Positions 1-35,513 of a stretch of DNA of 35,513 bases are shown in pieces. The stretch comes from Gammaproteobacteria bacterium. Its GTDB lineage: Bacteria; Pseudomonadota; Gammaproteobacteria; Arenicellales; Poriferihabitantaceae. The notes beneath the pieces are model-generated. The model was not told where the DNA came from. It searched no databases and worked only from the letters and a program-made list of their open reading frames with translations. Where the stretch lies: assembly GCA_012103395.1 (NCBI GenBank), contig WLWV01000007.1, positions 1-35,513 on the forward strand. Reading direction: 5' to 3'. Position 1 is the stretch's first letter. Every line of letters starts with the position of its first letter. A program made the position numbers and the translations under genes.

Positions 1-219
1 TGGCTCAACATTCAATACTAAAGCCTGAAAAACCGGCTTTGGCTTCGCTCTCTACGTTCACTCCGCCAAAGCCAATAGCGAAGCTGCAATAGAAAGCTAA
101 ATTACAGACCTCAGATTACACTACCTTACCTTCTGGGAAAAGAATGTACCTAATCGTGGTGCCTACTCTGTTTAAACCTTGTAAGCTTGGCATTCTTTGA
201 AAATAACCTGCGCATCTGA

Positions 220-921
220 ATGACAGTATTAAAAGTAGACAACATTAAAAAGCGTTTCGGTGAACTGGAGGTTTTGCATGGTTTGTCGCTGAGCGCGAAT
301 TCGGGAGACGTTATTTCTCTGGTGGGTTCGTCGGGGTCGGGAAAGTCGACATTCTTGCGTTGTATCAATTTGTTGGAGATGCCGGATGAGGGGGAAATTA
401 GTCTGACGGGGGAGGCGATTGACTTTACCTACAAGAAGGGGCTAAGGGTTGCAAAAGACGAGCGACAAGTACAAAAGCTGCGTTCTCGGATTGGGATGGT
501 GTTTCAGCAGTTTAATCTTTGGTCCCATATGACCGTGTTTCAGAATGTGACTGAAGCCCCGATTAAGTGTAGAAGTTTAGACCAATATCCGTCGTTACTT
601 TCTGGCGGTCAGCAGCAACGGGCTGCCATTGCGAGGGCCTTGGCTATGCAGCCCGAGGTTCTGCTGTTCGATGAACCAACCTCCGCATTGGATCCCGAAT
701 TGGTTGGGGAGGTGTTGATGGTGATGCGGCAACTTGCCCAAGAGGGCACGACAATGATAGTTGTTACCCATGAAATGGCATTTGCGCGGGATGTTTGCAA
801 TCGTGTACTATTTTTACATGACGGTTTGATTGAAGAGCAGGGTAACCCTAACCAAGTGTTTACCTCTCCTCGCTCTGACCGACTAAAACAATTTCTTTCG
901 AAAACCAATGCGGCGCATTGA
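220..921 (+). CDS. Polar amino-acid/opine ABC transporter ATPase (HisP/OccP type) with internal deletion
   Basis: This is the cytoplasmic ATPase of a histidine/arginine/opine-type uptake system. Walker A (GSSGSGKST) is near residue 40, the Q-loop follows in GMVFQQFNLW, then the signature LSGGQQQR, Walker B ([13 protein letters not shown]) and the H-loop THEM. The C-terminus is also family-typical. HisP/OccP proteins are usually about 255-260 residues; this one is 233. The shortage lies in one place: between EAPI and YPSLLSGG only 7 residues remain where relatives have about 30, so most of the helical subdomain before the signature is gone. The reading frame is kept. No clear Shine-Dalgarno precedes the ATG, but the first residues match the family start. 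It leads an operon with a truncated binding protein and two permeases. Family assignment is sure; activity is doubtful. Confidence 0.9.
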   Translation: MTVLKVDNIKKRFGELEVLHGLSLSANSGDVISLVGSSGSGKSTFLRCINLLEMPDEGEISLTGEAIDFTYKKGLRVAKDERQVQKLRSRIGMVFQQFNLWSHMTVFQNVTEAPIKCRSLDQYPSLLSGGQQQRAAIARALAMQPEVLLFDEPTSALDPELVGEVLMVMRQLAQEGTTMIVVTHEMAFARDVCNRVLFLHDGLIEEQGNPNQVFTSPRSDRLKQFLSKTNAAH

Positions 922-984
922 TCTCAATGTGCTGATTTGATCATCATATTCTTAAACAAAACCCATGGAGTTAGAACTTAAATA

Positions 985-1296
985 ATGAAAAAGAAACTAT
1001 TTTGCGCAGCGATCGCTGCAACAATGGCGTGTACCGGCGCGATGGCGGACACGGTTCGAATCGGTACCGAAGGAGCGTATGCGCCTTGGAACTATCTCGA
1101 TGACGCCGGTAAGCTTGCTGGTTTTGAAATCGATCTTGGTAGCGATCTTTGCAAGCGGGCAGCGTTGACCTGTGAATTTGTTGCCAACGAATGGGACTCC
1201 ATCATCCCTAATTTGATTGCGGGCAACTATGACGTGATCATGGCGGGTATGTCCGTTACCGACGAGCGTAAACAAAGCATTAACTTCTACACCTAA
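985..1296 (+). pseudogene. Truncated periplasmic amino-acid-binding protein (HisJ/OccT type)
   Basis: The first 22 residues form a Sec signal peptide ending AMA-D. The mature part begins like SBP family 3 domains (VRIGTEGAYAPWNY, then GFEIDLGSDLCKRA) and runs to SVTDERKQSINFYT, where a TAA stops it. Complete family members are about 250-280 residues, so only the first part of lobe 1 remains and the second lobe and hinge are absent. Only 66 bp separate the stop from the permease gene, so the missing part is deleted rather than frameshifted. The remnant cannot form a closed ligand site. It follows the ATPase gene in the same operon. Confidence 0.88.
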
Positions 1297-1319
1297 TTCA
1301 ATAAATCATTCACTGAAAT

Positions 1320-1350
1320 AAAGGTTGCCGCTTGTTAGCGGTAGCCTTTT
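1320..1350 (+). terminator. Hairpin with T-run after the binding-protein remnant
   Basis: GGTTGCCGC (1323-1331) pairs with GCGGTAGCC (1338-1346) over 9 bp including two G-U pairs, around a TTGTTA loop. It is flanked by AAA on the left and TTTTGTTT on the right. This is a good rho-independent terminator or attenuator. Hairpins between binding protein and permease are common in such operons and lower permease expression. Confidence 0.7.
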
Positions 1351-1362
1351 GTTTGTCCCACT

Positions 1363-2211
1363 ATGCTGGAAACCCTCCCTGAATTCCTCGTCGTTTGGCT
1401 GCAATCTTTTTTAAGCGAAGACAGCTTAACGATGTTGGACTATTTAACCAATGGTAAACACCTCGCTTGGTACGCTAGCGTTCAATACACGCTGATCGCC
1501 GCTGTGTTTGGTGCCCTCCTAGCGGTCATTTTCGGCTTGATTGGGGCTGGACTGAAACGGTCCGTTTTTTTCCCCTTGCGGGCTATTGGAAATGTCTACA
1601 CCACCATGGTTCGGGGGATACCTGATGTTTTATTTATTCTTTTTTTCCCGCTCGCCTTTGAACAATTGGTCGAATACGCCATTGCCCAACGACAATGTTC
1701 ACCGACGGAGCTCGCTTCTGGCTCATGGCCTCCTTGCGATGCCGCCCAGTGGTATTTGAGTACAGCGGAATACCTGATAATGGCATGCGTTTCTTTGGGT
1801 ATCGTCTATGGCGCTTTCGCGGCTAACGTCATTCATGGCGCAATGAACGCCGTACCCAAGGGGCAACTGGAAGCCGCTCGCAGCTATGGCTTTAGTCCCG
1901 CGCAAGTTTTTTGGCGCTTCCAAGTACGCCAGATGTGGGTCTATGCCCTACCGGGGTTGTCCAATGTATGGATGTTGTTGTTAAAAGCAACGTCGTTTTT
2001 ATCTTTGTTACAAATTGCAGATATTGTTCTGTGGGCAGAACGCCTCGGCGCACCGAATTTCATCGCCAGGGTCGGCATGGTCCACCCTGATTGGCGCTGG
2101 AAATACTATTTCGTTCTGTTTATTTTTTATATTTTGATGGCGATATTGTCCGAACGGTTTTTTGCCTATTTGCAAAGGCGGGCTAGCCGTGGAATGTCGG
2201 TGGTTAACTGA
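1363..2211 (+). CDS. Polar amino-acid/opine ABC transporter permease (HisQ/OccQ type)
   Basis: An inner-membrane permease subunit of 282 residues. It has an N-terminal hydrophobic segment (VQYTLIAAVFGALLAVIFGL), the family motif TTMVRGIPDVLFILFFP, and a clear EAA loop (EAARSYGFSPAQVFWR, then LPGLSNVWM) that docks on the ATPase. A roughly 40-residue polar stretch around QRQCSPTELASGSWPPCDA lies between membrane segments. The protein appears intact. Its stop TGA shares its last A with the ATG of the next permease, so the two are translationally coupled. No convincing SD precedes the ATG at 1363; an internal ATG at 1432 is a possible alternative start. Confidence 0.9.
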   Translation: MLETLPEFLVVWLQSFLSEDSLTMLDYLTNGKHLAWYASVQYTLIAAVFGALLAVIFGLIGAGLKRSVFFPLRAIGNVYTTMVRGIPDVLFILFFPLAFEQLVEYAIAQRQCSPTELASGSWPPCDAAQWYLSTAEYLIMACVSLGIVYGAFAANVIHGAMNAVPKGQLEAARSYGFSPAQVFWRFQVRQMWVYALPGLSNVWMLLLKATSFLSLLQIADIVLWAERLGAPNFIARVGMVHPDWRWKYYFVLFIFYILMAILSERFFAYLQRRASRGMSVVN

Positions 2212-2984
2212 TGGACTGGTTAATCAACAACGCATTGGTTCAGGACATTATCCTTCTCGCACGTCCAGCATTATTCAATCTCTATTTTGCCCTGATTTCT
2301 ATTCCCTTGGGCTTCCCCTTAGCCATTGGACTCGCGCTGGCGAAAAACCATTCCAATGGGGTTATATCGAGCCTAGCAAGAGGATACATCTACGCATTTC
2401 GCGGTTCACCGTTGTTTATTCAGTTTTTCATGTTTTATTCGGTGATGCTTTCCTTCAACTTAAGCCTTTGGAAGCCCCTAGGCATTAACGAAGTTGTCTT
2501 ACACCCACTATTTCTCGGCCCCCTGATTCTTGTGTTAAACACAAGCGCGTACAGTGCTGAGATTTTTTACGGCGCGTTAAAATCCATTCCCAAAGGTGAA
2601 TCCGAAGCAGCGTGGGCAATGGGAATGTCTAAAAAACAAGTGTTTCGCTCAGTAACCTGGCCGAATATGATTCGACTCGCTTGGCCCGCCTATACTAACG
2701 AAGTGGTGTTCCTATTCCATTCTACCGCCTTGGTCTATTTCACACTGCCTGTGATCAACGAACAAAAAGACCTAATGAACAAAGCGGGTGAGCTATTCGA
2801 ACGGGACTACAATGTATTTCTTCATTTTTCTGTTGCGGGGTTGTACTTTCTCGTTGTTTCCATGGTTATTTTCTACGTCGCGGGTCTCATTTATAATCGA
2901 CTAAACCACCATTTAGTCCCGCCCCTTGGAGCCAAAAAAGCTCCCCGCAAAAAAATCAAATTCGCCCCAAACTATTTGCGCTGA
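2211..2984 (+). CDS. Polar amino-acid/opine ABC transporter permease (HisM/OccM type)
   Basis: Second membrane subunit of the same importer, 257 residues. It shows YAFRGSPLFIQFFMFY near residue 65 and an EAA loop (EAAWAMGMSKKQVFRSVTWP), followed by AYTNEVVFLFHSTALVYF as in HisM/OccM proteins. The C-terminus ends in a basic tail. The start overlaps the stop of the upstream permease by one base. It appears complete, in contrast to the ATPase and binding protein of the operon. The substrate cannot be read from the sequence; opines, arginine, histidine or ornithine are the family's usual ligands. Confidence 0.9.
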   Translation: MDWLINNALVQDIILLARPALFNLYFALISIPLGFPLAIGLALAKNHSNGVISSLARGYIYAFRGSPLFIQFFMFYSVMLSFNLSLWKPLGINEVVLHPLFLGPLILVLNTSAYSAEIFYGALKSIPKGESEAAWAMGMSKKQVFRSVTWPNMIRLAWPAYTNEVVFLFHSTALVYFTLPVINEQKDLMNKAGELFERDYNVFLHFSVAGLYFLVVSMVIFYVAGLIYNRLNHHLVPPLGAKKAPRKKIKFAPNYLR

Positions 2985-3499
2985 GTGACGAGGGCAGATT
3001 GTCCGTCTGGTCTGTCTTTTTTGGTAATAAATGGAGACAGCCACAAACTGTGATCAGACAAAATGCTGCTTCTTATAATAGGCTGGCATATTAATCGAGA
3101 ATGATTACCTTGCTGATTTCCCAACATCTGCTGGGCTGGAAAAATGACCGTGTACCTTTTCTTGGGGGGTGTTATGTTGTTGACATACCCACTTCTGCCC
3201 GATGGATTGGCAACATACCGCCAGTGCACCAGTGAACCCACCGCCTTGGGACGCCATGGTGAGCGGGGCGTGATCGCCATTATTGTGGTTCGACACCATG
3301 AAGCCCATCAGCTCGGTCGTGGTTTGATTCCTTTTACTTTTAATCCGACGTTTGATTGGCATGCGGTCAGATTCCTCCGGGGTGGTGAGGACAATTAAGG
3401 ATATACTGGGATGCCCTAAGCTCACTAGTATGTAGACAAACCATCTTACAAAAGCTGATTGCTCATTTTATGTATCACCACAATTTCAAAAAACCGTGC
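2985..3499. other. 515-bp gene-free stretch with no recognised gene
   Basis: Between the permease and the first PEP-mutase gene there is no gene I recognise. Overlapping ORFs exist on both strands (84 codons plus, 106 codons minus, the latter with TTTELMGFMVSNHNNGDHAP), but neither has a start context or resembles a known family. Just after the permease stop, GACGAGGGC...GTCCGTC followed by T6 at about 3016 is a weak terminator candidate. The stretch may be remnant sequence. Confidence 0.5.
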
Positions 3500-4349
3500 C
3501 TAACCTGTTGGGTGTAATATCTGATTGACTTGCGTTTCCGATAATGCGTCATTTAAATAATCGAAACTGCCATCCTGCAACATTGCTTCACTCGCTGCTT
3601 TTAGCAACCCAAACGTGGCGCGAGCTAATCCTCCACCTGTGCTGACCCGTTTAATACCAACATCTTCCAACATGGTCAGTGTTAGCGGTTCCTCAGTGGC
3701 TCCCATTCCAAAACTGATTGGGCCGTCCACATCTCGCACAAGGTTTCCAAGCTTTGTTAAATCATTTAACCCCGGCGCAAACAAGCAATCCGCACCCGCT
3801 TCTCTGTAGGCATTTAGCCGATTAACCGCTTCCTCATAGGGGTCTTCATTGTCGGTGTAGTACACCTCGCAGCGTGCCGTCAAGGTATAACAAATACCAC
3901 TGGCGTCTGCCGCTTGCCGAGCGGCGCGAATCCGCGCTACCGCTAGATCAAAGTCGATCAGTTTCCCACTATTTCCATTGTCTCTTGAGGGCACTGTGTC
4001 CTGATCTTCAATGCTTCCGCCGACCATTCGGTTATTAATTGATAGCCGAATGGTTTCCGCCACCTCTTCTGGCGATGGACCGTACCCATTTTCCAAGTCT
4101 CCACTGGTTGGCAGTTTAGTGGCCTGGGCGATCTCACCATAGGCGCTAAGCATTTCTTCTTTGGGAACACCATAGACATAGTCCATTCTTCCTCTAACCC
4201 AATTCACACCCCCACTCGTGGTACCAATACATCGGAATCCGCGTTTTGCAAATATCATTGCACTAAAGGCATCCCAGGCGCAGGACATCACAAATAGCTC
4301 GTTACTAGAATGCAATAACCTGAACGCTTCGGCCGCTTCTTGTAAGGAT
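3485..4349 (-). repeat. Long direct repeat, copy 1 (PEP-mutase-family gene)
   Basis: The sequence matches 6816-7680 without any visible indel at a constant offset of 3331 bases. Similarity starts about 15 bp past the stop codon (TTTCA-AAACCGTG) and stops abruptly at TGTAAGGAT, 10 codons into the gene. Divergence is mostly single-base changes, many synonymous. Confidence 0.88.
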
Positions 4350-4366
4350 AAAGCAATTGAGGACAC
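3500..4366 (-). CDS. Isocitrate lyase/PEP mutase family protein, copy 1, with replaced N-terminus
   Basis: This is a 288-residue member of the ICL/PEP-mutase superfamily. These are cytoplasmic TIM-barrel lyases that act on C-C or P-C bonds of oxaloacetate-like substrates with Mg2+. Visible family segments are AWDAFSAMIFAKRGF, SGDLENGYG (metal/substrate loop), GGSIEDQD (catalytic Glu region) and LTARCEVYYT, where relatives usually have NARTD. It lacks the KKCGH loop of true isocitrate lyase. It is nearly identical to the gene at 6831-7703, but the first 6 codons (MSSIAL) come from a REP-like palindrome. The start is a GTG inside that repeat with no SD. Relatives and the paralogue read MPCAWDA where this copy has MSCAWDA. 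Substrate unknown; expression doubtful. Confidence 0.85.
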   Translation of the reverse strand: MSSIALSLQEAAEAFRLLHSSNELFVMSCAWDAFSAMIFAKRGFRCIGTTSGGVNWVRGRMDYVYGVPKEEMLSAYGEIAQATKLPTSGDLENGYGPSPEEVAETIRLSINNRMVGGSIEDQDTVPSRDNGNSGKLIDFDLAVARIRAARQAADASGICYTLTARCEVYYTDNEDPYEEAVNRLNAYREAGADCLFAPGLNDLTKLGNLVRDVDGPISFGMGATEEPLTLTMLEDVGIKRVSTGGGLARATFGLLKAASEAMLQDGSFDYLNDALSETQVNQILHPTG

Positions 4367-4423
4367 CCAAAGATTAGGAACGGGTTTGTTATGCCAACGG
4401 AAAACGATGGGTGTCCTTAATTC
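4354..4423. repeat. REP/MITE-like palindromic element, copy A
   Basis: CAATTGAGGACACCC (4354-4368) is an inverted repeat, with one mismatch, of GGGTGTCCTTAATTC (4409-4423) around a 40-base core (AAAGATTAGGAACGGGTTTG...). The same unit occurs at 7765-7873. From memory, AATTAAGGACACCC-like strings are seen beside IS200-like REP-associated transposases in gammaproteobacteria; I cannot verify that here. It sits at the broken 5' end of the PEP-mutase copy and the broken 3' end of the 54-codon ORF. Confidence 0.8.
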
Positions 4424-4581
4424 AATTCAACGTCGAGTTGGACGTGAGGTACGCTATCAGTGGTTAAGGGTCTTGGGTTCGCACGGATTGGTAAACTCCA
4501 ATCCTCCGCCCAACTTGGGACAGTCACAGTGGAGACGAGGGCCCCCATCATTGCTCCGAGAATTGCGGTCTTAATTTTCAT
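4417..4581 (-). pseudogene. Short secreted-protein remnant (54 aa), 3' end cut by repeat A
   Basis: This ORF is too short for the supplied track. Translation from ATG at 4579-4581 gives MKIKTAILGAMMGALVST followed by VTVPSWA-EDW, a textbook Sec signal peptide with an AXA-like cleavage site. About 29 mature residues follow (LPIRANPRPLTTDSVPHVQL...). The stop TAA lies inside the right arm of repeat A (GAATTAAGGACACCC), so the natural C-terminus was probably lost when the repeat arrived or recombined. A weak SD (GGGA) lies upstream. It is 52 bp downstream of the NTF2-like gene on the same strand, so it was probably in that operon. Family not recognised. Confidence 0.6.
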
Positions 4582-4633
4582 TTAGGGATTCCCATCTCAC
4601 AAAATTTATCCAGCCCATGTTAGGACTTATACG

Positions 4634-5143
4634 CTATCGGTTGTGATAAGCGCTACTGACGGCAAAACTATCCTCGAACCAATTCCAGAGCACTACCTGA
4701 CCATCTTGCACTTTTGCACGAAGGGCGAAGGTGAACATATCCGTTTCTTTGCCCGAATTCGTGGTCAAAAGCTTCATCTGGCCGAATACAGCTGCGGTGT
4801 CTCCCGACGCAAAAGCGTCCAGGTTTTTCCAAAGCGTCACCTGCACATTCTTGGAAAATTCACCGAGAAAACCGAAAATCACCTCTTTTCCCTCCCAATT
4901 TCCAATCCAAGGTAGGCTTGGATCGCCTTCGTTCTGCCAAACCATGTCATCCGCCATCAGCCCAGACATTCCTTCCATGTCTCCTTTACCCATGGCACCC
5001 ATGAAAGCCATAACTGTATCAAAGGTTGCTTGGCTTGTCTCATCCATCGAATGCGTGGATGCGGCGCGCGCGGACGCCCCTTTTGCCAGAGTTAACGCGA
5101 GTGTTGCGTAGACTGATCCAGTTAAAATTTTTCTTCTATTCAT
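4634..5143 (-). CDS. Exported NTF2-like/SnoaL-like protein
   Basis: A 169-residue protein with an N-terminal export signal, MNRRKILTGSVYATLAL...ASARAAS. The RR-K start resembles a twin-arginine signal but lacks the full SRRxFLK consensus. The mature part is an NTF2-like alpha+beta cone: AFMGAMGKGDMEGMSGLMADD, then VWQNEGDPSLPWIGNWEGKEVIFGFLGEF, then VFGQMKLLTTNSGKETDMF. These are typical of SnoaL/limonene-epoxide-hydrolase-like folds that bind small hydrophobic ligands. SD AGAGAG precedes the ATG. It lies 96 bp downstream of a second SnoaL-type gene and is probably cotranscribed. Reaction unknown. Confidence 0.8.
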   Translation of the reverse strand: MNRRKILTGSVYATLALTLAKGASARAASTHSMDETSQATFDTVMAFMGAMGKGDMEGMSGLMADDMVWQNEGDPSLPWIGNWEGKEVIFGFLGEFSKNVQVTLWKNLDAFASGDTAAVFGQMKLLTTNSGKETDMFTFALRAKVQDGQVVLWNWFEDSFAVSSAYHNR

Positions 5144-5239
5144 TTGATTCTCTCTTACTTAAATGATGGAATTTGTTAATGACAGTGCCTAGGTAGGCGA
5201 AAGCGCGACCACCGACAACGCTCCTAGGGACCAATAGTG

Positions 5240-5716
5240 TTACTTTCCTGATAGCTGTCGTAGAGCGCTAGCCCAATCTTCAACGTGGTAGGAACGTACA
5301 ATCTTGCCATCCTCCATCATGTGGATATCGATCGTCATGATGTCAAAACTACGACCTTGACCATCTACGCCAAAAAGCGGCCCAACTGGCGTTCCGGTTG
5401 CCCGACTGAGCACTGTGACGCTGTCTTCATTCTGATGCATGGATTGCACAGCCCAATTTAGATCTGGAATGAGTTTTCCGAATCCACCGACTTGACCAGC
5501 AAAAGCCTCACGTGACTTATTTTTTCCGGAATAATTACCAACACTTTCCCATTCGTTCATCGTGGCTGCTTTAAAGGCCGTTGCGTGATCTTGCGAACTT
5601 GGGTTACTCAGAAAATCGTAAAATGCTTGAACCGTCACTTTGTCACCTGCCATGGCATTGCCTGTCATTGCTAAAAGCATCGAGAAGGCGGCAATAATAA
5701 TTCTTCGGTAATTCAT
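5240..5716 (-). CDS. Exported SnoaL-like ester cyclase family protein
   Basis: A 158-residue protein with a Sec signal (MNYRRIIIAAFSMLLAM...NAMAG) and a SnoaL/ester-cyclase fold. Family features are FYDFLSNPSSQDHATAF, the conserved W in WESVGNYSG, FGKLIPDLNWAVQSMHQNEDSVTV, the segment RATGTP-GPLFGVDGQGRSFDIMTIDIHMMEDGKIV, and a terminal HVEDWASALRQL. Close cytoplasmic relatives are common; an exported form suggests a periplasmic role. A good SD (GGAG, 8 bases before ATG) supports the start. It is transcribed divergently from the LysR gene 124 bp away, so that regulator probably controls this operon. No enzymatic substrate can be inferred. Confidence 0.82.
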   Translation of the reverse strand: MNYRRIIIAAFSMLLAMTGNAMAGDKVTVQAFYDFLSNPSSQDHATAFKAATMNEWESVGNYSGKNKSREAFAGQVGGFGKLIPDLNWAVQSMHQNEDSVTVLSRATGTPVGPLFGVDGQGRSFDIMTIDIHMMEDGKIVRSYHVEDWASALRQLSGK

Positions 5717-5840
5717 GGTTTATTCTCCAATGTGTCATTTCCCCAAACCGAGATTCGTCTTGGGTGAATCAATTATGGCCTGATTTTGTTTGTACGATAA
5801 GATAGAATAAATAAATTATACTGTTCTGAATATTTGAATA

Positions 5841-6755
5841 ATGCTCGATCAACTCCGCCAGCTGGCAATCTTCGCGAAAACCATCGATCATGGCTCGTTT
5901 CGAGGCGCAGCTAGAGCGCTTAGATTATCCCCCTCCGTCGTCAGTCATCATATCTCTCAGTTGGAAGAATCTCTGGGAGTCGTGCTGATTTATCGGTCTA
6001 CTCGAAAACTCTCTTTGACACTTGAGGGCGAACGCCTGCTGGTTGCTGTACACCGGATGCTTGAAGCGGTAGAAGAAGAGCTTGTTGACCTGTCTAGTTC
6101 TGCGATGATGCCGACCGGTGAACTTCGTTTAACTGTTCCATCAGTTCTTTCACAATCCCGCCTTACTGATTCAATCGGCGCCTTTTCGATGAAATATCCG
6201 GGCATAACGCTTTCTCTGGATTTCTCGGATGTACGCCAAGATATCATCGAAGGAGGTTACGATGTCGCCATTCAAATGGGGCTTAAAAAGAGCAAATCCG
6301 CCTCGACTCGAACGCTTTTCAGCGTAAAGCGCCAATTAGTTGCGTCAAAAAGCTATTTGGCGGATCGCCCAAAAGTCAGTAGGCCAGAAGAAATCAGTGA
6401 TTGGGATTGGCTCGAATTGGCACCGGTTTACCACATCAAGCCTTCATTCAAGAAAGCCGGGGCCAAATTGGTAAGTATCAATCCCACCGCACGCATTAGT
6501 GCTAACGACGCCCAGGCCCTGTATCGGTTGGCACGTTTTGGCACTGGACTGGCAATCGTTCCAGAATTCTTAGCAACAGAAGACATTGACTCCGGAACTG
6601 TAGAGCACGTTTTGCCCGATTGGAATCTGGATCCAGCCTACGTCACTGCTGCCTGGCCTGCGAACGCACCAAAACACGGTTTGATAAAACTACTAGTTAA
6701 CGAACTCAGCCAAGACGAAACCCTTAAAAATACACATCCCAAGGACGATCATTGA
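5841..6755 (+). CDS. LysR-family transcriptional regulator
   Basis: 304 residues, normal length for the family. The N-terminal winged helix-turn-helix is clear: FAKTIDHGSFRGAARALR, then LSPSVVSHHISQLEESLGV, then LIYRSTRKLSLTLEGERLL. The effector-binding domain follows, with SMKYPGITLSLDFSDVRQDI, then GGYDVAIQMGL, and NDAQALYRLARFGTGLAIVPEFLA near the end. It diverges from the SnoaL-like operon on the minus strand, the classic LysR arrangement for controlling the neighbour and itself. A TATACT -10-like hexamer occurs at 5817-5822, 18 bases upstream of the ATG; no good -35 is visible. The inducer is unknown. Confidence 0.92.
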   Translation: MLDQLRQLAIFAKTIDHGSFRGAARALRLSPSVVSHHISQLEESLGVVLIYRSTRKLSLTLEGERLLVAVHRMLEAVEEELVDLSSSAMMPTGELRLTVPSVLSQSRLTDSIGAFSMKYPGITLSLDFSDVRQDIIEGGYDVAIQMGLKKSKSASTRTLFSVKRQLVASKSYLADRPKVSRPEEISDWDWLELAPVYHIKPSFKKAGAKLVSINPTARISANDAQALYRLARFGTGLAIVPEFLATEDIDSGTVEHVLPDWNLDPAYVTAAWPANAPKHGLIKLLVNELSQDETLKNTHPKDDH

Positions 6756-6815
6756 GGGCGCCCATAAATCACCCAAGATCTACTCTAATAACAATTAAGG
6801 GCATATATGGATTCA

Positions 6816-7680
6816 TTTCACAAACCGTGTCTAATCTGTCGGGTGTAATATCTGATTGACTTGCGTTTCTGACAATGCGTTATCTAAATAATCGAAACTG
6901 CCACCCTGCAAAATTGCTTCGCTAGCTGTTTTTAGCAACCCAAACGTGGCGCGAGCTAACCCTCCACCTGTGCTAACCCGCCTAACACCCAGGTCTTCCA
7001 ACATGGTCAGTGTCAGCGGCTGCTCAGTGGCTCCCATTCCAAAACTGATTGGGCCGTCCACATCTCGCACAAGGTTTCCAAGCTTTGTTAAATCATTTAA
7101 CCCTGGCGCAAACAAGCAATCCGCACCCGCTTCTCTATAAGCATTTAGTCGCTTGACCGCTACCGAATAGGGGTCTTCATGGTCTGTGTAGTACACCTCG
7201 CAGCGTGCCGTCAAGGTATAACAAATACCGCTGGCATCTGCCGATTGCCGAGCGGCGCGAATCCGCGCTACCGCTAGATCAAAGTCGATCAGCTTCCCAC
7301 TATTTCCATTGTCGCTTGATGGTACTGTGTCCTGATCTTCAATACTTCCACCGACCATTCGGTTGTCAACTGATAGCTGAATGGTTTCCGCCACCTCTTC
7401 TGGCGATCGACCGTACCCATTTTCCAAGTCTCCACTAGTTGGTAGGTTAGTGGCTTGGGCGATTTCGCCATAGGCGCTAAGCATGTCTTTTTTAGGAATG
7501 CTGTAGACATAGTCCATTCTTCCTCTAACCCAGTTCACACCACCACTCGTAGTACCAATACATCGGAATCCGAGTTTTTCAAACATCATTGCACTAAAGG
7601 CATCCCAGGCGCAGGGCATCACAAATAGCTCGTTACTAGAATGCAATAACCTGAACGCTTCGGCCGCTTCTTGTAAGGAT
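6816..7680 (-). repeat. Long direct repeat, copy 2 (PEP-mutase-family gene)
   Basis: Counterpart of 3485-4349 in the same orientation. Recombination between the two would delete one PEP-mutase copy together with the SnoaL and LysR genes (3331 bp). Confidence 0.88.
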
Positions 7681-7703
7681 CGAGAATTTTGACTTTCTAT
7701 CAT
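6831..7703 (-). CDS. Isocitrate lyase/PEP mutase family protein, copy 2
   Basis: A 290-residue paralogue of the gene at 3500-4366, roughly 90% identical in protein by eye. The same family loops are present: MPCAWDAFSAMMFEKLGF, SGDLENGYGRSPEEVAETI, GGSIEDQD and LTARCEVYYTDHEDP. The Pro of MPCAWDA, usual in the family, is kept here, and the N-terminus (MIESQNSRSLQEA) looks native, so this is the better candidate for the functional copy. The family includes oxaloacetate acetylhydrolases, methylisocitrate-lyase-like and carboxyPEP-mutase-like enzymes; the exact reaction is not readable. It is convergent with the LysR gene and lies 62 bp from REP-like copy B. Confidence 0.88.
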   Translation of the reverse strand: MIESQNSRSLQEAAEAFRLLHSSNELFVMPCAWDAFSAMMFEKLGFRCIGTTSGGVNWVRGRMDYVYSIPKKDMLSAYGEIAQATNLPTSGDLENGYGRSPEEVAETIQLSVDNRMVGGSIEDQDTVPSSDNGNSGKLIDFDLAVARIRAARQSADASGICYTLTARCEVYYTDHEDPYSVAVKRLNAYREAGADCLFAPGLNDLTKLGNLVRDVDGPISFGMGATEQPLTLTMLEDLGVRRVSTGGGLARATFGLLKTASEAILQGGSFDYLDNALSETQVNQILHPTD

Positions 7704-7764
7704 GGGGTTTTATTTGGCTTAAGAGGGTAATTTGTTAGAGTTTGGAATACTCACTTTTAGAAAT

Positions 7765-7873
7765 CAATTGAGGACACCCACCCAAAAGCAATTGAGGACA
7801 CCCAAAGATTACCCAAAGATTAGGAACGGGTTTGTTACACCAACGGAAAACGATGGGCGGGTGTCCTTAATTC
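7765..7873. repeat. REP/MITE-like palindromic element, copy B, with internal duplications
   Basis: The left arm CAATTGAGGACACCC occurs twice (7765-7779 and 7789-7803). The core follows with a doubled CCCAAAGATTA, and then the right arm GGGTGTCCTTAATTC ending at 7873, preceded by an extra GC. Removing these small duplications gives copy A almost base for base. The element lies exactly between the PEP-mutase promoter side and the start of the pentapeptide/WD40 remnant. Confidence 0.8.
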
Positions 7874-7874
7874 A

Positions 7875-8946
7875 TTGGTGGAAGGTAGGCAAAGACGAGG
7901 AGGGAATAAAGAAGGTCGGTACGGTCAATGGGAGATTCCCGTTCCCAGTAAGGAAACATTGGATTTTCTCAGAGAGCTTGTTAACCAGAGAGAGGCCGAA
8001 CGTTGCGTGGAATCCATGGCAGAAATGCGTAAGACCTATCGAGTCCAGCGAAGCGAATTATTATTGGCGTATTTGCTGCACGTTAACGAAAAAGGCGAGG
8101 AGCCGGGTGTTTTTTCGGCGTTTGATCTGTCGGGTGCAAGTGTAAAAGGGCTAAAGGCCGTTGGAACGGACGAGGGAAAAGTGGATTGGCGAAATGGGCG
8201 TTTTGAGGGAGCGAATCTAACAGGCAGCGACTTTCGGGGGATCGATTTCAGTGGCAGTTGTTTTGACAATGCCATATTGGATAATTGCGTATTCGATCAC
8301 TGCGTGATCGACTTGGTGGAGGGGAAGTCTGTTTCCTTAGTCGGTACGATCTTTCACGATTGCGACGCAAGGTCTGCGTATTTTTCACAGCCTGCAGTTT
8401 ATCGCTGTGAATGGTTGAGGTCGGGCGAGAAAGACAGACGCTTTAAAGACAGCGGCTTTAATGGTTCGGGGCGAAAAATAGGTAGAGAGATTGGTGCGGG
8501 AAAAAAATCGAACCCCATCCCCCCCCCCCCGCCCTCCCTTCAGCTTTTCTGATACTCGGGGACAAGCCGACAGTAATACTGTTGGTGCGCCGGATTTGTT
8601 CGTCAGTTCTTCGGAGTTAGCTTTGGACGCCGCGACAAAAAGGCAATTTGTGGGGCATAGTAGTGCTGTCTGGTCGGTCTGCTACAGCCCCGATGGAAAA
8701 TTGATCGCTTCCGCAAGTTCCGATCAATCCATTCGAGTCTGGTCGAAGAGCGGATTGGAGTACGAGACTCAATTTCAGATGGTGTTGTTACCGAATTCGA
8801 ATTGGGTTGTTTGGTCTAGGCCGGATCAACCAAGCCGTGATTGGGAACATCGTAGTGATGATGCTTGGCGTTGGTTGGGGTGGCTGGCGCCGTTACCGGA
8901 TGGTTCTGGTGTGACACGGTATCCGATGAGTTACTTTATTGAGTAG
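7875..8946 (+). pseudogene. Pentapeptide-repeat/WD40 protein remnant, frameshifted at a C12 tract
   Basis: Two ORFs make one broken gene. The first (7875-8552, TTG start directly at the edge of repeat B) has a helical part (LDFLRELVNQREAERCVES) and then pentapeptide repeats (ANLTGSDFRGIDFSGSCFDN, then AILDNCVFDHCVI). The second (from 8491, another frame) has one complete WD40 repeat (FVGHSSAVWSVCYSPDGKLI, then SIRVW). It ends AWRWLGWLAPLPDGSGVTRYP, an ending I associate with large NACHT/STAND-WD40 proteins. The frames meet at a 12-base C run; loss of one C or gain of two would fuse them. A full family member would carry an NTPase domain upstream and several WD repeats, so most of the gene is missing. 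The parent function, perhaps signalling or defence of STAND type, is inference. Confidence 0.72.
8519..8530. repeat. C12 homopolymer tract
   Basis: Twelve consecutive C bases, preceded 11 bases earlier by A7, lie exactly where the pentapeptide frame and the WD40 frame overlap. Such tracts slip during replication and are also a classic site of sequencing error. Confidence 0.95.
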
Positions 8947-8970
8947 TTCGCTGTCTTCTTTATTCAAGTC

Positions 8971-9000
8971 TAAAAACGGAACTAATCTCATTGGTCCGTT
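8971..9000 (-). terminator. Rho-independent terminator of tatD
   Basis: On the minus strand AACGGACCAAT and ATTAGTTCCGTT form an 11-bp stem with one bulged base and a GAG loop, followed by TTTTTA. The stem overlaps the TAA stop of the TatD gene. The convergent WD40 remnant ends 25 bp away on the other side. Confidence 0.7.
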
Positions 9001-9796
9001 ATAGGGCAAAGAAAGCGCAGGTATTCGCGGTGAGTCTCTCGCTAAGGAGTTGGGGGGGGTGGTTGAGGATGTCGGCGAGGGTGTTGAGGATGTGGGGGAG
9101 GAACGCGGGCTCGTTGCGGTTGGATTTTGGCTTGGTCAAGTTGGAACTGAGGTCTTTGGGAAGGAGGTAGGGGGAGTCGGTTTCGATCATGAGTTTATCC
9201 AAGGGGATGGATTTGACGGCTTGGCGGAGGTCGTCACCTCGGCGGGGGTCGCAGAGCCAGCCGGTGATGCCGATGTGGCAGTCTTGGTCGAGGTAGTCGA
9301 AGGCTTGTTGGGCGGTGCCGGTGAAGCAGTGGACCACGGCGTTGGGGAGTGGGTTGCGGTGTTGTTTTAGGATGGCGAGAAACTCGTCATGGGCGTCGCG
9401 TTGGTGTAGGAATACGGGTTTTTGAACTTGAGCGGCGATGTGGAGTTGGGCTTCATAACAGTGAATTTGTTGGTCTCTTGGGGATATGTCGCGAAAGAAG
9501 TCTAGGCCGCATTCGCCGACGGCAACCACGGAGGCATGCTGGGCGAGGGCAGTAATTTCGGCGGCGGTGGTTGGGTTCCATTCGCTGGCGTCGTGGGGGT
9601 GGACGCCGCTAGTGCAGGTGAGTCGGGTGGGGAACTGCTCGGTGAGCGCTAGGGCTTCTTTGCTGGCTTGGAGTGAGGTGCCGGTGACGATCATTTTGTG
9701 GACGCCTTGGGCTTGGGCTCGGGCGATGACGTTGGGTAAGTCGGATTTAAACCGGCTGTTGGTGAGGTTGGCGCCGATGTCAATGAGATTGGGCAT
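8999..9796 (-). CDS. tatD: TatD-family metal-dependent DNase
   Basis: A cytoplasmic TIM-barrel metallohydrolase (3'-5' DNase in E. coli TatD). Family motifs appear in order: MPNLIDIGANLTN, TSGVHPHDASEW, VAVGECGLDFFRD, PVFLHQRDAHDEF, AVVHCFTGTAQQAFDYL, IGITGWLCDPRRG, and LMIETDSPYLLPKDL with NRNEPAFLPHIL at the end. These match TatD proper rather than the YcfH/YjjV branches. I chose the ATG at 9796, giving 265 residues as usual for TatD. The ORF can extend 28 codons upstream to 9880, but those residues have no family counterpart. Neither start has a strong SD. The high-GC third positions produce long antisense ORFs here, which are shadows. Confidence 0.9.
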   Translation of the reverse strand: MPNLIDIGANLTNSRFKSDLPNVIARAQAQGVHKMIVTGTSLQASKEALALTEQFPTRLTCTSGVHPHDASEWNPTTAAEITALAQHASVVAVGECGLDFFRDISPRDQQIHCYEAQLHIAAQVQKPVFLHQRDAHDEFLAILKQHRNPLPNAVVHCFTGTAQQAFDYLDQDCHIGITGWLCDPRRGDDLRQAVKSIPLDKLMIETDSPYLLPKDLSSNLTKPKSNRNEPAFLPHILNTLADILNHPPQLLSERLTANTCAFFAL

Positions 9797-10129
9797 GGGA
9801 AATAAGTGGGTTGATTTGATTGTTGTGGAATTCAATTTCAGCCGTGCTTGGGACGACGGTTGGGCTTTAGTAGCGACCATTGACTTTGTAGTTTGGTTGA
9901 ATGCCGCTTAGGAAACTTTCCGAAAAATGGCTGCTTAATGGGATCTAAACAGTATACTCAGGTTTCCCTAAATTGCCATGTCTTGTGTTGAGCATGTCTG
10001 GCATTGTGTGGCCTGGGTCTTGGGCTTGGGCTGGAGGAAGCATCGGTCTGTTCTGGATGAAAGTTCTAGCCGAGAGGGGCTGCTGATTTTCAGGTCAATT
10101 TTTATGTCAATGAGCGCGGTGGACAATTC
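9797..10129. other. 333-bp stretch without a recognised gene
   Basis: This lies between the divergent tatD and EamA genes. Short ORFs on both strands (e.g. 9978-10235) have no recognisable protein signature. It presumably holds both promoters; no convincing -35/-10 pair was found by eye. Confidence 0.5.
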
Positions 10130-11044
10130 ATGTCGTTCGGCGGAGGAAAGTTTTTGTTTAAATCCATGTCCAAACAGTCTCAAAGTGTGCTGTTTATTCT
10201 TCTTTCTGTGGGGCTGTTTTCCACCACTTCACTGATGGCGAAAGCGCTGGGTACGAATGCGTTGGGAACGGCGTTACACCCCGCCCAGATTTCCACTGCC
10301 CGGTTTTGGTTCGCGGCTTTGGTGTTGATTCCGGTGTTTTATTTTGGCAATTCGAACTTTGGTCATGTTCCATGGGGGCTGCACATTCGGCGGTCTCTGC
10401 TTGGCTGGATGGGGATCAGTTGCCTGTTTGCGGCGGCGACGTTGATTCCGTTGGCTGATGCTTATGCGGTGAGTTTTTTAAGCGTGATCATTACCATGGC
10501 TTTGTCGGTGTTTTTTCTGGGTGAGAAGGTGGGGCTGAAACGGTGGAGTGCCGCGTTGATTTCTTTAGTGGGGGCGGTGATTGTGGCGCGTCCAGGGACT
10601 TCGGCATTCCAACCGGCGGCGCTGTTGGCGCTGTTGTCTGCGGTATTTATTGGCGCTGAAGCGATTCTGGTGAAAACCCTGAGCGATCGAGAAAAACCGA
10701 TTCGCATACTGACCATTAATAACGTGATTGGCGCATCGATTTCGACCTTGGTGGTGCCTTTTTTCTGGATTGCACCCACGGGGTCGCAATGGCCGGTGAT
10801 GATAGCCATTGGGGTGGTCATGATGTTGGCGCAATACTGCAACATTGAGGCGATGAAACGTAGCGACGCCAGTTTTGTGACACCGTTTTGGTATGGGGCG
10901 CCGGTGTTTGCAGCGGTTTACGACTATTTACTGTTTAAACAAGTGGTGTCGAGTTGGAGCGTGGTAGGGATTACGTTGATCATTTTGGGTGGCATTGTTA
11001 TTGCTTATCGGGAACGACTAGTGAAACAGTCAGTGGATCGCTAA
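10130..11044 (+). CDS. EamA/DMT-superfamily transporter
   Basis: A 304-residue inner-membrane protein with about ten hydrophobic segments arranged as two EamA halves. Half one runs from LFILLSVGLFSTTSLMAKAL to FFLGEKVGLKRWSAALISLV. Half two runs from LLALLSAVFIGAEAILVKTL to YLLFKQVVSSWSVVGITLII. The repeated ADAYAVSFLS and SDASFVTPFWY segments are the usual post-TM4/TM9 motifs. Family members export amino acids, nucleosides or other metabolites. A GGTGGA about 7 bases before the ATG supports 10130; the internal Met at 10166 is the alternative start. A small hairpin follows, so it is probably a separate transcription unit from the oxygenase. Confidence 0.88.
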   Translation: MSFGGGKFLFKSMSKQSQSVLFILLSVGLFSTTSLMAKALGTNALGTALHPAQISTARFWFAALVLIPVFYFGNSNFGHVPWGLHIRRSLLGWMGISCLFAAATLIPLADAYAVSFLSVIITMALSVFFLGEKVGLKRWSAALISLVGAVIVARPGTSAFQPAALLALLSAVFIGAEAILVKTLSDREKPIRILTINNVIGASISTLVVPFFWIAPTGSQWPVMIAIGVVMMLAQYCNIEAMKRSDASFVTPFWYGAPVFAAVYDYLLFKQVVSSWSVVGITLIILGGIVIAYRERLVKQSVDR

Positions 11045-11126
11045 TATCCGTCGTTGGTTTCCTTATGAGCGCGGTGTTGTCCCGGCGTCGCAGTGGAGCA
11101 ACGAACAAACTGATCTGTAAAAAGGG

Positions 11127-11146
11127 AAGGCAAAATCGGTTGCCTT
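11127..11146. terminator. Hairpin after the EamA gene (weak terminator)
   Basis: AAGGCAA and TTGCCTT form a perfect 7-bp stem around AATCGG. There is no T-run afterwards on the plus strand, so rho-independent termination is uncertain. Confidence 0.35.
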
Positions 11147-11200
11147 GTTGAGATTGTGGGGCGACAATAACCGGGATTAAGTCGGAACTAGGTGCCAATT

Positions 11201-12187
11201 ATGAGTCATTCCCAAGTCAAGCACATCGAGAAGGAAGACATTCCGGTGATTGATATCGCTGTTTTGTTCGATGATGAACCGGATTACGAAAGGGTGGGGA
11301 ATGAGCTGCGTAGGGCGGCGGAGTCAGTGGGGTTCTTTTATGTCAAAAACCATTGTATTTCTTCCGAGCTGATGGCCCAGGTTGCTGGAATTTCTAGGGG
11401 CTTTTTCCATCGAGGGAGAGATGAGAAGTCGCAAGTATTAGCCCGTGATACACACCGGGGTTTATTGGGCTTTGGCGGCGCGAAGATGACGGGACATCAT
11501 CAGCCTGATCTGAAGGAGAGTTATATTTGGGGCGCGGATTTAGCCGCCGATAATTTGGAGTTTTTGAGTGGGAACAAGATGTTCGCTCCCAATATTTGGC
11601 CAGGGTTTATGCCCGAGATGCGCGCCGCACTTAACCAGTACATGGCTGGGGCGAATCATTGCGGTCAGCAGCTATTAAAGGCATTTGCATCGAGTCTGGG
11701 TATTGAACACGATTATTTTGTTCGCACCTTTGATGAGCCCATTTCCCGTGGAACGCTGATTCACTATCCGCCGCTGGAGAGCGACCAAGATGTCTCTGGA
11801 AATCAGGTCGATCGATATGGCGTGTCTCCGCACACGGATTTTGGGACACTCACTTTACTGGCTCAGGACGACACCGGCGGTTTGAGGGTGAAAGATCGAC
11901 AGGGAAACTGGTTAACGGCTCACCCTATTGAAAACACGCTGGTGGTGAATGTCGGGGATTTACTGGCTCGTTGGACCAACGACCGATTTCAGTCTACGGT
12001 TCACGCGGTGGTCAATAATTCGGGCCGGGAGCGATATTCTATCGTGGTAGCGGTGGATCCAAATTGGGAAACGGAGGTGACGCCGGTGGTGTTGGGTGAT
12101 GAAAAAGCGAACTATGGGACGGTGCGTTGCGGTGAATATATCCAGCGACGATTTGATCATTCGTTTAATTATGAGAAACGGGAGTGA
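11201..12187 (+). CDS. 2-oxoglutarate/Fe(II)-dependent oxygenase, isopenicillin-N-synthase-like
   Basis: A cytoplasmic non-haem iron oxygenase of 328 residues with the usual DIOX_N + 2OG-FeII domains. The N-terminal half shows IPVIDIAVLF, ESVGFFYVKNH and the substrate-recognition linker. The Fe(II) triad is visible as HTDFG (H and D) and STVHAV (distal H), and RYSIV supplies the Arg-x-Ser that binds the 2-oxoglutarate carboxylate. I chose the ATG at 11201, with AGGTG a few bases upstream, over the GTG at 11192. Enzymes of this subfamily hydroxylate or oxidise small molecules. Neighbouring transporter and amidohydrolase genes suggest catabolism of a nitrogen compound, but the substrate is unknown. 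Confidence 0.9.
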   Translation: MSHSQVKHIEKEDIPVIDIAVLFDDEPDYERVGNELRRAAESVGFFYVKNHCISSELMAQVAGISRGFFHRGRDEKSQVLARDTHRGLLGFGGAKMTGHHQPDLKESYIWGADLAADNLEFLSGNKMFAPNIWPGFMPEMRAALNQYMAGANHCGQQLLKAFASSLGIEHDYFVRTFDEPISRGTLIHYPPLESDQDVSGNQVDRYGVSPHTDFGTLTLLAQDDTGGLRVKDRQGNWLTAHPIENTLVVNVGDLLARWTNDRFQSTVHAVVNNSGRERYSIVVAVDPNWETEVTPVVLGDEKANYGTVRCGEYIQRRFDHSFNYEKRE

Positions 12188-12205
12188 GAATGCCGTGCTG
12201 TGATT

Positions 12206-12237
12206 GACCGAATACCGAGCCCGAAACTCGGATGGTC
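12206..12237. other. Hairpin in the oxygenase-peroxidase intergenic region
   Basis: CCGAG/CTCGG (loop CCCGAAA) lies inside an outer GACC/GGTC pair that extends to TTGACC/GGTCAA. There is no T-run. It may stabilise or attenuate the mRNA between two cotranscribed genes. Confidence 0.4.
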
Positions 12238-12380
12238 AACTTGTTTCGTGGAGAAGACGTGGCGACTTGATTCGAAGATCTTTTTTTTGGGTTGGTCGAA
12301 TTGATGAAACAAGTGACGATATGAATTCAACAACCCCATTTCGAATAACCTGATAACGACTATTAGAGGCAGAAGAGGCA

Positions 12381-12968
12381 ATGACAGCGTGGATTAAAAT
12401 GCTTTCCGATGAGGAAGCCAGTGACTCAGTAAAAGCAATGTTCGACTTGGCGAGAACGCCTAGCGGAACCGTGGACAATGTGATGCGAGTCCATAGCTTG
12501 CGCCCGCATACCATGAAAGGTCACGTTACGTTGTATCGTAGTGTGTTGCACAATGAAGATAATACGCTGCCGTTTTGGTTTCTGGAGGTAGTGGCGTCCT
12601 ATACCAGTTTTCTGAATAAATGCGACTACAGTTTCAGCCATCACTTTACCAATGCGCGGCGATTGATGGATGATGATGATCGATCCGATGCCATTTATGC
12701 GTCGTTCGAAGCCCGGGCACCGGAGCAGGTTTTCAGCGGTAAAGAGTTGGCATTGTTGCAATACACCGAACGACTGACCATCCATGTGGCGGAGATGAAT
12801 GAAGCTGATTTTCGTAATCTAAAAGACGCGGGCTGTGATGATGGCGAGATCCTTGAAGTGAATCAGGTGATTGCGTACTTCAGCTATTCCAATCGATTGT
12901 TGAATGGATTAGGGGTTACCACGGAGGGCGACACCATTGGCTACTATAAAGAGCAACATAAAGAATAA
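12381..12968 (+). CDS. Peroxidase-related protein of the AhpD/CMD family, second catalytic Cys missing
   Basis: A 195-residue all-helical protein of the carboxymuconolactone decarboxylase/AhpD superfamily (peroxidase-related type). Family features are VMRVHSLRPHTMKGHVTLY, LPFWFLEVVASYTSFLNKC, DYSFSHH, ELALLQYTERLTI and a terminal FSYSNRLLNGLGV. Active members have a CxxC near the central helix (N-x-C-x-Y-C-xxx-H). Here it reads NKCDYSFSHH, so the resolving position is Ser and the usual disulfide cannot form. An AGAGG SD lies 5 bases before the ATG. It follows the oxygenase by 193 bp and is probably in the same unit. A redox role is uncertain. Confidence 0.82.
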   Translation: MTAWIKMLSDEEASDSVKAMFDLARTPSGTVDNVMRVHSLRPHTMKGHVTLYRSVLHNEDNTLPFWFLEVVASYTSFLNKCDYSFSHHFTNARRLMDDDDRSDAIYASFEARAPEQVFSGKELALLQYTERLTIHVAEMNEADFRNLKDAGCDDGEILEVNQVIAYFSYSNRLLNGLGVTTEGDTIGYYKEQHKE

Positions 12969-13207
12969 GAAATAGAGAGAAGGAAAGCGGGGGTTTTAAA
13001 AGCGAGGGAGGCGTTACGGTGCCGGGGTTTTATTCTTACTGGGCGTCCATTTTTTGTTGTTCACTTTTTCTTAGGTGACCCGACGCGATTTGGCTAATCG
13101 GCGAAAGAGTAGGATCACCACTCTTGCGCATACCTCAGTGAGTGTCTGGGCCTGGTGCCTCACCATTTAGCGACAATCGCTTCATATTTTTGTTGCGCTG
13201 TTCTATT

Positions 13208-13999
13208 TTAGGCGCTGACATTCGCGCCCATTTTTTTCTCCAGTCGTCTTACGAATGCTGAGACGATCAGGATCAGTACTAGGTATTCCAACACCAACAC
13301 CGTGTAAATTTCCAACGGGCGGTATTCGGTGACCACCAATTCGTTAGCTCGTCGGGTAAGTTCCTGCATGCCGATGATGGAAACCAGCGAGGACATTTTT
13401 AGCATATAGACTAGCTGGTTGCCGAGGGCGGGCAGTACTCGTCGGATGGCTTGGGGTAGGATAACGAATCTGAGGGTGTCCGGGTAATTCAGATTGATGG
13501 AATGGGACGCCTCGGTTTGTCCTTTATCTATGGACTGGATGCCAGCGCGAAAAATCTCAGCCTGAAAAGCACTGTCGGATAATGCCAGGGCAACTACCCC
13601 AGCCCAGAATACGTTGATTTGGATTCCGGCAACAACAGGGAGACCATAGTAGACCCATAGGATGAGTACCAAAATAGGGATGGCCCGAATTGCTTCGACG
13701 TAAACCCGATTTACCATTCGCCAGTGCTTGTTGGTAGAGAGGCTGGGTAGCGCCACCACCAGACCGATAAAAACGGAGATAACGATGGCGGTGAATGATA
13801 GTAAGACGGTGTTCCAAAGTCCGCCTAATAAAAACTGAAGATTCGTTTGTCCCGTATTGGTGAAGGGGGAGACGACATACCATCCCCAATTGACATCCTT
13901 ACAGCCGGACAGCAAGCCTACCATCATGAGTATCACAGATAGTCGGATGAGTTTCGTTGCGGAGGAGGAAAAGGGGATCTTTTGTGTTCTGTGGGACAT
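13208..13999 (-). CDS. Amino-acid ABC transporter permease with lipobox-like N-terminus
   Basis: A 263-residue inner-membrane permease of the GlnP/HisM family. Membrane segments include LGGLWNTVLLSFTAIVISVF and AIRAIPILVLILWVYYGLP. The EAA loop (EASHSINLNYPDTLRFVILPQ) then contacts the ATPase. The N-terminal hydrophobic stretch ends LLSGCKDVNWGWYVV, which fits a lipobox (L-S-G-C). I start at 13999 because GGGAGAAGAG precedes that ATG; the ORF track starts 17 codons earlier, inside the ATPase gene. It lies 14 bp downstream of the ATPase. The binding protein is encoded divergently at 15141. Confidence 0.88.
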   Translation of the reverse strand: MSHRTQKIPFSSSATKLIRLSVILMMVGLLSGCKDVNWGWYVVSPFTNTGQTNLQFLLGGLWNTVLLSFTAIVISVFIGLVVALPSLSTNKHWRMVNRVYVEAIRAIPILVLILWVYYGLPVVAGIQINVFWAGVVALALSDSAFQAEIFRAGIQSIDKGQTEASHSINLNYPDTLRFVILPQAIRRVLPALGNQLVYMLKMSSLVSIIGMQELTRRANELVVTEYRPLEIYTVLVLEYLVLILIVSAFVRRLEKKMGANVSA

Positions 14000-14013
14000 G
14001 TTTTCTCTTCTCC

Positions 14014-14775
14014 CTAGTGTTGCAGGATTTGTTTTAAAAACTGCTGACATCGCTGGCTTTCGGGTTCAGTGAAGAATTGCTCAGGTGCTGATCGCTCAAT
14101 GATTTGTCCTGTATCCATGAAAACCATGGTATCGGCAACTTTTCTCGCGAAACCCATTTCATGGGTCACACAAATCATGGTCATGCCGGTTTCCGCGAGT
14201 TCAACCATGACGTCTAATACTTCCGAAATCATTTCCGGGTCTAGGGCCGAAGTGGGTTCGTCAAACAGCATAATTCGGGGTTCCATGCACAATGAGCGGG
14301 CGATGGCGACGCGCTGCTGTTGCCCCCCAGATAACTGATTGGGTAATTTATGAGATTGCTCGGCAATGTTGACTCGTTCGAGGTATTGCATCGCGATTTG
14401 CTCTGCTTCTGTTTTCTGAAACTTTCGAACCCTGGTGAGACCGAGAGTGAGGTTTTCCAAAACGCTCAAATGTGGGAACAAATTAAAATGTTGGAATACC
14501 ATGCCAATTTCGTTTCGTGCCGCAATCACATTGTTTTTGTCGTTATTGAGCTCATGGCCGTTAACAATGATGGTGCCTTTTTCGTGGGCTTCGAGTCGAT
14601 TGATGCAGCGAATTAAGGTGGATTTTCCGGAGCCTGATGGCCCGCAGATCACGACTCGCTCCCCAAGCTGAACGTTGAGGCTAACGGTGTCCAAGGCCTG
14701 AAAGTCCCCGAACCATTTGCTGACATCCGTTAGTTGAATAACGGTGTTTTTATCGGTGGTGTTTTGTGTGTTCAC
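14014..14775 (-). CDS. Amino-acid ABC transporter ATPase (GlnQ/HisP type)
   Basis: A 253-residue ATPase of normal length. It contains Walker A (GPSGSGKST), a Q-loop ([15 protein letters not shown]), a complete helical subdomain ([20 protein letters not shown]), the signature LSGGQQQR, Walker B ([14 protein letters not shown]) and the H-loop VTHEM. The intact helical subdomain contrasts with the deleted one in the ATPase at 220-921. The start is GTG at 14775 without a clear SD. It is the first gene of a two-gene operon with the permease; the binding-protein and creatininase genes face away on the other strand. Confidence 0.92.
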
Positions 14776-15140
14776 GGATATAAGCGATTAAGGCGTTAAA
14801 AACCGGGCAGGTCTGGTTGCTAGTGAGGCGTGGATGCTCGATTAGTTTTTGGACATTGTAATGCAGAGCTGACTTTATTCACAGCGCAGGAGAATAATCC
14901 GAATATGGGGGGTATGAAATTAGCCCGACTGGTTTTAGGTAGATACGACAATCGAAATTTTGGACCTATCGCAGTTTCTTAAGTGCTTATCAGAGCTGCG
15001 TTAGGGGTCGGCTTACTTCCTTTAGAGGGAGTATGATAGAGTTCGATAGACTGAAATCTAGCTTCTGGTTGAATGACAAAAACGCCATTTAGCAAATGAA
15101 TGATTTCATGAGCCTTTCAACCTTATACGTAAATAAAAAA
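14776..15140. other. 365-bp divergent control region of the amino-acid transporter
   Basis: It separates the ATPase-permease operon (minus) from the binding-protein gene (plus), so it should hold both promoters and any shared operator. A TATGAT hexamer near 15031 is a possible -10 for the plus strand. No -35 match or clear operator palindrome was seen. Confidence 0.45.
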
Positions 15141-15929
15141 ATGAAAATTTATAAACTAACCAAAACTCTGTTGGCCTCGGCTGCATTGGCAATTGGCCTT
15201 AGCCAGGTTGCGCTTGCAGATGGTGCGCTTCAGGAAATTCTCAGTTCTGGCAAACTTAAAGTGGGCACCACCGGTGACTGGAATCCCATGACGATGAAGG
15301 ACCCTGCGACCAATAGCTACACCGGCTACGATATCGATGTAATGACTGCGCTTGCAGCAGACTTAGATGTTGAGGTTGAGTTTGTTCCTACCGACTGGAA
15401 AACATTGGTGAACGGTGTTGTTTCTGGAAAGTACCATCTCACTGGTAGTGCTTCAATCAAAGCCAGCCGCGCTAAAGTTGCCGGATTTTCCAGCAGCTAT
15501 TTTTCATTGGCTACTGTGCCGCTAACGCTGAAGAAAAATGCCGACCGTTTTGGTTCATGGGCTGATCTTGATAATGCAGATGTGGTGGTTGCCGCGACTT
15601 TGGGAACGACTCAAGAAGACCAGGTGAAGCGCTTTTTCCCAAATGCGGAGCACAAAATTGTTGAAGCGCCAGCACGGGACTTTCAGGAAGTCTTAGCCGG
15701 TCGAGCGGACGCCCACATCACTTCTAACGTCGAAGCTTACAAATTGGTAGAGAAGTTTCCAGAAATGATGATCGTGCCCGTGGCAGAAGCCCGTGCCCGC
15801 ACCCCGGTTGCAATGCTGCTGCCTCAAAGTGATCAGGTTTGGCTCAACTTCGTGAATACTTGGATTGAGCTAAAAACCGAAAGCGGCTTTTTTACGGAGC
15901 TGGGTCGAAAATGGAAGTTGAATAACTAA
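15141..15929 (+). CDS. Periplasmic amino-acid-type substrate-binding protein (SBP family 3)
   Basis: A 262-residue periplasmic binding protein. The N-terminus is a Sec signal, MKIYKLTKTLLASAALAIGL...ALA-DGAL. The two-lobe domain follows: GKLKVGTTGDWNPMTMKDP, YTGYDIDVMTALAADL, VEFVPTDWKTLVNGVVSGKY, then DVVVAATLGTTQEDQVKRFF and EVLAGRADAHITSNVEAYKL. Overall it resembles PheC/cyclohexadienyl-dehydratase-like SBPs, so an aromatic or cyclic ligand is possible but unproven. The ORF opens at 15096; I prefer the Met at 15141 because the signal peptide begins there. It probably serves the divergent transporter and precedes the creatininase gene. Confidence 0.88.
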   Translation: MKIYKLTKTLLASAALAIGLSQVALADGALQEILSSGKLKVGTTGDWNPMTMKDPATNSYTGYDIDVMTALAADLDVEVEFVPTDWKTLVNGVVSGKYHLTGSASIKASRAKVAGFSSSYFSLATVPLTLKKNADRFGSWADLDNADVVVAATLGTTQEDQVKRFFPNAEHKIVEAPARDFQEVLAGRADAHITSNVEAYKLVEKFPEMMIVPVAEARARTPVAMLLPQSDQVWLNFVNTWIELKTESGFFTELGRKWKLNN

Positions 15930-16052
15930 CATACCTAGGGGAATCTCTCTATTTGATTCATCCAGACTTATGTCGAAGCTTTTGGAAAACTGGGGTTGCA
16001 TTTTTTCGATCGGTAACAGGTCGAGGGATAGTTTGAACTTGAATCAACCACG

Positions 16053-16802
16053 ATGAAGCTGATCACTATGACGACTGGGGAGGTTGAGGATTATCTCAAA
16101 CACTCCCCGGGAGTTATCCTTCCTGTCGGTTCCCTGGAACAACATGGGCCGATTGGGCTCATTGGCACCGATGCACTGTGTGCCGAACGGATCGCTACTT
16201 TGGTTGGCGGCACAGTGGATGCCATTGTCGCCCCTACCCTTTGCTATACCCCGGCTCAATTCAATATGTCTTTTTCGGGCACTGTGTCGGTTGCTGCCAA
16301 GGTCTTTTTGTCGTACTTTGAAGCGATTATCAAATCCTTCGGCGAACAAGGATTTCAGCGAGTTTATGTCCTCAACGCTCACGGCGCGAACCTCGCGCCG
16401 ATGCAAGCGGCGATGCATGACATTTACAGCGAAATGGGAATCAAGGCACCATTGCTGAGGATCAAGAGCTGGTGGGATTTTGACGAGGTGAATGCGTTGC
16501 GAACTGAGCTATACGGTGAACGGGAAGGTCTGCATGCAACCCCCAGCGAAGTGGCCATTACACAGTATACTGACCGTATTGTTAAGAACGAATTGCCCTC
16601 TGCTTATCGTGCGGTGTCTTCTCAGTTTATTCGGGATCATAGCGGCGATAAACATGATCCCGCTGTGTTACACAGAGCACATTTCCCGGATGGGCAAGTG
16701 GGGTCCGATTCAGCCTTAGCAACTCCGGAACATGGAGAGCTTTTATTGAAGGCGGCTGCCGAATCTGTCGCCAAGGATTATCTGGCTTTTGTCCATGCTT
16801 GA
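16053..16802 (+). CDS. Creatininase-family amidohydrolase
   Basis: A 249-residue cytoplasmic metalloamidohydrolase. Metal-ligand motifs of the family are visible: LPVGSLEQHGP (Glu and His), GTDALCAE (Asp) and VLNAHGAN (His region). The last motif, usually HAGExETS, is HATPSEVA here, a variant I have seen in a subgroup of the family. Known members open cyclic amides (creatinine) or act on formamide-type intermediates. It lies 123 bp downstream of the binding-protein gene, so uptake and hydrolysis of one nitrogen compound is a reasonable inference. No SD is obvious at the ATG. The actual substrate is unknown. Confidence 0.88.
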   Translation: MKLITMTTGEVEDYLKHSPGVILPVGSLEQHGPIGLIGTDALCAERIATLVGGTVDAIVAPTLCYTPAQFNMSFSGTVSVAAKVFLSYFEAIIKSFGEQGFQRVYVLNAHGANLAPMQAAMHDIYSEMGIKAPLLRIKSWWDFDEVNALRTELYGEREGLHATPSEVAITQYTDRIVKNELPSAYRAVSSQFIRDHSGDKHDPAVLHRAHFPDGQVGSDSALATPEHGELLLKAAAESVAKDYLAFVHA

Positions 16803-16982
16803 TTGGTAATTCCTGATCATTCGCTTCCGGTTACTTGTTTCAGATACTCGGTGCTTAACCTTCTCGTTTGTTTCTGTGTCTTGTGTTCTGTGCTTAGAAG
16901 ATGGGTTCCATCGGGACTACTGGCGACGAATGCGAATACCGAGGCTCTCCCAAATACAGTCTAGTGTCATTCTCCGTTTTAC

Positions 16983-17015
16983 AAAAATACTACTGTGAAG
17001 GTTAGTGGTATTTTT
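16983..17015. terminator. Long A/T-flanked hairpin between convergent genes
   Basis: AAAAATACTACT and AGTGGTATTTTT form a 12-bp stem with one G-U pair around GTGAAGGTT. The A-run and T-run at the ends would let it act as a bidirectional terminator for the creatininase gene (plus) and trxC (minus). The rest of the 320-bp gap (16803-17122) holds only this and the palindrome at 17043-17109. Confidence 0.55.
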
Positions 17016-17042
17016 AATCACGATCACTCTCCATTGCGCGGG

Positions 17043-17109
17043 ATTCAGTTGGATCCCTAGTAGACCTTTACGAGGCACCTACTGGATCCCAGATGGACCC
17101 CGACTGAAT
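17043..17109. repeat. Imperfect 67-bp palindrome
   Basis: The outer arms ATTCAGT and ACTGAAT match perfectly. Inside, GGATCCCTAGTAG faces CTACTGGATCC, which agrees except for a two-base gap. It could fold as a large cruciform or hairpin. No second copy was seen in the window. Confidence 0.55.
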
Positions 17110-17122
17110 GGCAATTGGGTTT

Positions 17123-17590
17123 CTACTTCAGCGTTTGTGTTACCCATTGGGTAAGTTGGGTCTTGTTCATTGCACCGGAAACACGGTCAATCTCTTTTCC
17201 ACCGTTGAACAATGCGAGAGTGGGTATTGATCGGATGTGATGAGCCGCGCCGGCGGACTGGTTGCTTTCGGTATTGAGTTTCAGGCAGCGTATCTCGCTG
17301 GTATTGGCCCGGGCATAGTGTGTGAAGGTGGGTGCAAAGGATTGACAGGGGCCGCACCAAGGTGCCCAAAAATCCACGAGCACGGGTATGCCTGAGTGTT
17401 GAATATGGCGATTAAGGGCTTGACTGTTAACTTCGATGGGCGCTCCTGTTAGAAGTGGCTCTTTACAGCTGCCGCAGTTTGGCGAGACTGTTTTTTCTGC
17501 TGAGGTGTGTTCTGTTAACCGCAGTTTTGCTGCTGGAAATTGGTTAATGGTGTTGCAGTGCGGGCACACTAGCTTGATGTTTTCGCTCAT
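17123..17590 (-). CDS. trxC: Thioredoxin 2 (zinc-finger thioredoxin)
   Basis: A 155-residue cytoplasmic disulfide reductase. The N-terminal zinc-binding part has two CxxC pairs, CPHC (residue 9) and CGSC (about residue 39), as in TrxC. The thioredoxin fold follows, with VLVDFWAPWCGPCQSFAPTF carrying the WCGPC active site and the cis-Pro in SIPTLALFNGG. TrxC of E. coli is 139 residues; the extra residues lie mostly in the linker around RLTEHTSAEKTVS. It is a single gene between two intergenic regions. TrxC proteins contribute to oxidative-stress defence. Confidence 0.93.
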   Translation of the reverse strand: MSENIKLVCPHCNTINQFPAAKLRLTEHTSAEKTVSPNCGSCKEPLLTGAPIEVNSQALNRHIQHSGIPVLVDFWAPWCGPCQSFAPTFTHYARANTSEIRCLKLNTESNQSAGAAHHIRSIPTLALFNGGKEIDRVSGAMNKTQLTQWVTQTLK

Positions 17591-17621
17591 GGGTAAGTGG
17601 CTGTAAGATTGTAAGGGCTTG

Positions 17622-17659
17622 GAAAATAGAAAATAGAAAATAGAAATTAGAAATTAGAA
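17622..17659. repeat. Tandem 7-mer repeat
   Basis: (GAAAATA)x3 followed by (GAAATTA)x2 in the gap between the trxC start and the MFS stop. Short tandem arrays like this can change copy number. Confidence 0.85.
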
Positions 17660-17685
17660 CATGGATTGTGATGGCCGGGGAGCAA

Positions 17686-19116
17686 TCACACCGACTCGGT
17701 GCGAGCGCTGGCAGTATTATCAACCCTAGTGAATCGCCAAGCGAATAGAACGCCAATCAGGGCGAGGGGAACGAAGCTTGCAAACAACCAAAAAGTGAGA
17801 TCCTTAAGCGCGGTCTCTTCCATGGCTTCGTTGATGCCGAGTGCATTAGCAATGAGCCCGGCAACCGCCGCGCCCAAAGCAAAACCCAGTTGTTGCACCG
17901 AGGGAATTAAACCGCCTGTGCGGTCTCTCTCATCTACGGAAGAGGCATCGACGATACGGCGGATGATGAACCCCCACATCATACCGAATCCGCCATTACC
18001 AACAATGACAACGGCAATCACGAGCCATAGCGGGCCTGTTGGTAAAACCATGGCTAGTGCGATTAAACCGGTCATGACCAAGGCGCTGCCAATGCGGATT
18101 AAAGTGGGTTCATGGGCTTTGGATGCCCCAGAGAAAATGACCGCTGCCCCACCCCACCCTAGCGCTTCAAGCATGACGACGAAACCGGCGGAGAGGGGAG
18201 TGAGGTCATAAAGAGAAATTAGAATAAAGGGGCCATAGACGAGGAAAGACATGATCGACATGCTCAAGATAAAAGTCATCGTGATGCCATTGCCGATAGG
18301 GTGGCGAAGATTGGTGGTGTCCAACGGTAGCATCCTGCTAGTCCTCGCACCTTTGTCTCGAACTAAGAAAAAACCAAGTGCGGCTATGCCTAGGACGATC
18401 AATAGGCTGGATCGTAATAATTCAAATCGGGCGCCGGCCATGGAAATCGCTAGGATCGCGGCAGCTAAATAGGATAACCGGATAATGGGGATTTTTTGGG
18501 GCTCAATGTCCGCTTCCATGGGGTATTTTTTGAATAGGAAATGAGTGGCGATCATCAATACCACCGATTGAATAGCGAACGCCCAAAATGCGACTCTCCA
18601 TAAACCATAAGTCGCAAATGCTCCACCTATCAATGGGCCACAGAACGCAGATAATGTCCAAACCACAGAAAAACAAGCGACCAGCTTTGGCACAAAGTGG
18701 TTTGGAAAAAAACGGTCTTGAGAAATAAAAACCAATGCGACTAATCCTCCCCCTCCCAAGCCTTGAATCATACGACCCAAAAGCAGGACTGGCATGGATG
18801 GGGATAGTGCGCATACTGAACATCCGATGATGTATAAGAAAGTGGCGAACAGCATAGCTTTACGCAACCCAGCGGTTGCAACCACGAGGTTGGTTGAGGC
18901 GGCGGCAATAATCGATCCAAGTAAATAAAGCGCGAAAGCCCAGCTAATCAAGTGGAGTCCGCCAATGTCGTCCACCGCTGACGGTAAGGTGGTTGCGCCG
19001 AGCATGGAGTTGACCGCGTGGAGCCACAATGCCATGGAAAGTAAGGCAACTTTAGGGAAATATTCCCGAGTAAATATCTCTTTCCACTGGACGCTCTGGT
19101 CGGTTGAATCATTCAT
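17686..19116 (-). CDS. MFS transporter (drug/metabolite exporter type)
   Basis: A 476-residue polytopic inner-membrane protein with about 12-14 hydrophobic segments. The N-terminal half has ATTLPSAVDDIGGLHLISWA, then LLGRMIQGLGGGGLVALVFI, and the antiporter-type motif C region SAFCGPLIGGAFATYGLWRV. These are typical of the EmrB/DHA2-like exporters. The C-terminal half includes LVIAVVIVGNGGFGMMWGFI, then GLIPSVQQLGFALGAAVAGL. It lies 22 bp downstream of the gamma-glutamylcyclotransferase gene on the same strand and may be cotranscribed with it. The cargo is unknown. The long plus-strand ORF inside it (17699-18211) is a shadow. Confidence 0.88.
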   Translation of the reverse strand: MNDSTDQSVQWKEIFTREYFPKVALLSMALWLHAVNSMLGATTLPSAVDDIGGLHLISWAFALYLLGSIIAAASTNLVVATAGLRKAMLFATFLYIIGCSVCALSPSMPVLLLGRMIQGLGGGGLVALVFISQDRFFPNHFVPKLVACFSVVWTLSAFCGPLIGGAFATYGLWRVAFWAFAIQSVVLMIATHFLFKKYPMEADIEPQKIPIIRLSYLAAAILAISMAGARFELLRSSLLIVLGIAALGFFLVRDKGARTSRMLPLDTTNLRHPIGNGITMTFILSMSIMSFLVYGPFILISLYDLTPLSAGFVVMLEALGWGGAAVIFSGASKAHEPTLIRIGSALVMTGLIALAMVLPTGPLWLVIAVVIVGNGGFGMMWGFIIRRIVDASSVDERDRTGGLIPSVQQLGFALGAAVAGLIANALGINEAMEETALKDLTFWLFASFVPLALIGVLFAWRFTRVDNTASARTESV

Positions 19117-19138
19117 ATTGGCAAGTTCATGACTGGTG

Positions 19139-19717
19139 TTATGCCGAGGTCGTGTCGGACAATATCAGTAAATGTCGTTCGATTTCGAACACGTGGTCAT
19201 CGACCGCATCCAGATCGCGCAACGCATTAGCGAGTTCGAACAGGTAATTACTATTGGTGCCTCTTGGCCCAACACACCGGTGAATGTGTTGGGCGATGTC
19301 ACTTTCGGAAGCAGGTCCGAGATAAGCTTCATTTTTCTCGGTTGCAATGTAAACCAATGCTTCAGCTCGGTTACCATCATCAAATGCCAGTGTTGTGGTT
19401 AGTCGTAGATAACCGTTTTTTTCTCGAAAGTCCAAGTAATCGAAAGTATCGGTGCTAATCATATAAGCCATGCCGCGACATAGAGCGCCACTTTCTGGCG
19501 CTAATGTGGCCACCCTCCCTGGATTGTCGGGTGTGCCTCGGTGATCATGAGAGCCCTGCCAAAATCGTCGCTGCCAATCACTGATGATGGCGGGTTGCCG
19601 TTGAAGATAATGAAAGTCAGCTTTGAAAATGAGAGAACCGTAACCGAATAACCAGACATGATCTTTGCCGTCTAGCTGATGGTTTTGTTTGTTGATGGAG
19701 ATCGTATTGGCGGACAT
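19139..19717 (-). CDS. ChaC-like gamma-glutamylcyclotransferase
   Basis: A 192-residue cytoplasmic enzyme. The family signature at the N-terminus is clear: HVWLFGYGSLIFKADF, followed by WQRRFWQGSHDHRGTPDNPG and RVATL. The loop FDYLDFREKNGY contains the Glu expected as general base. ChaC enzymes cleave gamma-glutamyl compounds, mainly glutathione, to 5-oxoproline and the remaining peptide or amine. It lies directly upstream of an MFS exporter. With trxC nearby the context is weakly thiol/redox related. Confidence 0.88.
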   Translation of the reverse strand: MSANTISINKQNHQLDGKDHVWLFGYGSLIFKADFHYLQRQPAIISDWQRRFWQGSHDHRGTPDNPGRVATLAPESGALCRGMAYMISTDTFDYLDFREKNGYLRLTTTLAFDDGNRAEALVYIATEKNEAYLGPASESDIAQHIHRCVGPRGTNSNYLFELANALRDLDAVDDHVFEIERHLLILSDTTSA

Positions 19718-19885
19718 TTATCGCGAGTTTAAGTGGCAGGGTTGACGTGCTTTGCTGCATGAAATTTGTGTGTTTATAGGTTCTTTGAGTCAGCAGACCA
19801 AAAGCTCTGGCTATTTTATGACAAATTGCTTTTGTAGGTCTGAAAGAATTGGACCCTGATTCATGATGGACGATATACTCCACCA

Positions 19886-20827
19886 ATGACAACTCTATCT
19901 GACTCTTCGCTAATCACCGTTCGCGATCTTTGCAAGGTTTATGAAAATGGCTTTGTTGCGCTTGATAATGTCAATTTAGACATTCAGCGTGGAGAAATTC
20001 TGGCGTTGCTGGGGCCAAATGGTGCGGGAAAAACGACACTAATTAGCATTATTTGCGGTATTGTGAACCCGGGAACGGGTTCCGTGACGGTGGATGGTTA
20101 TGACATTATCAAACATTACCGAGCCACTCGGTCCTTGATTGGATTAGTGCCTCAAGAATTAGCCACTGATGCATTTGAGACGGTACATCAAACGGTTTCT
20201 TTTAGCCGAGGGTTGTTTGGGAAGCCAGCTAATCCAGATTTTGTCGATGGCATTTTGAAGTCGCTGTCACTATGGGACAAAAAGAGTAATATTATTAAAG
20301 AGCTGTCTGGGGGAATGAAACGTCGTGTGATGATTGCCAAGGCGTTGTCCCATGAACCGCGAATTCTGTTTCTGGATGAACCCAGTGCAGGGGTTGACGT
20401 GGAGTTGCGTAAGGACATGTGGCAAGTTATTCGCGAGCTGCGGGACACAGGTGTGACCATTATTCTGACCACGCACTACATTGAGGAGGCGGAAGAAATA
20501 GCCGACCGTGTCGGGGTCATCAATAATGGAAAAATCATGTTAGTGGAGAAGAAGGCGGAGTTGATGGATAAGCTTGGTAAAAAACAACTTATTCTGGATT
20601 TACATCAGACGCTATCTTCTTTACCAAAGGAGCTGGAGATTTATGGGTTGGCGCTATCTGATGATGGTAAGCAGCTGATCTATACTTATGACACAAAGGG
20701 CGAAAGAACCGGCATTACTGCGTTATTGAGTGATCTTAATGTGGCGGGAATCAAGTTTAGAGATCTGAAAACGGAGCAGAGTTCATTGGAAGATATTTTC
20801 GTTAATTTGGTGCATGAAAAATCATGA
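19886..20827 (+). CDS. ABC-2-type exporter ATPase (YadG-like)
   Basis: A 313-residue ATPase of the CcmA/NatA/YadG group. It has Walker A (GPNGAGKTT) near residue 49, [14 protein letters not shown] as Q-loop, the signature LSGGMKRR, Walker B ([20 protein letters not shown]) and the H-loop [11 protein letters not shown]-terminal domain of about 90 residues follows ([16 protein letters not shown] and on), ending [11 protein letters not shown] as in YadG. Its TGA overlaps the ATG of the permease by 4 bases. A TATACT at 19874-19879 with TTGGAC 19 bases upstream would put transcription start close to the ATG, and no SD is present, so a leaderless transcript is possible. Confidence 0.92.
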
Positions 20828-21586
20828 ATATCTATGCCGTAAAAGCGATTTATCAATTCGAAATGTCCAGAAGCTGGCGCACAGTTTTTCAGAGTATTAT
20901 TTCGCCGGTGATGTCAACGGTGCTTTATTTCGTGGTGTTTGGGTCTGCCATTGGATCACGAATAAGTGAGATAGACGGGATTAGCTATGGCTCATTTATA
21001 GTGCCGGGGCTAATTATGCTGTCGTTGTTGACACAAAGCGCGACCAATGCTTCTTTCGGTATTTTCTTCCCCAGATTTACGGGCACCATTTATGAAGTAT
21101 TGTCGGCGCCGGTTTCTTATTTCGAGGTGGTATTGGGTTATGTCGGAGCGGCGGCTACCAAGTCGATTATTATCGGATTGATTATTCTGGCTACCGCCGG
21201 TTTTTTTGTCGATTTAGAAATTGCACACCCGATCTGGATGTTTGCCTTTTTATTGCTGACGGCGATCACCTTTAGTCTTTTCGGTTTTATCGTTGGTATA
21301 TGGGCGGATAATTTTGAAAAAATGCAGATTATTCCACATATTGGTCATTACTCCTTTGGTTTTTCTCGGTGGTAGTTTTTATTCAATCAGCATGTTGCCC
21401 AGTTTCTGGCAAACCGTCACGTTGTTTAACCCAGCTCTTTATTTGGTGAGCGGTTTTCGCTGGAGCTTTTACGAGACATCTGACGTTAGTATGGAAGCCA
21501 GCTTGGCGATGGTATTGGTGTTCTTGTTTTTGTGTATCGCGATTGTTTGCTGGATATTCAAGACTGGCTACCGTATTAAGAATTAA
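20824..21586 (+). pseudogene. ABC-2-type transporter permease (YadH-like), frameshifted
   Basis: Two ORFs form one roughly 254-residue permease. The first reads [20 protein letters not shown], then [19 protein letters not shown], up to [10 protein letters not shown]; past that point its frame gives only a short nonsense tail. The +1-shifted frame continues with [20 protein letters not shown], then FNPALYLVSGFRWSFY, the expected YadH C-terminus. Removing one base near 21340 (CATATTGG) joins them perfectly as IIPHLVITPL. The rest is intact, so this is either a recent inactivating indel or a sequencing error. It partners the ATPase upstream, and the giant lipoprotein gene starts 30 bp downstream. 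Confidence 0.85.
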
Positions 21587-21615
21587 CCAAGGCTACTTTT
21601 TCCGGAGAAAAATAA

Positions 21616-24600
21616 ATGAGGTTAGGGGGGAAAGTGGTTTCGTTCGGGATGAGACAATATGGAGTGCTGTCACTACTGATCCCTCTTTTATCGGCATGTA
21701 CGACCGCCGACTTATCCTTAAGACAAAACCTTCCAGACAGGGATGTCGAGTTTACCTTCAAATACTTCAGTGGATTTCGGGTGGAGTCTCTGGATGCAGA
21801 ACGAAAATCTAGGTTAAATCGTTATGAGCAATGGTTAAATGCCCCTGAAACCTTTGAGCAACGCTCGCAAGGAGCGATAGACAGTCGACAAACGGTGGTT
21901 GCATCGGCAGCAGCCAATTTGCAACGGGACAAAAGTGTATTGGAAAAGTATCAGGTTTCACAGAATCTCGATACGAATCGTATTCAGCGGCAGGATGATT
22001 TCCAACAGGCGCTTTCGAAATTTGAATCCCAGCGATTAGGCCAAACTCAGCGTATCAATGAATCGACTACCCAGCTGATTGAGCAGGGCAACGATCTTAA
22101 GCTAGCTGAAATAAAGTCGGCGTTTAGTGAATTGAATGCGTTACGCGACCGTCAGGGCCGACTAGGTCTGACGATATCAGATTTGACTTCAAAGATTTCA
22201 AGACTGGAAGCGGGGCAGCACAATCTAACCAGCGATCAAGCCGCACTCGATTTGCAAGATGCCCAAACCGCGTTAGATTCCGCGGAAGCAGCGCTTGACG
22301 CCGTCAGCCAACGACGCGGGGAAACCATTGCGCAAGTCGAAGGGCTTTTTGGTAATGCGGTGTCACCGAATGGGAATTTTGTGACATCACTGCCAGCGCC
22401 GGTGATTACCGAAGTGACTTTGGGTGATGCTGATGGATCCAGTGCTGCTAATACTATTAGTTTGTCTACTAATGTTCCCCAAGCGCAAAACCCACAGGTT
22501 GACCGACAGATTAGTGAATTAGCTGCTGAGCTTGGATCTATCAGTGCTGGATTGGACAAATTACTCAATGGTGAAGTGGATGCCTTAAAAGGCTTGGAGA
22601 AAATAGGCAGCAATGATATCGATTCGACTCCTTTGGAGCGAATTCGAAACAAGGAAGCCACACTGGAATATTTGTTGGAACAAATGCGGGATAACCAAAT
22701 AACCAGTAAGGCAATGTATGGGGGGTATGTACAGCGTGCTTTGCCATTTGAAATTGGGTTTCAACCGGGTGCGGAAACAGAAAGTGGCGTTTCAGCAAGG
22801 ATCATGTTGTCAGTTTTCGAAGACGACGTTGAGCACGTTTCAAAGAAAATCGAATCCATACTGGTAGACCATATTCAACGGCGATACGAAACGAATCGCG
22901 TTTACCTAGGGCTGATTAGTGAAAACCAGTATGGTTTAGTCGACGAGGACAATCAGTTCAACTTATATGATCGTCTAATGGTTTGCGGGGAGTTGGGTCG
23001 CGAAGGTGATTGTGCGAAATATGCACTTGAATTTAGTCGGAAGGCTCAATCGGCGAATAGATCGTTAGGGGTGGATAATGAAAACACCGATTTGTATCGA
23101 GCTTATGAGTTGGCGATTCAGTACCTCGTGGATATAAACAACCAAGACAACGACGATTGTCTACAAAGTCAAAACCAAGGGCTTGGTGGTGAACGATCAC
23201 GGCGTGATCCTTACCGCATTATCGTGGACCAAGAAACCTTAATGAGTATCTGTCGCATTCGAACAGAGGGGCTCATTGGTTCGGGTATGGGTGAAGCTGG
23301 TTCGAAAAGTAGTGCTAGCCGGGGCCGCTTCACTTACAACACACCATTTTCGAAATGGGGGGATTTGGGGTTAGCATTGCACAAACTGCAGGATGTCTAT
23401 GGTCCACAATTTGAAAATGCCAACACTGCCGGTAATGCAACACTGATTTTCGAGTTTATCGAATCATTGACCGCGGCCCTGTATACCGATGCGCGGATAA
23501 ATGAGTCCAGTGTTTTTGGCAAACTTAAAGGCCAGGAGAGAAAATCTAATCAAGAGCGAGGTGTTGGATCGAACATCACACTCACTGCATTAACGACGAA
23601 TGGAAGGATGGGTTTTGATACCCGAATTAACAAACCTGTTCTGGTCGACAAACTGTCCGACTATATACGGTTTTTGATTAGCCCAAAGATTATCGATAAT
23701 TCAGCCAGAGAGCGAGTGATCGAGATCGCAGATACAGAGGCGGTATCGAGACTATTGAATGCGGCGGTGACGGCAAATGATGTGTCTGCAGCGACGGGCG
23801 TTACGGTGGGAGCGGAAATTGTGAATGCGTTGGCTCGTTCTACTGCGTTTAAATCCCGTGTGCCCTATGCCACACCTTTTACAGGTGTTGTTAATCAGGA
23901 GGCACCATCGGGATCATCATCCAGACAGGCTCCCTATTTTGGTTGGACGTTTTACCAAGTGCCTATTGGTATTGCCAAGAATGGCAAACTTTCTTACGAG
24001 TTTAAAACCATCCCCGCTCAAACAACCGTGGTGGTTCACGTTCCTCAATGGCTAAGAAGAATTAAAGCAATTTATCAGTATCGGTCTGACAAGGACTGGA
24101 TTGACCATGGCGTTGAGGCGATCGAATTGACTTCTCATGGCGCGAGTTTCGAGGAGTTCAGACAGTTTGTTGAGTATGAAATATTCGATGCTTACCCTGA
24201 CAGTGGCAGCATAAGTCCAGTTGTGGCTCTAAACGGTGCTGCTGATGGAAATGCGGCATCTGCAAGGGGGTGTAATAACCAAGAGCCATACATTCATGTG
24301 AGTCGGCATTCTGAAAGCTTCGCGCTTTGTGGTGAGCGTCTTTATGGGGTTCGAAATCTGATCGTGGGTGGAGTGATGCTTGAGGAGGAGGAATTAACCC
24401 GGGTGTCGGATAAGGTGATGCTAGTGAAAACCCGGGGACTGGTGGATAAGCCCTGCGCCGCGCCCAAGATTAGGCAAGCAGACAAGGATAATGTACAAGC
24501 GATGTGCCCTATCGAACTTGTCCATGAATACGGCGTTGTTGCAACACCAATGAACTTCGCTTGGATCGATGATAAGGTTGATTTCATTGATCATGGTTCA

Positions 24601-25278
24601 TCGCGCGGAAGTTCTGGTCGGAATAGTCCCGCGAATGGGAGAATTACCATGGAAACCATTGCGGGACTGGATGACATTTACCGAATGGTGACCCCTTATG
24701 TGTTTGATAAAGACAATCCAATTCGCAGCGTGTTTGTTGATAAGCGGTATCTGATTGATCTAACCAAAAGAAGTAGGATTATCTCGGATAAAAGAATTGA
24801 ACTGGACATTAGAAAATCTCATCTAGTTGATTTTTGTGGTCAGGACACCCAAAGAGTAGATTGTGTCATCACGGTATACAAAACTGAGACCAGAGATCCG
24901 TCAGACGTACAGATCGGCTTGATCGATATGGCAGATTATGGCTGGAAACCATACAGCCCACCGGAGCCCGGATTAATCAGGAATACGCTGACAAAAGATA
25001 ATGCAGAAAAGAGATATATCTTAAGAATTCAAAACTATCGTGAGAATCGGTTTTTCCCTCTTCGTTATGTGAAAATTGGTAATCATCGTATGCAGAACCT
25101 CGACACCTTGACTCTTCGTTCTTCAGGTGGTGATATCGAGCTGAGTATTGCAGAAAATGCTGTGATTGATCAGTGCGGTGGACAATTAGCGAGTTGCCAA
25201 TTGGACGTTACGTTGGTTGAGAAATTTATCGATAAAGCGGTTTCTATTGGGAAGGTGGTCGTTCCGTTTGATGGATGA
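21616..25278 (+). CDS. Giant secreted lipoprotein of unknown function
   Basis: A 1220-residue protein. The signal sequence ends in a lipobox (GVLSLLIPLLSAC), giving lipidation at Cys28; GGAG nine bases upstream supports the ATG at 21616. Residues about 85-240 are rich in Q, E, R and heptad-like Leu (SELNALRDRQGRLGLTISDL and similar) and should form a long coiled coil. The middle part is mixed alpha/beta without a known motif. The C-terminal 300 residues contain three related segments with a Cys pair: CAAP...MCPIELV (about 947), CGQDTQRVDCVITVYKT (about 1074) and CGGQLASCQLDVTLVE (about 1187). These suggest disulfide-bonded beta modules outside the cytoplasm. It lies 30 bp after an ABC-2 exporter, probably in one operon. 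I recognise no family. Confidence 0.8.
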   Translation: MRLGGKVVSFGMRQYGVLSLLIPLLSACTTADLSLRQNLPDRDVEFTFKYFSGFRVESLDAERKSRLNRYEQWLNAPETFEQRSQGAIDSRQTVVASAAANLQRDKSVLEKYQVSQNLDTNRIQRQDDFQQALSKFESQRLGQTQRINESTTQLIEQGNDLKLAEIKSAFSELNALRDRQGRLGLTISDLTSKISRLEAGQHNLTSDQAALDLQDAQTALDSAEAALDAVSQRRGETIAQVEGLFGNAVSPNGNFVTSLPAPVITEVTLGDADGSSAANTISLSTNVPQAQNPQVDRQISELAAELGSISAGLDKLLNGEVDALKGLEKIGSNDIDSTPLERIRNKEATLEYLLEQMRDNQITSKAMYGGYVQRALPFEIGFQPGAETESGVSARIMLSVFEDDVEHVSKKIESILVDHIQRRYETNRVYLGLISENQYGLVDEDNQFNLYDRLMVCGELGREGDCAKYALEFSRKAQSANRSLGVDNENTDLYRAYELAIQYLVDINNQDNDDCLQSQNQGLGGERSRRDPYRIIVDQETLMSICRIRTEGLIGSGMGEAGSKSSASRGRFTYNTPFSKWGDLGLALHKLQDVYGPQFENANTAGNATLIFEFIESLTAALYTDARINESSVFGKLKGQERKSNQERGVGSNITLTALTTNGRMGFDTRINKPVLVDKLSDYIRFLISPKIIDNSARERVIEIADTEAVSRLLNAAVTANDVSAATGVTVGAEIVNALARSTAFKSRVPYATPFTGVVNQEAPSGSSSRQAPYFGWTFYQVPIGIAKNGKLSYEFKTIPAQTTVVVHVPQWLRRIKAIYQYRSDKDWIDHGVEAIELTSHGASFEEFRQFVEYEIFDAYPDSGSISPVVALNGAADGNAASARGCNNQEPYIHVSRHSESFALCGERLYGVRNLIVGGVMLEEEELTRVSDKVMLVKTRGLVDKPCAAPKIRQADKDNVQAMCPIELVHEYGVVATPMNFAWIDDKVDFIDHGSSRGSSGRNSPANGRITMETIAGLDDIYRMVTPYVFDKDNPIRSVFVDKRYLIDLTKRSRIISDKRIELDIRKSHLVDFCGQDTQRVDCVITVYKTETRDPSDVQIGLIDMADYGWKPYSPPEPGLIRNTLTKDNAEKRYILRIQNYRENRFFPLRYVKIGNHRMQNLDTLTLRSSGGDIELSIAENAVIDQCGGQLASCQLDVTLVEKFIDKAVSIGKVVVPFDG

Positions 25279-25354
25279 GTGTTTGAGCTGTAATTTTGAC
25301 GTACTCTTCAATGTTCGATTTAAGGCTAATGCCAAATTTGCGAAATGAAGGAAT

Positions 25355-25388
25355 GGGTGAGCTCTGAAAAGAAGCTCGCTCCCGGTTT
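25355..25388 (+). terminator. Hairpin after the lipoprotein gene
   Basis: GGGTGAGCT and AGCTCGCTCCC form a 5-bp plus 3-bp stem with a small internal loop and a 9-base loop, followed by GGTTTT. It is a moderate rho-independent terminator candidate, separating the exporter/lipoprotein unit from the cupin gene. Confidence 0.4.
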
Positions 25389-25428
25389 TGCCCATTGACA
25401 GTCACCCCTAAATAAACGAAATATAAGC

Positions 25429-26080
25429 ATGCTGAATGTCGATTTCTCGAAACAGGTTACCATTGATACCAATCAACTGAGCTGGATTTCCAGCCCTGCG
25501 GTTGGTGTTAGCCGAAAACCGTTGGCTCGAGCGGAAGCGGAAAAAGGGCATGCTACCAGCATTGTTCGTTATGAAGCAGGTGCTTTTTTCAAAACACATT
25601 TTCATCCCCTTGGAGAAGAGATTCTCGTTCTGGAGGGAACGTTTTCTGATGAAAATGGAGATTATGGAGTCGGTACTTATCTAAGAAACCCGCCAGGAAG
25701 TTCCCATGCACCATTTAGCCGTGAAGGATGCGTGCTGTTTGTAAAACTGCACCAATTTTCTGAAACAGATACCACTCATGCGAATAGACACGGGAAATAG
25801 CCCTTGGAGGCCCGGGATTGGGGGGCTTGAAGTGATGTCCCTCCATGAATTCGAGCATGAACATGTGGCTCTGGTGAAATGGCCTGCTGGTGAAAGGTTT
25901 CAGCCACATCGCCATTTCGGTGGTGAAGAAATTCTGGTTTTGTCTGGAAGGTTTCAGGATGAGCACGGTAGCTATCCTGCTCATACTTGGATCCGCAGCC
26001 CTCACATGAGCGGGCACTATCCTTTCGTCGAAGAGGAAACCATTATCTGGGTGAAAACCGGGCATTTAGGAGTTGGTTAA
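25429..26080 (+). pseudogene. ChrR-like bicupin protein, frameshifted between the two cupin domains
   Basis: Two consecutive ORFs (25429-25800 and 25778-26080) together make one bicupin. Each half has a cupin core: THFHPLGEEILVLEGTFSDE with YLRNPPGSSHAPF in the first, and QPHRHFGGEEILVLSGRFQD with WIRSPHMSGHYPF in the second. The His/Glu metal ligands are present in both. The two halves align with each other and are normally one chain of about 220 residues. At CACTCATGCG the frame slips: GAT ACC ACT should lead into ATG CGA ATA GAC. One base too many, or two too few, separates them. The second half has no SD of its own. Related proteins are metal-binding regulators or dioxygenase-like enzymes. 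Confidence 0.82.
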
Positions 26081-26220
26081 TTAGTGTTGTTGCTGAAATG
26101 GATAGGGTTGAGAAAATTATCCTTGCAAACAGTTGGATGAATTCTATATGGGAAATCAGGACGACTTTTAGCCCTCGTCTAACGAGTCGATTTCTCCAGT
26201 AATTGTCGGAGGTTTCTATC

Positions 26221-28287
26221 ATGTCGCATTCTTATCCTCGTGTACAAAGTGTTTGCCCCCATGATTGTCCAAGCGTTTGCTCTCTCGATGTTGAACGTAT
26301 CGATAATAAGACTATTGGCCGAATTTACGGTTCTAGAGGGAATCGATACACCGCTGGAACGTTATGCGCCAAAGTTGGGCGCTATGCAGAGCGAGTGCAT
26401 CATCCCGATCGCTTGTTGAGACCTTTAATTCGTGTTGGGGACCGTGGGGCTGGCTTAGAAGCATTTGAGGAGATAGCCTGGAGCGAAGCACTTGGTATCG
26501 TTGCCGATAAGTTTAGCCAGTTAACGGAGCAATACGGCGCTGAGACGATTTGGCCCTATTATTTCGCAGGAACCATGGGCTGGGTGAATAGAGATGGAAT
26601 TAACCGGTTAAGAAATGTCATGGGATATTCCCGGCAGCATGCGTCCATCTGTACCACGTTAATGGAAGCAGGCTGGAAGGCGGGCGTGGGGGAGATTCGC
26701 GGTGCGGACATCACGGAAATTGAACATAGTGAACTTGTGGTGCTGTGGGGAAGTAATCCGGTAAATACTCAGGTGAACTTAATGTCCCACATTACCCGTG
26801 CCCGTAAAAAGGGGGCGCGGTTGGTTGTTGTGGATACTTATCAAACGGGTAGTGCAAGAAAAGCCGACCAGCAACTCCTTGTTAGACCTGGGACGGATGG
26901 TGCATTGGCTTGTGCGGTAATGCACGTGCTATTTCGGGATGGCTACACAGATAAGGGGTATCTCGAAAAATACACAGATTGTCCACAGGAGCTCGAGACT
27001 CATCTGTCTGGTCGAAATCCCGTGTGGGCAGCGAAAATCACGGGGTTGAGCATTGAAGAGATCGAACGTTTTGCGAAATGTTATGGTGAAAGTAAGCGAT
27101 CATTTATTCGTGTTGGATATGGTTTCGCACGAAGTCGCAACGGCGCAGTGAATCTCCATGCTGTGAGTTGTTTGCCGGCCATTACGGGCGCTTGGCAATA
27201 CCCCGGAGGTGGAGCCCACTATCATAGCCGGGAGCTTTATCGATTGGATACAACGCTCATTCAAGCATCAGATCGTATCAACCCCAAGACACGCATTCTT
27301 GATATGTGTCGCATTGGGGAAGTTCTGACTGGTAATCCTGTTGATCTTGTCGGTGGACCGCCGGTTACCGGCATGTTGATACAGAATACCAATCCGGCGG
27401 TAGTAGCGCCGGACACAAATAAAGTAAAACGTGGTTTGGGCCGCAAAGATCTATTTATTTGTGTTCAGGAACAATTTATGACTGAAACTGCCGCAATGGC
27501 CGACATTGTGCTGCCTTCCACTATGTTTCTTGAGCACGATGATATCTATACAGGCAGTGGTCATACTTTTTTTCAGATCGCAAAAAAGGTCATTGATGCG
27601 CCGAGTGAGTGTCGATCCAACCACGAAGTCAACAATGCACTATTAGCATTACTCGGCGGTGAACATCCTGCGGCTGATATGACAGAGTGGGAAGTGATTG
27701 ACCAAACACTAAAAAATTCCAACTATCCTGATGCGCAGTCAATTTATGACGGGCGTGGTGTGGACATGGGAAGAAGCTTTCGTGAAATGCATTTCCTAGA
27801 TGGTTTTCCGCAAAAAGATGGGCGGTTTCACTTTCGTGCAGATTGGGCGATGTGTGGCCCCAATCACCAAAGTATGCCGACGTTCCCTGATCATTTTGAT
27901 GTGATTGATAACGCCACTAAAATCAAACCTTTTCGATTGGTAACCGCACCCGCTCGTCATTATCTCAACTCGAGCTTTACTGAAACCCCCACCTCCATCG
28001 CGAAAGAACGTAAACCCACGCTACTCATTCATCCTCAGGACGGAGATGAACTTGGTGTTCTTGATGGCGAGCTGGTACGTATGGGCAATGAGCGGGGTGA
28101 AATAGAACTTGCGTTGGAATACTTCTCTGAAATTCAAAGAGGCGTGGTGGTCTCGGAAAGCATTTGGCCCGGCCACGCTTTTAAGGGAGGGGTGGGGGTG
28201 AATGCGCTGACCAGTTCAGAGCCCGGTATGCCGAACGGGGGAGCTGTGTTTCATGATACGGCTGTTTGGCTTAAAGCGCTGGATTAA
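26221..28287 (+). CDS. Cytoplasmic molybdopterin oxidoreductase with N-terminal [4Fe-4S] site
   Basis: A 688-residue member of the DMSO-reductase superfamily, which binds a bis-MGD molybdenum cofactor. The N-terminal Fe-S motif is C12-x3-C16-x3-C20-x28-C49 (CPHDCPSVC, then TLCAK). Downstream are LVVLWGSNPVNTQVNLMSH, RLVVVDTYQTGSARKADQQL, EQFMTETAAMADIVLPSTMF and a C-terminal molybdopterin-dinucleotide-binding domain (RLVTAPARHYLNSSFTETPT, then LLIHPQDGDELG). There is no Tat signal, so it acts in the cytoplasm. GGAGG 8 bases upstream fixes the start at 26221 rather than 26203. No electron-transfer subunit gene is adjacent. The substrate is unknown; formate, nitrate or S/N-oxide chemistry are all found in the superfamily. 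Confidence 0.9.
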   Translation: MSHSYPRVQSVCPHDCPSVCSLDVERIDNKTIGRIYGSRGNRYTAGTLCAKVGRYAERVHHPDRLLRPLIRVGDRGAGLEAFEEIAWSEALGIVADKFSQLTEQYGAETIWPYYFAGTMGWVNRDGINRLRNVMGYSRQHASICTTLMEAGWKAGVGEIRGADITEIEHSELVVLWGSNPVNTQVNLMSHITRARKKGARLVVVDTYQTGSARKADQQLLVRPGTDGALACAVMHVLFRDGYTDKGYLEKYTDCPQELETHLSGRNPVWAAKITGLSIEEIERFAKCYGESKRSFIRVGYGFARSRNGAVNLHAVSCLPAITGAWQYPGGGAHYHSRELYRLDTTLIQASDRINPKTRILDMCRIGEVLTGNPVDLVGGPPVTGMLIQNTNPAVVAPDTNKVKRGLGRKDLFICVQEQFMTETAAMADIVLPSTMFLEHDDIYTGSGHTFFQIAKKVIDAPSECRSNHEVNNALLALLGGEHPAADMTEWEVIDQTLKNSNYPDAQSIYDGRGVDMGRSFREMHFLDGFPQKDGRFHFRADWAMCGPNHQSMPTFPDHFDVIDNATKIKPFRLVTAPARHYLNSSFTETPTSIAKERKPTLLIHPQDGDELGVLDGELVRMGNERGEIELALEYFSEIQRGVVVSESIWPGHAFKGGVGVNALTSSEPGMPNGGAVFHDTAVWLKALD

Positions 28288-28322
28288 CGGAATCAGTTAA
28301 GAGGCAAGATTCGTTACGTCAC

Positions 28323-28592
28323 TCAAAGTGAGAACATTGAGTCTAGATCGTGTCGGGAATAGGCTTTAAACGCCAGCATGGTGTCAGTTTTTTCGATGTC
28401 TTCGAATTTGGACAGCTTATTGGTTACGAGAGAAGCCAGATCGTCATTATCTTTAACACGGATGATGGCGACTAGATCATATTTCCCAGATACAGAATAG
28501 ACTTCACTTATCTCAGGCATCTCAACGAGCAGATCTGCTACTTTGTTAACATTGTTGCGCTTTATGTTCATTAAGATGATGGAAGTAATCAT
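28323..28592 (-). CDS. Stand-alone Lrp/AsnC-type ligand-binding (RAM) domain protein
   Basis: An 89-residue protein made only of the alpha/beta effector domain of Lrp/AsnC regulators: SIILMNIKRNNVNKVADLLV, EISEVYSVSGKYDLVAIIRV, then FEDIEKTDTMLAFKAYSRHD. There is no DNA-binding helix-turn-helix. Such stand-alone domains assemble as ring-shaped dimers/octamers and bind amino acids. It converges on the molybdopterin oxidoreductase gene with a 35-bp gap. Its role may be sensing or modulating a full-length Lrp relative elsewhere. Confidence 0.88.
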   Translation of the reverse strand: MITSIILMNIKRNNVNKVADLLVEMPEISEVYSVSGKYDLVAIIRVKDNDDLASLVTNKLSKFEDIEKTDTMLAFKAYSRHDLDSMFSL

Positions 28593-28924
28593 GTATTGGC
28601 AGCCTTTAATTCAGAGGTGGTGTTGGTTGAAATTCTATATCGCGTAAACCGCAGTAACAATAGTCAAACCTAAGGTCAGGAGCATTTACATTTCCATGAG
28701 TCTTAATAAATGGCAAAGGAAGGCGAAAGCGTAGGGTACCTTTTATACCAAATCAAGGGAATATTGAGTACCTTGATGGGAAAATCGGGAAGTAATTCTC
28801 TAATCCACGAATGTTTTTGTTATAATCCGCCGTTTTTAGGTGTCGGGTCTGGTGTTAAAGTGAAATCTGCCTGTTTGCCCGAGTGAGTTGATCAGTTTTT
28901 CCAATTTTTTATGAGGTTTTATAC
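28593..28924. other. 332-bp divergent intergenic region upstream of petABC
   Basis: It holds the petABC promoter (separate entry) and presumably that of the RAM-domain gene. A 150-bp stretch from about 28640 to 28790 shows no ORF or recognised element. Confidence 0.5.
28818..28826 (+). promoter_or_regulatory. Extended -10 promoter of petABC
   Basis: TGTTATAAT is a perfect extended -10 (TGnTATAAT), about 100 bases upstream of petA. No good -35 is seen, which extended -10 promoters do not need. Predicted transcription start is about 28833, leaving a leader of about 90 bases. Confidence 0.6.
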
Positions 28925-29518
28925 ATGACGGACGATCATGTGGATAGCAGGCGACGTCGTTTGTTAACGGTTGCCACGACAACTGTTGGCTTGGCCGGTG
29001 CTGTTGGTCTTGTAATCCCATTCGCGGGTAGTTTGAGCCCAAGCGAAAAAGCGAAAGCAGCCGGAGCCCCTGTGCAAGTTGACATCAGCAAACTGGAGTC
29101 TGGTCAGCAGATTACGGTTGAATGGCGAGGTAAACCAGTGTGGATTATCCGGCGTTCTCAAGAAATGCTGGAGCAGCTCTCCAGCCTTGATGGCTCTCTT
29201 GCGGATCCAAAATCTGAATCGAATCAGCAACCCGCTTATGCTCAGAATGCTTACCGCTCAATTAAAGATGAATTACTCATCCTTGTGGGTATTTGTACGC
29301 ACTTGGGGTGTTCTCCCGGTTATCAACCGGATATTGGCCCAGCTGCTTTTGATGAAAACTGGAAAGGTGGTTTTCTTTGTGTCTGCCACGGATCGAAATT
29401 CGATATGGCGGGAAGAGTTTATAGTGGGGTGCCAGCACCGACAAACTTGGTCGTTCCCCCGCATCAGTATCTGTCAGATACGGTGATTGTTATTGGTGAA
29501 GACGGAGGGTTAGTCTGA
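28925..29518 (+). CDS. petA: Ubiquinol-cytochrome c reductase, Rieske iron-sulfur subunit
   Basis: The 197-residue Rieske protein of the bc1 complex; it takes an electron from ubiquinol and passes it to cytochrome c1. The N-terminus (SRRRRLLTVATTTVGLAGAV) is a Tat-type signal anchor that stays as the membrane helix. The [2Fe-2S] ligands are in CTHLGC and CVCHGSKFD, followed by AGRVYSGVPAPTNLVVPPHQ. The second box reads C-V-C-H where nearly all relatives have C-P-C-H. GAGG upstream serves as SD. Its stop overlaps the petB start by one base (TGATG). Confidence 0.97.
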   Translation: MTDDHVDSRRRRLLTVATTTVGLAGAVGLVIPFAGSLSPSEKAKAAGAPVQVDISKLESGQQITVEWRGKPVWIIRRSQEMLEQLSSLDGSLADPKSESNQQPAYAQNAYRSIKDELLILVGICTHLGCSPGYQPDIGPAAFDENWKGGFLCVCHGSKFDMAGRVYSGVPAPTNLVVPPHQYLSDTVIVIGEDGGLV

Positions 29519-30747
29519 TGAGTTTTATTGATTGGGTAGACGAACGATTTCCGGCCACTAAGGTATGGAAAGAGCATTTTACTGAATACTACGCGCCAAA
29601 GAATTTTAACTTTTGGTACTTCTTTGGTAGTTTGGCGCTGGTTGTTCTTGTATTGCAGATCATAACAGGCCTATTGTTGGCGATGAACTATAAGCCGGAC
29701 GCAGAATTAGCATTCGCCTCGGTGGAATACATTATGCGGGATGTATGGGGTGGTTGGTTCGTGCGCTATATGCATTCAACCGGAGCATCGATGTTCTTTG
29801 TGGTCATTTATCTCCATATGTTTCGTGGGCTATTGTACGGTTCGTATCGTAATCCCCGGGAACTGATTTGGATATTCGGTATGGTTATCTACCTTGCTAT
29901 GATGGCCACAGCGTTTTTCGGCTATCTACTTCCTTGGGGGCAAATGTCTTTTTGGGGCGCACAAGTTATTGTTAACCTCTTTGAAACCCTGCCTTTTATT
30001 GGTGCGGCCCTGTCCGAGTGGATTCGTGGTGACTACGTCATCTCTGATATTACTCTGAATCGTTTTTTCGCTTTCCATTTTCTGATTCCTTTTATCCTGC
30101 TTGGTTTGGTCTTTTTGCATATCGTTTCACTGCATAAAGTTGGGTCCAACAATCCGGATGGTATTGAGATTAAGAAGGGTCCAAAAGGAAACAAATGGAG
30201 TAAAGATGCCCCGGCAGACAGTATCCCTTTTCATCCTTATTACACTGTAAAAGATGTAATGGGACTGGTTGTGTTTCTGATTTTCTTCATCATCATTGTT
30301 TTCTTTATGCCTGAAATGGGGGGGTATTTCTTGGAGCAACCGAATTTTGAACCGGCTAATCCATTGAAAACACCAGACCATATTGCACCGGTGTGGTACT
30401 TCACGCCTTACTATGCAATCTTAAGGGCAGTGCCCAGTTTTGCAGGGACTCAGGTTTGGGGTGTGTTGGCAATGGGTGCTTCCATTGCGATGTTCTTCAT
30501 CCTGCCTTGGCTTGACCGCAGTCCAGTGAAATCGATTCGTTATAAGGGACCGATTTTTAAATCTTGCCTCACGGTATTTGCGATTTCGTTTGTTGTGCTT
30601 GGCTATTTGGGGACTCAACCTCCTACCCCTGGACTGACGCTGTTAGCTCAAGTGTTCTCCATCATTTATTTTGCATTTTTCTTACTCATGCCTATTTATA
30701 GCAAAATGGATAAAACTAAACCCGTTCCAGAGAGGCTAACGAAATGA
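29518..30747 (+). CDS. petB: Ubiquinol-cytochrome c reductase, cytochrome b subunit
   Basis: The 409-residue membrane subunit that holds the two b haems and both quinone sites. Haem-ligand histidines are seen in VRYMHSTGAS and IYLHMFRGLLYG (helix B) and in FFAFHFLIPF and FLHIVSLHKVGSNNP (helix D). The Qo motif is PVWY at about residue 291 (IAPVWYFTPYYAILR), the form I know from beta/gamma relatives in place of PEWY. Eight or nine transmembrane helices are evident. It overlaps petA by one base and petC by four, so the three are translationally coupled. Confidence 0.97.
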   Translation: MSFIDWVDERFPATKVWKEHFTEYYAPKNFNFWYFFGSLALVVLVLQIITGLLLAMNYKPDAELAFASVEYIMRDVWGGWFVRYMHSTGASMFFVVIYLHMFRGLLYGSYRNPRELIWIFGMVIYLAMMATAFFGYLLPWGQMSFWGAQVIVNLFETLPFIGAALSEWIRGDYVISDITLNRFFAFHFLIPFILLGLVFLHIVSLHKVGSNNPDGIEIKKGPKGNKWSKDAPADSIPFHPYYTVKDVMGLVVFLIFFIIIVFFMPEMGGYFLEQPNFEPANPLKTPDHIAPVWYFTPYYAILRAVPSFAGTQVWGVLAMGASIAMFFILPWLDRSPVKSIRYKGPIFKSCLTVFAISFVVLGYLGTQPPTPGLTLLAQVFSIIYFAFFLLMPIYSKMDKTKPVPERLTK

Positions 30748-31487
30748 AATTAAAAATCGTTACGTTGTTGCTGATTTTATTGCCAGCCGTTGGCTTTGCC
30801 TCTTCAGCTTCAAAGATGGAAATGGACCACATTGAAGTAGCGCTTAACAATAAAGCATCATTACAAAACGGTGCCAAATTGTTTGTGAACTACTGTCTTT
30901 CATGTCATAGCGCACAGTATATGCGTTACAACAGGATGGCCTCGGATTTGGGCATTCCTGAAGATGTGGTGAGGGAAAACATGGTGTTCACTGACAGCAA
31001 GATTGGTGATTTGATGACGACTACCATGAACGCTAAAGATGCTACCAAGTGGTTTGGGGTGGCTCCTCCTGATCTTTCTCTGATCGGCAGATTACGTGAT
31101 CCCGAATGGTTATATAACTATCTGAGATCGTTCTATCTCGATGAGAATTCTCCAAGTGGTTGGAACAATGTTGTTTTTGAAAACGTTGCGATGCCCCATG
31201 CGTTGTATGAGCTCCAAGGCCAACGTAAGGCGATATTCAAAACAGTCACTGAAGCTGATGGCCTCGAAGTGGAAAAACTTGATCGTTTTGAGTTGGTAAA
31301 ACCGGGAAAGATGACCCTTGAAGAATATGATGATGCGATGAAGGATCTCACTAATTTTCTTGTTTACCTTGGCGAGCCAGCCAAAATGGTTCGCGGGAAG
31401 TACGGTGTTTGGGTGATTATATTCCTACTGATGTTCGGTGCACTTGCCTACGCGCTTAAAAAAGAATATTGGCGAGATGTCCACTAG
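30744..31487 (+). CDS. petC: Ubiquinol-cytochrome c reductase, cytochrome c1 subunit
   Basis: A 247-residue periplasmic c-type cytochrome anchored by a C-terminal helix (GVWVIIFLLMFGALAYALKK). A Sec signal (MKLKIVTLLLILLPAVGFAS) precedes the mature part. The single haem site is CLSCH at about residue 51, followed by YMRYNRMASDLG. APPDLSLIGRLR and the region around VAMPHALYELQGQR are standard c1 features. The start overlaps the petB stop (ATGA). sspA follows after 31 bp. Confidence 0.97.
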   Translation: MKLKIVTLLLILLPAVGFASSASKMEMDHIEVALNNKASLQNGAKLFVNYCLSCHSAQYMRYNRMASDLGIPEDVVRENMVFTDSKIGDLMTTTMNAKDATKWFGVAPPDLSLIGRLRDPEWLYNYLRSFYLDENSPSGWNNVVFENVAMPHALYELQGQRKAIFKTVTEADGLEVEKLDRFELVKPGKMTLEEYDDAMKDLTNFLVYLGEPAKMVRGKYGVWVIIFLLMFGALAYALKKEYWRDVH

Positions 31488-31518
31488 TTAGCTGTTTGGC
31501 AAACATAAAGGATAAGCT

Positions 31519-32154
31519 ATGAGTCTCAATTCATCGGTAACTGAACGTCGACCTTCCATGACCTTGCTTTCAGGGTCTGGCGATATATTCAGCCATTGCT
31601 GTCGAATCGTGCTGTTGGAGAAGGATATTGAATGTAGCGTCGAATATGTTGCTGACCAGCCTACATTGGAGAAGCTAGGGGAGTTCAATCCTTACCGGGA
31701 AACACCAACTCTGTTAGATCGAGATGTTGCTCTCTATGATATGAGGGTAATTCTTGAATATCTCGATGAACGGTTTCCACATCCTCCGTTGATGCCCGTT
31801 GATCCGATCACTCGTGCTAAAACTCGGCTAATGGTCTCTCGGCTAACGCGAGATTGGTTATCGCCTATTTGCCTATTAGGTGAGTCAGCGGTGCCCAGAT
31901 TACCATCGGCACTGAAGCGGGACATTGAGGATGGTTTGACCGCATTGTCTTCGCTTTTTGTGGGGCATTCCTGCTTTCTTGGGGATGACTTTACGATGGT
32001 TGATGCATATTTCGGCCCCTTGTTATGGAGGCTGCCAGCTTTTGGTATCAAGTTACCACCGCATGCTGATCCCATTTTGCAATATGCCGAGAATCTATTC
32101 GCAAGGTCTACTTTCCATGACAGTCTGAGCGACCAAGAAATAGAACTGCGTTAA
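31519..32154 (+). CDS. sspA: Stringent starvation protein A
   Basis: A 211-residue GST-fold protein that binds RNA polymerase holoenzyme instead of glutathione. The N-terminal thioredoxin-like domain contains MTLLSGSGDIFSHCCRIVLL and FNPYRETPTLLDRDVALYDM, with VILEYLDERFPHPPLMP next. The C-terminal helical domain includes LGDDFTMVDAYFGPLLWRLP. Position after petABC and before sspB is the conserved beta/gamma arrangement. In E. coli SspA lowers H-NS levels and supports acid and stationary-phase survival. An AAAGGA SD precedes the ATG. Confidence 0.94.
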   Translation: MSLNSSVTERRPSMTLLSGSGDIFSHCCRIVLLEKDIECSVEYVADQPTLEKLGEFNPYRETPTLLDRDVALYDMRVILEYLDERFPHPPLMPVDPITRAKTRLMVSRLTRDWLSPICLLGESAVPRLPSALKRDIEDGLTALSSLFVGHSCFLGDDFTMVDAYFGPLLWRLPAFGIKLPPHADPILQYAENLFARSTFHDSLSDQEIELR

Positions 32155-32229
32155 AGTCAAATTGAAATCTGCTTTATATTGTTGTGTTTTTAGGTGTGGT
32201 GAATGATGGATAAAGGGATAATTCGGTAG

Positions 32230-32685
32230 ATGAATACTCGTAACAGTGGCGAGAACTCAGAGAGCTCAACCAAGCCCTATTTGCTAAGAGCGATTCACCA
32301 ATGGGCCGTTGAGAATAATATGACGCCCCAGGTTTTAGTGGCCGCTAGTATGCCTGGCGTGGTGGTGCCTATGCACTATGTGCAGAATGATCAGATTGTA
32401 CTCAATGTTCACCCCCAGTCTGTTGTGGGGTTGGAGCTTGGGAATGATTTTCTTTGGTTTTCAGCGCGCTTTTCGGGAAAATCCTTCGAAATCACCATAC
32501 CCGTTGAAGCCATCGTTGCTATTTATGCTAGAGAAAACGGTCAAGGGATTTTCTTCCAATCGGATGGGAGTGGTGTCACCCCACCAGGTGTTGATAGTGA
32601 TTCCAATCGCATAACCGATTCGTCAGATGGAAAGCCAAAGGGAAAAAAGAAACCTTCTTCATCAAAACTTAAGCTGGTGAAATGA
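32230..32685 (+). CDS. sspB: ClpXP adaptor SspB
   Basis: A 151-residue adaptor that brings ssrA-tagged proteins to ClpXP. The folded domain starts KPYLLRAIHQWAVENNMTPQ and continues with VVPMHYVQNDQIVLNVHPQS and FSGKSFEITIPVEAIVAIYA, which form the ssrA-tag groove. A disordered linker follows (GVDSDSNRITDSSDG, then a Lys run). The last residues KLKLVK are the ClpX-docking tail. It follows sspA by 75 bp. Confidence 0.95.
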   Translation: MNTRNSGENSESSTKPYLLRAIHQWAVENNMTPQVLVAASMPGVVVPMHYVQNDQIVLNVHPQSVVGLELGNDFLWFSARFSGKSFEITIPVEAIVAIYARENGQGIFFQSDGSGVTPPGVDSDSNRITDSSDGKPKGKKKPSSSKLKLVK

Positions 32686-32883
32686 TTGTGCTGTTCCGTG
32701 TCAGTTTGCGAGCAGATTGATAACCACACATTTTCATTTCCTAACGGATGCGTTACGGTTATAAACTGATGTTATATCCATCGCTATTTTGGGTAGCTCC
32801 TAGAGAGAATCTAAGACACCTTCCTGCTTTCGCTATCTTTCAATTATCTGAAACAACTTTCTGAACCTAACGAGCTAGAGAAA

Positions 32884-33423
32884 ATGAGACAGTTTAGAGG
32901 TACAACTATACTATCGGTTCGCAAGGGTAACACTGTCGTGATTGGTGGTGATGGGCAAGTCTCTTTGGGCAATACTGTAATGAAAGGAAACGCCCGGAAG
33001 GTCAGAAGGCTGTACGGTGACCAGGTGCTGGCCGGATTTGCTGGAGGAACAGCTGATGCTTTTACGCTGTTTGAGCGCTTCGAGGGTAAATTGGAAAAGC
33101 ATGGTGGGCAATTGGTACGGGCCGCGGTGGAAATGGCAAAGGATTGGCGAACTGACCGGATTTTGAGGCGTCTTGAAGCGTTGTTGACTGTTGCGGACAG
33201 CGAAGCGTCACTAATTATTTCTGGAAATGGTGATGTCATTGAGCCTGAGCAAGGAGTCATGGCCATTGGGTCGGGTGGTGATTACGCAAAATCCGCTGCT
33301 TTAGCTTTGCTTGAGAACACGGAATTAGGTGCTGAAGCCATTGTTGAGAAAGGCCTGACCATCGCTGGCAAAATCTGTATTTATACCAACGATCATTTAA
33401 CCATCGAAAAGCTCGATTTCTAA
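32884..33423 (+). CDS. hslV: ATP-dependent protease HslUV, peptidase subunit
   Basis: The 179-residue N-terminal-nucleophile peptidase that forms a double hexamer. The mature N-terminus is [20 protein letters not shown], so Thr7 becomes the catalytic Thr after removal of the short MRQFRG leader. [40 protein letters not shown] and [20 protein letters not shown] match the family. The hslU gene follows after 28 bp. In other species the pair is heat-shock controlled; I did not find a clear sigma-32 promoter in the 198 bp upstream. Confidence 0.97.
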
Positions 33424-33451
33424 TTGACCAACCCTGTGTGAGAACGACGTT

Positions 33452-34774
33452 ATGAGTGAAATGACCCCAAGGGAAATTGTCGCGGAGCTGGACAAGCACA
33501 TTATCGGGCAGAAAGATGCGAAGCGATCTGTGTCTATTGCGCTTCGAAACCGTTGGAGGCGGAGTCTTGTGGATGAGCCTTTGCGTGCCGAGATTACGCC
33601 GAAAAACATTTTGATGATTGGCCCGACGGGAGTGGGAAAAACTGAAATTGCTCGCCGGTTGGCAAAGCTTGCTAATGCGCCTTTCATTAAAGTGGAAGCG
33701 ACAAAGTTTACCGAAGTGGGTTATGTAGGACGAGAGGTGGATTCGATCATCAAGGATTTAATGGACATTGCTGTAAAAATGTCGCGGGAAGACGCGATGA
33801 TCAAGGTGGGAACACGGGCAGAAGATGCTGCCGAGGAACAAATATTGGATATTCTGCTACCGCCTGCAAGAGGAGGTGAGGGGGATAGTGACGGCGCTGC
33901 TAGGCAGCGATTTCGGAAAATGCTCCGAGAAAAGAGGCTTGACTCAAAAGAAATTGAGATTGAAGTGAGCGCATCGAGTGTTGGGGTGGAAATAATGGCT
34001 CCCCCTGGAATGGAGGAGATGACAAGCCAACTTCAAAACATGTTCCACAACGTGGGCGGTGAGAAAAAGCGACCAAGAAAGGTGAAAATATCGGAAGCAA
34101 TGAAACTATTGATCGAAGAAGAGTCAGCTAAGTTGGTGAACGAAGAAGAGATTAAGTTACAGGCTTTAGAGAAAGTGGAGCAACACGGTATCGTGTTTTT
34201 AGATGAAATAGACAAAATTGTGGGTAGATCAGCCGAAGGAACGAGTAGTGCCGATGTGTCCAGAGAGGGCGTTCAAAGAGATTTACTGCCCCTTGTGGAA
34301 GGTTCTACTGTGACAACCAAATATGGTATGGTCAAAACAGATCACATCCTTTTTATCGCATCAGGCGCTTTTTCACTTTCTAAACCATCTGATTTGATTC
34401 CAGAGTTGCAGGGGAGATTACCGATTCGCGTCGAATTGAGAGCGCTCAAAACAGAAGACTTTATTCGTATATTGACTGAGCCGGACGCGTCGCTCACTCA
34501 GCAATATTCAGCATTGATGCAAACAGAAGGTGTTGGCCTCGATTTCAACGGCAGCGGGGTAAGACGAATTGCGGAAATCGCTTGGCAAGTCAATGAGCAA
34601 ACTGAAAACATCGGCGCGAGAAGATTGCACACGGTAATGGAGCGATTACTTGAAACAATTTCCTTTGAGGCCGCTGATCGTTCCGGCGAAATTATTCTGG
34701 TCGATGATGCTTATGTGGATTTGCACCTAAAAGACCTCGTGGAAGATCAGGATCTTTCGAGATATATCTTGTAA
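33452..34774 (+). CDS. hslU: ATP-dependent protease HslUV, ATPase subunit
   Basis: A 440-residue AAA+ unfoldase that feeds HslV. The N-terminus reads [20 protein letters not shown]. Walker A is GPTGVGKTE (about residue 57), the pore loop lies in [17 protein letters not shown], then the I-domain (about residues 110-240, including [18 protein letters not shown]). Walker B is [11 protein letters not shown] (about 247), with the sensor region [20 protein letters not shown]. The C-terminal tail LSRYIL inserts into HslV. Length is normal. Confidence 0.97.
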
Positions 34775-34812
34775 TTTCGTTCTTCCGGTAAATACTGACA
34801 CTAACGACGGTT

Positions 34813-35427
34813 ATGCTGCGCGCTGAATTAGGGTTGGGTGTCGCAATTATAAGAATATTGATGTTGGGATTGGTAACGGTTGTTGGTTTGTTAGTCGTGC
34901 CAATTTTTACAATATCATCAGTGAATCTCCGATATGGACTTACTAGGACCTAGCATACTTGGGTGTTACATATCTTGGGAATTCGGTGCGAGCTCTCGGG
35001 GGATGAATTCTCCGCAGGTTCGCTTTTGGTGTCGAATCATGTGTCTTGGGCCGATATTTGCTTGATTGGTTCAGCATTCCCCGTTACCTTTTTGGCTGGA
35101 AGTAAGATTGGCAAATGGCCCGTTCTTGGTTGGCTGATGAACAAAGCGGGTACGCTATTTATTGATCGGGGGCGAGGTGCCGAAAGAGCGAGTCGCGAGG
35201 TTGCAAATTTACTGGCAACAGGGAACAGCGTCGCTATTTTTCCAGAAGGCAGAACATCGGATGGTAAATCGGTTGGCAAATTCCATGCCCGCTTATATCA
35301 AGCAGCGACGGCAGCAAATAAGAACGTTCAAGCTGTTGGTATACGCTATGAGGATAAGCTTGGAAACCGGGTAGCTGATGTGAGATGGATTGTGCAACCC
35401 TACGTCTGTAACTTCGGTTTAGTTTGA
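34813..35427 (+). pseudogene. PlsC-type acyltransferase, in-frame stop and IS-truncated 3' end
   Basis: A 1-acylglycerol-3-phosphate acyltransferase-like gene. From ATG 34813 the frame reads a membrane segment (LMLGLVTVVGLLVVPIFTIS), then RYGLTRT and a TAG at 34951. The same frame continues HTWVLHILGIRCELSGDEFS. The catalytic NHVSWADI (HX4D) and FPEGRTSDGKSVGKF (acceptor site) motifs follow. One CAG-to-TAG change would explain the stop. The track's ORF from GTG 34963 is only the downstream part. The C-terminal 60-100 residues are missing: after RYEDKLGNRVADV the sequence runs into an IS256-family element. Relatives acylate lysophosphatidic acid or lyso-ornithine lipid. Confidence 0.8.
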
Positions 35428-35513
35428 GTCATTATTGTCGTTCCACACGATATATCGCTTGTCGGCATTGCTCCATTCATCGTCAATCTCAACGAGAATG
35501 GCACTGACAAGCC
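35419..35513 (-). mobile_element. C-terminal end of an IS256-family transposase (partial)
   Basis: On the minus strand the last bases encode LVSAILVEIDDEWSNADKRY, then IVWND and a TAA at 35419-35421. This matches the usual C-terminus of IS256/Mutator-type transposases (hydrophobic segment, E..DEW, RY). The rest of the element lies beyond the window. The element end should be near 35385-35415; I could not define the terminal inverted repeat with only one end present. Confidence 0.7.

Follow-up and report, generated by a model that had tools for sequence, protein, structure and literature searches.

A large predicted envelope lipoprotein outside the described families in two species of an uncultured gammaproteobacterial genus

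What does a 3.7-kb gene directly downstream of genes for an ABC ATPase and an ABC-2 permease encode, and does its product belong with that transporter? The gene lies in a window of 35,513 nucleotides (the whole stretch of DNA analysed, contig WLWV01000007.1), where an uninterrupted forward-strand frame at 21616–25278 specifies a lipoprotein of 1220 residues, here called P0001. The features of the gene and its neighbours are collected in Table 1. A sequence-only reading of this DNA had seen an unrecognised lipoprotein with a long coiled coil and three C-terminal Cys-pair modules, which together with the adjacent transporter might form an export unit.

Table 1. Positions of P0001, its parts and the neighbouring transporter genes in the window.
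Feature	Position	Strand	Basis
YadG-type ABC ATPase (neighbour)	19886..20827	+	Pfam ABC_tran; NCBIfam
YadH-type ABC-2 permease (neighbour), 1-nt frameshift near 21335, continues in another frame to 21586	20824..21375	+	Pfam/NCBIfam; frame reading
Putative Shine-Dalgarno GGAG, 8 nt before ATG	21604..21607	+	sequence
Gene for P0001, 1220-aa lipoprotein	21616..25278	+	open frame; 69% identical ortholog; purifying selection
Lipoprotein signal peptide and lipobox, residues 1–28 (LLSA/C)	21616..21699	+	sequence, alignment
Proline-free, probably helical, coiled-coil-like region, residues 78–250	21847..22365	+	heptad signal weak; prolines absent in ortholog too
Central region, residues 326–745, Cys pairs 457/466 and 515/546	22591..23850	+	alpha-helical in low-confidence model, mean pLDDT 36
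FGW segment, residues 690–830	23683..24105	+	possible homology to Vibrio BFG51036.1 residues 495–615; HMM tests not significant
Segment with Cys pairs 886/905 and 947/964, residues 875–990	24238..24585	+	weak collinear match to Vibrio BFG51036.1 660–720
C-terminal module 1, residues 1021–1106, Cys 1074/1083	24676..24933	+	repeat of module 2
C-terminal module 2, residues 1133–1217, Cys 1187/1194	25012..25266	+	repeat of module 1; Ig/FnIII-like beta sandwich in model

The open frame is a real gene, coding beyond doubt and under strong purifying selection. A second genome of the same genus (G001) encodes an ortholog of 1261 residues that is 69% identical over residues 16–1219. P0001 is coding because the two align across 1211 codons with indels that are all in-frame, and because pN is 0.19 against a pS of 0.78, at which synonymous sites are saturated. 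Calculated for each tenth of the protein, pN was low throughout (0.13–0.33), and no part of the protein has a pN/pS that comes near 1. The selection that the sequence-only reading had suggested from an uninterrupted frame is supported by this comparison. Among the genes compared in the surrounding block, P0001 had the highest dN, at 0.22, the others lying between 0.05 and 0.16 (SBP 0.05, YadH ∼0.06, YadG 0.09, and MFS, ChaC and creatininase ∼0.16). Surface proteins often show such a rank, and it would be compatible with P0001 being one.

At the N-terminus, the lipobox noted earlier is present at Cys28, where P0001 has LSAC, matching the pattern [LVI][ASTVI][GAS]C expected of signal peptidase II substrates, and the ortholog has the equally lipobox-like LGAC. 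The residue at position +2 after this cysteine is Thr in P0001 and Ala in the ortholog, and is not Asp. All 13 cysteines of P0001 are kept in the ortholog, comprising Cys28 and six pairs (457/466, 515/546, 886/905, 947/964, 1074/1083 and 1187/1194).

Downstream of the signal peptide, residues 78–250 form a run of 173 residues devoid of proline, and the corresponding part of the ortholog lacks proline as well; this region is probably helical. What stands of the long coiled coil proposed earlier is this probable helix, with a heptad periodicity that is just marginal (p 0.03 overall), reaching p 0.02–0.05 in residues 140–245 and being absent from windows within residues 78–180. Most of P0001 gave no confident structure model (mean pLDDT 39 and 36).

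The C-terminal end is better defined. Residues 1021–1106 and 1133–1217 are tandem repeats, with a score of 51 that was matched by none of 500 shuffles and with 13 columns invariant among four copies. Two of the three Cys-pair modules claimed earlier are thereby proven to be repeats. The third is not detectably related: the Cys-pair region at residues 905–985 had no repeat-level score, and a profile of the two modules found exactly two copies in each ortholog. The pairs number six in total rather than three. The last ∼100 residues were modelled as a beta sandwich with moderate confidence (block pLDDT 48–82). Searching this fold against the PDB returned LZ-8 and FIP proteins as the best matches (FnIII/Ig-like, E 0.007–0.02), as well as an FNIII domain at E 0.24; the match covers these ∼100 residues only, with no E below 0.001 and a TM-score of up to 0.49 by target length. 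The structures concerned (PDB IDs: 3f3h, LZ-8; 7wdl, FIP-nha; 2csp, FNIII domain) share 8–10% identity with the P0001 C-terminus at an E no better than 0.007, and LZ-8 and FIP, unlike P0001, are fungal, free single-domain proteins. Sequence profiles for TIG, fn3 and Ig gave no Pfam match in P0001.

P0001 is thus far known from two species of one genus and, as a large protein with a predicted lipid anchor in the envelope, belongs to none of the families described. Searches of Pfam, NCBIfam, PHROGs, PADLOC and PDB sequences yielded no accepted match, which bears out its earlier description as unrecognised. It is carried by 2 of the 109 genomes of the order, both from one uncultured genus, and by none of the other genomes of the family (24 in the family). 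No accepted match was found in 369 genomes of the class and 399 of the phylum (partly overlapping draws), and no homologs were found in plasmids, phages or viral contigs. A scan of one genome per species across 84,980 species, using exact peptide patterns that detect close relatives only, matched a single metagenome-assembled genome, MH1_Bin6 (JAALKB010000092.1), whose record matches the G001 ortholog. Among the weak hits from class and phylum, the two phylum hits that were opened (L063 and L064) were judged unrelated. Those loose-E hits of the sub-family profiles A4 and A5 that were opened were chance matches, with a histidine kinase, Lon, an acyl-CoA ligase, an OYE-type enzyme and the antisense strand of a ThDP enzyme as examples. 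A viral fold search gave nothing usable.

The position of the gene raises the possibility that an ABC-2 exporter here has its own partner lipoprotein. Both lie on the same strand, yadH in its original frame would end at 21586, leaving 29 nt to the ATG of P0001, and the gene order is identical in the two species. However, the conserved order spans a whole block of unrelated genes, from ∼13.2 to 25.3 kb, and because both species share this block, the adjacency of yadGH and P0001 is plain synteny of sister species. Close YadH orthologs are present across many genera of the order, where YadGH occurs without P0001. In the 20 other yadGH neighbourhoods of the order that were read, several of them short contig ends, no P0001-type lipoprotein adjoins yadGH and the gene after yadH varies. 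The succession of ATPase, permease and lipoprotein is therefore not conserved, and the YadG/YadH-type transporter is a neighbour only. YadH is also interrupted in both carriers of P0001, by a one-base frameshift in the window (20824–21586) and by an in-frame stop in G001 (L003 10276–11037), at sites that differ; at the 20 loci read elsewhere in the order, yadH reads through for at least 253 residues (at L051 an overlapping frame was listed instead). These breaks may be recent losses or assembly errors, because the portion of YadH past the break keeps a pN of 0.06, the same as the portion before it. The decaying neighbourhood described by the sequence-only reading accordingly has the YadH frameshift and a truncated SBP gene (985–1296) in its favour and the equal conservation of post-break YadH against it, and decay is not established. 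The proposed export unit fails on these comparisons, and we regard it as very improbable; a gene order that sister species have in common does not by itself amount to a functional unit.

A related possibility is that P0001 serves the exporter as a periplasmic adaptor, akin to the HlyD/MacA-like membrane-fusion proteins, as a lipobox and a helical stretch beside an ABC transporter might suggest. We find this hardly credible, given that a Pfam scan of P0001 up to E 1 showed no domain of HlyD, lipoyl or biotin type, and that P0001 is far longer than such adaptors and carries C-terminal repeats of probable Ig-like fold.

We prefer a reading, at a probability of about 60%, in which P0001 is an outer-membrane lipoprotein confined to this lineage, with a helical stalk and with disulfide-bearing, Ig-like C-terminal modules that probably act in binding or structure. 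Its localisation, topology, disulfides and binding role are what we infer from the features above. Judging from the signal sequence, P0001 would leave the cytoplasm through Sec, undergo cleavage and acylation at Cys28 and, with no Asp at +2, reach the outer membrane by way of Lol. The long helical segment would then space a central, alpha-rich, disulfide-bearing body from the C-terminal disulfide-stabilised Ig/FnIII-like modules, and these modules would most likely bind or scaffold a partner in the envelope, at the surface or in a host. P0001 is possibly co-transcribed with yadGH locally, and would not need that transporter. This anatomy would fit a surface-structural or adhesive role; P0001 could also face the periplasm, as surface exposure is not readable from sequence. 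Orphan lipoproteins of large size are commonly overlooked in work on the envelopes of uncultured bacteria, and P0001 offers a defined anatomy for testing.

Compatible with an outer-membrane lipoprotein of this kind is a broader reading, in which P0001 would belong, as a divergent member, to a larger and so far undescribed family of lipoproteins together with BFG51036.1, a hypothetical lipoprotein of 857 residues from the Vibrio sp. MAO6 plasmid AP029601.1 (L120 6392–8965). Such a family would reach well past a single genus. Like P0001, BFG51036.1 has a lipobox and a helical N-terminal half, and then, in matching succession, an FGW segment and a C-terminal beta segment; it differs in being shorter (857 against 1220 residues) and its similarity is below accepted significance. 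It has no accepted Pfam family, and its weak TIG match (E 0.012) speaks for the kinship. The FGW segment of BFG51036.1 was collinear in both orthologs and scored above all 127 equal-length control chunks (BLOSUM62, gap opening 9), and its segment 660–720 was collinear too, with 2–6 controls scoring higher; such collinear scores exceed all or nearly all controls in some scoring schemes only. Segment shuffles gave z 5.6 (0 of 1000) and z 5.1 (1 of 1000), and the single best local match in hhalign was the collinear pair 900–933/672–705. Against this, the hhalign probability was 0.3%, HMM tests placed BFG51036.1 among the controls, and the whole-protein z was 4.2 for P0001 and 1.6 for the ortholog, where controls reach 4.4. 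The middle, N-terminal and TIG segments gave no consistent collinear signal, the segments compared were picked after the sequences had been seen, and BFG51036.1 itself came from motif probes that served as no more than a lead. Distant homology between the two proteins is plausible and unproven, at about even odds, and the same balance applies to membership of P0001 in the wider family and to a family plan running from lipobox through helical region, central domain and FGW domain to C-terminal TIG/Ig-like domains. Slightly more doubtful is a family of large envelope lipoproteins built on a shared helical/FGW core with variable C-terminal Ig/TIG-like tips, these being tandem Cys-pair modules in P0001. 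If the Vibrio link is true, a wider envelope lipoprotein family awaits naming.

The motif probes gave chance hits only in 200 genomes of the phylum, no other plasmid record matched BFG51036.1, and FGWxxGP DNA patterns found no further recognisable member in viral contigs. The neighbours of BFG51036.1 that were read encode an ankyrin-repeat protein, an ERCC4-type protein, an integrase and an MMPL-like protein, with no exporter, unlike the setting of P0001.

Some minor features of the two genomes were also recorded. An 11-residue stretch in the Walker A loop of YadG reads differently in G001 (L003 9338–10279) and in the window. The truncated solute-binding protein gene spans ∼78 of 132 Pfam positions and is followed by its permease gene. 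A pentapeptide-repeat frame at 7875–8552 overlaps two frames on the same strand (7732–8145 and 8491–8946) and is possibly part of a frameshifted gene. Finally, a 2OG-Fe(II) oxygenase-like gene encodes 331 residues in the window (11192–12187) and 135 residues in G001 (L003 1193–1600), where it is apparently broken.
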